Source: Olivibacter domesticus
GTDB taxonomy: Bacteria; Bacteroidota; Bacteroidia; Sphingobacteriales; Sphingobacteriaceae
Assembly: GCF_900109575.1 (NCBI RefSeq)
Contig: NZ_FOAF01000002.1
Location: forward strand, 124,001 to 188,000
Direction of reading: 5' to 3'
DNA: 64,000 nucleotides
The notes beneath the pieces were generated by a model that was not told the DNA's origin, ran no database searches, and saw nothing but the letters and a program-made list of their open reading frames with translations. The position numbers were made by a program, and so were the translations under genes. Within the stretch, counting starts at the first letter, position 1, and each line of letters starts with the position of its first letter. This document shows, piece by piece, positions 1-64,000 of the stretch.

Positions 1-533
1 CGCATTGCTTCGTTCGTTGCGTCTTTCAACGTTTTACTTCCAGACCTGGCTGGCCGAACCTCAGCACCCATCATTTTCATTCGAGCAACATTTGGTGCTT
101 GTCGTTCGATGTCAATTTCCCCCATATATACTACACATTCCATCCCCATCAATGCACAAACGGTAGCTGTAGCAACGCCATGTTGTCCTGCGCCCGTTTC
201 TGCAATAATTCTCCTCTTTCCCAAACGCTTAGCTAATAATATCTGGCCGATCGTGTTATTGATCTTGTGCGCGCCGGTATGGTTCAAATCTTCTCTTTTT
301 AAAAAAATATTCGCACCATATTTATCAGAAAGACGCTTGGCTAAATAGAGTGGTGAAGGTCTTCCTACATAGTCTTTAAGTAGTTGTTCAAATTCCTTTT
401 TAAAACTATTTTCGTTAATTATTTCTAAATAGCGGAGTCTTAATTCTTCAATATTAGGGTACATCATTTCCGGTATGTATGCTCCGCCAAAATCCCCGTA
501 ATATCCTTTTTCGTTAACCTGATAGTTATTCAT
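1..533 (-). CDS. trpB: Tryptophan synthase beta chain, N-terminal 177 residues (cut by window edge)
   Basis: TrpB condenses indole with serine in the last step of tryptophan synthesis, using PLP, as a TrpA-TrpB complex in the cytoplasm. Translating the minus strand from the ATG at 531-533 gives a typical TrpB start: a [12 protein letters not shown]-type opening, the HTGAHKIN motif at residues 85-92 with the PLP lysine at 90, and ETGAGQHG at 112-119. The reading frame is open to the window edge, so about 220 C-terminal residues are missing. It lies 22 bp after trpF and is the third structural gene of the attenuator-controlled operon trpD-trpF-trpB; trpA would be expected just outside the window. 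Identity is certain from the motifs. Confidence 0.97.
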
Positions 534-555
534 CTGCAGATTTATATTTTAACAC

Positions 556-1170
556 TTATTTTTTAAGTATTGATTTTAATAATTGTACATCTTTAAACCC
601 TGCACTTGATTCAAATTTTGAATTCACATCAATAGCATGCAAACGTACGTCTGTTAACCCCCTCGCCTTCTCAATATTTTCGGCACTTAGACCTCCACTT
701 AAAAAAAAGGGTACATTTAATACATATTTACTTAATAACGACCAATCAAAACTTTCTCCGCTGCCCCCATAGTCTTCACTTTTTGTATCGAAAAGATAAT
801 AGTCAACCAAATTTTCATAAGCGATTAATTGCTCCCAATCAAATTTTTGAGAGATACCAAAGGCTTTTATAACTTCTACACCTAATTTTTTCACTCTTTC
901 TACAAATGCAGGGTTTTCGTTTCCATGTAATTGTATTAGATTTAAATCATAATCAGTAACTGCTTTTTGAATATTAGCAAATTCCTCATTTACAAAAACG
1001 CCAACCTTTTTTATGTTTTTTATCCCTTTAACGAAGTCAGGAGATAAATCATCAACATACCTCTTAGATGATTTATAAAAAATAAATCCCAAATAATCAG
1101 GTTTTAACATAGCAACATCTTCTATGTTAGCAGGGTACTTCATTCCGCAAACTTTCAGTTTAAGACTCAT
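556..1170 (-). CDS. trpF: Phosphoribosylanthranilate isomerase
   Basis: A 204-residue TIM-barrel enzyme that isomerises N-(5-phosphoribosyl)anthranilate to the ribulose form (third step from chorismate). KVCGMK at residues 6-11 carries the catalytic Cys8, the general acid Asp is D128 in LFDTK, and GGSGESFDW at 135-143 is the phosphate-binding stretch. Length is normal for the monofunctional enzyme. Its ATG (1168-1170) directly abuts the trpD stop codon (1171-1173), so the two are probably translationally coupled. No trpC (indole-glycerol-phosphate synthase) is fused to it or lies between it and its neighbours, which is unusual because many Bacteroidota keep trpC next to trpF. Confidence 0.96.
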   Translation of the reverse strand: MSLKLKVCGMKYPANIEDVAMLKPDYLGFIFYKSSKRYVDDLSPDFVKGIKNIKKVGVFVNEEFANIQKAVTDYDLNLIQLHGNENPAFVERVKKLGVEVIKAFGISQKFDWEQLIAYENLVDYYLFDTKSEDYGGSGESFDWSLLSKYVLNVPFFLSGGLSAENIEKARGLTDVRLHAIDVNSKFESSAGFKDVQLLKSILKK

Positions 1171-2175
1171 CTAATAGATCACTTTTTCTTTCTTAATCAG
1201 TCTGTTAAAACTATTTAACGCTCTTTTTGACAACAGTGATGCGTTCGCTTCATCGTAACAATCGGCAAAAGACTTATCTTGACAAATTGTTTGTATTGCA
1301 ATAGCTGCATTACACAGAACGACATTGTTCTGTGCAGTTGTTCCAGTGCCGTTTAAAACAGCAATAAAAATCCCGGCCGCTTGCTCAATAGTTTCCCCTC
1401 CCTGTATTTCATTTGCACCTACCTTATTAAATCCAAGCTTATCCAACGGTATATAACGTTCACCTGAATTGCCGATCACTTTAAAATCACTTGTTAGCGA
1501 TATTTCATCATAACCATCTAGGGCATGCAATATTGAATATTGTTTAGTTGTTTTTTGATAAAGGTAACCGTAAAGTCGAGCTAATTCTAAGCTAAACACA
1601 CCTACTGATTGATAAATCGGTTCGGCAGGATTCACTAAAGGTCCCAACATATTGAAAAAAGTTTTCACACCCAATTCACGACGTATAGGTGCTACAGTTT
1701 TCATCGCTGGATGAAACAATGGTGCATGCAAAAAACATATATTTGCTTCATTTAGACTTCTAGAAACCTCATCAAGTTCATTTGTAAACTGATAACCCAA
1801 ATATTCAATAACATTAGAAGACCCGCATCCGGATGAAACACCATAATTACCATGCTTTGCTACATGGTACCCTGCACCCGCAACCACAAAAGATGCCAGT
1901 GTGGATATATTAAAAGTATTTTTTCCATCACCACCAGTACCACATAAATCAATTAATTTATAGTCCTTAAAATCGACCTTTAAGCATAAGTCCAACATCG
2001 CATCACGAAAACCAGCAAGCTCTTCTACGGTAATACTCCGCATACAATAGGCTGTCATAAAGGCTGCCATCTGGGAGGTATTATATTTTCCAGAAGTTAT
2101 ATTGGTTAATATTTCATAAGCTTCCTCCTTAGTAAAGGTTTTGCTTTCGAATAAGTGGGATAATATTTTTTTCAT
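1171..2175 (-). CDS. trpD: Anthranilate phosphoribosyltransferase
   Basis: Transfers the phosphoribosyl group of PRPP to anthranilate. The 334-residue protein has the PRPP-binding CGTGGDG loop at 78-84, the KHGN motif at 107-110 followed by a VSS-x-CGSSN stretch instead of the more usual KHGNR-SSKSGSAD, and an RRELG-x-TFFN-x-LGPL-x-NP block near 165-185. It is the first structural gene of the operon: the 137 bp before it contain an intrinsic terminator and a Trp-rich leader peptide, not trpE, trpG or trpC. It runs head to tail into trpF with no gap. Expression should therefore respond to tryptophanyl-tRNA charging through the attenuator (inference). Confidence 0.96.
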   Translation of the reverse strand: MKKILSHLFESKTFTKEEAYEILTNITSGKYNTSQMAAFMTAYCMRSITVEELAGFRDAMLDLCLKVDFKDYKLIDLCGTGGDGKNTFNISTLASFVVAGAGYHVAKHGNYGVSSGCGSSNVIEYLGYQFTNELDEVSRSLNEANICFLHAPLFHPAMKTVAPIRRELGVKTFFNMLGPLVNPAEPIYQSVGVFSLELARLYGYLYQKTTKQYSILHALDGYDEISLTSDFKVIGNSGERYIPLDKLGFNKVGANEIQGGETIEQAAGIFIAVLNGTGTTAQNNVVLCNAAIAIQTICQDKSFADCYDEANASLLSKRALNSFNRLIKKEKVIY

Positions 2176-2233
2176 TGATAATATAGTACCAAAATCTGTT
2201 ATTTAAATTAAATGTAGCGCATTTATAATTCCA

Positions 2234-2308
2234 TAAAAAAAGGCTTGCTATATGGCAAGCCTTTTTGTTAAGTTTTTATATTGATGTACTACAAAATGGT
2301 TTTGCCAC
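2234..2308 (-). promoter_or_regulatory. trp operon attenuator: terminator and competing antiterminator
   Basis: On the minus-strand RNA the terminator pairs 2255-2261 with 2242-2248 (7 bp GC-rich core, extended by an A/U stem) and ends in a U run read from 2234-2241. The upstream stretch 2291-2308 is complementary to the 5' half of that terminator (2252-2268): GUGGCAA pairs with UUGCCAU, CC with GG and UUUUGU with ACAAAA, about 15 bp with two small interruptions. The same stretch can also pair with RNA at the first Trp codon of the leader peptide. This is the four-segment arrangement of a leader-peptide attenuator. Seen directly by complementarity; folding energies were not computed. Confidence 0.88.
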
Positions 2309-2311
2309 AAA

Positions 2312-2359
2312 TTATCCTTCGTGCCACCACCAATTTATATGTGCAAAAATTGTTTTCAT
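2312..2359 (-). CDS. trpL: trp operon leader peptide (15 residues, three tandem Trp)
   Basis: The minus strand encodes ATG to TAA, MKTIFAHINWWWHEG. The Trp codons are three consecutive TGG at 2324-2332. A purine-rich GGAAGA sits just before the ATG. The peptide lies 45 bp upstream of a terminator that itself precedes trpD, and the RNA between them can form an antiterminator. By analogy with enterobacterial TrpL, a ribosome stalled at the Trp codons for lack of charged tRNA-Trp would free segment 2 to pair with segment 3 and let transcription reach trpD. The peptide itself needs no function. Its size and position are exactly what an attenuator requires. Confidence 0.9.
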   Translation of the reverse strand: MKTIFAHINWWWHEG

Positions 2360-2369
2360 TTTCTTCCAG

Positions 2370-2401
2370 CAAATATGATTAATTAGATCAATAAATGCAA
2401 A
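2370..2401 (-). promoter_or_regulatory. Probable trp operon promoter (Bacteroidota type)
   Basis: On the minus strand a TTTG (2398-2401) is followed after 20 nt by CATATTTG (2370-2377), a 7/8 match to the -7 consensus TAnnTTTG with the spacing usual for the main sigma factor in this phylum. Transcription would begin about 5 nt ahead of the trpL start codon. Confidence 0.65.
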
Positions 2402-2426
2402 ATAATTTGAAAATTAGTTGAGTCAA

Positions 2427-3239
2427 CTAATACTTGATTAATGCATTTTTCTCTTTTGTAAACAATGTAAACACTTTTTTATCTACCCAAGCAGGGAAAA
2501 GTTTATTCATCCATACCGCAAGCTTTCCTTGACCAGTCATAATTAAAGTTCGTTTTCGCTTTTTAATACCCTCCAGTATTATTTCTGCTACTTGTTCGGC
2601 AGTCATCATCTTCTCTTCTTCCATGCTTGTTTCACCAAATTGATCGCCGTTCTTATCGAGTGCTGTATTTCGAATATTAGACGCCGTAAATCCTGGACAA
2701 GCTACCATCACATGTAATCCTGTTCTTAAATTCTCTACCCTTAGTGATTCCATAAAGCCGTTCATCGCAAATTTGGACGCCGAATAACCTGTACGACCAG
2801 GTAGACCTCTATATCCCGCAATAGACGATACACTAACCACAGAACCCTTGTTATTAAGCAAAGAAGGTAAAGCATATTTTGTACAGTAAACGGCACCCCA
2901 AAAATTTATATCCATTAGGTCTTTCAACACTAATAGATCCAAATCTTTAAACAATGCCCGCATACTCACGCCCGCATTGTTTATTAAAATATCAATTCTT
3001 TTAAATGTTAATAATGCTTGGTCAATCAACCGTTTGCAATCTTCTTCTTTAGAAACATCACATTGTACCGCAATTACCTTAACCTTGCTTTCATATTCTA
3101 ATTGTTGAGCAATTTCACAAAGAGTAACGTATTTTCTTGCTCCCAAAACTAGATTCGCTCCCTCTTTTGCTAAAGATTTGGCCAAAGCAAGACCTATTCC
3201 TGATGAAGCGCCAGTTATGATAATTGTCTTGTTTTTCAT
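2427..3239 (-). CDS. Short-chain dehydrogenase/reductase
   Basis: A classical SDR of 270 residues. TGASSGIG at 9-16 binds the dinucleotide, NNAG is at 87-90, and the catalytic set is Ser138/139, Tyr152 and Lys156 (YSASK). The substrate cannot be told from sequence. A longer reading from 3278 would overlap recR by 29 bp and add 13 residues that do not look like SDR sequence; the ATG at 3237-3239 puts the Rossmann strand at the very N-terminus and starts 10 bp after the recR stop, so I chose it. It probably shares a transcript with recR. Downstream lies the trp promoter, so its message must end in or read through the trp leader. Confidence 0.88.
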   Translation of the reverse strand: MKNKTIIITGASSGIGLALAKSLAKEGANLVLGARKYVTLCEIAQQLEYESKVKVIAVQCDVSKEEDCKRLIDQALLTFKRIDILINNAGVSMRALFKDLDLLVLKDLMDINFWGAVYCTKYALPSLLNNKGSVVSVSSIAGYRGLPGRTGYSASKFAMNGFMESLRVENLRTGLHVMVACPGFTASNIRNTALDKNGDQFGETSMEEEKMMTAEQVAEIILEGIKKRKRTLIMTGQGKLAVWMNKLFPAWVDKKVFTLFTKEKNALIKY

Positions 3240-3249
3240 GTACTTATTA

Positions 3250-3864
3250 CTAGGCGATGCTTCTTTCATAAGGAACACGTGTTACTATGGAACGTCCAAG
3301 CGTTACTTCATCTACATACTCCAGCTCCCCACCAAAAGCAATACCTCTTGCTATTGTACTGATCTGTATATTAAAATCTTTCAATTTTTTATACAAATAA
3401 AAAATTGTTGTATCTCCTTCCATTGTAGCACTTAATGCCAAAATCACCTCTTCCACGTGACTCTCTTGCAATCTCTGCACCAATTTTTCTATATTTAAAT
3501 CAGAAGGACCAACTCCATCCATAGGTGAGATTAATCCACCTAAAACGTGATAGACTCCATTGAATTGATTGGTATTCTCAATTGCCATTACATCGCGCGT
3601 ATCTTCAACCACACATATTAATCCTTTATCTCTTTTAGGGGCCGTACAGATCTCACATATAACCTGATCTGAAATATTATGGCATACAGTACAGAAACAA
3701 ATATCTGATTTAAGTTTCATCAAAGACTCGCTAAACCGCTGTACATCTGTCGCAGGTTGATTAAGTATGTGTAGCACTAACCGTAATGCTGTTTTTTGCC
3801 CGATTCCAGGTAGCCGGCTAAACTCATTTACCGCATTCTCTAAGAGCTTGGAAGAAAAATTCAT
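3250..3864 (-). CDS. recR: Recombination mediator RecR
   Basis: RecR acts with RecO and RecF to load RecA at gaps and stalled forks. The 204-residue protein has a helix-hairpin-helix at 17-29 (LPGIGQKTA), a four-cysteine zinc site (C58, C61, C70, C73), a Toprim domain from about residue 81 with E87, and a C-terminal segment including a Walker-like region. An in-frame upstream start at 3900 would add a Phe-rich dodecapeptide and is rejected: typical RecR proteins begin MNFSS-type, and a -7 promoter box lies between the two starts. It is followed closely by the SDR gene. Confidence 0.95.
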   Translation of the reverse strand: MNFSSKLLENAVNEFSRLPGIGQKTALRLVLHILNQPATDVQRFSESLMKLKSDICFCTVCHNISDQVICEICTAPKRDKGLICVVEDTRDVMAIENTNQFNGVYHVLGGLISPMDGVGPSDLNIEKLVQRLQESHVEEVILALSATMEGDTTIFYLYKKLKDFNIQISTIARGIAFGGELEYVDEVTLGRSIVTRVPYERSIA

Positions 3865-3868
3865 ACTG

Positions 3869-3876
3869 CAAAGGTA
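3869..3876 (-). promoter_or_regulatory. recR -7 promoter box 4 nt before the start codon
   Basis: TACCTTTG on the minus strand matches TAnnTTTG exactly and is separated from the recR ATG (3862-3864) by only four bases. If used, the mRNA would begin at or within a base or two of the start codon. No TTTG is seen at -33. Confidence 0.5.
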
Positions 3877-3962
3877 AGTGAAAAAGGTAAAAAAATTCAT
3901 TACATTAGCGCAAAAACAGTTTCTGAGATACTGAAACTATCATTTAATAGAAACTTACTTAT

Positions 3963-4670
3963 ATGATAACAAGTGAAGATAAGATAAGAAAAGCGTTTGA
4001 AAACAAAACTTGGCAGGAAATAAAAGTAAAGGACTCATGGCAGATATTTAAAATCATGGCCGAGTTTGTTGAAGGTTTTGAAAAATTAGCTAAAATAGGC
4101 CCTTGTGTTTCCATATTTGGTTCTGCTCGTACAGCAAGAGATCATAGCGATTATAAAGTAGCAGAAGAATGTGCACGCTTACTTACCGAGAGAGGATATG
4201 GAGTAATATCTGGTGGTGGACCGGGAATTATGGAAGCAGCCAATAAAGGCGCTTATGAGGCAGGAGGAAAGTCCGTAGGCCTCAACATCGAATTACCTTT
4301 TGAACAATTTCACAATAGATACATCGATAGAGACAAATTGATGGAATTCAATTACTTTTTTGTGCGCAAGGTAATGTTTATGAAGTACTCACAAGGTTAT
4401 ATCGTTTTGCCTGGTGGTTTTGGCACTATGGACGAGTTATTTGAAGCTATTACGCTTATACAAACTGGCAAGATAGCAAGATTTCCAATTGTTCTGGTTG
4501 GCAAATCTTATTACGGTGGGCTTTTTGATTGGGTGAAAGACAGAATGTTGGAAGAAGGTAAAATAAGTACTGAAGACCTCAATTTGTATCGTTTAGTTGA
4601 TACTGCAGAAGAAGCTGTAGGGCATATATTTAAATTTTACGACAAATACTTACTTAAACCTAATTTTTAA
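3963..4670 (+). CDS. LOG-family protein (cytokinin riboside monophosphate phosphoribohydrolase type)
   Basis: A 235-residue Rossmann-type protein of the LOG/TIGR00730 family. GGGPGIMEAAN at 84-94 and PGGFGTMDE at 150-158 are the two signature motifs that bind the nucleotide phosphate and supply the catalytic Glu. Characterised members split nucleoside 5'-monophosphates into base and ribose 5-phosphate; in bacteria the physiological substrate is usually unknown. A helical extension of about 45 residues precedes the fold, as in many Bacteroidota members. It is transcribed away from recR and towards the dehydrogenase gene, with a hairpin between them. Confidence 0.9.
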   Translation: MITSEDKIRKAFENKTWQEIKVKDSWQIFKIMAEFVEGFEKLAKIGPCVSIFGSARTARDHSDYKVAEECARLLTERGYGVISGGGPGIMEAANKGAYEAGGKSVGLNIELPFEQFHNRYIDRDKLMEFNYFFVRKVMFMKYSQGYIVLPGGFGTMDELFEAITLIQTGKIARFPIVLVGKSYYGGLFDWVKDRMLEEGKISTEDLNLYRLVDTAEEAVGHIFKFYDKYLLKPNF

Positions 4671-4772
4671 TTTTACTTGTAAAGAATTCGTCGAATAAAT
4701 GATCTTAGCATAATTTCCACGAACACTGCCCTACTTTACTCTTTAATAAAATAGTAATGGCTATTAGTGGTG

Positions 4773-4810
4773 ATATAGAAAACAGAATAGAAAATTTCTG
4801 TTTTCTATAT
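4773..4810. terminator. Perfect 15-bp hairpin between convergent genes, overlapping a stop codon
   Basis: 4773-4787 and 4796-4810 are perfect inverted copies around an 8-base loop. The dehydrogenase TAG stop (4805-4807, minus strand) is inside the 3' arm. There is no long U run on either side, so this may be a shared terminator or an mRNA-end stabilising stem. Confidence 0.6.
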
Positions 4811-6031
4811 CAATTGAGCCAATGCTATTTCGTAGGCTCGAGAAGATAAATTTATTCTTTCTTTAGATAAATCAAATATAGCTTTCATCGCTTTAAATAT
4901 TACGTTCGAAGTGTCTGAAAATATGGCATCATCACTTATTTCAATATTGGGTTGCATTAAATAAGCAAATACACGGGCCATTCCGCAATTGGCAATAAAA
5001 TCTGGTATTAGCGAAACATTGTTATCAGTAAATTCCATTACAGGCCCATAGAATATTTCTCTATCAGCAAATGGAACGTTTGCTCCAGAAGCAATTACCT
5101 CTAAGCCATTGTTTATCAAACATGTCACATGTTTTTTAGAAACCAATCTTGAAGCTGCAGCAGGTATAAATATTTCAGCACCAATATTCCATATTTCCTC
5201 ATTTATCTCGTCAAACGGGATCAGATGTTCGGTATTTATAGCATTACCTTTTCTTTCTAAAAATAAACGTTCAATTTCCAGCTTAGTAAATCCCCTGGAA
5301 TTAAGCACTCCTCCTTCTTTATCAATGATGCCTACAATTTCAACACCAAGTTGTGAAAGGTAATATCCTGCAGAAGCAGCAACATTTCCCCATCCCTGGA
5401 TAATGGCCTTTTTTTTCTTGCAACCGGTTCCAACCATTTCGTAATAGTATTTTACTGATTCAGAAACGCCATATCCAGTAATCATATCAGCTACTTTATA
5501 TTTTCTCCTAAGATCGGGTGTGTATTTTAAATCCTCAAGAACCTTTGATACGCCATATCGGAGTTGCCCAATCTGATGGATGCGTTCATTTTCACGCACA
5601 TTAAAATGGCCGTTTAGTACACCTTCTTGTGGGTGCCATAAACCATAGTTTTCTGTTATGGGTATCACTTCTACTATTTCATCGATATTTAAATCTCCAC
5701 CAGTACCGTAATAATTTTTCAATAGTGGTGTAACTACTTTAAACCAACGTTCTAAAACACCCTTTTTTCGAGGATCGGTAGGATCAAAATTTATGCCTGA
5801 CTTAGCACCGCCGATGGGCGGACCCGAAACAGTAAATTTTACTTCCATCGTTTTCGCTAAAGACTCCACCTCGCGTCTATCTAGGCCCTTCCTCATTCGC
5901 GTACCACCCCCGGCCGCCCCACCTCTTAAAGAGTTGATTACAATCCAACCTTCGGCTTCTGTTTGTGTGTCTTTCCATTCGAATACGATTTCTGGTTTTT
6001 TATCCTCAAATCGAGATAGTAAGTTTTTCAT
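4805..6031 (-). CDS. Glu/Leu/Phe/Val dehydrogenase family protein
   Basis: A 408-residue NAD(P)-dependent oxidative deaminase, the usual Bacteroidota glutamate/leucine dehydrogenase-like form. The N-terminal domain has GGAAGGGTRMRKG near 37-49, Lys65, the catalytic-lysine motif GGAKSGI at 74-80 and the GTGGD segment ending at Asp113. The Rossmann domain has GWGNVA at 213-218 and an acidic residue (D237) at the end of the second strand, which suggests NAD preference (inference). Whether glutamate or a branched-chain amino acid is the true substrate is not resolvable here. It is monocistronic, with its own promoter, and faces the LOG gene. Confidence 0.9.
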   Translation of the reverse strand: MKNLLSRFEDKKPEIVFEWKDTQTEAEGWIVINSLRGGAAGGGTRMRKGLDRREVESLAKTMEVKFTVSGPPIGGAKSGINFDPTDPRKKGVLERWFKVVTPLLKNYYGTGGDLNIDEIVEVIPITENYGLWHPQEGVLNGHFNVRENERIHQIGQLRYGVSKVLEDLKYTPDLRRKYKVADMITGYGVSESVKYYYEMVGTGCKKKKAIIQGWGNVAASAGYYLSQLGVEIVGIIDKEGGVLNSRGFTKLEIERLFLERKGNAINTEHLIPFDEINEEIWNIGAEIFIPAAASRLVSKKHVTCLINNGLEVIASGANVPFADREIFYGPVMEFTDNNVSLIPDFIANCGMARVFAYLMQPNIEISDDAIFSDTSNVIFKAMKAIFDLSKERINLSSRAYEIALAQLI

Positions 6032-6079
6032 GGAATATTTTGTATTTTATTCAAATTGGTTTATCGGCCTATACGCAAG

Positions 6080-6111
6080 TAAATATAGCTACATAAACAC
6101 ATTAAAGCAAA
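6080..6111 (-). promoter_or_regulatory. Probable dehydrogenase promoter
   Basis: TTTG (6108-6111, read on the minus strand), 20 nt spacer, then TATATTTA (6080-6087), 7/8 to TAnnTTTG. The dehydrogenase ATG is about 50 bp downstream. Confidence 0.55.
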
Positions 6112-6203
6112 ATTTTAGATAACATAAAATACAATTCACAGAATAATATTTAATCTTTACAGAAGTTTACAAATTACTTCGCAACACAATTGCAGTAAAA
6201 ACT

Positions 6204-6211
6204 TATATTTG
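6204..6211 (+). promoter_or_regulatory. Probable lgt -7 promoter box
   Basis: TATATTTG is an exact TAnnTTTG match 27 bp before the lgt start codon. No clear TTTG is present 19-21 bp upstream, so the -33 element is weak. Confidence 0.45.
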
Positions 6212-6238
6212 CAGATATAATAATTAATCAATAGAATA

Positions 6239-7075
6239 ATGCTGACCGTTTTATCAAGTATTCAATGGGGTATCGATCCGGAGCTTTTCCATATCGGAGG
6301 TTTTGGCTTGCGGTATTACACGCTGTGCTTTATGCTCGCCTTCTTTTTAAGTTATGTGATATTACTTAGCATTTTCAAGAGAGAGGGTAAATCGCAAGAA
6401 TTGCTTGATAAACTCACCATTTATGTATTTATTGGCACTGTCCTTGGCGCACGCTTAGGTCACTGCTTATTTTATGAGTTTGATTATTACAAAGATCATT
6501 TACTAGAGATGATTCTTCCCATAAGAACAGTGAATGGAACCTTAACTTTCACGGGATATCAAGGCCTTGCCAGTCATGGCGGAGCCATTGGAATCATTGT
6601 CGCTTTGATACTCTATTGCAGGAAGACAAAAGTTAATTTCTGGTGGATTGCAGATAGGCTTGTCATTGTAGCAGCTCTTTCTGGTGCATTAATTAGAACA
6701 GGGAACTTTTTTAATTCCGAAATTATAGGCAAACCCAGTCAACTTCCTTGGTCGGTTGTATTTACACATGTAGATAATATTCCCCGTCATCCGGCACAGT
6801 TGTATGAATCAATGGGATATCTAGTGATATTCATTATCCTATTTAATTTATATAAAAAGAGTAAGTTTCAAAAACCAGCATTTTTGTTTGGTTTTTTCAT
6901 GGTTACTGTTTTTGGATTACGATTTCTGATGGAATTTGTGAAGGAAAACCAAGAATCATTTGAAAGTGCAATGACTCTTAATATGGGACAAATACTCAGT
7001 ATACCATTTATTGCTATTGGCTTTTATTTCATGTTTAAAAGCAATAATGCGTCAGGAATAGCACAAAAAAAATAG
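6239..7075 (+). CDS. lgt: Prolipoprotein diacylglyceryl transferase
   Basis: Lgt moves a diacylglyceryl group from phosphatidylglycerol to the lipobox cysteine of prelipoproteins, the first step of lipoprotein maturation in the inner membrane. The 278-residue protein has about seven hydrophobic helices, ARLGHCLFYE at 71-80, the LASHGGAIG segment with His113, the R-x-GNF-x-NSE signature at 153-161 and HPAQLYE at 184-190. Length is normal. It is followed after 24 bp by the Fur-family gene. It would process several lipoproteins in this window, such as the NlpC/P60 protein and the GMC dehydrogenase small subunit. Confidence 0.97.
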   Translation: MLTVLSSIQWGIDPELFHIGGFGLRYYTLCFMLAFFLSYVILLSIFKREGKSQELLDKLTIYVFIGTVLGARLGHCLFYEFDYYKDHLLEMILPIRTVNGTLTFTGYQGLASHGGAIGIIVALILYCRKTKVNFWWIADRLVIVAALSGALIRTGNFFNSEIIGKPSQLPWSVVFTHVDNIPRHPAQLYESMGYLVIFIILFNLYKKSKFQKPAFLFGFFMVTVFGLRFLMEFVKENQESFESAMTLNMGQILSIPFIAIGFYFMFKSNNASGIAQKK

Positions 7076-7099
7076 CATCTGATTTTAAAACAACTAGCG

Positions 7100-7552
7100 A
7101 TGAAAGAAGAGAAAGTTAAAACTTTTGAAAACATTTTGCGGAAGCATAGTCTCAAGGTTACGCATCCCAGACTTAAAGTGCTTGAAAAAATATTCAATAA
7201 AGATACGGCTACATCACAACCAGAATTAGAAAAATCTATTGGCGAGGATATAGATCGGGTAACATTATATCGAGTTTTAAATATTTTCGAGGAAAAGGGT
7301 ATTATACATAAAGTATTCGACCTTCATGGAACGGCTACCTACGCAATTTGTTCTACTCGATGCACCACCCACCAACATCATGACGAACATGTACATTTCA
7401 CTTGCTCGACATGCAACAGTGTATATTGTTTGCAAGAAATCAAATTACCTCAAATAACTACCCCTTCAGGCTTTACCATTGACCAAATAGCCGTGAATGC
7501 AATTGGAACATGTAATAAATGTCAAAGCTTAAAGAATGCATCGTTATCTTAA
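7100..7552 (+). CDS. Fur-family metal-responsive transcriptional repressor
   Basis: A 150-residue winged-helix regulator. The recognition helix is DRVTLYRVLN at 52-61, a His-rich metal site HHDEHVHF is at 93-100, and two CxxC pairs (C102/C105 and C138/C141) form the structural zinc site. The long DNA-binding arm and the extra histidines at 91-97 resemble the Zur/Fur-like proteins common in Bacteroidota, so Fe, Zn or peroxide sensing cannot be chosen from sequence. It lies 24 bp after lgt and is probably co-transcribed with it. Confidence 0.92.
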   Translation: MKEEKVKTFENILRKHSLKVTHPRLKVLEKIFNKDTATSQPELEKSIGEDIDRVTLYRVLNIFEEKGIIHKVFDLHGTATYAICSTRCTTHQHHDEHVHFTCSTCNSVYCLQEIKLPQITTPSGFTIDQIAVNAIGTCNKCQSLKNASLS

Positions 7553-7673
7553 AGCATTTTTTTATCTTTAAAACAATTTATTTAAAAACTGTATTTTCAT
7601 TGATGTATAATGCTCTTCAAAAAAGAGAAGGACGCTTAACATCATAAAGAATATAAGACAAAAAGTTCACCGT

Positions 7674-9809
7674 ATGTCTACAAAAAAATCAAATGCAATT
7701 AAACATGTACTTACTCAATTAATTGCTGATGCTTTTGAAAAATCTGGCAATAAAGCGCTAAATTATAAACAGGTGTCGGCCAAATTAAATATTACCGACC
7801 CTATCTCCAAAAATACCATTCTGTCAATTCTTCAAGAAGAGTCTAAGATTAAATCCGGATTATTCAAAGAAACAGAAAAGGGAAAATTTACGCTAAGAGA
7901 GCTTAAAACCTTCATTATTGGCAAAGTAGACATGACGGCAGATGGTTCAGCATTTATTGTCACTGAAGATGAATTGGAAGACGATATATATGTTGCACCT
8001 CGTAAACTTCGTAACGCTTTACACGGCGATACAGTAAAAGTGTATGCTTATGAGAAAAGTAAAGGTAGAAGAAAGGAAGGTGAAGTAGTTGAAATTATAG
8101 AAAGATTCCGAACAGATTTCACAGGCGTAGTAACTGTCTCAAAACGTTTTGCCTTTTTAATAGCAGACGACAGAAAGATGCTCCACGATATCTATGTACC
8201 ATTAGAAGATTTAAATGGAGCCAAAGATCAGGATAAGGCCGTTGTAACTATTACTGATTGGCCTCAAGGAAGCAAAAACCCCGTTGGTAAGATCAAACAT
8301 GTGCTGGGAAGGCAAGGTGAGAATAACACGGAGATGAATGCCATCTTAGCCGACTATGGGTTCCCTTTAGCCTTTCCAAATCAAGTTGAACAAGAGGCAG
8401 AGGCAATTCCGGAAATAATAGATGAAACAGAGATCAACAAGAGAAAAGACTTTAGAGATATTTTAACATTTACCATTGACCCGGCAGATGCAAAAGATTT
8501 CGACGATGCTATATCTTTTCGTCAGCTAGAAGATGGCACCTATGAGATCGGTATTCACATTGCAGACGTAACGCATTATGTTAAAGCTGATACGGAACTT
8601 GACAAGGAAGCTTATGAAAGGGGCACTTCTGTATATTTAGTGGATCGAGTTATTCCAATGCTACCCGAGAGATTATCGAATGATCTATGTTCTTTACGAC
8701 CAAATGAAGACAAACTTTGCTTTTCTGCGGTTTTTATTCTTGACAATCAAGCGCATGTAAAAGAACAGTGGTTTGGTAAAACGATTATCCATTCTGATCG
8801 TCGTTTCTCTTATGAAGAGGCGCAAGAAATAATAGAAACAAAGGAGGGCCAATTTTGTAATGAGCTTCTAATATTAAATAAATTAGCATATATCCTAAGA
8901 GAGCACAAGTTTAAACAGGGTGCTATTAGTTTTGAATCAACGGAGGTTAAGTTTAAATTAGATGAAAACGGAAAACCCTTAGGCGTTTATACGAAAGAGA
9001 GGAAAGACGCACATAAACTCATAGAAGACTATATGCTTTTAGCCAATAGAAAAGTGGCTGAATACATTGGAAAACAGAGCAAAGGAACTAAGAAATTACC
9101 ATTTGTATATCGAAATCACGATGCTCCCAATGAGCAAAGCCTTACTTCTTTCGCCCAATTCGCAGCGCGTTTTGGTTATAAGATAAATACAAAATCTGAA
9201 AAGGAAATAGCGAAATCTCTTAATGCTCTTATGCTGGACGTCGAAGGTAAAAAAGAGCAAAATGTTTTAACAACGTTAGCTATACGTTCCATGGCCAAAG
9301 CTGTTTACACGCTAAAGAAACATAGCCATTATGGTTTAGCTTTTGATTATTACACCCATTTTACTTCTCCTATTAGACGCTACCCGGATGTTATGGTACA
9401 CCGACTGCTAGAACACTACTTGCAAGGTGGCAAAGCCGTAAATGAAGAGGCCTACGAAAAAATGTGTGTGCATGCTTCGCAAATGGAAAAGAAAGCTGCC
9501 GATGCTGAGCGGGCATCAATTAAATATAAACAAGCTGAATTTTTGCAAAATCAAATAGGAAATACGTATTTGGGGATAATTTCGGGGGTTACTGAATGGG
9601 GTATGTATGTTGAAATAGAGGAAAATAAATGCGAAGGAATGGTTCGCTTACGGGATATTACTGATGATTTCTATTCACTTGATGAAAAAAATTATGCAAT
9701 CATTGGCCAACGTAAAAAAAAGAGCTATCAGTTAGGTGACGAGGTAAAGATAAAGGTAAAAACTGTTAATCTTGCCAAACGCCAAATAGATTTCACGCTG
9801 GTAAGTTAG
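7674..9809 (+). CDS. rnr: Ribonuclease R (RNB-family 3'-5' exoribonuclease)
   Basis: A 711-residue processive exoribonuclease that degrades structured RNA and helps rRNA quality control. N-terminal winged-helix and cold-shock domains (about 1-230) precede the RNB catalytic domain (about 260-600), which opens with FTIDPADAKDFDDA carrying the magnesium-binding aspartates and includes the HFTSPIRRYPD block. A C-terminal S1 domain (about 625-705) starts GNTYLGIISGVTEWGMYVE. Length and order match VacB/RNase R, not RNase II. The gap of about 120 bp before it holds no recognised gene. Confidence 0.95.
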   Translation: MSTKKSNAIKHVLTQLIADAFEKSGNKALNYKQVSAKLNITDPISKNTILSILQEESKIKSGLFKETEKGKFTLRELKTFIIGKVDMTADGSAFIVTEDELEDDIYVAPRKLRNALHGDTVKVYAYEKSKGRRKEGEVVEIIERFRTDFTGVVTVSKRFAFLIADDRKMLHDIYVPLEDLNGAKDQDKAVVTITDWPQGSKNPVGKIKHVLGRQGENNTEMNAILADYGFPLAFPNQVEQEAEAIPEIIDETEINKRKDFRDILTFTIDPADAKDFDDAISFRQLEDGTYEIGIHIADVTHYVKADTELDKEAYERGTSVYLVDRVIPMLPERLSNDLCSLRPNEDKLCFSAVFILDNQAHVKEQWFGKTIIHSDRRFSYEEAQEIIETKEGQFCNELLILNKLAYILREHKFKQGAISFESTEVKFKLDENGKPLGVYTKERKDAHKLIEDYMLLANRKVAEYIGKQSKGTKKLPFVYRNHDAPNEQSLTSFAQFAARFGYKINTKSEKEIAKSLNALMLDVEGKKEQNVLTTLAIRSMAKAVYTLKKHSHYGLAFDYYTHFTSPIRRYPDVMVHRLLEHYLQGGKAVNEEAYEKMCVHASQMEKKAADAERASIKYKQAEFLQNQIGNTYLGIISGVTEWGMYVEIEENKCEGMVRLRDITDDFYSLDEKNYAIIGQRKKKSYQLGDEVKIKVKTVNLAKRQIDFTLVS

Positions 9810-9835
9810 CTTCTGACGAAATAAAATACTTTTTC

Positions 9836-9843
9836 TATCTTCG
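9836..9843 (+). promoter_or_regulatory. Possible -7 box 4 nt before the polyprenyl synthase start
   Basis: TATCTTCG differs from TAnnTTTG at one base and is followed by exactly four bases and the ATG at 9848. It resembles the arrangement at recR and dnaB. No -33 TTTG is seen. Confidence 0.35.
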
Positions 9844-9847
9844 CCAC

Positions 9848-10828
9848 ATGTATTCTATAGCCGATTTACAAACAATCATTGCGCAGACGTTATTACAACG
9901 AGATTTTCCTACAGAACCTAGCAATTTATACGATCCAATTCGTTACTTTTTAAGTATAGGAGGAAAACGATTAAGACCTGTTCTAACATTATTAGCAACC
10001 GATTTATTTGGTGAAAAAATAGAGAAAAGCCTATCAGCAGCATTAGCAATAGAAGTATTTCATAATTTCACCTTAATGCACGATGATATCATGGATGAAG
10101 CACCGCTGCGAAGGGGAAAAGACACTGTTCATAAAAAGTGGGATACTAATACCGCTATATTATCTGGTGACGCCATGATGATAACATCATACCAATTGTT
10201 ATCTAAAAGTCAAACAGATAATTTATCTGAAGTATTACATATCTTTAGCAAAATGGCTTTAGAGGTATGCGAAGGGCAACAACTAGATATGGATTTTGGA
10301 AATTCACCTTCTGTTACGGAAGAGGATTATTTACAAATGATACGGTTAAAAACTTCAGTGCTACTCGGTGCCGCCTTAGAAATAGGTGCTCTTATAGCCG
10401 GGGCTAATCCAAAAGACAGAAAACTCCTTTACGAATTTGGCGTAAATATGGGAATTGCATTTCAACTGCAGGACGATCTTCTAGATATTTATGGCGACCC
10501 TAAAAAATTTGGCAAGCAAATTGGTGGCGATATTATCGAAAATAAAAAGACTTTTCTTTTGATTAACGCCATTCGATTAACAAAAGGAAAAGAAGAAGAA
10601 AAAGAGCTAAAAGGATGGATAAAAAGGCACGCTAACTATAATGTAGACGAAAAAATAAACGCTATTACTTCCATTTATAATAAATATGGCATAAAAACAC
10701 TTGCAGAAGAGAAAAAATCATTCTTTTCGGACCAGGCCTTTCAAGCACTAGAAAAAATAGATGTCCCCGCAAACCGTAAGCAGGTGCTGATAACATTTAC
10801 TAAAGGTTTATTTGTTCGTGAGTCATAA
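9848..10828 (+). CDS. Polyprenyl diphosphate synthase (trans-isoprenyl type)
   Basis: A 326-residue E-type prenyltransferase that extends an allylic diphosphate with isopentenyl diphosphate. GGKRLRP is at 38-44, the first aspartate-rich motif DDIMD at 79-83 and the second DDLLD at 209-213 within QLQDDLLD. Phe74 lies five residues before the first motif, a position where a bulky residue tends to shorten the product, so a C15-C20 product is possible, but family members in this phylum are usually annotated only as polyprenyl synthetases. Products feed quinone, carotenoid or undecaprenyl pathways. It converges on the cupin gene across 30 bp. Confidence 0.92.
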   Translation: MYSIADLQTIIAQTLLQRDFPTEPSNLYDPIRYFLSIGGKRLRPVLTLLATDLFGEKIEKSLSAALAIEVFHNFTLMHDDIMDEAPLRRGKDTVHKKWDTNTAILSGDAMMITSYQLLSKSQTDNLSEVLHIFSKMALEVCEGQQLDMDFGNSPSVTEEDYLQMIRLKTSVLLGAALEIGALIAGANPKDRKLLYEFGVNMGIAFQLQDDLLDIYGDPKKFGKQIGGDIIENKKTFLLINAIRLTKGKEEEKELKGWIKRHANYNVDEKINAITSIYNKYGIKTLAEEKKSFFSDQAFQALEKIDVPANRKQVLITFTKGLFVRES

Positions 10829-10858
10829 TGCATAAAAATCCTCAAAGATTATTTTCTC

Positions 10859-11392
10859 TTACTGATTAAACGAAAAATAATGAGGCCAAATCTTAGGAAG
10901 ACCTGCCTCTTTTCCATAAATAGGATCTGTATCTGGAATTGACACGGAGCCGATATTCCTATCCACTAATGGTCTTTCTCCAGAAGTTCCGTAATTCATA
11001 TCATATCCCCTACCTTCTGGATAGGCTCCTACGCATAACACTTGGTTTTCTGATCTCAAATTTTTATGGGCTACACCCGCTGGTATAACTAATACATCTC
11101 CCTGTTCTATATCTAATTTCTGTCCGTTATCTCCTCCTAGCATCAATGTAGTACCTCCCTTTATTACTCCCAGTACCTCATGCGTATTGCTGTGATAGTG
11201 ATGAATAGTATGAATGCCCCCTACCCAATGATTTGTCCAATTATAACTATTAAAGAGCTTAATAAATTCTATAGAATTGTTATCTCCGTCTTTCGTGATG
11301 ACTTGATTATAATAAAGTACCGGTAGTGAACTATTTGGAAATAGTCCGTCGTCAGATAAAAAAATAAGGGCAGGGCCTAACATAATACTCAA
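10859..11392 (-). CDS. Single-domain cupin protein
   Basis: A 177-residue beta-barrel protein. Cupin motif 1 is seen as H65-x-H67 with E72, and motif 2 as GDVLVIPAGVAHKN with H109; these four residues would bind a metal. It lacks obvious homologues of known specificity in this context, so it could be an enzyme or a small-molecule-binding protein. The start at 11392 gives a slightly hydrophobic N-terminus without a clear signal peptide. It is divergent from the acyltransferase gene, with a 355-bp shared upstream region. Confidence 0.8.
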   Translation of the reverse strand: MSIMLGPALIFLSDDGLFPNSSLPVLYYNQVITKDGDNNSIEFIKLFNSYNWTNHWVGGIHTIHHYHSNTHEVLGVIKGGTTLMLGGDNGQKLDIEQGDVLVIPAGVAHKNLRSENQVLCVGAYPEGRGYDMNYGTSGERPLVDRNIGSVSIPDTDPIYGKEAGLPKIWPHYFSFNQ

Positions 11393-11747
11393 TTAATAAC
11401 AATAAGCTTCAATATTAAAAAACAATCGTCAAAGCAATAAGTTTTGGTCTTTATCGGATTAAGCATATTATCGGAAAGCTTGCTTAGTACAAGGAATGTC
11501 CATTTCCTTCAAATTTGAGGGCTTTTACTATAACATTATTGTGAAAATCTAAAAATTGCAATTATAATCGTAAATTTACGTGAACTAATTTATGATATTG
11601 ACCAAAAAGTTAACGTAGCTTATTAACCAATTATTTTTTTATATGACGTTTTAAACTTAGATAATTCGCAGTTAGTCTATTGACTCCTAAAATCTATTTC
11701 TCTGTAACCTAGTTATTGTTGTGTTTCATAATAATGACATTTTTTGT
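11393..11747. other. 355-bp divergent intergenic region with a palindrome
   Basis: No ORF of note is seen between the cupin (minus) and acyltransferase (plus) genes. It is AT-rich and contains CGTAAATTTACG at 11569-11580, a perfect 12-bp palindrome that could be an operator. No confident promoter pair was found. Confidence 0.5.
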
Positions 11748-13013
11748 ATGAAAAGGAAGCTAACACTCATTGAAGGAACAATGTATGCTGGTGGAAAAAC
11801 ACCTGTTAACGTCGTTGCTAGTATTAAAATTAAAGGTATTATTTGTGAAAAAAATTTACATATTGCAGTCTCGAGAATTCAAGACCGGCATCCTCTATTA
11901 AGAGTCAATGTACTTGAAGACAAAGAAACAGGGGCTCCTTATTTTATTAAACAAGATCCAATTCGGAACATTCCTATACGTGTTTCTAAGCGAATGACAG
12001 ATGATGACTGGAAGAAGGAGTCAATCACTGAATGCCTAATACCCTTCGATGTAAAGAAAGGTCCCCTAATTAGGCTCGTATGGCTTAGGTCGGCGGTCAC
12101 TTCGGAACTGATATTTATTGCCCATCATTGTATTTGTGATGGTATGTCGCTTTTAAATCTGATTGATGAAACCTTACTTTTATTAGCGAGCCCCGGTATT
12201 GAGATTGGATCTTATAATTCATTTTCTTCCATCAATGAATTTATTCCGTCAGCTGTCATGAACAAGAAAATCAATATAATGAAAATTTTTCTGTTCAGTA
12301 AACTGGCAAAACTCATTTTTTTTGCTACAACTAATAAAAAGGAAATTGTACGAAAAAACCCTTACCTGATTCATTGGAAATTAGACCAAGAAAAATCTAT
12401 TTCAATTCTTCAAAGGTGCAAAGCGGAGGGCGTCTCTGTTAATGCTGTATTATGCGCAGCGTTTGTACAGGCGTTTAAAAATACCGAATCAATAAAATCA
12501 CGATCAAGATTATATTGTGCAGTTGACACTCGAAAATTTATCCCGCAGATCAAAAGCAATACAATGTTTGCCTTTCCTATACTAATAGGACTGCGTCCAA
12601 AAAGCAATAAAGTGACAAACTTATGGGATCAATCATATTGGTTAAAAAGGCAACTATTGACAAAAATAAATAAGTTCAATATTCATAACTTGCTTATGTT
12701 CAGTGAGTGCCTCCTGCCATTTTTGCCAAAAATGACAAAATATGCTAAAAATGATAAAGGAAATCACGATTTCACGTTATCTAATATGGGTAATGTTAAA
12801 TTAAAGGAAAATTATGGTCTCCTCGAAGTGGAGTCCTTGCACTCACCGGCAACAATATTTCCGTTTGGCAATCCATCTACGTTATCTATAACCACTTTTA
12901 GAAGCCAAATTGATTTTATATTTACATCAGATGAGCACTTTATCAAATATGACAATGCCCTCTCTCTAAAAGATAATGCGATGAAATTTCTGAAAGATGC
13001 TATCGATTCATAA
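11748..13013 (+). CDS. Condensation/PapA-type acyltransferase (orphan)
   Basis: A 421-residue protein with the hallmark HHxxxDG active-site motif of the CoA-dependent acyltransferase superfamily (NRPS condensation domains, PapA, alcohol acetyltransferases) at 126-132 (HHCICDG). The N-terminal half opens with the typical (V/L)-x-RHPLLR strand near 44-52 and the C-terminal half has a DFTLSNMGN segment comparable to the substrate-channel strand of PapA proteins. It should transfer an acyl group to an alcohol or amine. No carrier protein, NRPS or PKS gene is nearby. A GTG start at 11721 would add nine residues; the ATG at 11748 is preferred. It stands alone between long non-coding stretches and next to tRNA-Ser, hinting at acquisition (inference). 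Confidence 0.8.
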   Translation: MKRKLTLIEGTMYAGGKTPVNVVASIKIKGIICEKNLHIAVSRIQDRHPLLRVNVLEDKETGAPYFIKQDPIRNIPIRVSKRMTDDDWKKESITECLIPFDVKKGPLIRLVWLRSAVTSELIFIAHHCICDGMSLLNLIDETLLLLASPGIEIGSYNSFSSINEFIPSAVMNKKINIMKIFLFSKLAKLIFFATTNKKEIVRKNPYLIHWKLDQEKSISILQRCKAEGVSVNAVLCAAFVQAFKNTESIKSRSRLYCAVDTRKFIPQIKSNTMFAFPILIGLRPKSNKVTNLWDQSYWLKRQLLTKINKFNIHNLLMFSECLLPFLPKMTKYAKNDKGNHDFTLSNMGNVKLKENYGLLEVESLHSPATIFPFGNPSTLSITTFRSQIDFIFTSDEHFIKYDNALSLKDNAMKFLKDAIDS

Positions 13014-13055
13014 GCAAACATGATATTTTGAACGCCTAATACATTCGAAAAGTCC

Positions 13056-13102
13056 TCAAGCAATAGGCAACCCGACTGTCGTCAGGTTTCCCTATTGCTT
13101 GA
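13056..13102. repeat. Long imperfect hairpin, 12-bp outer arms
   Basis: 13056-13067 and 13091-13102 are perfect inverted copies (TCAAGCAATAGG and its complement). The interior can continue pairing as AACC/GGTT and GAC/GTC around a TGTC loop, giving a stem of roughly 19 bp with small interruptions. It begins 43 bp after the acyltransferase stop, so it may act as its terminator, although it lacks a U run. Confidence 0.65.
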
Positions 13103-13138
13103 CAGAAAGCGAGGTGATCCCTGAAGAGGGGGCTTCAA

Positions 13139-13254
13139 AGCAACATCAACCACTCACTACGTTCGTTATTTTTGTTGTTTTTGATCTTTTGTTCGAACAA
13201 GCTCGCAAAAGGCTAAAAACAACAAAACCCGGCTGTTGCCGGGTTGATGTTGCT
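13139..13254. repeat. Nested inverted repeats flanking the tRNA-Ser 3' end
   Basis: AGCAACATCAACC (13139-13151) is the exact inverse of 13242-13254. Inside it, TTTTGTTGTTTTT (13170-13182) is the exact inverse of 13215-13227, TTTTG/CAAAA (13187-13191/13206-13210) continues the stem, and TTGTTCGAACAA (13189-13200) is a perfect palindrome. The right half contains the tRNA terminator. The block looks like an inverted partial duplication of the tRNA's downstream flank or a small MITE-like element. Confidence 0.6.
13215..13245 (-). terminator. Intrinsic terminator of tRNA-Ser
   Basis: On the minus strand AACCCGGC pairs with GCCGGGTT (plus coordinates 13238-13245 and 13226-13233) around a 4-base loop, followed by a U-rich tract read from 13215-13227. 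It starts about 10 bases after the tRNA CCA end. Confidence 0.85.
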
Positions 13255-13255
13255 C

Positions 13256-13343
13256 TGGCGGAAAGTGAGGGATTCGAACCCCCGGTCCTGTTACAGACAA
13301 CGGTTTTCAAGACCGCCGCATTCGACCACTCTGCCAACTTTCC
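13256..13343 (-). tRNA. tRNA-Ser (anticodon TGA)
   Basis: An 88-nt serine tRNA with encoded CCA. The acceptor stem GGAAAGT/ACTTTCC pairs fully, the anticodon loop reads CTTGAAA (anticodon UGA, codon UCA), there is a long variable arm typical of serine tRNAs, and the T arm is GGGGG-TTCGAAT-CCCTC. The discriminator base is G as expected for Ser. Short ORFs crossing this gene on both strands are spurious. Confidence 0.97.
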
Positions 13344-13725
13344 GGCACAAAAGTACGAACTCCATCCGTTTTAACAAACATAAACTCCTTTTTTTTTACA
13401 CATCAGAAGTAACTCCTTCATTTCGTGTAAATTATTTTTTCATGAAGTTTAAAAGCATGACTTTTTCTAAAATTCACATCAAAATTCCTTAGCTTTTCAC
13501 TGCTAGTCAAACAATCTTTTTTAGACAATATTATAAACCAGATTCGATTATTATTTTGGTTCAGAACGCTTTGAAATGATTAGATTCAATTGAAAAGAAT
13601 GAAGAAATAGCGGGCTATTTCAAGGCGTTTTCAGGAAGAAAATGGCCGATTCAAAGTAAAAAAACTGGAGAACCTATTGAATTTTGAAGTTATAAGGGAT
13701 AATCGAATTCAGGTTATAACGCCAC
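13344..13725. other. Non-coding stretch upstream of tRNA-Ser
   Basis: About 380 bp between the tRNA 5' end and the serA terminator. I see no ORF with coding character and no repeat matching the other side of the tRNA. It may contain the tRNA promoter and decayed sequence, but nothing recognisable remains. Confidence 0.5.
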
Positions 13726-13756
13726 AAAAAAGGGTATCCAATAGATACCCTTTTTT
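13726..13756 (-). terminator. Intrinsic terminator of the serC-serA operon
   Basis: GGGTATC (13732-13738) pairs with GATACCC (13744-13750), flanked by six A and six T. On the minus strand it lies about 25 bp after the serA stop and ends in a U run. Confidence 0.88.
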
Positions 13757-13781
13757 GTGAATTCAGAAGAAAGCTTATTTA

Positions 13782-14729
13782 TTATTTTTTGAAATAAGAA
13801 ATAATAATGTTTGCCAGTTCTTCTCCTATTCTCTCTTGAGCCTCATTTGTTGCAGCTCCGATATGAGGAGTTAATGAAACTCTTGGATGCACTAATAATT
13901 CCTTTCTTGGAGTAGGTTCGTTCTCGAAAACATCAAGACCAACGAAAGATACTTTGCCAGAGTTTAAGGCTTCAAGTAAGGCCAACTCGTCAATTGTTCC
14001 TCCTCTTGAAGCATTTACGATACCCACCCCGTCTTTCATCAAATCAAATTCTTCTTTTCCTAATACCGCTTTATCTAAAAACGGAACATGTAAACTTATA
14101 AAGTCGGCAGTTCTTATTAATTCTTCTGTATCAACCTGTTTCACAGGCACTTCAACCGAAGCACCGCCAGAAAGGTTCAACGTAAGCGATGCAGGAACAC
14201 TTACGAAATCACTCGCAATGACATCCATTCCGACACCTAAAGCAACTTTAGCCGTTTCTTGTCCAATACGCCCAAAGCCAATAACTCCTAAGGTTTTACC
14301 CTTCAGCTCTACTCCTTTTGCATAAGCTTTTTTTAACCCAGCAAAATTGCTATCCCCTTCATGGGGCATTTTTCTGTTAGAATCATATAGAAATCGAACA
14401 CCATTATAAAGATGAGCAAATACCAATTCTGCCACAGATTGTGAGGAAGCTGCCGGTGTATTCACTACAGCAATTCCTTTATTGCGTGCATATTCTACGT
14501 CAATATTATCCATGCCAACACCACCTCGGCCGATTAATTTAAGATTAGGGCATGCATTTATAAGGTCTTCCCTTACTTTAGTTGCACTTCTTACCGTTAT
14601 GGCATCGTACGCTTGTAATCTTTCTTTTAATTCTTCTTGTGGAATGTGATTTGTATCAACGGTAAATCCAGCTTTCTCCAATAGTTCTTTTCCTAAAGGA
14701 TCAATACCGTCATTTGCTAATAATTTCAT
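13782..14729 (-). CDS. serA: D-3-phosphoglycerate dehydrogenase (short form)
   Basis: Oxidises 3-phosphoglycerate to phosphohydroxypyruvate, the first step of serine synthesis, with NAD. The 315-residue D-2-hydroxyacid dehydrogenase has GFGRIG at 151-156 for the dinucleotide and the catalytic set R242, E271 and H289 (PHIGAAT). It lacks the C-terminal ACT domain and intervening domain found in longer SerA proteins, so serine feedback through an ACT domain is not expected. It follows serC by 46 bp on the same strand, and the pair ends at an intrinsic terminator. The assignment to SerA rather than another family member rests largely on the serC neighbour. Confidence 0.93.
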   Translation of the reverse strand: MKLLANDGIDPLGKELLEKAGFTVDTNHIPQEELKERLQAYDAITVRSATKVREDLINACPNLKLIGRGGVGMDNIDVEYARNKGIAVVNTPAASSQSVAELVFAHLYNGVRFLYDSNRKMPHEGDSNFAGLKKAYAKGVELKGKTLGVIGFGRIGQETAKVALGVGMDVIASDFVSVPASLTLNLSGGASVEVPVKQVDTEELIRTADFISLHVPFLDKAVLGKEEFDLMKDGVGIVNASRGGTIDELALLEALNSGKVSFVGLDVFENEPTPRKELLVHPRVSLTPHIGAATNEAQERIGEELANIIISYFKK

Positions 14730-14775
14730 ATAATACGCAGTATGGATTTAAAATAAATGTTTCAATTAAGGATAA

Positions 14776-15843
14776 TTATGCATTCTTCTCTGCAAATTCC
14801 TGCATAAGATCAACAAGCGCGTTAATACTTGTTATTGTTAATGCATTATAAATTGATGCTCTAAAGCCTCCAACGCTTCGATGACCTTTTAATCCGATCA
14901 TACCTCTTTCTTCCGTTAAAGCTAAAAAGGTTTTTTCTAATTCAGGATTATTCATCACAAAAGTCACGTTCATTCTTGAGCGATCTTCAGCCTGTGCCGC
15001 GCCTTTAAATAAAGGGTTACGATCAATCTCGTCATATAACGTCCTTGCCTTAATAATATTCTCACGTTCTATCTCTTCTATACCGCCTTTTGCTTTTAAC
15101 CAACGTAAATTTAAAAGAGATACATAAATGGCAAATACTGCAGGGGTATTATATAAAGATCCCGCCTCAATATGCTTACGATAGTCAAAAATCGCAGGAA
15201 TATCTCTTCCAGTTTTGCCTAGCAAGTCGTCTTTAACTATAACAAGTGTTACGCCCGCCGGCCCCATATTTTTCTGTGCTCCCGCGTAAATTAAGCCAAA
15301 GTCAGCCACATTAATTTTGCGGCTTAAAATATCAGAAGACATATCGCACACCAAAGGAATTGAGGATTTAGGTGTTTCGAATAATTCAGTTCCATAAATA
15401 GTATTATTAGACGTATAATGAAAATAAGAAGCGTCAGTAGGTACATCATATTCCTTTGGAATATAGGTATAGTTAGCTTCTTTTGATGATGCAACAACCT
15501 GCACTGTACCAAATTTTTGTGCTTCTTTTAATGCCTTCGAAGCCCAAGTGCCCGAATCCAAATATGCAGCCTTACCCGTCTGCGGCAATAAATTCATTGG
15601 TACCATAGCAAACTGTTGACTCGCCCCACCCTGTAAAAACAATATGGAATAGCCATTAGGTACTGCCAATAAATCACGAACCAACGACTCTGCCTCTTCT
15701 ATTACTGCCTCAAACGCTTTTGAGCGGTGGGAAATCTCTAATATTGACAGCCCTGAATTATTAAAATCAATTACTGCTTGCGACGCTTCCTTAAATACTT
15801 CTTGCGGGAGAATACACGGTCCGGCACCAAAATTATGTTTCAT
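14776..15843 (-). CDS. serC: Phosphoserine aminotransferase
   Basis: Transaminates phosphohydroxypyruvate with glutamate to give phosphoserine, and also serves pyridoxal phosphate synthesis in some bacteria. The 355-residue class V aminotransferase has NFGAGPC at 4-10, FLQGGASQQF at 69-78 for substrate phosphate binding, and the PLP lysine K191 in AGAQKNMGPAG. Length is normal. It is the first gene of the serC-serA operon; the 225 bp upstream, up to the rpe terminator, hold no other gene. Confidence 0.96.
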   Translation of the reverse strand: MKHNFGAGPCILPQEVFKEASQAVIDFNNSGLSILEISHRSKAFEAVIEEAESLVRDLLAVPNGYSILFLQGGASQQFAMVPMNLLPQTGKAAYLDSGTWASKALKEAQKFGTVQVVASSKEANYTYIPKEYDVPTDASYFHYTSNNTIYGTELFETPKSSIPLVCDMSSDILSRKINVADFGLIYAGAQKNMGPAGVTLVIVKDDLLGKTGRDIPAIFDYRKHIEAGSLYNTPAVFAIYVSLLNLRWLKAKGGIEEIERENIIKARTLYDEIDRNPLFKGAAQAEDRSRMNVTFVMNNPELEKTFLALTEERGMIGLKGHRSVGGFRASIYNALTITSINALVDLMQEFAEKNA

Positions 15844-16068
15844 TATTGAGTTAAATATAGATTTGAATATAAGTTTGTATACAAATTCTCACATGTTTTA
15901 TCTAAAAGACAAAGCAGTATACGAATTATTTGTATTAGACAAATGTAAAGTTTTTATAAAAATAATTCAAAAAATTAGTGATTTTATTAAAAAAATATTG
16001 GTAATATTTTTGTAAACTTAAACATATTACAATTAACAATCATTCGATTTTTCATAATGACCTTTAAA

Positions 16069-16100
16069 TATAAAGGGAGGCACAAGTGCCTCCCTTTATA
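16069..16100 (-). terminator. rpe terminator, 15-bp perfect stem
   Basis: 16069-16083 and 16086-16100 are perfect inverted copies with a two-base gap at the centre, so a 4-base loop is likely in RNA. It lies 14 bp after the rpe stop on the minus strand and is followed by AU-rich RNA. Confidence 0.8.
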
Positions 16101-16113
16101 TTATTCCTTTCAG

Positions 16114-16785
16114 TTAAACACTTTTCGTAAACGGAGAGACGTCTTTTAATAGCCGTATAGATGCTATTGGATCCTTTGCTGAAAATACCGTATTGCCGGC
16201 AACGAGAACATTTGCCCCTGCTTTCAATAGATCAATTGAGTTCTCATGATTTACGCCGCCATCAATTTCTATTAGCAGTTTATCGTTTCTCCCCTGAGCT
16301 AGAATACGAAGCTCACGAATTCTTCTGTATGTATTTTCAATGAATTTCTGTCCTCCAAAACCTGGGTTTACAGACATTATACATACCAGATCGATGTCAT
16401 CAACAATATCATACAAATGGTTTATAGGAGTATGTGGGTTAATAGCAACACCAGCTTTACATCCCAATTCTTTTATTTGTTGAATAGTTCTATGTAAATG
16501 CGTACATGCCTCAAAATGGACTGTAATATTGGAGGCTCCTGCATCTTTAAATTGTGCAAGATACCTATCTGGTTCAACAATCATTAAATGTACATCCAAG
16601 GGTTTTTCCGTATGACGCTTAACAGCAGATAGTACAGGAAAACCAAAAGAGATATTTGGAACAAATAGACCATCCATAATATCTACATGCACCCAATCTG
16701 CCTCACTTCTATTAATCATCTCAATATCTTGTTGGAGATTAGCAAAATCAGCAGATAAAATAGAAGGAGCTACTAAATGTTTCAT
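16114..16785 (-). CDS. rpe: Ribulose-phosphate 3-epimerase
   Basis: Interconverts ribulose 5-phosphate and xylulose 5-phosphate in the pentose phosphate pathway. The 223-residue TIM barrel carries Ser8, the metal ligands His33, Asp35 and His66, and the second catalytic Asp175 in EIDGGVN, plus NPGFGGQKF at 140-148 for the phosphate. All catalytic residues are present and length is normal. It stands alone between a terminator and the 149-bp gap that follows pnp. Confidence 0.96.
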   Translation of the reverse strand: MKHLVAPSILSADFANLQQDIEMINRSEADWVHVDIMDGLFVPNISFGFPVLSAVKRHTEKPLDVHLMIVEPDRYLAQFKDAGASNITVHFEACTHLHRTIQQIKELGCKAGVAINPHTPINHLYDIVDDIDLVCIMSVNPGFGGQKFIENTYRRIRELRILAQGRNDKLLIEIDGGVNHENSIDLLKAGANVLVAGNTVFSAKDPIASIRLLKDVSPFTKSV

Positions 16786-16934
16786 TCGTAATAAGGTTGT
16801 TTTTCAAAAAATTAAAATATCGGAAAACTCAGTCTGAAGCCACATTTCCTATTGATAACATCACTAAATAAAAATTACCGCCCTAAATAGACTCTTAAAA
16901 TTATCTATCCAAGACGGCAATTGCTTTAAATTTA

Positions 16935-19079
16935 TTATTTATTTTCTGTCTCCGTCTTTTTTTCCGGGCGAGGTAATAGCGCTTTACGAGAAAGTTTTAA
17001 TTTTCCTTGTTTATCAATATCTAACAATTTTACTTTTACAATCTCGCCAACTTCGAAAACTCCATCCATCGTCTCATACCGCTTCCAATCGATCTCCGAT
17101 ATATGTAATAGACCGTCTTTTCCAGGCATAATTTCAACAAACGCACCAAAAGGCATGATAGATTTTACTTTTCCTTCATAAATCTCACCTACTTCTGGTT
17201 TAGCTGCTATTGCTTTAATTCTACCAACAGCAGCATCAATTGCTGCCTTATTGTCGGCAAAAACCTGTACGATCCCTTTACCGCCCACTTCTTCAATTGC
17301 AATGGTGGCGCCTGTTTCCCTTTGCATTTCCTGAATGATTTTTCCACCAGGGCCAATAATAGCACCGATAAACTCTTTATCAATACTAAGGCTTACAATA
17401 CGTGGCGCATGGGCCTTGTAATCTTCGCGAGGAGTTGCAATGGTTTTAAGCATCTCATTAAGAATATGTAAACGAGCTTCTTTGGCTTGCGACAATGCCT
17501 CCTTTAATACTTCCCATTTTAAACCATTAATTTTCAAGTCCATTTGACAGGCTACAATTCCATTACTGGTACCTGTAACTTTAAAGTCCATATCACCCAA
17601 ATGATCTTCATCGCCCAAGATATCACTTAGCACAGCATACTTTCCTGTTTTTTCGTCGGTGATTAATCCCATAGCTATTCCTGAAACAGGGGATGTAATC
17701 TTCACACCTGCATCCATCAAAGCGAGCGTACCGGCACATACTGTAGCCATAGAGGAAGAACCATTAGATTCTAATATATCAGAGACTACACGTATGGTAT
17801 ATGGATTTTCTTCCTGGCCCGGTAATACCTGTTTCAATGATCTCATTGCAAGATTTCCATGCCCAACCTCCCTACGGCCAGGGCCTCGATTAGGTCTAAC
17901 CTCTCCAGTAGAGAAACCAGGGAAATTATAGTGCAAAATAAACCTGCTATATCCATTAATAAATGCACCATCAATCATTTGCTCATCATCTTTCGCTCCT
18001 AGCGTAACCGAAGTAAGTGATTGTGTTTCTCCCCGCGTAAAAATTGCAGAACCGTGTGCAGCAGGTAAGTAATCTACTTCACTCCAAATAGGTCTAACAG
18101 TACGCACATCACGACCATCTAAACGAATTCCTTCATTTAATATTAAATTACGAACAGCATCATATTGAACATCGTGAAAATATTTTTTCGCCAGGAATAC
18201 CGTTTCATCATCCACATCCTCTCCAAGAGTAAGAGCAAAAGCTTCGGCTATATCTGCAAACTTTTCAGAGCGTTCTTTTTTTGAAGAGCCCGATTTAGCA
18301 ACTTCATAAACACTATCATAAGTTGCTGCATATACTCTTTCTTTTAGCTCTGGGTTGTTTGATTCATGATTGTACACACGTTTTTCAGTGCGGCCCACCA
18401 ATTGTGCAAGCTCAATCTGTGCCTGTACCTGTATTTTAATCGCTTGGTGAGCAAAAGCTATCGCTTCGATCATCTCTTCCTCAGATATTTCCTTACTTTC
18501 TCCCTCCACCATCACAATATCATTGGCCGAACCGGCGACGATAAATTCTAGCGTGGCTCTCTCCAATTCACTTAATAAAGGATTAATAATCAACTTATCA
18601 TCAATCTTTGCCACACGAACCTCAGATATTGGACCATTAAAAGGTATATCCGAAACTGCTATTGCAGCCGAAGCTGCTAGGCCAGCTAGCGCATCAGGCA
18701 TTATATCTTTATCTGCAGAGATTAAGGAAATCATTACCTGCGTATCTGCATGATAATCGTCAGGGAATAACGGACGTAATGCCCGATCAACTAAACGAGA
18801 TATCAAGATCTCATAATCGGATAAACGTGCTTCCCTACGCAAAAAGCCACCAGGAATACGGCCGGTAGCAGCATATTTTTCTTGATAATCTACAGATAAG
18901 GGCAGAAAATCTGTTCCCGGTTTAGCCTCTTGAGCTGACACTACTGTTGCTAAGAGCATTGTTCCGCCCATCTTCACAACAACAGAACCATCTGCTTGTT
19001 TAGCTAGTTTACCTGTTTCGATTTCGATGAGGCGGCCATCGCCAATATCGAATGTTTTCTTAATTGCATTGTAACTCAT
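16935..19079 (-). CDS. pnp: Polyribonucleotide nucleotidyltransferase (PNPase)
   Basis: A phosphorolytic 3'-5' exoribonuclease that works in mRNA decay. With the ATG at 19077-19079 the protein has 714 residues: two RNase PH domains, a KH domain with the GPGGKII loop, and a C-terminal S1 domain starting [19 protein letters not shown] and ending in a short charged tail. An in-frame start at 19154 would add 25 residues that are Lys-rich and unlike any PNPase N-terminus, so it is rejected. It lies downstream of rpsO with an intrinsic terminator between the two, an order widely conserved in bacteria, in which PNPase commonly regulates its own message. Confidence 0.95.
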
Positions 19080-19162
19080 GTTGTTTTCTCTAATGCGTTG
19101 GTCGTCTTTAAAACGCATCGTTTTTTTATTTATAGACTTTTTAACTTGACACAAAGGTAAAT

Positions 19163-19193
19163 AAAAAAAGCCATCACTTTTTAAGGATGGCTT
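19163..19193 (-). terminator. rpsO-pnp intergenic terminator
   Basis: AAGCCATC (19168-19175) pairs with GATGGCTT (19186-19193) and on the minus strand is followed by a U run read from 19163-19169. It lies about 20 bp after the rpsO stop and 84 bp before the pnp start, so it should reduce read-through into pnp. Confidence 0.85.
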
Positions 19194-19212
19194 CTTGTTT
19201 TTCTACTAAAAG

Positions 19213-19491
19213 TTATTTTATAATATCTCTTAGTTGCAAAGCTTTGATAACTGCACGGTATCTTTCAATATCTTTCTTATATAGATAAGCTAATAAAGAT
19301 CTACGTTTACCTACTAATTTTTGCAAGGATAACTGAGTAGAAAAATCTTTGCGATTTTTCTTTAAATGTTCAGTTAAATGTGCAATACGTTTAGTAAATA
19401 GTGCTACCTGTCCTTCGGTAGACCCTGTGTTTTTTGCGTCACCAGCAAATTCAGCGAAAATGTCTGATTTGTACTCTTTACTTAAATACAT
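19213..19491 (-). CDS. rpsO: 30S ribosomal protein S15
   Basis: A 92-residue primary 16S rRNA-binding protein of the small-subunit platform. The conserved core is present: GSTEGQVALFTKRI around 23-36, the LTEHLK-x-NRKDF stretch and LVGKRRSLLAYL near 60-71. Length is about normal, with a slightly extended N-terminus. A strong promoter precedes it and a terminator separates it from pnp. Confidence 0.97.
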   Translation of the reverse strand: MYLSKEYKSDIFAEFAGDAKNTGSTEGQVALFTKRIAHLTEHLKKNRKDFSTQLSLQKLVGKRRSLLAYLYKKDIERYRAVIKALQLRDIIK

Positions 19492-19536
19492 TACTTGAAT
19501 AATATTAAAGCGTTAAAAAATTTTATTAATTGCGTG

Positions 19537-19567
19537 CAAATATACATCTTTTTTTATTGATATCAAA
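19537..19567 (-). promoter_or_regulatory. rpsO promoter (full consensus match)
   Basis: On the minus strand TTTG (19564-19567) is followed after 19 nt by TATATTTG (19537-19544). Both elements match the Bacteroidota consensus exactly. The rpsO ATG is about 46 bp downstream. Confidence 0.75.
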
Positions 19568-19571
19568 CAGC

Positions 19572-20576
19572 TCACTTATTATCAATCAATGCTTGCGTTA
19601 TAAGTTCGCTATAAAAATCAGTTTCATTCATCCCGGTGGCCCTCACTTGCTGTGGAATGAAACTTTGCTCAGTTTGTCCAGGAATGGTATTAATTTCAAT
19701 AAAATAGAACTTATTACTATCTTTTTCTAAAAAGAAATCAATTCTCACTAAGCCTTTACAGTTTAGTGTTACATATACATCTTTCACAATTCCTTTTATT
19801 CGTTCTTGCTCTTCTGAAGTTAAATCTGCTGGTGTTATCTCTTCGGTTAAACCGGGAGTATATTTTGCCTCAAAATCAAAAAATTCGCGTGAAGTGATAA
19901 CTTCCGTTGCTGGCAACACCTCTAACCCTTTAGAGGAACGGTAGACACCTATAGAGAATTCTCTTCCAGTTACAAACTCTTCAATAAGCACCTGTTTATT
20001 GGCATTTTCTGTATTGAAAGCCCGTTCTAGGGCAGTTACCAGTTCTTCTCTTTTATTCACTTTTGTCATCCCAATACTACTTCCACCACCATTTGGTTTG
20101 ACGAAATAAGGTAATTTAAGTTGCGCGAATATGGCGAATTGCCCCTCTTTGTTATTGTCTAACAAACAAATAGATTTAGCTAAATGAAGGTTCTTAACAT
20201 CTTGAAGCAATAGTTTGGTATATGCTTTATTCATTGTTAAAGCCGAAGTAAGCGTATCACATGAAGTGTATTTGAGTCCGACCATATCTAAATATCCTTG
20301 TAATTTACCATCTTCGCCAGGCGACCCATGTAACATTATAAATGCAAGGTCAAATGCTATTACTTTATCTGGTAACGATAAAGTAAAGTTCTTTCTGTCT
20401 ATCTCATGTTCTATACCTGATTCATCTATATAATGCCAACTATGCTTTGTTAAGATAATTTTGTATACATCAAAACGTTTAGTATCTAGCTTTTGCGCTA
20501 CAAATGCAGCACTTTTTAATGAAACTTCGGCTTCTCCTGTAAATCCACCGGTAATTAATGCTATTTTTGCGTTCAT
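19572..20576 (-). CDS. ddl: D-alanine--D-alanine ligase
   Basis: An ATP-grasp enzyme that makes the D-Ala-D-Ala terminus of peptidoglycan precursors. The 334-residue protein shows MLHGSPGEDGKLQG at 81-94, the GGSSIGM ATP-grasp loop near 159-165, the metal-binding IEINTIPGQTEQSFIPQ segment near 294-310, and an overall length typical for Ddl. It is transcribed divergently from the PASTA-mltG cluster, so cell-wall genes face each other across 124 bp. Downstream it runs towards rpsO, whose promoter overlaps the last few bases of the ddl region. Confidence 0.95.
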   Translation of the reverse strand: MNAKIALITGGFTGEAEVSLKSAAFVAQKLDTKRFDVYKIILTKHSWHYIDESGIEHEIDRKNFTLSLPDKVIAFDLAFIMLHGSPGEDGKLQGYLDMVGLKYTSCDTLTSALTMNKAYTKLLLQDVKNLHLAKSICLLDNNKEGQFAIFAQLKLPYFVKPNGGGSSIGMTKVNKREELVTALERAFNTENANKQVLIEEFVTGREFSIGVYRSSKGLEVLPATEVITSREFFDFEAKYTPGLTEEITPADLTSEEQERIKGIVKDVYVTLNCKGLVRIDFFLEKDSNKFYFIEINTIPGQTEQSFIPQQVRATGMNETDFYSELITQALIDNK

Positions 20577-20595
20577 AAAAAGAGAATATGGAGAA

Positions 20596-20603
20596 CAAAG
20601 ATA
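20596..20603 (-). promoter_or_regulatory. ddl -7 promoter box
   Basis: TATCTTTG on the minus strand is an exact TAnnTTTG match, 19 bp before the ddl start codon. No clear -33 element. Confidence 0.45.
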
Positions 20604-20700
20604 ATTGAATATCTATATCTTTATTAAATTATTTTAGCGAATTGGCATGCTTTTTAAAGGTTAAAGTTGAACTTAAAAAAATCCAAATACGAGATCATAA

Positions 20701-21465
20701 ATGAATAAGTTATTTCAATATTTAAGAACACAAACATTCAGAAAGAATCTAATTATTGCCCTTATATCCGGAATAGTATTTCTACTTCTTCTTTTTTACA
20801 GTTTAAGATTTTACACACGCCATGGAGAAGCTCTTGAGGTGCCAGTTCTTAAGGGAATTTCCATAGAAGGGGCTATAAATAAATTGGAAAACCAAGGATT
20901 TAGATATCAGGTTGATTCAGTTTATCAGGCAGATAAAAAACCAGGATTAGTTATTGAGCAAGATCCAGATGCGGGAACAAAAGTAAAAAGAAATCGAACC
21001 TTATACCTAACAATTATCACGAAGAATGCACCTGAAGTTCAGTTACCAAATTTAACAGAAATGGCTTTATTAGAAGCGGTTTCCACTTTGAACAACTACG
21101 GATTAAAGTTAGGCGACACCATTTATATACCAGACATAGCACGAGATCGTGTGTTAGATGTAAAATATGGGGGACAAAAAATCACTACCGGTCAGCCCAT
21201 ACCTAAGGGTAGTAAAATAGATTTAGTCTTAGGTAATGGTATGGGGGAAAGTGAAGTGACTGTACCAAATTTAGTAGGATACACCTTAGACGAAGCGATA
21301 TTTTCATTAAAGGGGGCCTCACTAACACTGGGCACCGTAAAATATATGGGCCCCGTAGCAGATAGTTCAAGTGTTAGGGTTATCAGTCAAACACCAGAGG
21401 CTGACCCTAGCGGAGAAAAGAAAGTAAGCATTGGTACTCCTGTTAATTTAGCATTAAGCAATTAG
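20701..21465 (+). CDS. Membrane-anchored triple-PASTA protein without kinase
   Basis: A 254-residue protein with a short basic cytoplasmic start, one membrane helix at about 16-35 and three PASTA domains outside (about 45-107, 112-180, 185-254), each with the V/LP-N/V-L-x-G-x-x-x-x-EA pattern. PASTA domains bind muropeptides or beta-lactams in Ser/Thr kinases and penicillin-binding proteins; here there is neither a kinase nor a transpeptidase domain. It is followed by mltG (31 bp) and faces ddl, so a role in sensing or organising cell-wall synthesis is likely (inference from domain and context). Confidence 0.88.
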   Translation: MNKLFQYLRTQTFRKNLIIALISGIVFLLLLFYSLRFYTRHGEALEVPVLKGISIEGAINKLENQGFRYQVDSVYQADKKPGLVIEQDPDAGTKVKRNRTLYLTIITKNAPEVQLPNLTEMALLEAVSTLNNYGLKLGDTIYIPDIARDRVLDVKYGGQKITTGQPIPKGSKIDLVLGNGMGESEVTVPNLVGYTLDEAIFSLKGASLTLGTVKYMGPVADSSSVRVISQTPEADPSGEKKVSIGTPVNLALSN

Positions 21466-21496
21466 CCACAATGGCCGCTCATAAAGTTTAAGAAAG

Positions 21497-22552
21497 ATGG
21501 ACACCCAACCGAAGAAAAAAAAATCACTTACTAAAAAGATTGTTTTCACAATAATACTCCTATTGGTTGTTGCGGGCGCAATATTAGCGTATACGTACTA
21601 TAAGCGATATTTTGCTCCAAATGTAACGGATACTGAAGACTATCTATATGTAAGAACAGGCGCCCAATTTGAAGACCTTATGTTAGATTTAGGCGAAAAG
21701 AATCTTCTAAAAGATACAGCAAGTTTTAGATGGGCAGCAGTAAATATGGAATATCCATCTAGAATGAAGCCTGGAAAATATAAACTTAATAAAGGCATGA
21801 ATAACCGAACCCTAATAAACATGTTGGGTGGTGGATTTCAAGAACCTGTAAAATTACGTTTTCAAAATATTAGGCTAAAAGAACAATTTGCCGGATTTCT
21901 AGCTACGCAAATTGAACCGGATTCCACGTCCTTAATTAATCTGATAAATAGTGATACATTAGCAACAAACTACGGATTTAATACGGATAACTTCTTCACT
22001 ATGTTCATTCCGAACACCTACGAATTATACTGGAATATTTCGACAAATGATTTTTTTACCCGGATGCATGAGGAGTATGAAAAATTTTGGACAGCCGAAC
22101 GTAAAGAAAAAGCACAAGCACTAAACCTGAGCCCTATCCAGGTTAGCATTCTGGCTTCTATTGTTAAGGGTGAAGCATTACATATTGACGAGATGCCCAA
22201 AATAGCTGGATTATATATAAATAGGCTTCAAAAGGGAATTCTTTTACAAGCCGACCCTACAGTAATTTTTGCTACAAACGATTTTACTATTCGAAGAGTT
22301 TTAAATAAGCATCTTCTAACCAACTCGCCATATAACACATATATCTATAAAGGACTCCCCCCTGGCCCTATTATGATGCCCAGTATCGCTTCAATAGATG
22401 CCGTTTTAAACTATCAAAAACATAATTACATTTATATGTGTGCGAAAGAAGATTTTTCTGGCTATCATAATTTTTCATCAAGTGTAGCCGAACACTTGGT
22501 TAATGCGCGTAAATTCCAACAAGCTCTTAACGAGCGAAATATCAAAAAATAA
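21497..22552 (+). CDS. mltG: Endolytic murein transglycosylase MltG
   Basis: Cleaves nascent glycan strands at the inner membrane and so sets glycan length. The 351-residue protein has a membrane helix at 14-33, a LysM-like/YceG N-terminal region, and a catalytic domain with the SIVKGE segment (Glu226 aligns with the catalytic Glu of E. coli MltG) followed by IAGLYINRL and LQADPTVIF. The C-terminal GLPPGPIMMPS block is also conserved. Length is normal. It is in an operon with the PASTA protein upstream and the thioesterase directly downstream (1-bp gap). Confidence 0.94.
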   Translation: MDTQPKKKKSLTKKIVFTIILLLVVAGAILAYTYYKRYFAPNVTDTEDYLYVRTGAQFEDLMLDLGEKNLLKDTASFRWAAVNMEYPSRMKPGKYKLNKGMNNRTLINMLGGGFQEPVKLRFQNIRLKEQFAGFLATQIEPDSTSLINLINSDTLATNYGFNTDNFFTMFIPNTYELYWNISTNDFFTRMHEEYEKFWTAERKEKAQALNLSPIQVSILASIVKGEALHIDEMPKIAGLYINRLQKGILLQADPTVIFATNDFTIRRVLNKHLLTNSPYNTYIYKGLPPGPIMMPSIASIDAVLNYQKHNYIYMCAKEDFSGYHNFSSSVAEHLVNARKFQQALNERNIKK

Positions 22553-22553
22553 A

Positions 22554-22970
22554 ATGTTTATATTCGAAACCCAAATCAGAGTAAGATATAGTGAAACCGA
22601 TCAGATGGGTTATGTGTACTACGGAAACTATGCGGCCTACTATGAGGTTGCTCGCGTGGAAATGCTACGTACTTTGGGCACATCGTACAAAGAGATGGAA
22701 GCAGGAAGAATAATGATGCCTGTATTGGAACTTAAATGCAAATATATCAAACCTGCTCTTTACGACGAATTACTTACCATAAAGGTAAGTATTCCTGCGC
22801 AGCCATCATTACGCATTAAGTTTAACTATGAGTTGTTTAACGAAAAGAAAGAACTAATAAATATAGGTGAAACAACGCTTGTTTTTATTAATATGGATAA
22901 GAACAAACCTTGTTTACCACCAAAAGATTTTATGAATCGTTTGGCACCTTATTTTGAGGAGAGAGCATGA
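22554..22970 (+). CDS. YbgC/FadM-type acyl-CoA thioesterase
   Basis: A 138-residue hot-dog fold thioesterase. The signature RYSETDQMGYVYYGNY at 11-26 contains the catalytic Asp16 and the conserved G/Y pattern of the 4-hydroxybenzoyl-CoA thioesterase family. An in-frame start at 22503 inside mltG is rejected because family members begin right at the first strand; the ATG at 22554 follows the mltG stop by one base. Its stop overlaps the next start (ATGA at 22967-22970), so translation is probably coupled to the BrkB-family gene. Substrate unknown. Confidence 0.9.
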   Translation: MFIFETQIRVRYSETDQMGYVYYGNYAAYYEVARVEMLRTLGTSYKEMEAGRIMMPVLELKCKYIKPALYDELLTIKVSIPAQPSLRIKFNYELFNEKKELINIGETTLVFINMDKNKPCLPPKDFMNRLAPYFEERA

Positions 22971-23974
22971 ACTGGTTACATAGAAAGTTATTAGCGTTAA
23001 AACCTTACTATCTATTTATTGAATGGACGAAAATAATTGTGCTGCCTGGTTTTGGAAAGCTCCCTCTTTACACGGTAGCACTTTTTTTCTTTCAAGAAAT
23101 TGCGCGAGAATCGCTTTTAAATAAAGCATCTTCTTTAGCCTATTCATTCATGTTAGCAATCTTTCCGGGCATTATTTTTTTGTTTACACTAATACCATAT
23201 ATTAAAGTATTTGTAGATGATTTTCAAGAACAGTTGTTAAATTTTATGCAAATGATTCTTCCTGAAAATGCCTATACCACCATCGAATCCACGCTATTGG
23301 ATATTGTTACCAATCAAAATAGCAGATTGCTCTCATTTGGTTTTTTCATGGCCATGATTTTTGCGACCAATGGCATCCACAGTTTAATGCGTGCATTTAA
23401 TAAATCCTCATTAGTGTTAGAAAGTAGAACTTTTATAAAGCAACGCTTAGTAGCTTTAGCCCTAGCAATCATGATTATCATTGCATTAACCGTAGGAATG
23501 GGCATCATCACTTTTACATCTTTTATAATTAATCACATTAAAAACAACCTGGCAATAACTAATAGCTTTTGGACCTGGCTTATTGACGTTACACGATGGG
23601 TAATTATGCTTGGAATTTATTTTATCACGCTTAGCATGTTGTACAAATACGGTCCTTCGTCATCCAAAAAGTGGAGTTTTTTTAGTCCTGGTTCTACCTT
23701 GGCCACTGTATTGGCAGCACTAACATTTTGGGGATTCGCTTTTTATATCAACAACTTTAATACTTATAATAAGTTATATGGATCTATAGGCACACTCATT
23801 GTTATCATGATTTGGCTATATTTAAACTCCTTAATTTTATTAATAGGATTCGAATTAAACGCCAGTATTGCCCTCTCTAAACAAAGTATAAAGATTGTTA
23901 AACCGAGGTTCAATAGTTTTAAGAATAATACGCTCAAAGAAGATGTCTTCCAAAACAAGGCTAATCCGAAATAA
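22967..23974 (+). CDS. YihY/BrkB-family inner-membrane protein
   Basis: A 335-residue polytopic protein with about six membrane helices and the family pattern ASSLAYSFMLAIFPGIIFLF near 58-77 and a GFELNASIA segment near 294. The family was once called RNase BN in error and its function is unsettled; transport has been suggested. It overlaps the thioesterase by 4 bp and ends the PASTA-mltG-thioesterase operon. The C-terminus is a short basic tail. It converges on mlaD. Confidence 0.88.
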   Translation: MNWLHRKLLALKPYYLFIEWTKIIVLPGFGKLPLYTVALFFFQEIARESLLNKASSLAYSFMLAIFPGIIFLFTLIPYIKVFVDDFQEQLLNFMQMILPENAYTTIESTLLDIVTNQNSRLLSFGFFMAMIFATNGIHSLMRAFNKSSLVLESRTFIKQRLVALALAIMIIIALTVGMGIITFTSFIINHIKNNLAITNSFWTWLIDVTRWVIMLGIYFITLSMLYKYGPSSSKKWSFFSPGSTLATVLAALTFWGFAFYINNFNTYNKLYGSIGTLIVIMIWLYLNSLILLIGFELNASIALSKQSIKIVKPRFNSFKNNTLKEDVFQNKANPK

Positions 23975-24001
23975 AATCAAAAAGATTTCTTAACGAATCA
24001 A

Positions 24002-25027
24002 CTATTTATTCTCCTCGGCAGCAGCTTCTGCTTCTTTGGCTTTCTGTTCTGCCTCTTTGGCTTTCTGCTTTGCTTGCTTCTTAAAAAAGCCTCTAAACAG
24101 AAAATTATGCTGTAAGGCTTCCATATTTTGATTCAGCTTATCTGTACTTTCTTCCAAGTTGAACATCGTTTGTTTCATTTTAGAAGCCATTTCTTGGTCA
24201 TTTAACAAGGCTCCCAACGTGTTATCGTTACTGTTCATCTTAAGCGTCGCTTTATTAAGATTTTCGGTTAAAGCAGAGGCCGTTTGAGTAATGCCCTGTA
24301 GCTGGGCGGCAGAATTCCTTAAACTGTTATACACCGTTGTATCCGTCAAAATTTCATTCGCTAAAGAACCTTCTGTATTTAATTTATTTGTGAAAGCATT
24401 TAACGCACTTGATACCCTTGAAGTATTTGCTGCTGTTTGTGTTAGACTGGACATAATAGATTTAACCTGTACAGCCATTAAAGAATCTGTTAAAACGGCT
24501 CCAATTGTTCCTTCTCCATTAGCAATCTTCTCACTCAACTTCTTAACATCATTGGTTATTGCTACTAAGTTTTGATTGTTCACTTGTAACGTAGCCATCA
24601 TCTCCTCTGTATCAACACTTTTTACCGATTGTAACAAATCGCCTGCTTCTACTACTGCCACTCCGCTACTTCCTCCTTGAATAACGATAATCTTGCTACC
24701 GATAAATCCTTCAGAACTTATACGAACTTCAGCATCTTTTCTAATATAATCCCTAGACTTTTCTTCTACATTAAAATCAATCTCCACATGCGAGTTCTCA
24801 ATAAGCTTTATATTCTTGATTGTTCCAATTTTTACTCCCGAAAAAAACACATTATTACCGGCTTTCAGTCCGCCTGCATTATCGAAAATTGTTTTGAGAC
24901 CTATTGTTTTAGTAAAACGTTTTTGATTTCCTCCTAAAACGAAAATTGCAACAACAAGAACAGTGATCCCAATTAATGTAAATAAACCTACTATAACTGC
25001 CTTTTTATTATCTGAGTTTTTAGCCAT
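24002..25027 (-). CDS. MlaD-type MCE-domain lipid-transport protein
   Basis: The periplasmic substrate-binding partner of an Mla-type ABC transporter that moves phospholipids between outer and inner membranes. The 341-residue protein has one N-terminal membrane helix (about 11-33), an MCE domain (about 38-120: TIFDNAGGLKAGNNVFFSGVKIG), a long helical region, and a C-terminal Lys/Glu/Ala-rich coiled coil with repeated AKEAEQK units. The helical tail is expected to form a hexameric tunnel or needle (family knowledge). It is the third gene of mlaE-mlaF-mlaD, 5 bp after mlaF. No MlaB or MlaC homologue is adjacent. Confidence 0.92.
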   Translation of the reverse strand: MAKNSDNKKAVIVGLFTLIGITVLVVAIFVLGGNQKRFTKTIGLKTIFDNAGGLKAGNNVFFSGVKIGTIKNIKLIENSHVEIDFNVEEKSRDYIRKDAEVRISSEGFIGSKIIVIQGGSSGVAVVEAGDLLQSVKSVDTEEMMATLQVNNQNLVAITNDVKKLSEKIANGEGTIGAVLTDSLMAVQVKSIMSSLTQTAANTSRVSSALNAFTNKLNTEGSLANEILTDTTVYNSLRNSAAQLQGITQTASALTENLNKATLKMNSNDNTLGALLNDQEMASKMKQTMFNLEESTDKLNQNMEALQHNFLFRGFFKKQAKQKAKEAEQKAKEAEAAAEENK

Positions 25028-25032
25028 ATAAA

Positions 25033-25806
25033 TTATGCAATAAAGTTGTAATCATAAAATGCTTTGACGCGATCATCTTCTGAGTCGAATATATCATTAA
25101 ATCTGCCCTGACGTTCGAACTTACCATCTAATAGCATGACAATACGATCCCCCACCTCCTTCGCACACGTTAAATCATGTGTAATGATAATAGATGATGT
25201 TTTATATTCTTCCTGAACATCATTAATTAAATTATTTATCTCTGTACAGGTAATGGGATCCAGCCCCGCAGTTGGTTCATCATAGAGCATAATATCGGGT
25301 CTTAATATAAGGGTTCTTGCGATTCCGATACGCTTACGCTGCCCGCCCGAAAGCTCTGAGGGCATTTGATTGATAGCTTGTGAAAGACCAACAGATGCTA
25401 GCACTTGCTCGACTTCTTTATCGATTTCAACTCTTGTCAAGGACCTTTTATTTCGCACTAGAGGAAACTCCAAATTCTCTCTCACGGTCATACTATCATA
25501 CAAAGCGCTATTCTGAAAAGAAAATCCTATTCGGAGCCGTAAGGCCATCAGTTGTTTTTCATCTAGTTCATCAACGTCTTTTCCTAAAACATTTACACTT
25601 CCCTCATCTGGATATAAAAGACCTGAAATAACTTTTATTAATACAGACTTTCCTGTTCCAGATCGACCTAGTACCACCAGATTTTCTCCTTCAAACAACT
25701 GTAGATCAACACCTTTTAACACATGAAGATCCCCAAAAGATTTATATAAACTCTTTATATTGATAACTGAGTTCTGATAGTTTATGTGCGACAATTTTTT
25801 TTCCAT
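25033..25806 (-). CDS. ABC transporter ATPase, MlaF type
   Basis: The 257-residue ATPase of the lipid transporter. Walker A GRSGTGKS is at 47-54, the signature LSGGQRKRIGIART and Walker B IMLYDEPTAGLDP follow in order, and the H-loop is ITHDL. The GQRKR signature and TAGLDP are typical of MlaF/Mkl proteins rather than of general importers. It begins 2 bp after mlaE and ends 5 bp before mlaD, so the three genes are one transcriptional unit. Confidence 0.94.
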   Translation of the reverse strand: MEKKLSHINYQNSVINIKSLYKSFGDLHVLKGVDLQLFEGENLVVLGRSGTGKSVLIKVISGLLYPDEGSVNVLGKDVDELDEKQLMALRLRIGFSFQNSALYDSMTVRENLEFPLVRNKRSLTRVEIDKEVEQVLASVGLSQAINQMPSELSGGQRKRIGIARTLILRPDIMLYDEPTAGLDPITCTEINNLINDVQEEYKTSSIIITHDLTCAKEVGDRIVMLLDGKFERQGRFNDIFDSEDDRVKAFYDYNFIA

Positions 25807-25808
25807 AG

Positions 25809-26573
25809 CTATCCGCGCAAACTTTGAACAACCATTACGACTAATTGTTCTTCAATAAAAATCAAGAACATCGAAGCTACAACAGCTGCATTTGCCGCTT
25901 TACCTACTCCCTCCGTTCCTTTAGAAGAATTGTACCCCTCAAAGCAGCCAACAATACCAATAGTAAAACCAAAAAAACCTGCCTTGATGACGGCTTGAAA
26001 TATATCCAGAAAGGTTACCGTATCAAATACCTGATCAAAAAAGCTGACAAAGCTCACCGATTCATGTTGATAAACATTTAAAAAGGATCCCATAAGTGCT
26101 ATAAAACCAGTATAACAACTTAAAATAGGTATCATGATCGTAGTAGCTAACACGCGACTTACCACTAAAAATTTAAATGGATTTGTGCCTGAAACCTCCA
26201 TCGCATCAATTTGTTCAGTAACCTTCATTGAGCCTAGCTCTGCCCCAATATTTGATCCAACCTTTCCGGCTGCAATGAGTGCCGTAACCAATGGTGCCAA
26301 AGCTCTTACGATTGCTATGGCAATGAGAGAGGGCAGCATAGCGGTAGCTCCAAACTCTTCTAAGGAAGGACGAGATTGATTTGTAAATACTAGTCCAGTA
26401 ATAAATCCTGTTAACGAAATCAAGGGTAAAGATTTTACACCCACTTCATAACATTGATTTATTATTTCTTTAAATTCATACGGTGGTGTAACAAGCTCCT
26501 TGAAAAAACGCATGACAAATCGGTGTACATTACCTAGTTGAATTAGCTTCTGGTCAATTTTTTTGGAAATCAT
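25809..26573 (-). CDS. ABC transporter permease, MlaE type
   Basis: A 254-residue permease with about five to six membrane segments and an amphipathic N-terminal region. Family hallmarks include GAELGSMKVTEQIDAMEVSGTNPFKFLVVSRVLA (the coupling helix, near 130-163) and the GFFGFTIGIVGCFEGYN stretch. It forms a dimer with two MlaF subunits in the inner membrane and contacts the MlaD hexamer (family knowledge). It is the first gene of the operon. Confidence 0.94.
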   Translation of the reverse strand: MISKKIDQKLIQLGNVHRFVMRFFKELVTPPYEFKEIINQCYEVGVKSLPLISLTGFITGLVFTNQSRPSLEEFGATAMLPSLIAIAIVRALAPLVTALIAAGKVGSNIGAELGSMKVTEQIDAMEVSGTNPFKFLVVSRVLATTIMIPILSCYTGFIALMGSFLNVYQHESVSFVSFFDQVFDTVTFLDIFQAVIKAGFFGFTIGIVGCFEGYNSSKGTEGVGKAANAAVVASMFLIFIEEQLVVMVVQSLRG

Positions 26574-26916
26574 TTTTGTTAATCAGCGAAAGCGCCACTC
26601 TGTTAAGACGCCGTATTTTTTTGCAAAAGTATAGTTTTATTGATTAAAATCCCGCTTTAATAACATAAAAGTTAGCACTTCAAGATATTTATCACGAATA
26701 TGATACTTATGTGAGTTTTAATTCTCTACTTCACATGTCTAGCACTTAAAGCCACACACACGAATGAAACACCAATATTTATATTTTGTTTTCTATCTTT
26801 ATCGTAAAAACATTTACATTTAACCCTTCATTTGATCTAATTTCATAAAGACTGTTACAAAATAATTTGCTTATTGCCTTTTTTTAACATCAAAAAATAA
26901 CTAAAAATTTAAATGT
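26574..26916. other. 343-bp divergent intergenic region
   Basis: Between mlaE (minus) and the SGNH hydrolase (plus). A minus-strand TACTTTTG (26624-26631), an exact TAnnTTTG match, probably serves mlaE about 50 bp away. On the plus side no convincing element was found. No ORF or repeat of note. Confidence 0.5.
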
Positions 26917-27672
26917 ATGACCAATAGAAGAAATTTCATTCAATCGCTCGCATTAACAGGCACCTTGGCAATTAGCCTACCGGATATTGTAAACGCTGCA
27001 AACATAAGGAACAATACAACAGTTAAATTCAACAAAAACGATGTCATTCTATTTCAAGGAGATTCTATTACAGATGCGGGAAGGGATAAAAAGGAAGAGG
27101 AAGCGAACAGCACACACGTACTTGGTAATGGTTATGCTTTATTAACCGCATCCCAACTATTGTTAAAACAGGCGTCATTAAATTTAAAAATCTATAATAA
27201 AGGGATCAGCGGAAATAAAGTATATCAACTAAAAGAACGTTGGCAAGAAGATTGTCTCCGCTTAAAACCAAACATTTTAAGTATTTTAATAGGCGTGAAT
27301 GATTTCTGGCATACATTAGCGAAGGATAATCCTTACAAAGGTACCGTTGAGACTTACAGAGCTGATTTGAGGGCTTTATTGGAAAACACTTTAAAACAAC
27401 TTCCTAACACGAAGTTAATTATTGGTGAACCCTTTGCTGTTAGGAATGTTAAAGCTGTTACTAACGAATGGTTTCCTGCCTTTGACGAGTATAGAAATGC
27501 TGCCAAAGAAATAGCAAGTGAATTTAAAGCAACCTTTATTCCCTATCAACAAGTGTTCGATGAAGCAGTGAAATATGCACCGGCAAATTACTGGACGGGC
27601 GACGGCGTGCATCCCTCATTAGCCGGAGCTGCTTTGATGGCTCAAGCTTGGATAAAGGCTGTAGGTAATTAA
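26917..27672 (+). CDS. Secreted SGNH/GDSL-family hydrolase
   Basis: A 251-residue esterase-like enzyme exported to the periplasm. The N-terminus RRNFIQ plus a hydrophobic stretch to about residue 27 looks like a Tat signal peptide. Block I FQGDSIT contains Ser50, block II Gly99, block III GVND with Asn128, and block V DGVHPS with Asp229 and His232, so the full catalytic set is present. Members deacetylate sugars, lipids or rhamnogalacturonan; the substrate here cannot be assigned. It stands alone ahead of pncB. Confidence 0.88.
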   Translation: MTNRRNFIQSLALTGTLAISLPDIVNAANIRNNTTVKFNKNDVILFQGDSITDAGRDKKEEEANSTHVLGNGYALLTASQLLLKQASLNLKIYNKGISGNKVYQLKERWQEDCLRLKPNILSILIGVNDFWHTLAKDNPYKGTVETYRADLRALLENTLKQLPNTKLIIGEPFAVRNVKAVTNEWFPAFDEYRNAAKEIASEFKATFIPYQQVFDEAVKYAPANYWTGDGVHPSLAGAALMAQAWIKAVGN

Positions 27673-27776
27673 TCATCATACCACACTTGTACTGTATATC
27701 AATTTTTCTTAGCATTTTAACAGATTTTTCTAGTTAGAAAATTACTATAATACCTTTATTAATAGAGCACAAAAGA

Positions 27777-28961
27777 ATGGTATCTCACGACGCATCTCTA
27801 AATTCAATGCTGGATAATGATTTTTATAAATTTACCATGCAGCATGCGGTGATTAAATTATTCCCAAAAGCGAAAGCTCGCTATGAATTCATAAACCGCG
27901 GACAGCATTCTTTTCCGCCAGGATTTGCAGATGCTCTTCGTAATGCTATTAATAAATTAGCTAGTCTACAACTGACCCGAGAAGAAAAAAGATATCTAAA
28001 AGAAACCTGTTCTTATCTAGACCCAACTTATTTAGATTTTTTGCAAGGTTATAGATATGATCCGGAAGAAGTTACAATTACACAGAATGGTGAGCATTTA
28101 CAGGTAAATATCGAAGGATATTGGTATCGAACAATATTATGGGAAGTTCCCATCATGTCGTTGATTTCAGAGCTATATTACAAATTACATCACTTAGAAG
28201 CAGAGAATGACCAAAATATTATCTTAACAGCTCAGAACAAAATTGAAAAATATAATAGACTTGGCGTAACGATTGCTGAATTCGGTACAAGAAGAAGGCA
28301 TTCTTACCATACCCATCGCTTGATAGTGCAAACACTTAAACAATTCGGAAATAGCAGCTTTATTGGCACTAGTAATGTGCATATGGCTATGCTCAACCGA
28401 ACAAAACCAATCGGCACGCATGCACACGAATGGTTTATGTTCCACGCGGCGAAGTACGGTTTTAAAATGGCAAATAGCCTTGGCTTAGAACACTGGGCAA
28501 ATGTTTATCGTGGCGACTTAGGTATTGCGCTATCAGATACTTATACTACTGATGTCTTTTTTTCACAGTTTGATAAAATGTTCACTAAGCTTTTTGATGG
28601 TGTTCGCCATGACAGCGGTGACCCTCTTATCTTTGCTGATAAAACCATCAACCACTATAAAAGTAAGGGTATTAATCCCTTGTCGAAAACGATCATTTTC
28701 TCGGACGGACTTGATTATGAAAAAGTTGAACGTATTGCTAATTACTGCAAAGGAAAAATTGGCATATCATTTGGAATAGGGACAAATTTCACCAATGACG
28801 TAGGCTTGACACCAATGAATATAGTTATTAAAATGACCGAGGCACATCCTGATGAGGCATATTGGATTCCTGTGATTAAATTATCAGATGTCAAAGGAAA
28901 ATACACAGGGGATTACCAAATGATAGCCCTTGGAAAAACGATTCTGGGCATCATTGATTAA
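27777..28961 (+). CDS. pncB: Nicotinate phosphoribosyltransferase
   Basis: Salvages nicotinate to NAMN with PRPP in the Preiss-Handler route to NAD. The 394-residue protein has the N-terminal NDFYKFTMQHAV motif at 14-25, EFGTRRRHSYHTH near 168-180, the phosphorylatable histidine H202 in GTSNVHMAM, and a VRHDSGDP phosphate-binding block near 278. It matches the PncB subfamily rather than NAMPT. It is followed after 26 bp by a methyltransferase gene. Confidence 0.95.
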   Translation: MVSHDASLNSMLDNDFYKFTMQHAVIKLFPKAKARYEFINRGQHSFPPGFADALRNAINKLASLQLTREEKRYLKETCSYLDPTYLDFLQGYRYDPEEVTITQNGEHLQVNIEGYWYRTILWEVPIMSLISELYYKLHHLEAENDQNIILTAQNKIEKYNRLGVTIAEFGTRRRHSYHTHRLIVQTLKQFGNSSFIGTSNVHMAMLNRTKPIGTHAHEWFMFHAAKYGFKMANSLGLEHWANVYRGDLGIALSDTYTTDVFFSQFDKMFTKLFDGVRHDSGDPLIFADKTINHYKSKGINPLSKTIIFSDGLDYEKVERIANYCKGKIGISFGIGTNFTNDVGLTPMNIVIKMTEAHPDEAYWIPVIKLSDVKGKYTGDYQMIALGKTILGIID

Positions 28962-28987
28962 TCGCATACAAATAACACCCTTGAAAT

Positions 28988-29686
28988 ATGATGAAAACAG
29001 ACATTTTTGGTGAAGCATTACAAGATTATTTTGAGAAGAGGTTTCAATCATCATTAATACTGCATAATAGCTATGGAGCCGATGAAGAGATGCCGCTCGA
29101 CATTTTCTTTCGAGATCCAGAAGATTTCCCTGAATTGGAGTTTATAGCGCTGGCGCTCTGTGATGGAAAAGTGTTAGATGTCGGTGCGGGAGCAGGAAGT
29201 CATACGTTATATCTCCAAGAGAAAGGGTTTGATGTTACAGCGCTTGAACTATCACCCCAAGCATGTCATATTATGAAAAAAAGAGGTGTCAAAAAGGTGT
29301 TAAATTGTAATATATTTAACTATGTTGGAGGTAAATACGACACACTTCTCTTTCTAATGAATGGTATTGGCTTAGCTGAAAATATAGAAGGGTTAAAAAA
29401 ACTGCTTGTTCAATGTAAAAAACTCTTAAAAAAAGGAGGTCAGCTGATTTTTGACTCCTCCAATGTTGCTTATCTGTACGAAGAAGATTTATTACGACCA
29501 GATCATTATTATGGTGAGGTGACCTTTCAATACGAATACAAAGAAGAGCAGGGAACGCAATTCGGCTGGCTTTATATCGACCAGGAATCACTTATTAAAA
29601 TTGCACAACAAAGCGGCTGGGTGGTTCAAATATTATATGAAGATGAAAATGATCAATATCTAACGCGGCTATCGTTAAAACATTAA
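28988..29686 (+). CDS. Class I SAM-dependent methyltransferase
   Basis: A 232-residue enzyme with the SAM-binding motif [16 protein letters not shown] starting at about residue 55, an acidic residue ending the second strand (ALELS), and a [10 protein letters not shown] strand later in the fold. The substrate is not identifiable; small-molecule methylation is likely. It shares a direction with pncB and its last 4 bp overlap the end of mutS on the other strand. Confidence 0.82.
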
Positions 29687-32292
29687 TGCTTTAATAACCG
29701 TTGAATTTCATCTAATTTCATTAATGCCTCTACTGGTGTCAGCGCATTAACATCAAGATTATTAAGCATATCTCTTATTTTAACCAAAACGGGATCATCT
29801 ATAGAAAACATTTGAAGCTGATAGGCTTGTTTTTGTATTTTCTTCATACTATCTTTTATATGTTCTCCTCCCGTACGCTCTTGTTCCAAGCGCTTTAATA
29901 TATCGTTTGCTCTTGAAATTAGCTTAGATGGCATACCCGCCATCTTTGCAACATGTATCCCAAAACTGTGCTCACTACCGCCAGGCACTAGCTTTCTGAG
30001 GAAAATAATTTTATTATTTGCCTCTTTTACAGATACGTTATAATTTTTTATCCGATTAAAAGTATTAGTTAGTTCATTTAACTCATGATAGTGTGTGGCA
30101 AACAGTGTTTTTGCTTTGGCACTTGAATGATTGTGTAAATATTCTGCTATTGCCCAGGCAATTGAGATACCATCATAAGTACTCGTTCCTCTACCAATTT
30201 CATCCAGAAGAATCAAACTTCTATCTGATAGATTATTTAATATACTGGCTGTTTCATTCATTTCAACCATAAAGGTAGATTCGCCTGATGAGAGATTATC
30301 TGAGGCCCCCACCCGCGTAAATATTTTATCTACTAGTCCAATTTCGGCATGCTTTGCTGGCACAAAACATCCCATCTGTGCCATTAAGACAATAAGTCCA
30401 GTTTGTCGCAATAGAGCAGATTTACCTGCCATATTCGGCCCAGTAATAATAATAATTTGCTGTCCCTCACTATCTAAATAGACGTCATTCGTAATGTATT
30501 CCTCTCCTACCGGTAAAGTTTTTTCAATTACAGGATGTCTTCCACCCTTTATATCAATCACTTTATTCTCATTAATTATAGGTCTGGTATAATGATTTTT
30601 TTTTGCTACAGTAGCGAAATTTAAAAGCACATCCAGTTGCGCCACTAAATTAGCATTTAATTGTATGGGCTTTATATAGTTTAATAATCCAGCCAATAAC
30701 TCATTATAGATACGATTCTCAATTACCTGAATTTTATCTTCAGCCCCTAGGATTTGCTCTTCATATTCCTTAAGTTCTGCAGTTATATAGCGTTCCGCAT
30801 TTACGAGCGTTTGTTTTCTAATCCATTCTGTTGGTACTTTATCTTTATGGATATTGGTTACTTCCAAATAATAACCAAAAACATTATTAAATGAAATTTT
30901 CAGTGAAGGTATCCCGGTAATTTCCGATTCGCGTTTCTGAATTTCCAGTAAGTAGTCTTTACCACCGAAAGCCACCTTTCTTAATCGATCCAACTCATCG
31001 TCCACACCATTAGCTATTACATTACCCTTATTCAATAAAACCGGTGGTTCTGAATGTATTTCTTTTTGTATACGCTCGTAAATAGATTTACACGGATTTA
31101 GTTGTTCAGAAATAATTTTTAGCGCTATAGAATCTGCCCCTTCTGTTAATATTTTTAGTTTTTCTATTGCCAAAAGGGCTCGTTTTAGCTGAACGAGCTC
31201 TCTAGGATTAGCTTTTTGTAGACCAATCTTGCTAATGAGCCGTTCCAGATCTCCTATTTGGCGGATCTCCTCGATCAGCCGCTGACTTAATTCTGTATCG
31301 TCCAGTAAAAACCCAACAACATCTAAGCGTTCAGTAATTGGTTTTAGGTCTTTAAGCGGCATCACCATCCAACGCTTTAGCAAACGAGCGCCCATTGGCG
31401 TTGATGTGTGATCAAGAACATCCGCCAGTGTTATCGCATTTTCATTAGTAGAACCAATAAGTTCAAGGTTTCTAACGGTAAACCGGTCTAACCACATGTA
31501 TCGGTCTTCTTCAATACGAGATATCTGTGATATGTGTTGAAGATTGCGATGCTCCGTTTCATTGAGGTAATGCAAAGCCACGCCCGCCGCCGTGATAGCT
31601 AACATCATCTTTTCAATTCCGAAGCCTTTCAAAGAATTAACATCAAAATGCTTAAGAAGCATATCTTTGGCATAGTCTCCACTATAAGGCCAGTCGTCAA
31701 GTGTGTATGTATAAAATTTATCCCCAAAATTTGTTATAAATTCATTATAGCTACGCTTAGAAAAGATAACTTCACTTGGTTTAAAACCTTGTAAAAGTTT
31801 ATCTATATAATCGGCATTTCCCTGAGCTACTAAAAACTCACCAGTAGAAATGTCCAAAAAAGAAATACCTATAAAATTTTTGTCAAAAAAAAGAGACGCT
31901 AGGTAATTATTTGATTTTTGCTGAACTATGTTATCATTGTAAGACACACCAGGCGTAACTAACTCAGTTACCCCCCTTTTTACAATCGTTTTAACTGACT
32001 TAGGATCTTCTAACTGATCACAGATCGCTACTCGTTGGCCAGCCCTTACGAGTTTAGGGAGATAGGTTTCTAACGAATGATGGGGAAAGCCAGCAAGCTC
32101 GGTCTCAGAGGCGCTGCCATTACCTCTTTTTGTTAGAACGATTCCCAAAATCTCAGATGCTTTTACAGCATCCGACCCAAAAGTTTCGTAAAAATCGCCT
32201 ACTCTAAACAACAATAAAGTGCCAGGATATTTGGCCTTTATTCCGTTATATTGTTGCATTAATGGAGTTTCCTTCTTTGCTGTCTTTGCCAA
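29683..32292 (-). CDS. mutS: DNA mismatch repair protein MutS
   Basis: An 869-residue mismatch-recognition ATPase. The mismatch-reading F-x-E motif is F34-Y-E36, the core and clamp domains follow, the Walker A motif [13 protein letters not shown] lies near 615, and the LDEIGRGTS and THYHEL motifs complete the ATPase. It has no C-terminal Smr domain, so it is MutS1, not MutS2. The start codon appears to be TTG (32290-32292): translation from it gives [16 protein letters not shown], which resembles the usual N-terminus of relatives, whereas the first ATG (32257-32259) would remove eleven residues. A TPR gene lies upstream on the same strand. Confidence 0.95.
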
Positions 32293-32425
32293 AATCTACT
32301 TTCTTTAGGGGCGTAAAAATAAGATAAAAAAATTTATTCCCTGTTAGCTATTAATAATTTGCTTTTTTTGATTCGCAATATTCTTGCTGAATTTAATTTA
32401 TGACCTTGTATAGCCAAAGGAAAAC

Positions 32426-32767
32426 CTAATACTCATCCTCATCTATGTCGTCTCCTAAAATAGCGTTGTAAACAACCTGAAGTTCTGAAAGTGCATGTAA
32501 ATCATGTATTTCTTTAGCAACAGCTATCCCCTTTTCATAGGTTATGGTAGCCTTTTCTTTTTCGCCAATCGTTTCATATAGTTTTCCAAAATGGTAGTAG
32601 GTTCCTACATAATTTGGATGTTGATCAACAAGTTGTTGATAAAATTCCATCGCATTTTTTACATCATTTTGCTTAACATACTCGGTTGCAATTGCATAAA
32701 GTATAAAAGGATCATTTGAGTTAGTATGCAAAAAGTTGAAGAGCTTTTCCAATCGTTCAGTGGACAT
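32426..32767 (-). CDS. Small tetratricopeptide-repeat protein
   Basis: A 113-residue helical protein with two to three TPR units (typical small-large pattern in DPFILYAIATEYVKQND and PNYVGTYYHFGKLYETIGE) and an acidic C-terminal tail. TPRs mediate protein contacts; the partner is unknown. It lies 133 bp upstream of mutS and probably shares its promoter. No signal peptide is seen, so it is cytoplasmic. Confidence 0.8.
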   Translation of the reverse strand: MSTERLEKLFNFLHTNSNDPFILYAIATEYVKQNDVKNAMEFYQQLVDQHPNYVGTYYHFGKLYETIGEKEKATITYEKGIAVAKEIHDLHALSELQVVYNAILGDDIDEDEY

Positions 32768-32831
32768 ATATAATAGGGCTAAAAAATTTAATAATTATGT
32801 GAATTTTTCTATCTTTAGAATCTTTATAGGC

Positions 32832-32839
32832 CAAAGATA
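32832..32839 (-). promoter_or_regulatory. Probable -7 box for the TPR-mutS transcript
   Basis: TATCTTTG on the minus strand matches TAnnTTTG exactly, about 64 bp before the TPR start. No -33 TTTG at the right distance. Confidence 0.4.
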
Positions 32840-32924
32840 AAAAAGTAAGTTTTTAGATTAAAAAACGAGCCGATTTATATTAAGTTTTATAATAACAGCT
32901 ACATAAAGTTAATTGATAGAAGAC

Positions 32925-33662
32925 ATGAAAATATTAGTTTGTATTAGTAACGTTCCGGACACCACATCAAAAATTACTTTCTCTAACGATAACACCATAT
33001 TTAATACTACAGGCGTACAATTCATAGTGAATCCGTATGATGAAATCGCTTTATCAAAAGCGATAGCGTTAACTGAAGGTGGAAAAGGTTCGATAACAGT
33101 TATTAATGTTGGTGAAGCTACAACAGAACCGACTATAAGAAAAGCTTTAGCTACTGGTGCCGATAACGCCGTTAGAGTGAACGCTTTTCCAAGAGACTCC
33201 TGGTTTGTTGCTAAACAAATCGCACATTTTGCAGACGGCAAAGATTTTGATCTCATCCTATTAGGAAGAGAATCAATTGATTACAATGGAAACCAAGTTG
33301 CCAGCTTGGTAGGTGAATTATTAAATATTCCTTCTATTTCAATAGCAAAGAAAATAGATATAACCGAAAATACGGCTATAGTTGAACGAGAAATTGAAGG
33401 CGGAAAGGAAATAATTAATGTTTCTTTGCCCATAATTGTTGGAACCGCAGAAGGAGTGGCAGAACCACGTATACCTAATATGAGAGGCATAATGTCCGCA
33501 CGTACCAAACCTTTAGAAGTTGTTGAACCAATTGACGTGCCGCTTTTGGTAAAAGTGGTACAATATGAAATCCCACCCTCCAGAGGTGCTGTTACCTTAG
33601 TAGATGCATCTTCACCGGAAAAATTGGTAGAATTGCTCCATACGCAGGCGCGTGTTATTTAA
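32925..33662 (+). CDS. etfB: Electron transfer flavoprotein beta subunit
   Basis: With EtfA it carries electrons from acyl-CoA and other dehydrogenases to the quinone pool. The 245-residue protein begins KILVCISNVPDTT and keeps the VNPYDEIALSKAI segment near 33-45, the ATGADNAVRV stretch, and the nucleotide-binding LLGRESIDYNGNQVASLVGELL near 105-126. An upstream TTG at 32913 would add four residues; the ATG at 32925 is preferred. It is followed by etfA after 52 bp. Confidence 0.94.
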   Translation: MKILVCISNVPDTTSKITFSNDNTIFNTTGVQFIVNPYDEIALSKAIALTEGGKGSITVINVGEATTEPTIRKALATGADNAVRVNAFPRDSWFVAKQIAHFADGKDFDLILLGRESIDYNGNQVASLVGELLNIPSISIAKKIDITENTAIVEREIEGGKEIINVSLPIIVGTAEGVAEPRIPNMRGIMSARTKPLEVVEPIDVPLLVKVVQYEIPPSRGAVTLVDASSPEKLVELLHTQARVI

Positions 33663-33714
33663 CATTGGGAATTTTAAACACATGTAAAATAATTATTGAT
33701 TAAATTGATAAAAA

Positions 33715-34689
33715 ATGTCAGTATTAGTATTTGTAGAAAATATAGAAGGAAAATTTAAGAAATCTGCATTTGAAGTAGTCTCTTATGCGAAGACAATTGC
33801 TAACACATTAAATCAAAAATTAACAGCTATCTCGATCGGAGATGTAAGTGATACGGCTCTTGAATCTCTTGGTAAATATGGTGCCAATAAAATATTAAAC
33901 GTCAATTCTGAAAAATTAAAATCATTTATTAACCAAGCTTATGCTTCAATTATTACACAAGCAGCTAAACAGGAAGAAGCAACTATAATTGTTTTATCCA
34001 ATTCCTTTAGCGGTAAAGGTTTGGCTCCTAGAATAGCAGCCAAGATGGAAGCAGGATTGGCGGACGGTGCTGTGGGGCTACCAGAAATAAACGAAAATAA
34101 TTTTCGAATAAAAAAAACGGCCTTTTCAGGTAAAGCCTTTGCCTTAACTGAATTAACTTCAGTCATAAAGGTGATTGCACTGAATCCTAACTCCTTTGAA
34201 TTGAGAGACGAAATAACAACACCAGAAATCACTACATTTGAGGCAGATCTTCATTCTCAAGATTTTAATACTATTGTAAAGGAAATCGTGCGGACTACCG
34301 ATAAAATATCACTACCTGATGCAGAAATTGTAGTATCGGGAGGTAGAGGCTTAAAGGGGCCAGAGAATTGGGGAATTATTGAAGATCTAGCAAATGCCTT
34401 AGGCGCCGCAACCGCTTGTTCTAAACCTGTTTCTGATGCGGGATGGAGACCGCATGAAGAACATGTCGGGCAAACAGGAATCGCTGTAAGCCCGAATCTT
34501 TACATTGCTATCGGCATTTCGGGAGCGATACAACACTTAGCGGGTGTAAGTTCTTCTAAAACGATCGTAGTAATAAATAAAGATCCAGAAGCTCCCTTTT
34601 TTAAAGTGGCAGATTATGGAATTGTAGGAGATGCTTTTGAAATTGTGCCAAAAATCACTTCTGCAATAAAAGCTTTAAAAGAAAGTTAA
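33715..34689 (+). CDS. etfA: Electron transfer flavoprotein alpha subunit
   Basis: A 324-residue FAD-binding subunit. The C-terminal domain has the FAD signature: SGGRGLKGPENW near 205, an AACSKPVSDAGW-like stretch, HVGQTG, and the IGISGAIQH-x-AG and INKDPEAPFF-x-VADYGIVGD blocks. It pairs with EtfB in the cytoplasm; the usual electron acceptor is ETF-quinone oxidoreductase. A hairpin of 9 bp follows its stop. Confidence 0.95.
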   Translation: MSVLVFVENIEGKFKKSAFEVVSYAKTIANTLNQKLTAISIGDVSDTALESLGKYGANKILNVNSEKLKSFINQAYASIITQAAKQEEATIIVLSNSFSGKGLAPRIAAKMEAGLADGAVGLPEINENNFRIKKTAFSGKAFALTELTSVIKVIALNPNSFELRDEITTPEITTFEADLHSQDFNTIVKEIVRTTDKISLPDAEIVVSGGRGLKGPENWGIIEDLANALGAATACSKPVSDAGWRPHEEHVGQTGIAVSPNLYIAIGISGAIQHLAGVSSSKTIVVINKDPEAPFFKVADYGIVGDAFEIVPKITSAIKALKES

Positions 34690-34730
34690 CCTTCTTTAAT
34701 TATTATATCAGAAAATTATAAAGGAAATAT

Positions 34731-34756
34731 GGCGCTATTGTAAAATAAATAGCGCC
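34731..34756 (+). terminator. Hairpin after etfBA
   Basis: GGCGCTATT (34731-34739) pairs perfectly with 34748-34756 around an 8-base loop, 42 bp after the etfA stop. The following RNA is A/U-rich without a continuous U run. Confidence 0.6.
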
Positions 34757-34793
34757 TCTATAAAATGCTTTTTGCATATTTGCCTCCATAAAA

Positions 34794-35399
34794 ATGAATA
34801 AGATCAAATTAGAAATAGTTGGATTATCTTATAGCCAGACGCAGTCGGGTGCCTACGCGCTGGTTTTAGGGGAGATCAATGGCCGTAGAAGGCTTCCAAT
34901 CATTATAGGAGGTTTTGAAGCACAGGCAATAGCTATAGAGATTGAAAAATTAACGCCAAGTAGACCCCTTACCCACGATCTATTTAAAACTTTTGCATCC
35001 ACATTTAGTATTACTATCAATGAAGTAATCATATATAATTTAGTTGATGGTATCTTTTATGCTAAACTGATTTGCAATAATGGAAAAAAGGATATAGAAA
35101 TTGATGCAAGAACTTCAGATGCTATTGCTTTAGCGATTCGTTTTGAATGCCCGATTTATACGTATGAGTTTATATTAGCTTCAGCCGGTATCGTTATAGA
35201 AGGGAACGATTTTGTGTTTTTAGAAAATCTAGATGCCTCAAAAGATGAACCACCTACCTCAGGAGAAACATCTAAAACTACTTATGCTTCTTTTACTGAT
35301 GACGAGCTAAAGTCAGCTCTTCAGCAAGCCCTCAATGAAGAGGCATATGAAAAAGCAGCCAAAATACGTGATGAAATATCCAGAAGAAAGTCATCATAA
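34794..35399 (+). CDS. Bifunctional-nuclease-domain (DUF151) protein with UVR motif
   Basis: A 201-residue protein: the N-terminal DUF151/bifunctional nuclease domain (about 1-135, with LPIIIGGFEAQAIA and the ARTSDAIALAIRF strand) is followed by a linker and a C-terminal UvrB/UvrC-type motif (about 165-200: LKSALQQALNEEAYEKAAKIRDEI). Plant members have DNase/RNase activity; bacterial ones are poorly studied. The UVR motif may bind a partner protein. A CATATTTG promoter-like box lies 11 nt before the start. It is followed by the nucleoside transporter after 41 bp. Confidence 0.88.
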   Translation: MNKIKLEIVGLSYSQTQSGAYALVLGEINGRRRLPIIIGGFEAQAIAIEIEKLTPSRPLTHDLFKTFASTFSITINEVIIYNLVDGIFYAKLICNNGKKDIEIDARTSDAIALAIRFECPIYTYEFILASAGIVIEGNDFVFLENLDASKDEPPTSGETSKTTYASFTDDELKSALQQALNEEAYEKAAKIRDEISRRKSS

Positions 35400-35440
35400 A
35401 TTCTATTAAAAAATGTAACCAAAACGAATAGTTGCATCAT

Positions 35441-36706
35441 ATGTCTATAAAGGTTAGATTAACACTCATGAGCTTTCTGCAATTCTTTGTTTGGGGTGCA
35501 TGGATGATTACAATAGGGGTATATTGGTTTCAAAACAAACAATGGTCTGGAAGTGAGTTTGGTGCGATATTTTCTACATTAGGGATCTCTTCTCTATTTA
35601 TGCCGGCATTGACAGGCATTATCGCGGACAAATGGATCAATGTAGAATTTCTCTACGGTATCCTGCACTTGCTTTTCGGATGTACTTTTCTCTATCTACC
35701 ACATGTACAGGATCCGCAAACTTTTTTTTGGGTTATTTTATTGGCTATGCTTTTTTATATGCCTACTATAGCGTTATCCAATTCAATTGCATACACCTTA
35801 CTAAAAAAACATCAGTATAATATTATCAAAGACTTTCCCCCTATCCGTGTTTGGGGAACAGTGGGCTTTATAGCTGCCATGTGGTTAACAGATCTTACAG
35901 GTAACAAGGCATTAGAGGGGCAATTTTATATTGCGGCTATAGCTTCTATTGGACTAGGTCTTTACTCCTTTTCTTTACCACCGTGTCCCCCACTAAAATC
36001 AAAATTGGAAAATGCATCGCTTGGAGGTCGTTTAGGACTAAATGCTTTCAAATTGTTTCGCAATCCAAAAATGGCGTTATTCTTTGCTTTTTCAATTTTT
36101 TTAGGCGGTGCTCTTCAGCTCACCAATATGTATGGTGATGCATATCTTTCAGACTTCGGCAATATACCAGCATATGCTAATTCATTTGTTGTTAGGCACT
36201 CAACAATTATCTTATCCATTTCCCAGATATCAGAAACGGTATTTATACTTACAATCCCTTTCTTTCTACGACGTTTTGGCATCAAACAAGTAATGTTAAT
36301 TAGTATGTTAGCATGGGTACTTCGTTTTGGGTTATTGGCATATGCCGATCCAATCAGCGGATTATGGATGATTATTATTTCGTGTATCGTATATGGTATG
36401 GCTTTCGATTTTTTTAATATATCCGGTTCTCTCTTTGTAGAAACAAGTACAGATGCAAATATCCGTTCATCCGCGCAGGGACTGTTTATGATGATGACCA
36501 ATGGCTTCGGAGCCATACTCGGCAGCTCCATTAGCGGCTATGTCATAGAACATTATTTCACAAATACTGAAGGGCAAATGATGTGGCAAGAGATATGGAT
36601 TTGCTTTGCAGCTTATGCGCTGGTCATTGCGTTTCTATTTTCATTTCTCTTTAAACACAAGCATGACCCCTCGGCTTTGGAAGATATTGTTGAAGCAAAA
36701 AATTAA
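35441..36706 (+). CDS. Nucleoside:H+ symporter family MFS transporter
   Basis: A 421-residue inner-membrane protein with about twelve helices. The N-terminal LTLMSFLQFFVWGAWMITIG and the loop after helix 4 (IRVWGTVGFIAAMW) are characteristic of the NHS family (NupG/XapB), and the C-terminal half has SAQGLFMMMTNGFGAILGS. It is expected to import nucleosides with protons. A TTG at 35432 would add three residues; the ATG at 35441 is used. It converges on rlmB across 9 bp. Confidence 0.9.
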   Translation: MSIKVRLTLMSFLQFFVWGAWMITIGVYWFQNKQWSGSEFGAIFSTLGISSLFMPALTGIIADKWINVEFLYGILHLLFGCTFLYLPHVQDPQTFFWVILLAMLFYMPTIALSNSIAYTLLKKHQYNIIKDFPPIRVWGTVGFIAAMWLTDLTGNKALEGQFYIAAIASIGLGLYSFSLPPCPPLKSKLENASLGGRLGLNAFKLFRNPKMALFFAFSIFLGGALQLTNMYGDAYLSDFGNIPAYANSFVVRHSTIILSISQISETVFILTIPFFLRRFGIKQVMLISMLAWVLRFGLLAYADPISGLWMIIISCIVYGMAFDFFNISGSLFVETSTDANIRSSAQGLFMMMTNGFGAILGSSISGYVIEHYFTNTEGQMMWQEIWICFAAYALVIAFLFSFLFKHKHDPSALEDIVEAKN

Positions 36707-36715
36707 TCTAGCGTT

Positions 36716-37480
36716 TTATTTAAATCGTTGCCTGATGGCTTCATAAATAATTACCCCTGCACTTACAGAAACATTGAGCGATTCAATCTCGCCAAACATC
36801 GGTATCCTTGTTAATAAATCTGCATTTCTGATAATATTATCTGATATGCCTATATCCTCGGCGCCCATAACAATTGCAGTAGGTGCAGTGAAATCGGGAG
36901 TATAAATAGATTCTTTAGTCTTTTCTGTACAAGCAACAATCTGTAAGCCAGATTCCTGCATAAATTTAACTACACTTAAGAGATGCTCATGCCTGCAAAT
37001 AGGAATTTTATAAAGTGCTCCAGCTGATGTTTTTATAGCATCTGGATTTATTTCCGCCGACCCTTTTGACGGTACTACTATCGCATGTACACCCGCGCAT
37101 GCTGCGGTTCGGGCAATAGCTCCAAAATTACGCACATCAGTTATACCATCGAGAATTAAAATTAAAGGTACTTGTCCTATTTCATATACATGGGGTATAA
37201 CATCTTCTATTTTGTGATAAGTGATTGGTGAAATAACACCGATTACCCCTTGGTGGTTTTTTTTTGTAATGCGGTCAAGCTTCTCAACAGGAACTTGTTG
37301 ATAAGTGATGCCTTGATCTTTAATCAATACTTTTAGTTCCTTAAGCAATTCTCCACTCAAACCTCTTTGGATAAATAACGACTCTAATTCCTTACCACTA
37401 TGGATGGCTTCAATCACAGCTCGAATACCAAAAATCATTTGATTAGTCTCTCGCTTCATGGGTTTTGAAAAATGATACAT
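36716..37480 (-). CDS. rlmB: 23S rRNA 2'-O-methyltransferase RlmB-type (SPOUT)
   Basis: A 254-residue TrmH-family enzyme that methylates a ribose of 23S rRNA (Gm2251 in E. coli). An N-terminal substrate-binding domain (QMIFGIRAVIEAI, about 14-90) precedes the trefoil-knot domain with the three signatures LILDGITDVRNFGAIARTA, IVMGAEDIGIS and IPMFGEIESLNVSVSAGVIIYE. The start is uncertain: ATGs exist at 37480 and 37459, and only the later part is conserved in the family. It is divergent from dnaB. Confidence 0.92.
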   Translation of the reverse strand: MYHFSKPMKRETNQMIFGIRAVIEAIHSGKELESLFIQRGLSGELLKELKVLIKDQGITYQQVPVEKLDRITKKNHQGVIGVISPITYHKIEDVIPHVYEIGQVPLILILDGITDVRNFGAIARTAACAGVHAIVVPSKGSAEINPDAIKTSAGALYKIPICRHEHLLSVVKFMQESGLQIVACTEKTKESIYTPDFTAPTAIVMGAEDIGISDNIIRNADLLTRIPMFGEIESLNVSVSAGVIIYEAIRQRFK

Positions 37481-37725
37481 ACCTTAAAATTTGCGGTGCA
37501 AGTTACCAAATAATATGTGATAACCATTAAGCTTAACTAACAAAAGAAAAGTTATTAACACTATACGCAATCTACTATAAATCAAGAATACACTGTTTTT
37601 ATAAACATTTTTTCCACATAAGATGTGGATTTTTAAATAGGCTAACAACGACTATTTCAATGCTTAACATTTTTCATTATACACTATTGTGAGAAACTCG
37701 AAATCACGAAGGATAATAAATTCAT

Positions 37726-37733
37726 TACATTTG
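37726..37733 (+). promoter_or_regulatory. dnaB -7 promoter box 4 nt before the start codon
   Basis: TACATTTG matches TAnnTTTG exactly and is separated from the dnaB ATG (37738) by four bases, as at recR. A leaderless or nearly leaderless message would result. No TTTG at -33. Confidence 0.5.
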
Positions 37734-37737
37734 TTGC

Positions 37738-39330
37738 ATGAACTCCGAAAACGAAAATTATCAACCAAGAAATACTGCCAAAAAAGGATCATTTGCAGAA
37801 AGAAAAAGCAGGTTAGGTAATACGCTGAGCGGATTGGGCAAATTACCTCCTCAAGCAGTGGATTTGGAAGAGGCCGTTTTAGGAGCATTAATGGTTGAGA
37901 AAGATGCTTTATCCACCGTTATTGATATACTTAAAACAGATACATTTTATAAAGACGCCCATCAAAAGATTTTTGAAGCTATTTTTAACTTGTTTCAAAA
38001 ATCTTCACCAATAGATTTACTAACCGTCACAGCAGAGCTTCGAAAAATGGGGGCATTGGAGATGGTTGGAGGGGCATATTACATTACGCAACTCACAGAT
38101 CGGGTTGTATCTGCCGCAAACATAGAATATCATGCACGCATCATATCACAAAAGTATATTCAACGTGAATTAATAAAGATTTCGACTGAAATTATTAACA
38201 ATGCTTATGAAGACACGGCTGATATATTTGATTTATTAGATACCGCTGAAAAAAGTTTATTTGATATTGCTCAAAATAATCTTAGACGGGATACAAGAAA
38301 AATGGATGATATTATGCGTGAAGCGGTGAACAATTTAGAGCAATTAAGAGACCGAACCGATTCATTAACAGGAGTTCCCTCCGGATTTACCGCTTTAGAT
38401 CGTATAACATCTGGATGGCAGCCTTCAGATCTGGTCATCATTGCAGCACGTCCTGCAATGGGAAAAACAGCGTTTGTTTTAACATGTGCAAGAAATGCTG
38501 CAGTACTTCATGACAAACCTGTTGCCGTTTTCTCCTTAGAAATGTCGTCTGTACAACTTGTTAATCGTCTGATATCCGGCGAAACGGAAATAGAACAGGA
38601 AAAACTTAAAAAGGGAACTTTAGCCGACCATGAATGGACACAACTGCATTCAAGAATAGGAAAGCTCACAGAAGCGCCCCTTTTAATTGATGATACACCG
38701 GCACTTAACGTGTTTGAATTTCGAGCAAAATGTAGAAGATTAAAAGCGCAATATGATATACAAATGGTTATTGTAGATTACCTACAGTTGATGCATGGTA
38801 AGGCGGAAGGGAAAGGTGGTGGAAATAGGGAGCAGGAAATTGGTAGTATATCAAGGGCGCTAAAATCAGTAGCAAAAGAACTTAGTATACCGGTTTTAGC
38901 ACTTTCGCAATTAAGCAGAGCAGTTGAAAGCCGACCTGGGGCATCCAAAAGACCTATGCTTTCAGATCTCCGTGAATCGGGCTCTATTGAGCAAGATGCT
39001 GACATGGTTCTCTTCCTCTATAGGCCAGAATATTATGGTATGACAGAAGATGAAGAAGGACGTCCTACTGCAGGTGTTGGAGAAGTAATTATAGCAAAAA
39101 ATAGACATGGTGAAACAACCATTGTTCCTTTAAAGTTTGTGGGAAAATATGTAAAGTTTCAAGATCTCGAAGAAGACTTTAGTTCTGGGTCATTCGGTAA
39201 AAACCCTGCGATGAACGAAGAAAATCCTTTCTCAGCAGGAATGATGCCTTCTTCCGAATTTGGCAATATGGGAGGAATTATAACGCGTTCGTCACGTATG
39301 AATGATATGGATGATGAAGCTCCTTTTTAA
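37738..39330 (+). CDS. dnaB: Replicative DNA helicase DnaB
   Basis: The hexameric helicase of the replisome. The 530-residue protein has a disordered N-terminal extension of about 35 residues, the primase-interacting N-domain (about 37-140), and the RecA-like domain with Walker A RPAMGKT at 238-244, Walker B MVIVDYLQLM and an LSQLSRAVE motif. The C-terminal tail of about 50 residues is Gly/Ser/Met-rich and acidic at the end. No intein is present. It is divergent from rlmB and converges on the exonuclease gene. Confidence 0.96.
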   Translation: MNSENENYQPRNTAKKGSFAERKSRLGNTLSGLGKLPPQAVDLEEAVLGALMVEKDALSTVIDILKTDTFYKDAHQKIFEAIFNLFQKSSPIDLLTVTAELRKMGALEMVGGAYYITQLTDRVVSAANIEYHARIISQKYIQRELIKISTEIINNAYEDTADIFDLLDTAEKSLFDIAQNNLRRDTRKMDDIMREAVNNLEQLRDRTDSLTGVPSGFTALDRITSGWQPSDLVIIAARPAMGKTAFVLTCARNAAVLHDKPVAVFSLEMSSVQLVNRLISGETEIEQEKLKKGTLADHEWTQLHSRIGKLTEAPLLIDDTPALNVFEFRAKCRRLKAQYDIQMVIVDYLQLMHGKAEGKGGGNREQEIGSISRALKSVAKELSIPVLALSQLSRAVESRPGASKRPMLSDLRESGSIEQDADMVLFLYRPEYYGMTEDEEGRPTAGVGEVIIAKNRHGETTIVPLKFVGKYVKFQDLEEDFSSGSFGKNPAMNEENPFSAGMMPSSEFGNMGGIITRSSRMNDMDDEAPF

Positions 39331-39338
39331 TTTTTAAA

Positions 39339-39379
39339 TGGTTGAGTAGGTCAATATACGCTATTTTCTTCCTCAACCA
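39339..39379. terminator. Hairpin between convergent dnaB and exonuclease genes
   Basis: TGGTTGAG (39339-39346) pairs with CTCAACCA (39372-39379) around a 25-base loop in a 63-bp convergent gap. The only inverted repeat seen there, so it may serve both genes; weak. Confidence 0.4.
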
Positions 39380-39393
39380 CTCTTTTAATCTAA

Positions 39394-40374
39394 CTATCTC
39401 TTAAACTTCTCTTTTAAGTCTTTCAACATATCGTTCGTTATTGGCCCGCCTTTCTTCTCTGATTTAAAATTCCTAGCCTGCTGATGATTTTTCCTCACTT
39501 GCTGTTGTTGGAGCGCTAAATCATTTACGTTAGAAGGCTTAGGCTTCATGTCTTTTACATCTTGAGGGTTACTGTTACGGCATTTATTCCATATACGTTC
39601 AATGCAACGCTTCGTATATAAGGGAAAATCGCCCTGCATCATCCAAGAATAATAACTTGGTTCCATTTTAAATACGTCGCCTACGCTACGCCCTTTATGT
39701 TTACCAAAGCTAAATACTTCCACACCATTTTCGTCATATACAATACGTCCAGCAAAATCTACCGGTCTACTCAAATTTGTAAATTGGTGTAAGGCATCAA
39801 CGTCGTTCTTAACGGGTGTTGATTTATTCCCACTTTTGTCTTCCCATTCAACCCCCTCATAACGCTCAACTTGGGCCAATAAGACTTCATATGTGGCCCT
39901 TACATCCGCCTCCGCACTATGAGCATTTTTAAGCGTTCTATCACAATAATATTTATATGCGGCTTTTAATGTCCGCTGTTCCATCTGGTGAAAAATATTT
40001 TGTACGTCGACAAACTTTCGTTTCTCAATATCAAAATCGACGCCCGCTCTTAAAAACTCCTCCATCAACACAGGAATATCAAATTTATTAGAGTTGTAAC
40101 CAGCTAAGTCGGTGTCTTCTAAGAATTGAGCAATTTCATTTCCTATTTCTTTGAAAGTAGGTGCATTTTTAATATCTTCGTCATAAATGCCATGTATGAG
40201 TGAAGATGCCAAAGGGATCGGCATTTCTGGATTTACACGCATTGTTTTCACGAGCTCACTACCATCTGGCATTGCTTTAAGTATAGATATCTCTACAATC
40301 CTATCAGATGCAATATTTACACCCGTAGTTTCTAAATCAAAAAAAGCCAAAGGGCGTTTTAGGTTCAAAATCAT
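39394..40374 (-). CDS. DEDDh 3'-5' exonuclease (PolC/DnaQ-like)
   Basis: A 326-residue exonuclease. The five DEDDh residues are visible: D13 and E15 in FFDLETTG, D99 in NKFDIPVL, and H152 and D157 in NAHSAEADV. After the nuclease domain (about 1-175) comes a region with FGKHKGRSVGDVFKMEPSYYSWMMQGDFP, which resembles the C-terminal domain of exodeoxyribonuclease X-like proteins, and then a basic, Gln/Lys-rich tail. It may proofread or process DNA or RNA ends. No polymerase domain is attached. Confidence 0.9.
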   Translation of the reverse strand: MILNLKRPLAFFDLETTGVNIASDRIVEISILKAMPDGSELVKTMRVNPEMPIPLASSLIHGIYDEDIKNAPTFKEIGNEIAQFLEDTDLAGYNSNKFDIPVLMEEFLRAGVDFDIEKRKFVDVQNIFHQMEQRTLKAAYKYYCDRTLKNAHSAEADVRATYEVLLAQVERYEGVEWEDKSGNKSTPVKNDVDALHQFTNLSRPVDFAGRIVYDENGVEVFSFGKHKGRSVGDVFKMEPSYYSWMMQGDFPLYTKRCIERIWNKCRNSNPQDVKDMKPKPSNVNDLALQQQQVRKNHQQARNFKSEKKGGPITNDMLKDLKEKFKR

Positions 40375-40422
40375 TTCTTATTGTTTTAATAAATTGTTCT
40401 AATTCTTCTAATTGGTTACTTA

Positions 40423-40548
40423 CTAGCTAAAAACAGCAATTCCTAGCAATATACCAATTATCATAATTGCATAAAGGAGTATTTCGTTATTTGCATACCG
40501 TTTGTACGTCCAAAACCCAAACTCATCTGTATTATTACTCCTTTTCAT
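40423..40548 (-). CDS. 41-residue single-span membrane protein
   Basis: A short ORF reading from ATG at 40546-40548 to TAG at 40423-40425. The product has a hydrophilic N-terminus with a KRYANNE stretch (residues about 1-22) and one hydrophobic helix at about 23-41 ending in a terminal Ser. It starts 7 bp after the stop of the NlpC/P60 lipoprotein gene, on the same strand, consistent with co-expression. I do not recognise a family. The clean coding frame and the positive/hydrophobic layout support it, but conservation is untested. Confidence 0.55.
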   Translation of the reverse strand: MKRSNNTDEFGFWTYKRYANNEILLYAIMIIGILLGIAVFS

Positions 40549-40554
40549 GATTAG

Positions 40555-41172
40555 CTATTTAACAGTTCCCCCTCTTCTAAAAAATTTATAATACCACGTA
40601 TCTTTAAGGTCACTAATAATGACACCTTTAGATGTAGATGCGTGGGCAAATTTATTATTATGCAAATAAATACCTACATGATTAATTCTCGAACTTCCGA
40701 AACTAAAAAAAAGTAAGTCACCTTCTTTTAATTGTTTTTCATATTTTCTCTTTACAACATCTGCTTGATCTTCTGAGCTCCTAGGTAACTTTTTTCCATA
40801 TACTTCGCTTATGACAATTGACGCAAAGCCGGAGCAATCAATTCCCTTTTTTGATAAGCCGCCGTAAGCATAAGGAGTTCCCATCCATTCATTTATCAAT
40901 TCATATAGGTGAATATTTTCTAAGTCATTCGTTTTAACACCTAATAAATTCGCATAATCTTGTATTAAATTTCCAGATCTTTCATATCCACCAGAAAATT
41001 GTGACGCGTCTGTTAGAATAACGTTCTTCGATTTATTATTGTATTTACTATGCCTTTCTGATCGCAAAATTGGTGCTGAAGGATTTCGTTTACTCAAGCA
41101 GCTGCAGAACAGAAATAGAGTTAAAAGGGGTAGAAAAGAGACAATTTTAATGTACCTCTTCATATTTTTCAA
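40555..41172 (-). CDS. NlpC/P60 (C40) peptidase lipoprotein
   Basis: A 205-residue envelope hydrolase. The N-terminal hydrophobic stretch ending in LFCSC looks like a lipoprotein signal with the lipidated Cys at 25 (C23 also possible). The NlpC/P60 domain (about 86-205) has the catalytic Cys113 in GIDCSGFAS, His165 in NHVGIYL and a further polar residue H177. It should cleave the D-Glu-diamino-acid bond in peptidoglycan stems. It overlaps the end of mtaB by 26 bp, or 17 bp if the ATG at 41163 is used, and is followed by the 41-residue membrane peptide. Confidence 0.92.
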   Translation of the reverse strand: MKNMKRYIKIVSFLPLLTLFLFCSCLSKRNPSAPILRSERHSKYNNKSKNVILTDASQFSGGYERSGNLIQDYANLLGVKTNDLENIHLYELINEWMGTPYAYGGLSKKGIDCSGFASIVISEVYGKKLPRSSEDQADVVKRKYEKQLKEGDLLFFSFGSSRINHVGIYLHNNKFAHASTSKGVIISDLKDTWYYKFFRRGGTVK

Positions 41173-42469
41173 TTAATTCAGCATCTACCTCAATGTTTGG
41201 GTTGATTTCAACTAATTTTACCGTTGTTATTTCGTTTACAAGTAAAGGGTCATACAAAACGCGTGCTTTCACATAGTTTTTAGAAAACCCGTGCATATAA
41301 CCGTCCTTCACATCGCCTTCGAATAACACATCCATGGTCTTGCCAAGCTGTGTTTCGTAAAATAACCGTCTTTTCTTGTCAGATAAAATATGCAACATTT
41401 TACTTCTATCGGAACGAGAAGCGCCAGGAACGGTGCCTTCCATCTGGGCTGCAATTGTGTTATCCCTTTCAGAATAGGTAAAAACATGAAGATACGAAAT
41501 GTCTAAGGCATTGAGAAACTCATAAGTTTCCAAAAAATCTTCTCTTGTTTCTCCAGGAAATCCAACAATTACATCTACGCCAATGCAGCAATTGGGCATT
41601 AAGGCCTTAATTTTTTCAACTCGCTCTGCATATAACTCCCTTTTATAGCGTCTACGCATTAGTCCTAAAATTCTATTAGATCCTGATTGTAAAGGGATAT
41701 GAAAATGGGGTACAAAGCGTTTAGATGATGATACAAATTCAATTATTTCATTGCTCAATAAATTCGGTTCAATAGACGAAATTCTAAAGCGGTCTATTCC
41801 TTCGACTTTATCAAGTTCTTTAATAAGGTCCAAAAACCGACTTTCTCTCTCCCCTTCTATTATTCCATAGTCTCCAATATTAACACCGGTCAGGACTATT
41901 TCTTTAACGCCTGAGTTAGCAATCTCTTCCGCCTGACGAACTATATCTACTATAGTACCGCTTCTGCTAGCCCCTCTTGCTAAGGGAATAGTGCAGAACG
42001 TGCAGGAATAATCGCAACCATCTTGTACCTTTAAAAATGTTCTTGTTCTATCACCGTAAGAAAAAGCAGATACAAATGTATTAGTCTCATCAATTGGCGA
42101 ATTCCGAATAATTGGATTTGATTGTTTTGTCAAATCATTAATATGTTCAATGATATTGAATTTTTCAGCAGCTCCCAAGACCATGTCTACTCCAGGAATT
42201 GCAACAATTTCCTGTGGTTTCAATTGCGCGTAACACCCCACAATGACAACAAAAGCTTGCGGAGAGTATTTTAATGCCTCTTTTACAATCTTTCTACATT
42301 TCTTATCTGCGTTATCCGTTACAGAGCAAGTATTAATAATATATATATCTGCTGCCTCATTAAAAGGGACCGACTGATAACCAGCCTGCTGAAATTGCCT
42401 TCCAATGGAAGACGTTTCTGAGAAATTCAGCTTGCAGCCCAATGTGTAAAATGCAACTTTCTTATCCAT
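41147..42469 (-). CDS. mtaB: tRNA t6A37 methylthiotransferase (MtaB type)
   Basis: A 440-residue radical-SAM enzyme that adds a methylthio group to t6A37 of tRNA. The N-terminal UPF0004 cluster uses C12, C48 and C79; the radical-SAM cluster uses C152, C156 and C159 (CDYSCTFC); a TRAM domain is at the C-terminus. GCKLNFSE near 11-18 is typical of MtaB rather than MiaB or RimO. It overlaps the lipoprotein gene downstream. A promoter-like box lies about 55 bp upstream. Confidence 0.92.
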   Translation of the reverse strand: MDKKVAFYTLGCKLNFSETSSIGRQFQQAGYQSVPFNEAADIYIINTCSVTDNADKKCRKIVKEALKYSPQAFVVIVGCYAQLKPQEIVAIPGVDMVLGAAEKFNIIEHINDLTKQSNPIIRNSPIDETNTFVSAFSYGDRTRTFLKVQDGCDYSCTFCTIPLARGASRSGTIVDIVRQAEEIANSGVKEIVLTGVNIGDYGIIEGERESRFLDLIKELDKVEGIDRFRISSIEPNLLSNEIIEFVSSSKRFVPHFHIPLQSGSNRILGLMRRRYKRELYAERVEKIKALMPNCCIGVDVIVGFPGETREDFLETYEFLNALDISYLHVFTYSERDNTIAAQMEGTVPGASRSDRSKMLHILSDKKRRLFYETQLGKTMDVLFEGDVKDGYMHGFSKNYVKARVLYDPLLVNEITTVKLVEINPNIEVDAELIEKYEEVH

Positions 42470-42806
42470 AAAAAACTGAAATTCCGGTTAAAACAACTCT
42501 CTTTAGCCAAAAATAAATTCTTGCAAAAATACAGTTTTCTTTATGCTTATTGTAAGATAGATTTGAGTTTTTATGTAAAAAAACTTAGTTTTTTATGTTT
42601 ATGACAAAAAATTGTATTCTATTATATCTTTAAACAAATTCGGTATAGGAGTCTAAACTTTATACTTAGAATGGCGCGATTTATATTTTAACACATTCAT
42701 GTGCAGTTTTACGACATTGCATTTAAATACAAAATTATCTAAGTTTGTATGGTTATAGCATATCTACTTGCGTAAAATTAATTGCACGGGTATAGATACA
42801 ATTTTA
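42470..42806. other. 337-bp divergent regulatory region (mtaB / mqnC)
   Basis: Contains a minus-strand TATTTTTG (42524-42531), an exact TAnnTTTG match, for mtaB; and on the plus strand ATTG (42716-42719), a 20-nt spacer and TAAGTTTG (42740-42747, exact match) for mqnC. No ORF of note. Confidence 0.5.
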
Positions 42807-43931
42807 ATGGATATTACTAAACTACTCCAACGCGCCCTTAATTTCGATTTTTTATCGAAAGCTGAAGGAATTTTTTTATATAATAATGCATCGACTAGTG
42901 AATTAACGTTTGTTGCTAATGAATTACGAAAAATCCAGGTCCCTCACGGAAAAGTTACATGGCAAATCGATAGAAATGTAAACACGACAAACGTATGTAT
43001 TGCCAATTGTAAATTTTGCAATTTCTTTAGAAGACCTGGCCATGATGAGAGTTATATCACAGATATAGAAACTTATAAAAAGAAAATTGATGAAACTATA
43101 AAATATGGTGGAGATCAACTTTTATTGCAGGGCGGGCATCATCCTGACCTAGGATTAAGCTTTTATACGAGCCTTTTCAAACAACTGAAAGAACTCTATC
43201 CTTCTATTAAACTACACTCTTTAGGACCGCCCGAAATAGCCCACATAGCAAAATTGGAAAGCATGAGTCATTTAGACGTACTTACGGCGCTAAAAGGTGC
43301 TGGATTAGACTCTCTCCCAGGAGCTGGAGCTGAAATCCTCAATGACCGTGTGAGAAGATTAATTTCGAAGGGAAAATGTGGAGGAGAAGAGTGGTTGAAT
43401 GTAATGCGATCGGCTCATAAAATCAATTTACCAACTTCGGCTACCATGATGTTTGGGCATATAGAGACAATAGAAGAACGATTTGAACACTTGGTATGGA
43501 TAAGAGAGGTACAGGATGAGAAACCAGCAGACGCTTATGGGTTTATTGCATTCATACCATGGCCCTTTCAGGACGATGGAACACTCCTAAAAAAAGTTCG
43601 CGGTATTACAAACAACGTTACCGGCGAAGAATATATCAGGATGATCGCGCTAAGCAGAATTATGCTACCTAACGTGAAAAATATACAGGCATCATGGTTA
43701 ACTGTAGGTAAACGAGTTGCACAGCTTTGTTTACATGCTGGTGCTAATGATTTTGGATCTATTATGATAGAAGAAAATGTAGTTTCTGCAGCAGGTGCAC
43801 CACATAGATTTACTTCCCGCTCAATACAGGAAGCCATTAAGGCAGCCGGCTTTGAACCACAGCTACGTACGCAGAAATATGAGTTTCGAGAGATTCCAAA
43901 GAGCATTCAAGAGCAGGTCATAGATTATTAA
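42807..43931 (+). CDS. mqnC: Cyclic dehypoxanthinylfutalosine synthase
   Basis: A radical-SAM enzyme of the futalosine route to menaquinone. The 374-residue protein has the cluster cysteines C64, C68 and C71 in CIANCKFCNF, the HGKVTWQIDRNVNTTNVC lead-in, a GGHHPDLGL block and a HLVWIREVQDEK segment typical of MqnC rather than MqnE. A TTG at 42768 would lengthen it by 13 residues; the ATG at 42807 is preferred. It lies 22 bp before scpB. Other mqn genes are not in the window. Confidence 0.92.
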   Translation: MDITKLLQRALNFDFLSKAEGIFLYNNASTSELTFVANELRKIQVPHGKVTWQIDRNVNTTNVCIANCKFCNFFRRPGHDESYITDIETYKKKIDETIKYGGDQLLLQGGHHPDLGLSFYTSLFKQLKELYPSIKLHSLGPPEIAHIAKLESMSHLDVLTALKGAGLDSLPGAGAEILNDRVRRLISKGKCGGEEWLNVMRSAHKINLPTSATMMFGHIETIEERFEHLVWIREVQDEKPADAYGFIAFIPWPFQDDGTLLKKVRGITNNVTGEEYIRMIALSRIMLPNVKNIQASWLTVGKRVAQLCLHAGANDFGSIMIEENVVSAAGAPHRFTSRSIQEAIKAAGFEPQLRTQKYEFREIPKSIQEQVIDY

Positions 43932-43953
43932 TTTGAGTAAAGCGCGTTGCAGG

Positions 43954-44517
43954 ATGATTGAAAACATTATACAATATATCGAAGCATTGATTTTTGCTTC
44001 AGAGCAAAGTGTTGAAATATATGATATTAAACAAGTTGTTCGAGATGCATTAGAATACGAGTTGACAAGCGACGAAATTGAAAATGCGATACAAACTATT
44101 GAGCATAAGTACAGCGACGAACTTTACGCCATTCAATTGTATCATATAAATAACGGATATCAGTTTCTTACAAAGAAAAAGTATAATAAGATTGTCAATC
44201 AATTACAGATTCATCGTTCAAAAAAGAAATTGAGTCAAGCAGCTTTGGAAACATTGGCTATAATAGCCTATAAGCAACCTATCACTAAGCTAGAGATAGA
44301 GCAAATTAGAGGTGTAAGCTGCGACTATTCTATCCAAAAATTACTCGAGAAAGATCTTATCCACATTTCCGGAAAGTCTGAAGCGGTAGGAAAACCTTTG
44401 TTGTACGGAACAAGCAAGATGTTTATGGATTATTTTGGAATAAATACGACAGCTGATTTGCCAAAATTAAAAGATATAATAAGCGAAGAACAGAGCATAG
44501 GAGAAGCTACAGCATAA
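43954..44517 (+). CDS. scpB: Segregation and condensation protein ScpB
   Basis: A 187-residue winged-helix kleisin-interacting protein that works with ScpA and SMC in chromosome condensation. It shows the opening QYIEALIFASEQ, a TLAIIAYKQPITKLEIEQIRG block near 105-125, and GKPLLYGTS towards the C-terminus. A TTG at 43933 would add seven residues; the ATG at 43954 matches the family start. No scpA is adjacent. Confidence 0.93.
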   Translation: MIENIIQYIEALIFASEQSVEIYDIKQVVRDALEYELTSDEIENAIQTIEHKYSDELYAIQLYHINNGYQFLTKKKYNKIVNQLQIHRSKKKLSQAALETLAIIAYKQPITKLEIEQIRGVSCDYSIQKLLEKDLIHISGKSEAVGKPLLYGTSKMFMDYFGINTTADLPKLKDIISEEQSIGEATA

Positions 44518-44632
44518 AAAATAAATTTTCGATATTTATTTTTCAATAAATTTCTCGACTGTTTTAAAATCTTCGTAATTTTATCACACAAAACCAAGCA
44601 ATATAAAAAAGCGTAACTATTTAAAATTGGAA

Positions 44633-44827
44633 ATGAAAACGCCCAAAAAGACAGACAAAAAAATTGGATCAAATAATCCAGCAAAAAAGGCAGGCAGATC
44701 TGGTATCGCACCCACAGATTCAAAACCAAAGAAACGTTTTGATGATGAAGACGATGACGATTTTGATTTTAACGATTTGGATAATTTCGACAATTTTGAT
44801 GATTTTGACGATGAGGAAGACTATTAG
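44633..44827 (+). CDS. 64-residue protein with basic N-half and Asp-rich C-half
   Basis: A highly polar small protein: residues 1-37 are Lys/Pro-rich (KTPKKTDKK, KPKKRF), then 38-64 are almost all Asp, Phe, Asn and Glu, with four F/N-spaced Asp clusters. No cysteine, no membrane helix. It sits between scpB and a clear terminator, so it ends that transcript or has its own promoter. I recognise no function; the charge segregation suggests electrostatic binding to nucleic acid or protein (inference). An upstream TTG at 44627 adds two residues. Confidence 0.65.
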   Translation: MKTPKKTDKKIGSNNPAKKAGRSGIAPTDSKPKKRFDDEDDDDFDFNDLDNFDNFDDFDDEEDY

Positions 44828-44854
44828 TCTTTCGATCATCGAACTATAGGATAT

Positions 44855-44887
44855 AAAGCACTTAGTATTTATACTTAGTGCTTTTTT
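44855..44887 (+). terminator. Terminator after the small acidic protein
   Basis: AAAGCACT pairs with AGTGCTTT and, past one mismatch, AGTAT with ATACT, followed by a run of six T. About 28 bp after the 64-residue gene. Confidence 0.85.
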
Positions 44888-44907
44888 GTTAAAGATATAA
44901 GGGTAAA

Positions 44908-46020
44908 ATGGTTATTCAGGTAAGTAGTAAGAAACACGAAAAGTTATTTTTAGAAGTCGCAAGAGAAATATATAAAGATGATACAAGCTGGATATGCCCT
45001 CTAGATAATGATATTAAGCAAATTTTTAATCCTAAAAAGAATAATTTTCATCAACACGGTGAATGCGAAAGATGGTTACTAATAAAAGATCAGAAGCCAG
45101 TTGGGAGGATCGCTGCTTTCATAAATTACGAAAAAGCATATGCACATCTTTACCCAACAGGTGGAATTGGGTTTTTCGAATGCATAAATGATTCTTTTGC
45201 TGCAAAAGAATTATTTGATGTGGCAAAAGATTGGCTAATTTCAAAGGGCATGAAGGCCATGGATGGCCCTATCAACTTTGGGGAAAATGACAATTTCTGG
45301 GGACTGCTCATTGAAGGCTTCACACCTCCATCTTATGGCATGAATTATCATAAGCCTTACTATAAAGATCTTTTTTTAAAATATGGGTTCACTATATTAT
45401 ATGAACAAATCACAAACCATCTAGATGTAAATCAACCTTTTCCCGAGCGCTTCACCAAAATAGCAAATTGGGTTATGCAGAAACCTGGTTATACTTTTAG
45501 ACATTTTGAAAAGGAAAATCTCAGCCAATTTGCGAAGGACTTCATGGAAATTTACAATGATGCTTGGGAAGGTTTTGAGAATTTCCGACCAATCAAAATG
45601 GAAACCATCATGGAATCATTTCGTAAAATGAAACTCATTATGGACGAAAAACTAATATGGTTTGCCTATGTAAATGGAGAACCTACTTCTTTCATCCTGA
45701 TATTGCCAGACGCCAATGAGATTATAAAAGACTTTAATGGCCGGATGGGACTACTTAATGGCATCAGATTTCTATTAAAAAGAACAAAAAAAGTAAAAAG
45801 GATGCGTGCTATCGTAATGGGCACTAAAAGAGCTTTTCAAAAACATGGACTTGAATCAGTACTCTTTATTAAATTGAAAGAATATGTTTTACCATTAGGG
45901 AAATACAAAGAATTGGAATTGTCCTGGGTGGGTGATTTTAACAAAGAAATGTTAGCAATTCATAAAGCTACAGGAGCTACCTTTGGAAAAAAACATGCTA
46001 CATTACAATATAAATTCTAA
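44908..46020 (+). CDS. GNAT-like acyltransferase family protein (function unknown)
   Basis: A 370-residue cytoplasmic protein. An N-terminal part (about 1-175) contains GRIAAFINYE and GGIGFFECIND strands like those of GNAT acyltransferases, and the second half (about 215-360) has another GNAT-like fold ending with KHATLQYKF. Relatives in Bacteroidota are annotated only as hypothetical or GNAT proteins; acceptor unknown. It has its own upstream terminator separating it from scpB and converges on the XRE gene, sharing a hairpin that spans its stop codon. Confidence 0.72.
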   Translation: MVIQVSSKKHEKLFLEVAREIYKDDTSWICPLDNDIKQIFNPKKNNFHQHGECERWLLIKDQKPVGRIAAFINYEKAYAHLYPTGGIGFFECINDSFAAKELFDVAKDWLISKGMKAMDGPINFGENDNFWGLLIEGFTPPSYGMNYHKPYYKDLFLKYGFTILYEQITNHLDVNQPFPERFTKIANWVMQKPGYTFRHFEKENLSQFAKDFMEIYNDAWEGFENFRPIKMETIMESFRKMKLIMDEKLIWFAYVNGEPTSFILILPDANEIIKDFNGRMGLLNGIRFLLKRTKKVKRMRAIVMGTKRAFQKHGLESVLFIKLKEYVLPLGKYKELELSWVGDFNKEMLAIHKATGATFGKKHATLQYKF

Positions 46021-46028
46021 TGTAGCAT
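45995..46028. terminator. 11-bp hairpin spanning a stop codon between convergent genes
   Basis: 45995-46005 pairs with 46018-46028 around a 12-base loop; the GNAT-like gene's TAA (46018-46020) is the first codon of the 3' arm. Only 21 bp separate the two convergent genes, so the stem probably serves both strands. Confidence 0.6.
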
Positions 46029-46041
46029 ATTATATTCGAAA

Positions 46042-46386
46042 TTAATTCTTACCTGCGTAATTCTTTCTTAACTCTTCATAAAGTTCAATTACTTTCTTCT
46101 GCAATTCAATAACATCATTATTCCTCTCCTGTAGTTTTTTGTTTGCTTGCTCTAAGTCAGTTGTATACTTTTTCTCTTCATCTGCATCATTAAAATTTAA
46201 TAATTGTACAACACTCATATCAAACAACTTGGCTATTTGTTGCAATCTTGAAAGATTAACATCAGTAATACCGGTTTCAATTTTGGAAAAAGCAGGAATT
46301 GATATATCTAATCTCTTGGCAACATCTTCTTGACTCCAACCATTTTGGTGCCTTAGTAACCTTATTTTTTTTCCTAAAGATTTCAT
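46042..46386 (-). CDS. XRE-family helix-turn-helix regulator with coiled coil
   Basis: A 114-residue protein. The helix-turn-helix spans about 5-60 (IRLLRHQNGWSQEDVAKRLDISIPAFSKIETG) and a C-terminal helix of about 40 residues (LEQANKKLQERNND-x-IELQKK-x-IELYEEL) should dimerise as a coiled coil. No ligand or toxin partner is seen, and no adjacent toxin gene. It lies 80 bp after mpl on the same strand, but that gap has its own promoter-like box and phased repeats. Confidence 0.88.
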   Translation of the reverse strand: MKSLGKKIRLLRHQNGWSQEDVAKRLDISIPAFSKIETGITDVNLSRLQQIAKLFDMSVVQLLNFNDADEEKKYTTDLEQANKKLQERNNDVIELQKKVIELYEELRKNYAGKN

Positions 46387-46412
46387 CCTATTATAATATT
46401 TTTGATTGGTAG

Positions 46413-46456
46413 GTAAATTTTCAGTAAAAAGCAGTAAATCTACTATATCAAATATA
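46413..46456 (-). promoter_or_regulatory. XRE gene promoter and phased direct repeats
   Basis: TATATTTG (minus strand, 46449-46456) is an exact -7 box. Downstream, the unit TTTAC occurs at 46434-46438, 46424-46428 and 46413-46417, spaced 10 and 11 bp, i.e. on one face of the helix, two of them as TTTACTG. They would lie just after the start site, a good position for autorepression. Confidence 0.5.
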
Positions 46457-46466
46457 TAAATAAACT

Positions 46467-47828
46467 TTACGAATTAAAAAACTTATCCGATAAGTTAACA
46501 AGATTGATACCGCCAAAATTACCCGAACTCATAAAGAGTAAATTTTTCTCTTTATGACCTATTTCGCTAATATAGAGCTGCAAAGATTCAATATCAGTAA
46601 AATAGATTGCGTCTTCCCTATTAAATGCTTTCTTAATAGTTAACGCATTAATTGGTGAAATATTTTTTTGCCTAAAAGAATTTTGGTCAATAAATATAAT
46701 TGCCTCATCAGCACCTTGCATAGTATCGCTATATTCTCGTAGAAATTCCTCATTCAAACTACTAAACGTGTGTAATTCAACAATTGCTATCAGTTTATTG
46801 TTCGGGTATTGTTCCTTTACTGCCTCAATGGAGGCTTTTACTTTTGATGGCGAATGCGCAAAATCCTTATATACAACGCTTCCATCATAATCAGCAACGT
46901 ATTCTAATCTTCTCGCCGCTCCTTTAAAACTACTAATCGCCTTATAAAATTCCTCTCGACTTACACCAAGCCATTCGCAAACTGTGAACGCCCCAGCAAG
47001 GTTAGATAGGTTATGTTTTCCAAAAACCTGTAACGCAATATCACCTTTGGCTGTACTAAGATAGCTTATGCCCTTATTTATGGTAAAATCAGGGAGCTTA
47101 TAACCATGTTTGTTGATACTAGAATTATTATTAGACACTAATTCCTGTACCTCTTTGTCATCTTTATTATATACTAAAGTCCCCTTAGATTCAATGCTTT
47201 CTATAAAAAGTTTAAATTGTTCTAAGTATTCTTGGTAAGTCGGAAAAACATTGATATGATCCCAAGCAATACCACTAATTAATGCGATATTCGCGTGGTA
47301 TAAAAGAAATTTAGGTCGCCTATCGATAGCCGATGCCAAATACTCATCGCCTTCAATTACAATCAATGGGGCATCTTTGGTAATTTTAACCATCGTTTCA
47401 AAGCCCTCCAACTTAGCACCTACCACATAGTCAAAATCTCTTGCAAGTATCTTCAGAACATGCATTATCATAGAAGTTATAGTAGTCTTACCGTGACTTC
47501 CCCCTACTACTACTCTTATTTTTTCTTTTGATTGTTCATAAATATATGCTGGGTAAGAATAAATAGGAAGTCCGAGTTCTTGAGCTTTCAGCAACTCCGG
47601 ATTATCAACCTTAGCATGCATGCCTAGTACAATGGCATTTATTTCATCTGTTATCCTCTCTGGATCCCATCCCAATTTGTCAGGTAACAAATCATTATTA
47701 GCTAAGTTGGTCCTTGAAGGTTCATAAATATAATCATCCGAACCAGTTATCAAATAACCTTTTTTTGACAAAGCTATGGCTAAATTATGCATAACGCTTC
47801 CGCCAATAGCTATAAAATGGACACGCAT
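46467..47828 (-). CDS. mpl: UDP-MurNAc:L-Ala-gamma-D-Glu-meso-DAP ligase (Mpl)
   Basis: A 453-residue Mur-ligase family protein that recycles murein tripeptide by attaching it to UDP-MurNAc. The N-terminal Rossmann part starts HFIAIGGSVMHNLAIAL, the ATP loop is GSHGKTT at 110-116, and a KDFAHSPSKVKASIEAVKEQYP block lies in the C-terminal domain. The HNLA opening and the GMHAKVDNPEL segment fit Mpl rather than MurC. It lies 3 bp after prmA. Confidence 0.92.
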   Translation of the reverse strand: MRVHFIAIGGSVMHNLAIALSKKGYLITGSDDYIYEPSRTNLANNDLLPDKLGWDPERITDEINAIVLGMHAKVDNPELLKAQELGLPIYSYPAYIYEQSKEKIRVVVGGSHGKTTITSMIMHVLKILARDFDYVVGAKLEGFETMVKITKDAPLIVIEGDEYLASAIDRRPKFLLYHANIALISGIAWDHINVFPTYQEYLEQFKLFIESIESKGTLVYNKDDKEVQELVSNNNSSINKHGYKLPDFTINKGISYLSTAKGDIALQVFGKHNLSNLAGAFTVCEWLGVSREEFYKAISSFKGAARRLEYVADYDGSVVYKDFAHSPSKVKASIEAVKEQYPNNKLIAIVELHTFSSLNEEFLREYSDTMQGADEAIIFIDQNSFRQKNISPINALTIKKAFNREDAIYFTDIESLQLYISEIGHKEKNLLFMSSGNFGGINLVNLSDKFFNS

Positions 47829-47831
47829 ATC

Positions 47832-48683
47832 TTATATTTTTGAATTGTTTCTTTCAAATTTTGCTGCCACCCAATTGTTTTGAGTTTTTTTATCTTTATA
47901 AATGAGGCCTATAGTTTCGGAGACAGCGATAATCTGCTCCAAATCATTTCCGTCATAAAAACCACTTAAAAAAAGAAGCCCATTTGGTTTAAGGGACTCC
48001 GCATACCTTCTTAAATGATCCAGCAAGATATTTCTATTAATATTAGCTAGAATAACATCGTAAATTTCATCGGGTATTGCTTCTTTCGAGCCACAAAGAG
48101 CCTTTATATTTGACACTTGGTTTAATTCAATGTTCTCTTTAACACTTGCATAGCAAATAGGATCGTAATCAATAGCAGTTATCTCGGAAGCGCCAATTTT
48201 TGCTGCTAAAATAGCAAGGATACCAGTACCACACCCCATATCCAGCACCCTTTTTCCGTCGAGATTAGTATCTAATAGATAGGTCATCATTAACGAAGTG
48301 GTTTGATGGTGTCCTGTGCCGAACGCCATTTTAGGGTCTATAATTATTTCGTATTCGTAATTCGGTTTCTGTTCATGGAAGGTGGCTCTTACATAGCACT
48401 TATCGGATATATATATGGGCTCAAAATTACTTTCCCAGACAGCGTTCCAATTTTGTGGTTCAATCTTATTGACAACGTACGAAACAGAAAAACTTTCTGG
48501 CAATTTTAACAGAATACGTTCTACTTCTGCAAGATCTAACGTGGCACTAGCAATATATGCTTTAAAACCACTGGAAGTTTCTTCAAAGGTGTCGAATCCA
48601 ATTTCAGCAAGATCATTTATTAATAAATCTTGCTGCCAGCCATCCTCACTATCAGAGGTAAAGATAAGTTCGCTATAATCCAT
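47832..48683 (-). CDS. prmA: Ribosomal protein L11 methyltransferase
   Basis: Trimethylates several amines of ribosomal protein L11. With the ATG at 48681-48683 the protein has 283 residues: an N-terminal substrate domain, then the SAM-binding motif VLDMGCGTGILAILAAKIG and the NPPY-type position filled by LANINRNILLDHL. A start at 48716 would lie within a terminator hairpin (48695-48724) and is rejected. It runs into mpl after 3 bp. Confidence 0.93.
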   Translation of the reverse strand: MDYSELIFTSDSEDGWQQDLLINDLAEIGFDTFEETSSGFKAYIASATLDLAEVERILLKLPESFSVSYVVNKIEPQNWNAVWESNFEPIYISDKCYVRATFHEQKPNYEYEIIIDPKMAFGTGHHQTTSLMMTYLLDTNLDGKRVLDMGCGTGILAILAAKIGASEITAIDYDPICYASVKENIELNQVSNIKALCGSKEAIPDEIYDVILANINRNILLDHLRRYAESLKPNGLLFLSGFYDGNDLEQIIAVSETIGLIYKDKKTQNNWVAAKFERNNSKI

Positions 48684-48694
48684 TTGGTGAGCGT

Positions 48695-48724
48695 AAAAAG
48701 GTACATGATAAAGCATGTACCTTT
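48695..48724 (-). terminator. tpiA terminator
   Basis: AAAGGTACATG (48697-48707) pairs perfectly with 48714-48724 around a 6-base loop; on the minus strand it ends in U5 and lies 17 bp after the tpiA stop and 12 bp before the prmA start. Confidence 0.85.
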
Positions 48725-48740
48725 ATAAAAATGTATAAGG

Positions 48741-49505
48741 CTAATTAAACACTTTAATAATGTCTGTGAAATCTCTAGATTTCAAGGATGCTCCACCTAT
48801 TAATCCGCCATCAATATCTGCTTGCGAAAATAAATCTGGAGCATTTTTGGGGTTACAGCTACCCCCATATAATATACTTGTATTATCAGCTATAACCGCG
48901 TTGTAATATTCTTCGATTTCTTTTCTGATAAAAGCATGGACTTCCTGCGCCTGTTCAGGGCTCGCTGTTAATCCAGTACCTATTGCCCATACAGGTTCAT
49001 AAGCAATGATAACTTTAGAAAAATCTTCAGAAGACAGATGAAAAACACCCTTTTGCAGTTGGCTTTTGATGATATTAAAATAGTCACCAGCCTCTCGTTC
49101 TTCTTTTGTTTCTCCTATACAGAAAATTGGCGTTAAATTGTTCTTTAAAGAAACGTCTACTTTCTTTGCAAGTAATTCATCAGATTCGCCAAAATAAGCT
49201 CTTCTTTCAGAATGTCCTAGTATGACATATTTAGCACCGGTTGACAAGATTTGTTTAGCCGATATTTCGCCTGTATAAGCTCCCGATTCTTCTTGATAAA
49301 TGTTTTGAGCTCCAATAGATACATTGTCAACTTCCTTAGCTAAAGAAGCAATAGCATGTAGATGAATAAATGGGCTACAAATAATAACTTGTTGATTTCC
49401 TATTACCTCATCCTTAACCATATTCACTATCTCAGAAAGAAGACTTAACCCTTCCTGATAATCAAGGTTCATTTTCCAATTACCTGCTACAATTTTTTTT
49501 CGCAT
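48741..49505 (-). CDS. tpiA: Triosephosphate isomerase
   Basis: A 254-residue TIM barrel interconverting dihydroxyacetone phosphate and glyceraldehyde 3-phosphate. NWKMN at 9-13 carries the substrate-binding Lys11, H98 is in GHSERR, and the catalytic Glu170 is in [11 protein letters not shown]; the phosphate loop GGSCNPKNA follows. Length is normal. It lies 15 bp after the GlmU-like gene. Confidence 0.97.
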
Positions 49506-49520
49506 GATTTACTTAATTTA

Positions 49521-50708
49521 TTATGTTCGTTGTTTCCCTACTATTCGAAAGACTTCTTTTAAAATTGATTTCTCGATCTCGTCAAATTTACGATTACGTC
49601 TATCAAAAACCAACTCAGTAGTCTCAAACATTTTATTTAACTCATAAATTTCGGCACTTTCACCTACACCCCATGAAAAATCAGGGACAAAGGTCGGGGG
49701 CACTATATTTCCGAATATGCTTGCACCAACACCAACTATCGTACCTGTATTAAAGGCGGTGTTAATTGCGCATTTTGCATGATCCCCCATTATCAACCCA
49801 CAAAACTGTAAGCCTGTATCTCTATACTGTTTTAGCCCATAATGGTACAGTTTTACATTTTTATAATTGTTCTTAAGATTAGAATTATTTGTGTCTGCAC
49901 CCCAATTACACCATTCACCCATTACGCCACTTCCAAAATAACCATCGTGCCCTTTGGAAGAATTACCCCAAATAACACATGTATTTAACTCTCCTCCAAC
50001 ACGGCTTGAAGGTCCAACGGTAACGTTACTGTATATTTTCGCACCCATTTTAACTTGTGAATTTTCACCTAATGCAAATGCGCCACGAATAAGACATCCC
50101 TCCCATATCTCGCTGTTTTTACCTAGGTAAATAGGCCCCTTTAAGGAATTAAAAGTTGAACATTCTGCAGATACACCTTCTTCGGCAAAAATATGATCGC
50201 CTATAATCGTGTTAGTGCTACTCAATGCTGCAGACACTCTACCAGCTGTTAGTAAACTAAAGTCTTTTCTTATCTCTTCACCATTTTGCCTGAAGATATC
50301 TTCAGGATAATTTATGCAAGCAATGGCGTGATCATAATTTATACGTCTATATCCGTCAAAATTAAATTCTTCCCGTTGCCGTAGTTCCGTTACAGTAGTA
50401 TGAGCAGCTATAAATCCTTTCCCGTTAGAAAGTTTTTCAGAATATTTTAAAGATATAATCTGATCGCACAACGCTTCGTCAGGACATATATTTGCTTTGA
50501 TTAAGAGTATGTCTTCCTCCGAGTCTGCTAAGGGATACTTTGGTTGTAAGTATGCAGCGGTCAAATAAGATACAGGCAATTTCAACCATTTTGACCACTT
50601 TTCAGCTATGGTTAATATTCCTACGCGCAGATCAGCAACTGGTCTGGTAAGGCTTAGGGGGTAAAAATTTATTCGTAACTCGTTATCATCGAAAAGTACT
50701 ATTTGCAT
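49521..50708 (-). CDS. GlmU-like hexapeptide-repeat protein
   Basis: A 395-residue protein: the N-terminal domain (about 1-185) is a degenerate nucleotidyltransferase that opens QIVLFDD and has LTRPVADLRVGILTIAEKW but lacks the GxGTRM loop of true GlmU/RmlA. The C-terminal part (about 190-345) is a left-handed beta helix with repeated I/V-G-x-x-x units, like the acetyltransferase half of GlmU. It is the usual Bacteroidota GlmU-family protein next to tpiA. Its substrate is unknown; amino-sugar metabolism is plausible. Confidence 0.78.
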   Translation of the reverse strand: MQIVLFDDNELRINFYPLSLTRPVADLRVGILTIAEKWSKWLKLPVSYLTAAYLQPKYPLADSEEDILLIKANICPDEALCDQIISLKYSEKLSNGKGFIAAHTTVTELRQREEFNFDGYRRINYDHAIACINYPEDIFRQNGEEIRKDFSLLTAGRVSAALSSTNTIIGDHIFAEEGVSAECSTFNSLKGPIYLGKNSEIWEGCLIRGAFALGENSQVKMGAKIYSNVTVGPSSRVGGELNTCVIWGNSSKGHDGYFGSGVMGEWCNWGADTNNSNLKNNYKNVKLYHYGLKQYRDTGLQFCGLIMGDHAKCAINTAFNTGTIVGVGASIFGNIVPPTFVPDFSWGVGESAEIYELNKMFETTELVFDRRNRKFDEIEKSILKEVFRIVGKQRT

Positions 50709-50835
50709 ACTAGCTATTTCTTTATTTATGAGAAGCTATTGATTTGTTCAATCAGTAATGAAAATTTTATAATTCCTTAAGAGCGTTACATCGCAAAACG
50801 CGTTAAATATTAACGATGCAATTCCATCCAAAAAT

Positions 50836-50865
50836 AAAAAAGTCTCGATAAAACATCGAGACTTT
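50836..50865 (-). terminator. rpmE2 terminator
   Basis: AAAGTCTCGAT (50839-50849) pairs perfectly with 50855-50865 around a 5-base loop; on the minus strand it is followed by a U run, 22 bp after the rpmE2 stop. Confidence 0.88.
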
Positions 50866-50886
50866 ATATTTAAAAATCGTATAATC

Positions 50887-51135
50887 CTATTTTTTGTTAT
50901 AACGGGTACGAAATTTATCAATACGCCCCGCGGTATCTACTAACTTCATTTTACCAGTATAGAACGGGTGTGAAGTATGAGAAATTTCTAACTTAACTAA
51001 AGGGTATTCTTGACCGTCTTCCCATTGGATAGTTTCTTTAGTGTCAATGCAAGATTTAGTGATAAAAGCATATTCATTTGACATGTCCTTAAACACCACT
51101 AATCTGTAATTTGATGGATGCAAATCTTTCTTCAT
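50887..51135 (-). CDS. rpmE2: 50S ribosomal protein L31, type B
   Basis: An 82-residue L31 of the zinc-free type: it starts [17 protein letters not shown], has the HPFYTGKM segment and lacks the CxxC pairs of zinc-binding L31. Such paralogues often replace zinc L31 under zinc limitation, but type B is the standard form in this phylum. It has its own terminator and a 173-bp upstream gap. Confidence 0.95.
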
Positions 51136-51308
51136 TATGATAACCAGTTTACTAACACCATATTCATTTGATAATTTTAATAGCTGTAACGAATAATATC
51201 AAAGGTCAATGATGTGTATATTTTTTTAATTGTTAATTTCTTTTAAGGCTGCAAAGATAGTGATTAAAACAAATCAATCAAAATATATTAACTAATTTTT
51301 CCACATTG

Positions 51309-52388
51309 TTAACGCTTCAAAGTTGAGCTTTTTTTCCAAGCTATAAGTAATTTGGTCATTCTACTGTAACGCATTAATCCTTCCGGTTGGTTATTAAGTT
51401 GTAGATATTCATTATAGAAACGGGAACTAGCATGATTTAAAATACCATCAAACTTTTTCCAGTATGCATTTTCTGTTTCAGCGTCGTTCAGTACATCCCG
51501 ACTGATAAGTTTTAATACATTAAAATAGGCATTTTTATCTTCCACCGCCAACTGAGCTAAAAGCATAAACAAAGCATTATAATAGGCGGAGTAACGAAAA
51601 AGTAAATCATCACTTTCTATACATAAAATAAATCCAACCAGGTTTGCCTCATCTTCAAAGCCAATGCCAGCCTGATGTCCTAATTCATGGCATGCGGTAA
51701 ATGGTTTTGAGAACACAGGCATAGCTGTGTTAACTTGAGCCTCTTGCGTAAATGGATTAAAATACCCGGCAACCATTGTATAATTAACATGAAGATTAGT
51801 GATGGGACTTTTAATCATTGGAAGGTAGCTGAATAAATAGGGACGTAAAGAGGAACTGTTTGCTAATAGATTTTGCGCTTGCAAGAAAATTTGCTGATTG
51901 CTCCGCTGAAAATCCTGCTGCCTTAAAAGTCTTCGGAGCTCATTCGCTTTATCAATGCATAAAACGGTAGTTTCCAATAATTCACATGATTGGTTTATAT
52001 TCATATCCAAGCCCATTCGCTTTTCCAATGGGATTCGAAAATAATTTAAGCCCCAAAAAAGATAGAAACAGATAATAAGAGTCAAGAGAAAAATGAGGGA
52101 TTGGACGAAATGGGTAATCGCTTTCAAATAATTTTTCTGAAAGAAGCACCTAATGATGTTGACAATAAAAAGTATAAAAACGAATAGGAAGAGACAATAC
52201 AAATAATCGCCGAGACTAAAAGGTACCCGGCTAACAAGCGTTTGCCCTATGATAGCAAAAACAGGGAAAAGTTTACCGCTATAAAATCTTTCGACCAAAG
52301 CAGCATCTTGGCCAAACCACCATATAGCGATTAACAAGAAAAGTAAAAATGCAACTATTTTGAGCTGTTTATATAGCTTTTCCTTCAT
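51309..52388 (-). CDS. DUF3810 membrane protein with HExxH metallopeptidase-like motif
   Basis: A 359-residue protein with three membrane helices in the first 115 residues (about 10-28, 60-82, 95-115). The remaining domain has a zinc-protease-like HELGH at 234-238 with E247 downstream, suggesting a third metal ligand. No characterised member is known to me. It is 18 bp after the nucleoid-associated gene on the same strand, so probably in an operon with it. Confidence 0.85.
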   Translation of the reverse strand: MKEKLYKQLKIVAFLLFLLIAIWWFGQDAALVERFYSGKLFPVFAIIGQTLVSRVPFSLGDYLYCLFLFVFILFIVNIIRCFFQKNYLKAITHFVQSLIFLLTLIICFYLFWGLNYFRIPLEKRMGLDMNINQSCELLETTVLCIDKANELRRLLRQQDFQRSNQQIFLQAQNLLANSSSLRPYLFSYLPMIKSPITNLHVNYTMVAGYFNPFTQEAQVNTAMPVFSKPFTACHELGHQAGIGFEDEANLVGFILCIESDDLLFRYSAYYNALFMLLAQLAVEDKNAYFNVLKLISRDVLNDAETENAYWKKFDGILNHASSRFYNEYLQLNNQPEGLMRYSRMTKLLIAWKKSSTLKR

Positions 52389-52406
52389 TTTAACGATCTT
52401 GTCAGG

Positions 52407-53462
52407 TTAACTTTCTTGCTCAAAATATAATTGATAGAAGTTCATTCCTTTCTCCTCATCAAAACCTTTCACTATGAATTCACGTTTACCATGGATATAT
52501 ACATGAAAATTCTTATCTAATTTCAGGATAGATTTAAAGATCTTAGCTCCTTTTTTTACAGCTTGTTCAGAAATTTCAAAAGTATCTCCTATTGCAAGGT
52601 CATGCATTTCTTCAAAATTTGTTTTATACTCCTTAAACATGGAGATAGCTTGAGGATTACCTAAAATTTCTTCTGTGAACTCATCTACTTCAAAGACCTC
52701 TTTCTCTTTAAAATAAGCTACGGAACGATTTAAAAGATCAATTTTATCTGCTCGCTCCATTTCAAAAGCTCCATCTAATTTTTCATTCACAAAATTTTTA
52801 CACACCTCCATTAGGTTGCCCGTTTGATGAAAATTATCATTCCTAATTTTTATCTGCATAAAATCGTCTTTCCAATAAATGGCTTCGTTTTGTTTATTCG
52901 TTTGGTCTATGGCAAGTACTTTGTACCCTTCTTCCTGCTCGCATTTCAAGATTAAACACCCTTTATCAAGTTTATGAATATTAATCGCTTCTTCTTCATA
53001 TCCTACTTTGAAAGCGCCATGCTCTGGATAGATTTTTAAATAGGTTTCTTTTGTTTCTGATTTAAAAATCCCTATTGCAGCTAAGGTCTCTCCTTCCAGC
53101 TGTACCTGTTCAAAATTCACCACATATACCTCCCCAGCCTTTATTTTAGGGTGGCTTGACGACTCATATAAGTGTTTGGTGATCTGCTGACTCATAGAAT
53201 GAAAATCAATTTCCTCTTCAAAAAAAAGTCGAACGAAATGGTAAAGTTCGTTTAACTCCAAGTCGCCACTACTATGTGTGAAGCGATAAACATCGTTTAT
53301 CTTTTCAAATGGAGTTAAAAAATACTGCATTAAAAGCTTAGGCAAAGTTTCGTCTTGAAGATTTAACGGTTTGTCAGACAAAATATAATGTTCATCCAAC
53401 ATTTTATTTCCTACACGATGAATAGAGAGTTGAGCTAAAGAAGCTTCAAAAAATGACAACAT
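52407..53462 (-). CDS. Nucleoid-associated protein NdpA (YejK family)
   Basis: A 351-residue family member. It begins SFFEASLAQLSIHRVGNK, typical of the NA37/YejK family, has DFMQIKIRNDNFHQTGN around 199-215, and ends KIFKSILKLDKNFHVYIHGKRE. E. coli YejK binds nucleoid DNA and topoisomerases, but its role is not settled. It sits between the esterase and DUF3810 genes in one run of minus-strand genes. Confidence 0.85.
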   Translation of the reverse strand: MLSFFEASLAQLSIHRVGNKMLDEHYILSDKPLNLQDETLPKLLMQYFLTPFEKINDVYRFTHSSGDLELNELYHFVRLFFEEEIDFHSMSQQITKHLYESSSHPKIKAGEVYVVNFEQVQLEGETLAAIGIFKSETKETYLKIYPEHGAFKVGYEEEAINIHKLDKGCLILKCEQEEGYKVLAIDQTNKQNEAIYWKDDFMQIKIRNDNFHQTGNLMEVCKNFVNEKLDGAFEMERADKIDLLNRSVAYFKEKEVFEVDEFTEEILGNPQAISMFKEYKTNFEEMHDLAIGDTFEISEQAVKKGAKIFKSILKLDKNFHVYIHGKREFIVKGFDEEKGMNFYQLYFEQES

Positions 53463-53495
53463 ATTACTTTTTTAAGAAGGGCTAAATTAATATTA

Positions 53496-54308
53496 TTATT
53501 CCGCTACAAAAAAACGGTGCATAAATAATAGCTGATATTGTATGCTATTCGCCCAGTAATCCCAATTGTGAACACCAGCCCGTGTTATATAATCATGCGG
53601 AATATTTCGATCTAATAACTTGTGATGCAATTGTTCATTGACGTTATAAAAAAAATCTCCCGTACCACAATCGATTATAATAGATAGTCTATTGGGTATT
53701 AGTAGATAAAGCATATTTGTAACGGTATATTTTTCCCACAAATCTGCATGTTCGGCTTGCATACCTAATCGCTTGGCTAAATCCCAATTGGAAGGAAATG
53801 GACGAATATCAACACCTCCCGACATACTACCAGCTGCTCCAAATAGGTCTTGATGTCTAAATGACAAATACAAGGCGCCATGCCCCCCCATGCTTAGGCC
53901 TGTTATTGCTCTCCCTTCCCTCGATTTTACGGTTTTATACTTTTGGTCAATAAACGGAATCAATTCATCCACTATATATGTCTCGTATTTGAAGTTATCA
54001 TCAATTGGACTGTCAAAATACCAACTGCTAAATCCGCCATCAGGACATACAATTATAAATTGATATTGATCTGCTAATCGCTTAATGGCAGGAACTTTTT
54101 TAATCCAATCAGCATAGTTCCCGCTGTAACCGTGCAACAGATACACAACCGGCATCTCCTTTTTTTCATCATCATTAGTGGGCCTAATAACCACCGCTTT
54201 TATAGCTTTGTTCATCGACTTGCTAGTGGTAAGCACAGTATCTACTTCAGCTCCCTGTACGAGGACTGTAGTCAAATAAAAACCTATAAAAAATATAATT
54301 TTATGCAT
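53496..54308 (-). CDS. Secreted alpha/beta-hydrolase esterase
   Basis: A 270-residue esterase of the D/XynC-A type. A signal peptide (about 1-20) precedes VVYLLHGYSGN near 54-63; the nucleophile is Ser139 in GLSMGG, and a GTGDFFY strand and H near GVHNWDYW likely supply Asp and His. Related proteins cleave acyl or feruloyl esters or act as S-formylglutathione hydrolases; secretion favours the former. The ATG at 54308 is chosen because it gives a clean signal peptide and follows the HDAC-like stop by 11 bp; an earlier start at 54359 would overlap that gene. Confidence 0.85.
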   Translation of the reverse strand: MHKIIFFIGFYLTTVLVQGAEVDTVLTTSKSMNKAIKAVVIRPTNDDEKKEMPVVYLLHGYSGNYADWIKKVPAIKRLADQYQFIIVCPDGGFSSWYFDSPIDDNFKYETYIVDELIPFIDQKYKTVKSREGRAITGLSMGGHGALYLSFRHQDLFGAAGSMSGGVDIRPFPSNWDLAKRLGMQAEHADLWEKYTVTNMLYLLIPNRLSIIIDCGTGDFFYNVNEQLHHKLLDRNIPHDYITRAGVHNWDYWANSIQYQLLFMHRFFVAE

Positions 54309-54319
54309 AATATATATGA

Positions 54320-55222
54320 TTAAAGTAGTTTGTCTATTGCGGTCTTGAAAGTATTGCAATGAGCATCAACGATATCTCTAATTAAAGAGGAATAACCTCC
54401 CCCCATGCTAACCTGTATGGGAAGCCCAAACTGCTTACAGTATTCAAAAACAACTTCATCCCTTAATTTACAACCCATTTTCGTCAGCGATAACCATCCA
54501 AGTTTATCTGTGGCTAACACATCCACTCCGGCCAGGTAAAAAACAAAATCGGGTTTTATATGATTTATTATCGAAAACATATGCTCTTGCAAGAGCTCTA
54601 AATACTCATCATCTTTCGTGTTATCCGGCAAACCTATATCCAGATCTGACTGCTCTTTCCTGAATGGAAAATTTCGTTGGCTATGCATTGAAAAGGTAAA
54701 GACATTATCTTCGTTTTCAAATATTTCTGCAGTGCCATTTCCTTGATGTACATCTAGATCTATCATCAATATTTTTTTCGCTTTTTTTTGTTGAAGAAGA
54801 TAATGGGCTCCGATAGCCTGGTCATTTAATAAGCAAAAACCCTCTCCCCAATCACTGCCAGCATGGTGCGTACCTCCCGCCACATTAAATGCAACTCCAT
54901 TTCGCAAAGCGAAATCACAAGCTTCCATCGTTCCCTGTACAATGCTAAGCTCTCTTTTTATCAATTGCTCGGTTAATGAAAATCCTGTTCTTCTAATTTC
55001 CTTAGATGACAAGCTCAAGGTTTTCAATTTTAACCAATAAGATGGTTTATGCGCTAAAGTTATATATTGTTCTTCTATTGGTTGTGGTTTAAAAAAATTT
55101 TTTGGCTCAACAATTCCTTCGTATATAAGTTGTTCAGGAATTAACTCATATTTCAACATTGGAAAACGGTGCCCTGTAGGTAAAGGATGGACATATACTG
55201 GATCGAATGCAATCTTTAACAA
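54320..55222 (-). CDS. Histone deacetylase-like amidohydrolase (class II-like)
   Basis: A 300-residue arginase-fold deacetylase. The active-site His pair is H119-H120 in GGTHHAG, the charge-relay and zinc residues are in DLDVHQGN (D155, D157, H159), and AGVDVLATDKLGWLS supplies a further Asp ligand. Bacterial relatives act on acetylpolyamines, acetoin-related protein acetylation or unknown amides. The start codon appears to be TTG (55220-55222), preceded by AAGGAG; translation from it gives MLKIAFDPVY, a normal family start. Confidence 0.88.
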   Translation of the reverse strand: MLKIAFDPVYVHPLPTGHRFPMLKYELIPEQLIYEGIVEPKNFFKPQPIEEQYITLAHKPSYWLKLKTLSLSSKEIRRTGFSLTEQLIKRELSIVQGTMEACDFALRNGVAFNVAGGTHHAGSDWGEGFCLLNDQAIGAHYLLQQKKAKKILMIDLDVHQGNGTAEIFENEDNVFTFSMHSQRNFPFRKEQSDLDIGLPDNTKDDEYLELLQEHMFSIINHIKPDFVFYLAGVDVLATDKLGWLSLTKMGCKLRDEVVFEYCKQFGLPIQVSMGGGYSSLIRDIVDAHCNTFKTAIDKLL

Positions 55223-55289
55223 TTTTTTACTCCTTAGTCAAAACGCTCTAAATTACTAACTATCGATTGAATTTATTATATTTTATCTG

Positions 55290-56102
55290 TCATTTATTCT
55301 TCAAGTACGGTTTTTCCTTTATGTCGGCGTAATTTAATACCGTTTTGATAATGGCTAATAACACTATTATAATACCAAAAGCCCCTAAATAAACAAGTGA
55401 ATAAAAAAATTCGTTGCCTACCTCAAAACGTTTCATGATAACGCCGTAAATTGCCCAAATAATCACTAGGCCAAAGAAAATATTATGTTTAAAATAAACT
55501 ACTACCGATCCCACAACGATTGCAGTAGAAAGTAACGCGTAACTTAGGTAAAGATCCATATCACCAGCCAACCAACCTAAACTTACTAGCCATGCTGCAA
55601 AATTAGCCAGGGTAGCAATGGTAATCCAACCGAAATAAATACTTAATGACAACTGCGTAATGAAAAGCGAAATTTTACCTTTTTTCGGGTTTAACATCTG
55701 CAAACGTCTGTCTATCACATAAAGTGTAAAGAGTTGAATTAGCAATAATGCAAACGAGATACCCGACATATCATTTAGCCAAGTGTATACCCATAAACTA
55801 ATCGCAAGCTGATTAACAGCAAAAACAACACCTAATAAGGGTATTTCTTTATTGGTAATGTAATTTTCGTTTTTCCTGAAGGCCTGAATCAGATGAAAAA
55901 CAACCATGATGAACAAACTTAGATAAACGATAGACCATATCGAAAAGGTAAAGCTTGCTGGTGTAATGCCGGATTCATATTTCGCTGAAATTTCGGCCAT
56001 AGTATAATTGCCAATCGCCCCTGTTTGGCCCAACATTGATATTACGAAAGCAAAAATATAAGTGCTAGCATTTAATATTGCCAATTGTTTAATATACTGC
56101 AT
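55290..56102 (-). CDS. TspO/MBR-like tryptophan-rich membrane protein
   Basis: A 270-residue protein with about seven hydrophobic segments. The TPASFTFSIWSIVYLSLF motif near 47-64 and the YFGWITIATLANFAAWLVSLGW stretch fit the larger TspO-related family found in Bacteroidota. TspO proteins bind porphyrins and sterols, but function here is unknown. It is transcribed alone, between the HDAC-like gene and the Met-sulfoxide reductase gene. Confidence 0.7.
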   Translation of the reverse strand: MQYIKQLAILNASTYIFAFVISMLGQTGAIGNYTMAEISAKYESGITPASFTFSIWSIVYLSLFIMVVFHLIQAFRKNENYITNKEIPLLGVVFAVNQLAISLWVYTWLNDMSGISFALLLIQLFTLYVIDRRLQMLNPKKGKISLFITQLSLSIYFGWITIATLANFAAWLVSLGWLAGDMDLYLSYALLSTAIVVGSVVVYFKHNIFFGLVIIWAIYGVIMKRFEVGNEFFYSLVYLGAFGIIIVLLAIIKTVLNYADIKEKPYLKNK

Positions 56103-56152
56103 AATATTCTTTTATGCTTAAACAAATTGGCGCGGGTAAAGTTCAAATTGAT

Positions 56153-56623
56153 TTAGTTGAGATAAGCGAGAAGCTGAGTAAGGTATTCTTTGTCGACACT
56201 ATCAAAACTATTTAAGGTATCACTATCGATGTCTAGTACACCTACTATAGTTCCATTACGATAAAAGGGTAAGACAATTTCTGACTTTGCATCTAGGCTG
56301 CAAGCTATATGACCAGGAAATTTTTCTACGTCTGGTACAATCAGGACTTTACTTTCTGCCCAAGCACTACCGCAAACACCTTTTCCTTTTTTTATTCTTG
56401 TGCAAGCTATAGGGCCTTGAAAAGGCCCAAGTATAAGCTCCTCATTTTTTACAACATAAAAACCTACCCAAAAGAAATTGAATTGAGCCTTTAAAGCGGC
56501 CGAAATATTAGCCAAATTTGCTATTAAGTCATCTTCTCCCTCTATTAATGCTTTAATTTGAGGTAGTAGCGATTTATATTGACTTTCTTTAGTTCCCGTT
56601 TGTATCGTTAAATTTTCGGCCAT
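56153..56623 (-). CDS. Free methionine-R-sulfoxide reductase (GAF domain)
   Basis: A 156-residue GAF-domain enzyme that reduces free L-methionine-R-sulfoxide. It has the three conserved cysteines C74, C84 and C108, with the spacing of E. coli fRMsr, and the motif GPFQGPIACTRIKKGKGVCG. It protects the free methionine pool from oxidation. It stands between the TspO-like and DUF4230 genes on the minus strand, with 50-57 bp gaps. Confidence 0.93.
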   Translation of the reverse strand: MAENLTIQTGTKESQYKSLLPQIKALIEGEDDLIANLANISAALKAQFNFFWVGFYVVKNEELILGPFQGPIACTRIKKGKGVCGSAWAESKVLIVPDVEKFPGHIACSLDAKSEIVLPFYRNGTIVGVLDIDSDTLNSFDSVDKEYLTQLLAYLN

Positions 56624-56679
56624 ATTTTTAACACTTAATTTACGAAGACAAAATAAAGAACTTTTCAGAATAGATATTG

Positions 56680-57264
56680 CTATCTAAAAGCAATATTTAC
56701 CCTCACTCCGGTGATATTTTCCAACATGGGTTTAAATATCACGCTGGCATTTTCTTTTGTTTTGCCCAAAACATCCATCTCCTGGGCATTTTTCAATAAT
56801 CTCTGCTCCGCAAATTTATAGATCCCTTCTACAAGATCTTGCGTGTCGCCAGGTAACCATGCGCCAGATATATCATAAACCTTGGATTTTTTATGATCTA
56901 AACGAACATAACATATCTCTGGCTGAGGCAGATAAATGGTTACCGAATCTATTCCGTGTTTAACTATATCCTTTTCTGAAACTTGTCTTAAATCAATACA
57001 CCCGGCAACTTCACCTACCGCTATAAATAAAACACGCTGATCGGGAAAAAAATATCGTAGTTCTTTTCTCTCTATAACATCCTTCATTGAATATTTCACC
57101 AACTCAAGCTTTCCAATATCGGTAATCCGCTCTATCATGAGGTCTTCTTTTACCTCAACCTTAGAAGCCCCTAGATCGAATTTATAATATATCAACCAAC
57201 CAGCAACTAATAGAGTTGCGATAAATACTAATGTACCGATTACGTAAATAAATCTCTTAAACAT
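56680..57264 (-). CDS. DUF4230 membrane-anchored protein
   Basis: A 194-residue protein with one N-terminal membrane helix (about 5-27) and a DUF4230 domain after it, including LELVKYSMKDVIERKE and AVGEVAGCIDLRQV, and a C-terminal stretch LENITGVRVNIAFR. The bulk is predicted outside the cytoplasm. Function of the family is unknown. It is the first gene in its run on the minus strand; a 210-bp gap separates it from the divergent GMC small subunit. Confidence 0.85.
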   Translation of the reverse strand: MFKRFIYVIGTLVFIATLLVAGWLIYYKFDLGASKVEVKEDLMIERITDIGKLELVKYSMKDVIERKELRYFFPDQRVLFIAVGEVAGCIDLRQVSEKDIVKHGIDSVTIYLPQPEICYVRLDHKKSKVYDISGAWLPGDTQDLVEGIYKFAEQRLLKNAQEMDVLGKTKENASVIFKPMLENITGVRVNIAFR

Positions 57265-57474
57265 TTAGCGTTTTCTGTTTGAACAATAGTTTACAAAAAA
57301 AGTTTAATCTCTGCTACGAGCTTTTTAAAAAATTTATGGAATTTTATGTTAGACACAAAAAATAAAGAGTTTCGGACTAATTTCTTTCTTAAAATATTTA
57401 TCATTAATATTGAATCTTATAATAGTATTTTTTAAAGAATTTTAAAAGGCTAAACTAAACATTATAACAATCAG

Positions 57475-58020
57475 ATGAAAAGGCGATCAGCGATCAAAAA
57501 TCTTTTGATAATAGCGGGGGGCATTGCTATTTTACCTTCATGTTCACAAGAATCCGGAAAAGCATCTATTCAGTTAAACAATTTAGATATTAATCAAAAT
57601 CAAGAAGACTTATTAGCTGAAATTACGGAAACTATTATTCCTAAAACCGATTCACCAGGTGCAAAAGCATTAAATTTACATTTATTTGTGTTAAAGATGG
57701 TAGACGACTGCCACGACAAAGACGATCAAAAAAGTTTTATTAATGGATTAAGCGAGCTAGATAAGTTATCAAAAAAGCAGTTTTCCAAATCATTTAATGA
57801 GGCTTCACAAGCGCAACGAACACAGCTGTTACAGCTTTTAGAATCAGACAAAGAAACGAATGACGATATGTACCGTTTCTATGCAATCACCAAGAGAAGA
57901 ACTATTCAAGGTTTTTTAAATTCAAAATATGTTATGAAGGATTTAAAACGATATGAATTGATTCCGGGTAGATATGACGGTTATGCATCAGCCAATGAAA
58001 TAACTAAAAGTGCAAGCTAA
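57475..58020 (+). CDS. Gluconate 2-dehydrogenase subunit 3-like lipoprotein
   Basis: A 181-residue exported protein. The N-terminus MKRRSAIKNLLIIAGGIAILPSC combines a twin Arg and a lipobox-like LPSC (Cys23), so it may be exported by Tat and lipidated by Lgt. The rest (about 40-175) matches the small subunit of membrane GMC dehydrogenases: AEITETIIPKTDSPGA near 49-64. It probably chaperones or secretes the flavoprotein encoded 16 bp downstream and helps it reach the membrane. Confidence 0.88.
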   Translation: MKRRSAIKNLLIIAGGIAILPSCSQESGKASIQLNNLDINQNQEDLLAEITETIIPKTDSPGAKALNLHLFVLKMVDDCHDKDDQKSFINGLSELDKLSKKQFSKSFNEASQAQRTQLLQLLESDKETNDDMYRFYAITKRRTIQGFLNSKYVMKDLKRYELIPGRYDGYASANEITKSAS

Positions 58021-58036
58021 AAACGAATTAGTATAA

Positions 58037-59752
58037 ATGTCAAACTTAAATATTGATAGCATTAAAGAACGTACTTTCGATGCAATCGTAATTGGATCAG
58101 GAATAAGTGGCGGCTGGGCAGCTAAAGAACTTACCGAAAAGGGGTTAAAAACACTTGTATTAGAACGAGGGAGAGACGTTAAACATGTGGTAGACTATCC
58201 CACTACCAATATGTATCCTTACGAATTTGAACACCGTGGAGAAGTTCCTTTAGCGACACAGGAAGCAGCTCCAATTGTTAATAGGTGCTACGCTTTTCGG
58301 GAAGACGCTATGCATTTTTTTGTAAAAGATAATGAGCATCCCTATATACAGAAAAAGCCATTTGACTGGATAAGAGGATATCAAGTGGGCGGAAAATCTT
58401 TATTATGGGCCAGGCAAACACAGCGATGGTCTGATTACGATTTTGAAGGGCCAGCACGCGATGGGTTTGCGGTGGACTGGCCAATACGTTATAAAGATAT
58501 TGCTCCTTGGTACAGTTATGTCGAGAAATTTGCAGGCATCTCAGGCAATAAGGATCGGTTAAACGAATTACCTGATGGTGATTTTCTACCTGGCTATCCG
58601 TTAAATGCTGTAGAAGACTATTTTAAGGGCGTTTTGAAAACAAAATACCCGAATAGGCATGTAATAAGCGCACGCTGCGCCCACCTGTCGAAACCTAATC
58701 CCATCCATATAGAACAAGGGCGTGTACAATGCCAAAACCGAGTACTTTGCCAAAGAGGCTGTCCTTTTGGCGGCTATTTCAGCAGCAACTCCTCCACCTT
58801 GCCCTGGGCCGAAAAAACAGGAAACCTGACACTACGCCCCTTTTCTGTAGCTCATTCTATTATTTATGATGAACAAAAAGGGAAAGCTATTGGGGTTAAG
58901 ATTATTGATACAAATACAAAAGAAGAGATTGATTACTTCGCTCGAATAATTTTTGTAAACGCAGCGGCTTTAAATACGAATTTAATTCTATTGAATTCGA
59001 AATCAAATCGCTTTCCAAACGGTTTAGGTAATGATGCGGGCGTATTGGGAAAATATGTAGCCTTTCATAACTATAGCGCTCGTATCAGTGCTGAGTATGA
59101 CGGATTAAAAGAGTTTAAAACAACTGGTCGGAATCCTGCTGGTGGCGGTTATATCCCCCGATTTAGAAATGTTCTAAAACAAGAAACTGATTTTCTTAGA
59201 GGTTATGCAGCCGGATTCTCTGCTCATAGAGGTTTTGACAACGATGTTTCAAAAGTAGGTGAAAGTCTTAAAAATGGCCTTTTAAACCCTGTACTAGGGC
59301 CATGGCGCGTCGGGTCACACATGATGGCCGAAACGCTTCCCAAAGAAGAAAGCTATGTATCTCTAGCAGACAATGAAAAGGATGCTTGGGGCATTCCCTT
59401 ATTAAACATATCGATCGATTATGATGATAATGATGCAAAGATGAAAGCTGATTATATAGAGCAGTTAACGGAAATGTTTACGGTGGCAGGTTTTAAGAAT
59501 ATTCAAGCGAATACAGCAGGGCAAGCTCCCGGATTAGACATACATGAAATGGGTGGCGCTCGAATGGGAAATGACCCTAAAACATCGATACTTAACAAGT
59601 GGAACCAGCTGCACCACTGCAGTAACGTATTTGTTACCGATGGTGCATGCATGACATCTACTTCTACTCAAAATCCCTCCCTTACTTACATGGCTTTTGC
59701 AGCAAGATCGGTAGATTACGCAATTAATGAAATGAAAAAGAACAATCTATAG
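58037..59752 (+). CDS. GMC-family FAD-dependent oxidoreductase
   Basis: The 571-residue large subunit of a dehydrogenase. GSGISGGW near 17-24 binds the FAD ADP moiety, the GGKSLLW block sits in the early part, and the C-terminal half has the IHEMGGARMG motif with the catalytic His and NPSLTYMAFAARS. Relatives oxidise gluconate, sorbitol or other polyols/sugars in the periplasm and pass electrons to a cytochrome; the substrate here is not resolvable. It follows the small subunit by 16 bp and no cytochrome gene is adjacent. Confidence 0.92.
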   Translation: MSNLNIDSIKERTFDAIVIGSGISGGWAAKELTEKGLKTLVLERGRDVKHVVDYPTTNMYPYEFEHRGEVPLATQEAAPIVNRCYAFREDAMHFFVKDNEHPYIQKKPFDWIRGYQVGGKSLLWARQTQRWSDYDFEGPARDGFAVDWPIRYKDIAPWYSYVEKFAGISGNKDRLNELPDGDFLPGYPLNAVEDYFKGVLKTKYPNRHVISARCAHLSKPNPIHIEQGRVQCQNRVLCQRGCPFGGYFSSNSSTLPWAEKTGNLTLRPFSVAHSIIYDEQKGKAIGVKIIDTNTKEEIDYFARIIFVNAAALNTNLILLNSKSNRFPNGLGNDAGVLGKYVAFHNYSARISAEYDGLKEFKTTGRNPAGGGYIPRFRNVLKQETDFLRGYAAGFSAHRGFDNDVSKVGESLKNGLLNPVLGPWRVGSHMMAETLPKEESYVSLADNEKDAWGIPLLNISIDYDDNDAKMKADYIEQLTEMFTVAGFKNIQANTAGQAPGLDIHEMGGARMGNDPKTSILNKWNQLHHCSNVFVTDGACMTSTSTQNPSLTYMAFAARSVDYAINEMKKNNL

Positions 59753-59765
59753 TTCTTTTTGTTCC

Positions 59766-59809
59766 TTACCGAGGATCATTAATTGGCTAACAATTTCTAT
59801 CCTCGGTAA
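59766..59809 (+). terminator. Hairpin after the GMC dehydrogenase pair
   Basis: TTACCGAGGAT (59766-59776) pairs perfectly with 59799-59809; an inner AATTG/CAATT stem stacks inside. It lies 14 bp after the stop and has no U run. Confidence 0.55.
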
Positions 59810-59903
59810 TCGATAACTACCCATAAAGGGTTTCTATTAAACCTTCCTTCTAAGTTTCTGTCTTAACTATAAGAAAGCAAATTGTAAAATTAAACTTTGC
59901 GCT

Positions 59904-61148
59904 ATGAAAACGTTAAACAACATACATATTTTACTTTTCTCTTTCATATTCCTTTTTTTCTTTGGAATGTCAGAGAAAGTAAATGCACAGCCTGGAATAA
60001 CAGTGTCATTCCAGCAATTCTATGATGAATTATCCCCATACGGAGAATGGGTAGACGACCCCGAGTATGGCTATATATGGGTTCCAAATGTCGCATCTGA
60101 TTTTCAACCTTATGCTACGAATGGACGCTGGGTAATGACCGACTATGGTAATACCTGGGTTTCTAATTATGACTGGGGTTGGGCACCTTTTCACTATGGT
60201 AGGTGGAATCATCATAGAAGGTTTGGATGGACATGGGTACCTGGTTACGAGTGGGGACCCGCATGGGTAAATTGGAGAAGTGGTGGCGGCTATTACGGAT
60301 GGGCTCCTTTAGGTCCGGGAATGAGTTTTGGTGTAAGCATCAATATTCCTTCTAGTTACTGGGTGTTCGTGCCGCAACGTTATATACTAAGTCCGAGAAT
60401 TCACAGCTATTACGCTCCAAGGAGAAATGTAGTTAACGTCTATAACAGAACAACCATCATCAATAATACGTATGTACATAACAACCGTACCTACATTACA
60501 GGTCCGCGCAGAAACGAGATACAACGTGTTACTCGTTCGTCAATTCCTGTACATCGTATAACAAACGCGAGCAGGCCTGGTTCTGGAAGAGTAACGGGCA
60601 GATCTGTAGAAATATACAGACCGAACGTAACTAGAAGTAATGAGGCAAGGCCCGGCAGAGTTGCATCTACAAATAATATAAGATCAAATAGGCCAAGTAA
60701 CGGTAGAACAGATAATCGCACTAATACGCAGACATCCCGTCCATCCAGTAGAAATGGATCAATTAGCAGCAGACGGATTGAACGCGAAAGTACACCAAAC
60801 AATGCTGGCGAAAGAAGAGGTAGAGAACAGCGTAGTGTTGAACCTAAAATCAATGAGACAAGAACAAGGGAAAGCAATAACATCAATAGATCTACTCCAA
60901 ATAATTCTGGCAGAACACAAAGAGATAATAGTACAGGCAGATCGTCATCCGTAAGGTCAAACAGAAATACTCCTGAAAGAGTTCAGGGTAATCGCTCGTC
61001 GAATGGATCTCGACCTAATGTACAACCGAGAGTTCAAAGGAGTGAACAGTCGAGACCAAGTTCTCCAAGACAACCTTCGAGGACGAATGAAAGACAAAAT
61101 AGAGGAAATGAACGATCCGAAAGGGCCTCAAGAAGTACTAGAGGATAA
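59904..61148 (+). CDS. Secreted DUF6600-like protein with Arg/Ser/Asn-rich tail
   Basis: A 414-residue exported protein. After a signal peptide (about 1-29) comes an aromatic-repeat region (about 40-165) with many W/Y-x-W-x-P and G-R/W units, such as GYIWVPN, GWAPFHYGRW, GWTWVPGYEWGP and YYGWAPLGPG, the hallmark of DUF6600-type proteins. From about residue 170 the sequence is low-complexity and rich in Arg, Ser, Asn and Thr without hydrophobic stretches, so probably disordered and strongly basic. Function unknown; envelope location likely. Confidence 0.8.
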   Translation: MKTLNNIHILLFSFIFLFFFGMSEKVNAQPGITVSFQQFYDELSPYGEWVDDPEYGYIWVPNVASDFQPYATNGRWVMTDYGNTWVSNYDWGWAPFHYGRWNHHRRFGWTWVPGYEWGPAWVNWRSGGGYYGWAPLGPGMSFGVSINIPSSYWVFVPQRYILSPRIHSYYAPRRNVVNVYNRTTIINNTYVHNNRTYITGPRRNEIQRVTRSSIPVHRITNASRPGSGRVTGRSVEIYRPNVTRSNEARPGRVASTNNIRSNRPSNGRTDNRTNTQTSRPSSRNGSISSRRIERESTPNNAGERRGREQRSVEPKINETRTRESNNINRSTPNNSGRTQRDNSTGRSSSVRSNRNTPERVQGNRSSNGSRPNVQPRVQRSEQSRPSSPRQPSRTNERQNRGNERSERASRSTRG

Positions 61149-61159
61149 AGCTATAAGAT

Positions 61160-61191
61160 AGATAGGCTGTAGATTTTACTACAGCCTATCT
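61160..61191. terminator. 13-bp hairpin shared by convergent genes
   Basis: 61160-61172 pairs perfectly with 61179-61191 (GATAGGCTGTAG core) around a 6-base loop, in the 53-bp gap between the DUF6600-like and DUF4833 genes. No long U run on either strand. Confidence 0.75.
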
Positions 61192-61201
61192 TAAATGTTT
61201 A

Positions 61202-61792
61202 TTAAGGTTTAAATCTCTCGAGAACACGTTTACCCGTTTTTACTTCTACCCCCTTAAGTTCTATATATTTAACATCCGGATTCCAAAAAGTACCGCCATC
61301 CCCTATTCTGATAAAGATCCGCTCCAATACAGATTCCCTTTTGTTAATGTCAGCATATACGCGATATACTCCTTTCTCATCTTTTCGTAAATGTAATGGC
61401 AATTTATTATAAGCTACAGACCGTACATCATAACTACCATCTGCCAACTTTTTCGAATTGATACCATAAGCAAATTTACGCTGAATAAAATTAAGGTCCT
61501 TACGGATTCCCCCTTCTGGATAACGAATCCAAAATGCATGAATAGGTGTTGAAATGTTCAATTTTCCATTCTTATCAATATTCAACGTGTAACAAATGGT
61601 ATTGGTGTTAGGATCTCGCTGAATGTAAAACAGTAAATTATCAACATTTTTTGGTGTGGGAAAGGAGTCTATATAAGCAATTTTATGGATCTTATTTACT
61701 AATATAGGCGTAGCCCCGGACTTAAAAGCTAATGATCCACACCCCAATATCATGCAGAGAGCTATTAACGATCGAATTGTATTTATTTTCAT
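61202..61792 (-). CDS. DUF4833 secreted protein
   Basis: A 196-residue protein with a signal peptide (about 1-27) and a DUF4833 domain: LLFYIQRDPNTNTICYTLN near 53-71 followed by IHAFWIRYPEGG. Function unknown. It lies 55 bp downstream of gtrA-like and ends the lipid-related run of minus-strand genes. Confidence 0.82.
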   Translation of the reverse strand: MKINTIRSLIALCMILGCGSLAFKSGATPILVNKIHKIAYIDSFPTPKNVDNLLFYIQRDPNTNTICYTLNIDKNGKLNISTPIHAFWIRYPEGGIRKDLNFIQRKFAYGINSKKLADGSYDVRSVAYNKLPLHLRKDEKGVYRVYADINKRESVLERIFIRIGDGGTFWNPDVKYIELKGVEVKTGKRVLERFKP

Positions 61793-61847
61793 ATAAAATT
61801 ATGATTCTAATCAGTAGACCATCCATTAAATGAGGAGACTATGTTCC

Positions 61848-62264
61848 TCATTTTAATGGACTCTTTCTAAAAATCCAATATTTCTGCAAGGTGTAATTGA
61901 AACCAAGAGATACAAAAACGTCTATTAGCACCCTACTTATTCTATAATCAATGCGGCTGATTTCAGTTACAAGATAAGTTCCAGAAGATTTTAACAAAAT
62001 GCTCCCACCAACCATCCAAGTAAATTTCACCAATTGTAAGGTTATATTATTTTTATCTTGGCCGCCATTTGCTTCGAAGGTCCAATTACGGTTTATAGTG
62101 AAATTCACGAACGCCCCTAATACTCCTCCGATAACAATCGAAATCGTATAATGTATCTGCAACAATTCAGTGCAAGCAACCATTATTATAAAATCAGCTA
62201 CACCGCCTAAAAATGCAGACAACTGCGCTTTTATAAATATGTATACACTATTTTTCTTCAACAT
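61848..62264 (-). CDS. GtrA-family membrane protein
   Basis: A 138-residue protein with four hydrophobic helices; QLSAFLGGVADFIIMV and the GAFVNFTINRNWTF motif identify the GtrA family. Members flip or present polyprenyl-phosphate sugars for glycosylation of cell-surface molecules. The ATG at 62264 is preferred over one at 62276 because it gives a shorter, family-like N-terminus; both overlap the end of the CDP-alcohol transferase gene (62248), so the two are translationally linked. Confidence 0.85.
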   Translation of the reverse strand: MLKKNSVYIFIKAQLSAFLGGVADFIIMVACTELLQIHYTISIVIGGVLGAFVNFTINRNWTFEANGGQDKNNITLQLVKFTWMVGGSILLKSSGTYLVTEISRIDYRISRVLIDVFVSLGFNYTLQKYWIFRKSPLK

Positions 62265-62994
62265 TTGGCAAACCATTCTTCACGGTTCTTTCTGCTATAT
62301 CTCGAGCATCTCCAAGTTTCAACAACTTTTTAGTATCTACAATGTTGACTACAAACAATGTAATCACTACTAACGCAGAAAATATATTAACTGTTCCAGG
62401 AAATAAAATCTCTAATACAAATATAGCGCTTATAATCACTCTAATTTCTGTCGGTCCGACCGATCCAGCATCAATAGTATATTTATCGGTTATTTTGTAT
62501 CGCAATTGTGAAATAATCATCGCCCATCCATACAATGCAACAAAGAAATAAGATAAAAGCTCATAACCGTTTCCAAGATAGACTATAAAACCAACGCCCA
62601 TAATCACTGTATTGATCCAATCAATTATAATATCAAGAGAGAAACCATACCACTTTCTCGGAATATTTCTGTAGTAAGCGATCCTCCCATCAAGCGAATC
62701 ACCAAACCAATTAATTAACAGGCCTAAAACACCTAGTAAAAGGTAGGTACGATGCAAATAACTAGCCATCATAAATCCAACCAGCACTATTATCCCACCC
62801 AAAAGACCTATTATAGTAAGTATATTAGGTGTAATAAAGCTAGGTATCTTGGTAACCAAATAAGAAATAGTAGATTGTTCTACGCTTTTAAGTAAATTAG
62901 TGCGTTTTCTGTCCGTAAATATACTTTTACTATTCTTTTCGCCTTCTCGCGGCTTCCCTTCAGCCATTTTAAATGCAGAATTATGTTCCTTCAT
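62248..62994 (-). CDS. CDP-alcohol phosphatidyltransferase family protein
   Basis: A 248-residue membrane enzyme with about six helices. The catalytic motif DxxDGxxAR-G-xxx-D-xxx-D is nearly complete: D99, D102, G103, A106, G117, D121 and D125 are present, but the Arg after A106 is Tyr107. The family swaps CMP of CDP-diacylglycerol (or CDP-alcohol) for an alcohol such as glycerol phosphate, serine or inositol phosphate; the DGxIAxYRN stretch is close to archaetidyl/inositol-phosphate types, so a phosphoinositol-like headgroup is possible (inference). It overlaps the GtrA gene. Confidence 0.82.
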   Translation of the reverse strand: MKEHNSAFKMAEGKPREGEKNSKSIFTDRKRTNLLKSVEQSTISYLVTKIPSFITPNILTIIGLLGGIIVLVGFMMASYLHRTYLLLGVLGLLINWFGDSLDGRIAYYRNIPRKWYGFSLDIIIDWINTVIMGVGFIVYLGNGYELLSYFFVALYGWAMIISQLRYKITDKYTIDAGSVGPTEIRVIISAIFVLEILFPGTVNIFSALVVITLFVVNIVDTKKLLKLGDARDIAERTVKNGLPNVEEK

Positions 62995-63096
62995 TATTTC
63001 TTAAAAACACCGTCAATAAGGCAAATTGAACCATCAACGTATAGTTGCATTGTTTTGTTGACGAGCGACTTCAATTAAGCAACAAGATCTGATCTA

Positions 63097-63729
63097 TTAT
63101 TTCGCTTTTTTCTTCTTTTCGAAATCAGAGCCAAAAATCAAATCCCAAAAGGGAGAGCTTACACCGTATCCTTTGTCAGCATCTTGGTAATGGTGCAGCA
63201 TATGATGCTGTTTAATTTTCTTCATGATGCCGCTTTTGAAATTATAATGATGCATAGCATAATGTCCAATATCATAAAATAAATACCCTAAGATAAACCC
63301 CGGAAAAAAGGCCGACATCTGTATGTCATTAAAAATTAATTTAAATAAAAAATACAAGGCAGTTGCTAATGGAATGCTTACAGATGGTGGCAATACTAAG
63401 CGCAATTTATCCATCGGGTAATCATGATGGACACCATGAAATATAAAATGAAGTCGCTCCATTATCTTTCCATTAGGGGGTAAATGAAAAACAAAGCGAT
63501 GCATCACATATTCGGTAAAAGACCAAACGAATAAACCTATCAAGAAATATCCCAAGTAAAATAAAAAAGACACTTCAAATGTGACGAAGGCCCGCCAAGT
63601 AAAAAAAATAATTACTGGCACAAATAATATCAAAGGTACCGAAAAATGTACTTTTGTTAATGGTTCCAGTAAGTTGCTCTTAAACATCCTTACCGACTCC
63701 TGCGAGTTAGAAACATAATTCTTTGCCAT
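63097..63729 (-). CDS. Fatty-acid/sterol hydroxylase family membrane protein
   Basis: A 210-residue di-iron membrane enzyme with four hydrophobic segments. The histidine clusters H77xxxxH82, H98xxH101H102, H156xxxH160H161 and H175H176xxH179H180 match the fatty-acid 2-hydroxylase/sterol desaturase superfamily, with the HH-x2-HH pattern of FA2H/Scs7-type enzymes. In sphingolipid-producing Sphingobacteria such an enzyme could hydroxylate ceramide acyl or long-chain-base chains (inference). It lies 103 bp upstream of the CDP-alcohol transferase on the same strand. Confidence 0.88.
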   Translation of the reverse strand: MAKNYVSNSQESVRMFKSNLLEPLTKVHFSVPLILFVPVIIFFTWRAFVTFEVSFLFYLGYFLIGLFVWSFTEYVMHRFVFHLPPNGKIMERLHFIFHGVHHDYPMDKLRLVLPPSVSIPLATALYFLFKLIFNDIQMSAFFPGFILGYLFYDIGHYAMHHYNFKSGIMKKIKQHHMLHHYQDADKGYGVSSPFWDLIFGSDFEKKKKAK

Positions 63730-63817
63730 AACTATAACTATATCAACTAAAATAAAATCTTATTTGTGCTTCTAATAATTTATACACAAAAATAAACAAA
63801 AAGCAGTGGTTAGCCTA

Positions 63818-64000
63818 TTAAAAATCAAATTTAACACGCGCCCGCACACCCCATTTCGAAACATTTGGATTCTCCAGATAAGTAAATCTTCTTATTAAAT
63901 CCACCCTCACTAATTTAAAGATGTTTGCAATCCCGACACTACCCTCCATATAAGGCTTACTTCCCAGTGTATAAGTTATAGGCAAACCATTTTCGTCAGC
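63818..64000 (-). CDS. C-terminal 60 residues of a DUF5686-type outer-membrane protein (cut by window edge)
   Basis: The open frame runs from the window edge to TAA (63818-63820). The fragment has PYMEGSVGIANIFKLVRVD and ends GVRARVKFDF, with the terminal aromatic residue and alternating hydrophobic strands of an outer-membrane beta-barrel end. This matches the C-terminus of the DUF5686/carboxypeptidase-regulatory-like family of Bacteroidota. Nothing can be said about the N-terminal part. It is on the same strand as the hydroxylase gene downstream. Confidence 0.8.
   Translation of the reverse strand, partial: ADENGLPITYTLGSKPYMEGSVGIANIFKLVRVDLIRRFTYLENPNVSKWGVRARVKFDF

Follow-up and report, generated by a model that had tools for sequence, protein, structure and literature searches.

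The 64,000-nucleotide stretch of Olivibacter domesticus DNA analysed here (the window) carries on its minus strand, from position 2401 to 2235, a compact leader region in which a promoter, a 15-codon ORF (MKTIFAHINWWWHEG), a candidate antiterminator strand and a U-run terminator follow one another, with trpD-trpF-trpB downstream (Table 1). The spacer between the -33 TTTG and the -7 box CATATTTG is exactly 20 nt long. The box differs from TAnnTTTG at its first base and stands 10 nt before the leader ATG (2359-2357). A count, over the two strands of the window, of ATG-started ORFs that are at most 35 codons long and contain a pair of neighbouring Trp codons gave only four, the leader included. 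The leader RNA folded with a z-score of -4.74, none of 200 shuffled sequences being equally stable, and the antiterminator fold comprised 16 predicted pairs (-9.9 kcal/mol). A preliminary description made from the sequence had proposed a 15-residue ORF with three consecutive TGG codons and a TTTG-N20-CATATTTG promoter, and both are present as described. It had also proposed a pairing of about 15 bp between region 2 and the 5' half of the terminator and a rival upstream pairing at the first Trp codon; both were reproduced in predicted folds, the latter in the inner part of the 1:2 hairpin. Its term trp operon needs a small correction, as the genes behind the leader encode part of the pathway and trpE-trpG-trpC lie on another contig (C6). 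Upstream of the leader, an SDR-family oxidoreductase gene occupies positions 2427-3278 of the minus strand (NF004825, 324.9 bits).

Table 1. Features of the trpD leader region and its downstream genes in the window, and the trpE leader ORF of the same genome
Feature	Position	Strand	Basis
-33 promoter element TTTG	2401-2398	minus	sequence; family spacing of TTG
-7 promoter box CATATTTG	2377-2370	minus	sequence; identical 8-mer in family leaders
Predicted 5' UTR, 5-6 nt	2360..2365	minus	box-to-start distance known from F. johnsoniae
Leader ORF MKTIFAHINWWWHEG with stop	2359-2312	minus	sequence; family conservation
Three consecutive Trp codons TGGTGGTGG	2332-2324	minus	kept in family leaders
1:2 hairpin, inner part (Trp codons with region 2)	2339-2290	minus	predicted fold; pair counts
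Region 2, candidate antiterminator strand	2308-2291	minus	predicted fold with terminator 5' arm
Intrinsic terminator (regions 3:4), U-run, 12 bp, -16.1 kcal/mol	2266-2235	minus	fold; covariation
trpD	1171..2175, start at 2175	minus	NCBIfam TIGR01245, 297.8 bits (cut-off 199.05)
trpF	556..1170	minus	top-scoring NCBIfam model is phosphoribosylanthranilate isomerase (160.5 bits, below its cut-off of 215)
trpB, 5' part, continues beyond the window	1..533	minus	TIGR00263, 268.2 bits over 177 residues in the window
trpE leader ORF MMTIETSLRNWWWPNKEQRREHVFMA with WWW run	G000:C6:222944-222864 (L034 2160-2080)	minus	terminator follows; trpE-trpG-trpC downstream

The Rfam family RF01692 (Bacteroid-trp) reached 53.1 bits at window positions 2379-2254 (gathering score 49; E 0.0015 when the window is searched as a whole), and the match spanned model positions 1-131 of 131. 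Besides RF01692 and one tRNA gene (13259-13343, minus strand; 59.3 bits), no Rfam family scored over its cut-off in the window, RF00513 (Trp_leader) giving no match at cut-off. The likeness to RF01692 extends to the Trp codons in a hairpin, the terminator arm and the position before a tryptophan biosynthesis gene in Bacteroidota, here trpD-trpF-trpB; the difference is that our leader precedes the trpD of a split pathway. The genome gave two more, weaker hits to RF01692, one of 27.1 bits (E 2.3) and one of 24.5 bits (E 6.8), which were taken as chance. The parts also stand in the same order as in E. coli trpL (RF00513), with a leader peptide containing adjacent Trp codons, 1:2, 2:3 and 3:4 pairings (predicted in our leader) and trp genes downstream. 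The E. coli leader differs in its longer 5' UTR and in having two Trp codons.

The leader is a member of an already known kind, in print since 2010, when the Bacteroid-trp motif was published for Bacteroidetes (Weinberg et al., PMC2864571, accessible part). The preliminary description had been unsure how far such attenuators had been described in this phylum; its trp attenuator interpretation is supported, and the element was known there as RF01692. According to the available portions of two further papers, Bacteroid-trp has been noted before the F. psychrophilum trp operon (PMC6414381), and a start-site study of this species reports strong indications that amino-acid operons are preceded by leader-peptide attenuators, as well as structured elements before pheA, hisG and others (PMC9723704). 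Our leader resembles these inferred F. psychrophilum attenuators in both respects, namely leader-peptide attenuation before amino-acid operons and Bacteroid-trp before the trp operon; the accessible parts of these texts hold no discussion of the 5' UTR length of the leader ORFs or of a second trp leader. For the published motif there are RNA data from one Flavobacterium, and no direct test of a Bacteroidota trp leader was found in the literature searched.

We searched 151 genomes of the Sphingobacteriaceae, among them Sphingobacterium, Pedobacter, Mucilaginibacter and Parapedobacter. trpD was found at threshold in 134 of these, and 133 trpD upstream regions were read. Conservation of the tandem Trp codons in relatives had been suggested as a check in the preliminary description, and such conservation was found: an ORF of at most 35 codons with TGGTGG preceded trpD in 122 of the 133 regions and was ATG-started in 121. 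A Trp-codon leader together with a -7 box was present in 117 of the 133, and a terminator was present in all 117. Three adjacent Trp codons occurred in 100 of these leaders and two in 17, the first Trp was residue 10 in 95, and outside the Trp run the peptides varied widely across the family. The 8-mer CATATTTG was found in 82 of the 117 promoters, and in 101 a TTG preceded the -7 box by 18-20 nt, a triplet that was rare at control spacings. This comparison of sequences establishes the leader, its Trp codons, the terminator and the promoter spacing. Of 80 named trpD loci, some of them also among the 133 upstream regions, 75 likewise had a leader with a box. Leader-peptide attenuation before trpD would be the rule in Sphingobacteriaceae, and the Rfam model finds only part of it (over cut-off in 8 of the 151 genomes and at E 0.01 in 40, as compared with the 117 leaders found by anatomy).

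Eleven trpD upstream regions that looked negative were inspected, and seven still had a box followed by an ATG. Among these G137, for which one listing gave a GTG ORF, has an ATG-started leader with a box and is counted in the 117. Outside the 117 stand G073, with a leader-like ORF that has a TTG start only, and G067, G089, G106 and G128, each with an ATG leader but no box by our rule. G148 was excluded from the trpD set because its trpD match has no N-terminus, and in G015 the trpD upstream region ends at the contig end, the leader lying on another contig (L007). The strong retention of the -33 TTG at the family trpD-leader promoters contrasts with F. johnsoniae, in which this element is much less evident according to the accessible part of PMC6847099.

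Covariation was scored in an alignment (A1) of 47 of the 117 leaders, selected at less than 80% identity. In the terminator 25 cells were changed on both sides as compared with 6.3 in shuffles, a result reached by 0 of 500 shuffles. The 1:2 hairpin received weaker support than the terminator (58.6% of cells paired; score reached by 5 of 500 shuffles), and the 2:3 antiterminator showed no covariation among the 47 leaders, its score being reached by 328 of 500 shuffles. The covarying stems looked for on the suggestion of the preliminary description were found in the terminator and, more weakly, in the 1:2 hairpin, but the antiterminator is kept without covariation. Its core, GGCAA:UUGCC, pairs in 40-44 of the 47 sequences. 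Column 123, in the core of the terminator 5' arm, was G-C in 32 sequences, C-G in 14 and A-U in 1, and this base, at which the terminator exchanges G for C, is the one left unpaired by the antiterminator. We read this pattern as the mark of a double constraint. In single leaders the significance of the pairing energies was partial, with at most 5 of 100 shuffles doing as well for 2:3 in 62 of the 117 leaders and for 1:2 in 78.

At equilibrium the full leader of the window kept its terminator in all three ribosome states, and the antiterminator was absent. The model therefore needs the order of co-transcriptional folding, and shortened transcripts were folded. The order of synthesis also matters in the attenuation known from E. 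coli. Each transcript was folded up to the terminator 5' arm with the ribosome footprint masked. Across the 117 leaders the mean probability that the 5' arm was captured upstream was 0.80 with the ribosome stalled at the last Trp codon, 0.30 with the ribosome at the stop codon and 0.35 with no ribosome. The difference between the stalled and the stop state exceeded 0.3 in 97 of the 117 trpD leaders as compared with 147 of 1170 shuffles. For the window leader the values were 0.72, 0.39 and 0.27, respectively, so that its contrast of 0.33 lies near the low end of the 97 leaders above 0.3. Stalled capture of at least 0.5 was seen in 115 of the 117 leaders; since 57.7% of shuffles also captured the 5' arm in this state, capture taken alone is weak evidence. 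The switch between folding states is a prediction of these models, which support stall-dependent antitermination.

Taken together, the match to RF01692, the trp genes downstream, the conservation and the folds make it very likely that trpD-trpF-trpB are under the control of a Bacteroid-trp leader acting as a ribosome-mediated transcription attenuator. The RNA would begin about 6 nt before the leader AUG, and a ribosome would load at the RNA 5' end soon after its emergence. With ample Trp-tRNA the ribosome would reach the stop codon and cover region 2, the terminator would fold and transcription would end before trpD. With scarce Trp-tRNA the ribosome would stall on TGGTGGTGG and block the 1:2 hairpin; region 2 could then capture the terminator 5' arm before the 3' arm is made, and the polymerase would read on. 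An untranslated RNA would form the 1:2 hairpin and the terminator, giving a default off state. The transcription start, the translation of the leader and the response to tryptophan are the parts of this scheme that we infer.

The most informative point of the preliminary description was that ribosome entry at the leader would be nearly leaderless, and the predicted spacing on which it rests holds throughout the family. The -7 box lay a median of 10 nt before the leader ATG in the trpD leaders, and at most 13 nt in 101 of 117, with the leader start taken as the first in-frame ATG after the box, a rule that favours short distances. In F. johnsoniae 4 or 5 nt separate the -7 box from the transcription start (PMC6847099, accessible part); by a 4-nt rule, a distance of at most 13 nt means a 5' UTR of less than 10 nt, and the predicted 5' UTR of the family trpD leaders is about 6 nt. 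As far as the available portions of the published work go, leaders are longer than 10 nt in 87% of the F. johnsoniae transcripts predicted with a probable promoter (PMC6847099), about 3.7% of 5' UTRs in B. thetaiotaomicron are shorter than 10 nt (PMC7366714), and 5.5% of the examined mRNAs of F. psychrophilum are leaderless, the median 5' UTR being 24 bp (PMC9723704). The short box-to-ATG spacing, a property read from sequence, is thus a conserved trait of the family, and set beside these published 5' UTR lengths of the phylum it is unusual.

A second predicted attenuator precedes trpE-trpG-trpC in the same genome. Its leader ORF, MMTIETSLRNWWWPNKEQRREHVFMA, is preceded by a box, TACGTTTG, that fits TAnnTTTG and lies 4 nt before the first ATG, which gives a predicted 5' UTR of 0 nt, or of 2-3 nt when counted from the second ATG. 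In the folding model the 5' arm of this leader was captured with a probability of 0.45 in the stalled state and 0.04 at the stop codon. No Rfam family scored over cut-off on this leader region; a lax scan gave 18 matches, all below their cut-offs, and RF00513 (Trp_leader) reached 17.7 bits against a cut-off of 41. We examined 90 of 135 trpE places in the family (the 30 best and 60 at even steps) and found Trp-codon leaders in 67 of the 90 upstream regions, the run of Trp codons being three long in 30 and two long in 37. In these 67 leaders the box distance was 3-11 nt (median 7), a terminator was always present, and the difference between the stalled and the stop state exceeded 0.3 in 63 as compared with 124 of 670 shuffles. 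The 23 misses comprised 11 from genus g14 and 5 others without TGGTGG, and 7 in which TGGTGG was present but the start codon was GTG, the box deviated from the consensus or a similar departure was seen. Both leaders were present in 59 of the 87 genomes in which both upstream regions were examined, the trpD leader only in 18, the trpE leader only in 5 and neither in 5. In 20 genomes picked for having trpD and trpE on one contig, the two genes lay 0.39 to 3.9 Mb apart, so the split of the pathway is no artefact of assembly.

For the rest of the phylum we used a model, R1, that covers the leader from the ATG onward, so that the promoter played no part in finding matches. Of 395 genomes of the phylum, 155 had an R1 match at E 0.01. 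Taking one match per genome and going down to E 1.7e-4, we looked at 79 of the 144 non-family genomes in which R1 matched; G229 and G235 were skipped in that range because their R1 matches were partial. Sixty-seven of the 79 matches stood before trpE, 3 before trpB (L276, L284 and L318, where the leader-model match precedes trpB and not trpE) and 9 before no trp gene; these 9 were taken as chance. By our rule a box was present in 54 of the 79, at a distance of at most 13 nt in 25, of 16-18 nt in 23 and of other lengths in 6. In family f24, 12 of 15 matches before trpE had no box. Going by these predicted distances, many leaders of the phylum, though not all, have a short 5' UTR.

It could be argued that the terminator does no more than stop transcripts arriving from the SDR gene, which lies upstream on the same strand, that the short ORF is incidental and that trpD has its own promoter downstream of the terminator with no attenuation taking place; the distance of at least 63 nt from terminator to trpD would give space for such a promoter. 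This explanation is very improbable in view of the family-wide occurrence of adjacent Trp codons at a fixed place and of a promoter box before the ORF, of the position before trpE of most R1 matches outside the family, and of the match to RF01692. A less drastic alternative accepts the attenuator and questions its short 5' UTR, with the main transcription start further upstream or another start codon in use. The starts are predicted, they follow the first in-frame ATG rule, and a later ATG in the same frame still precedes the Trp run in 11 of the 117 trpD and 21 of the 67 trpE leaders. Moreover, distances of 2-3 nt between box and ATG in G097, G113 and G148 (2 nt in G097 and G113) cannot be right as predicted, so that translation of these leaders probably starts further on. 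However, 101 of the 117 leaders have a full promoter here, with the -33 TTG 18-20 nt from the -7 box. The constant position of the first Trp argues that the chosen start is mostly right, and this fixed position is explained without any start between box and ATG. We regard a longer 5' UTR as unlikely, with a minor chance of being right.

In the alphaproteobacterium S. meliloti, the accessible text of PMC7298713 reports that the trpL transcript is fully leaderless, its first nucleotides being the trpL AUG, and that rnTrpL, which arises from attenuation, destabilises trpDC mRNA in trans. The likeness to our leader, limited to that portion of the paper, is a Trp attenuator with the RNA start at the leader AUG, or, by prediction, near it in the window; the differences are the host, the position before trpE(G) and the lack of any 5' UTR, compared with the predicted 5-6 nt here. 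The accessible parts of two Corynebacterium papers describe leaderless his operons and attenuator leader peptides, and hold no statement that an attenuator leader peptide is itself leaderless. The Olivibacter leaders, likewise predicted to start almost at the RNA end, belong to split trp genes, and their RNA or peptide might also act in trans like S. meliloti rnTrpL and peTrpL, the attenuation of one trp unit then affecting another. We consider such an activity improbable; a single target common to the peptides is made less likely by their wide variation outside the Trp run.

We lean slightly towards the view that in Sphingobacteriaceae the split pathway consists of two distant units, each with its own Trp-codon attenuator, the trpE leaders forming a group of their own, and that both leader ORFs lie about 0-13 nt from the RNA 5' end by selected design. 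Working without a Shine-Dalgarno sequence, a ribosome that loads at the RNA end at once could keep step with the polymerase before the decision region of about 120 nt is complete. No description of family-wide nearly leaderless trp leaders, or of a double attenuator of a split pathway, was found for the phylum in the open-licence literature searched. Two attenuators with a nearly absent 5' UTR would make a clean test system for early ribosome loading without a Shine-Dalgarno sequence, set against a polymerase about a hundred nucleotides ahead.

Genus g14 (e.g. L209, L212 and L213) differs within the family: all 11 sampled members are without a TGGTGG leader before trpE and many g14 genomes keep the trpD leader, so that one of the two attenuators seems to have been lost or changed in this genus.
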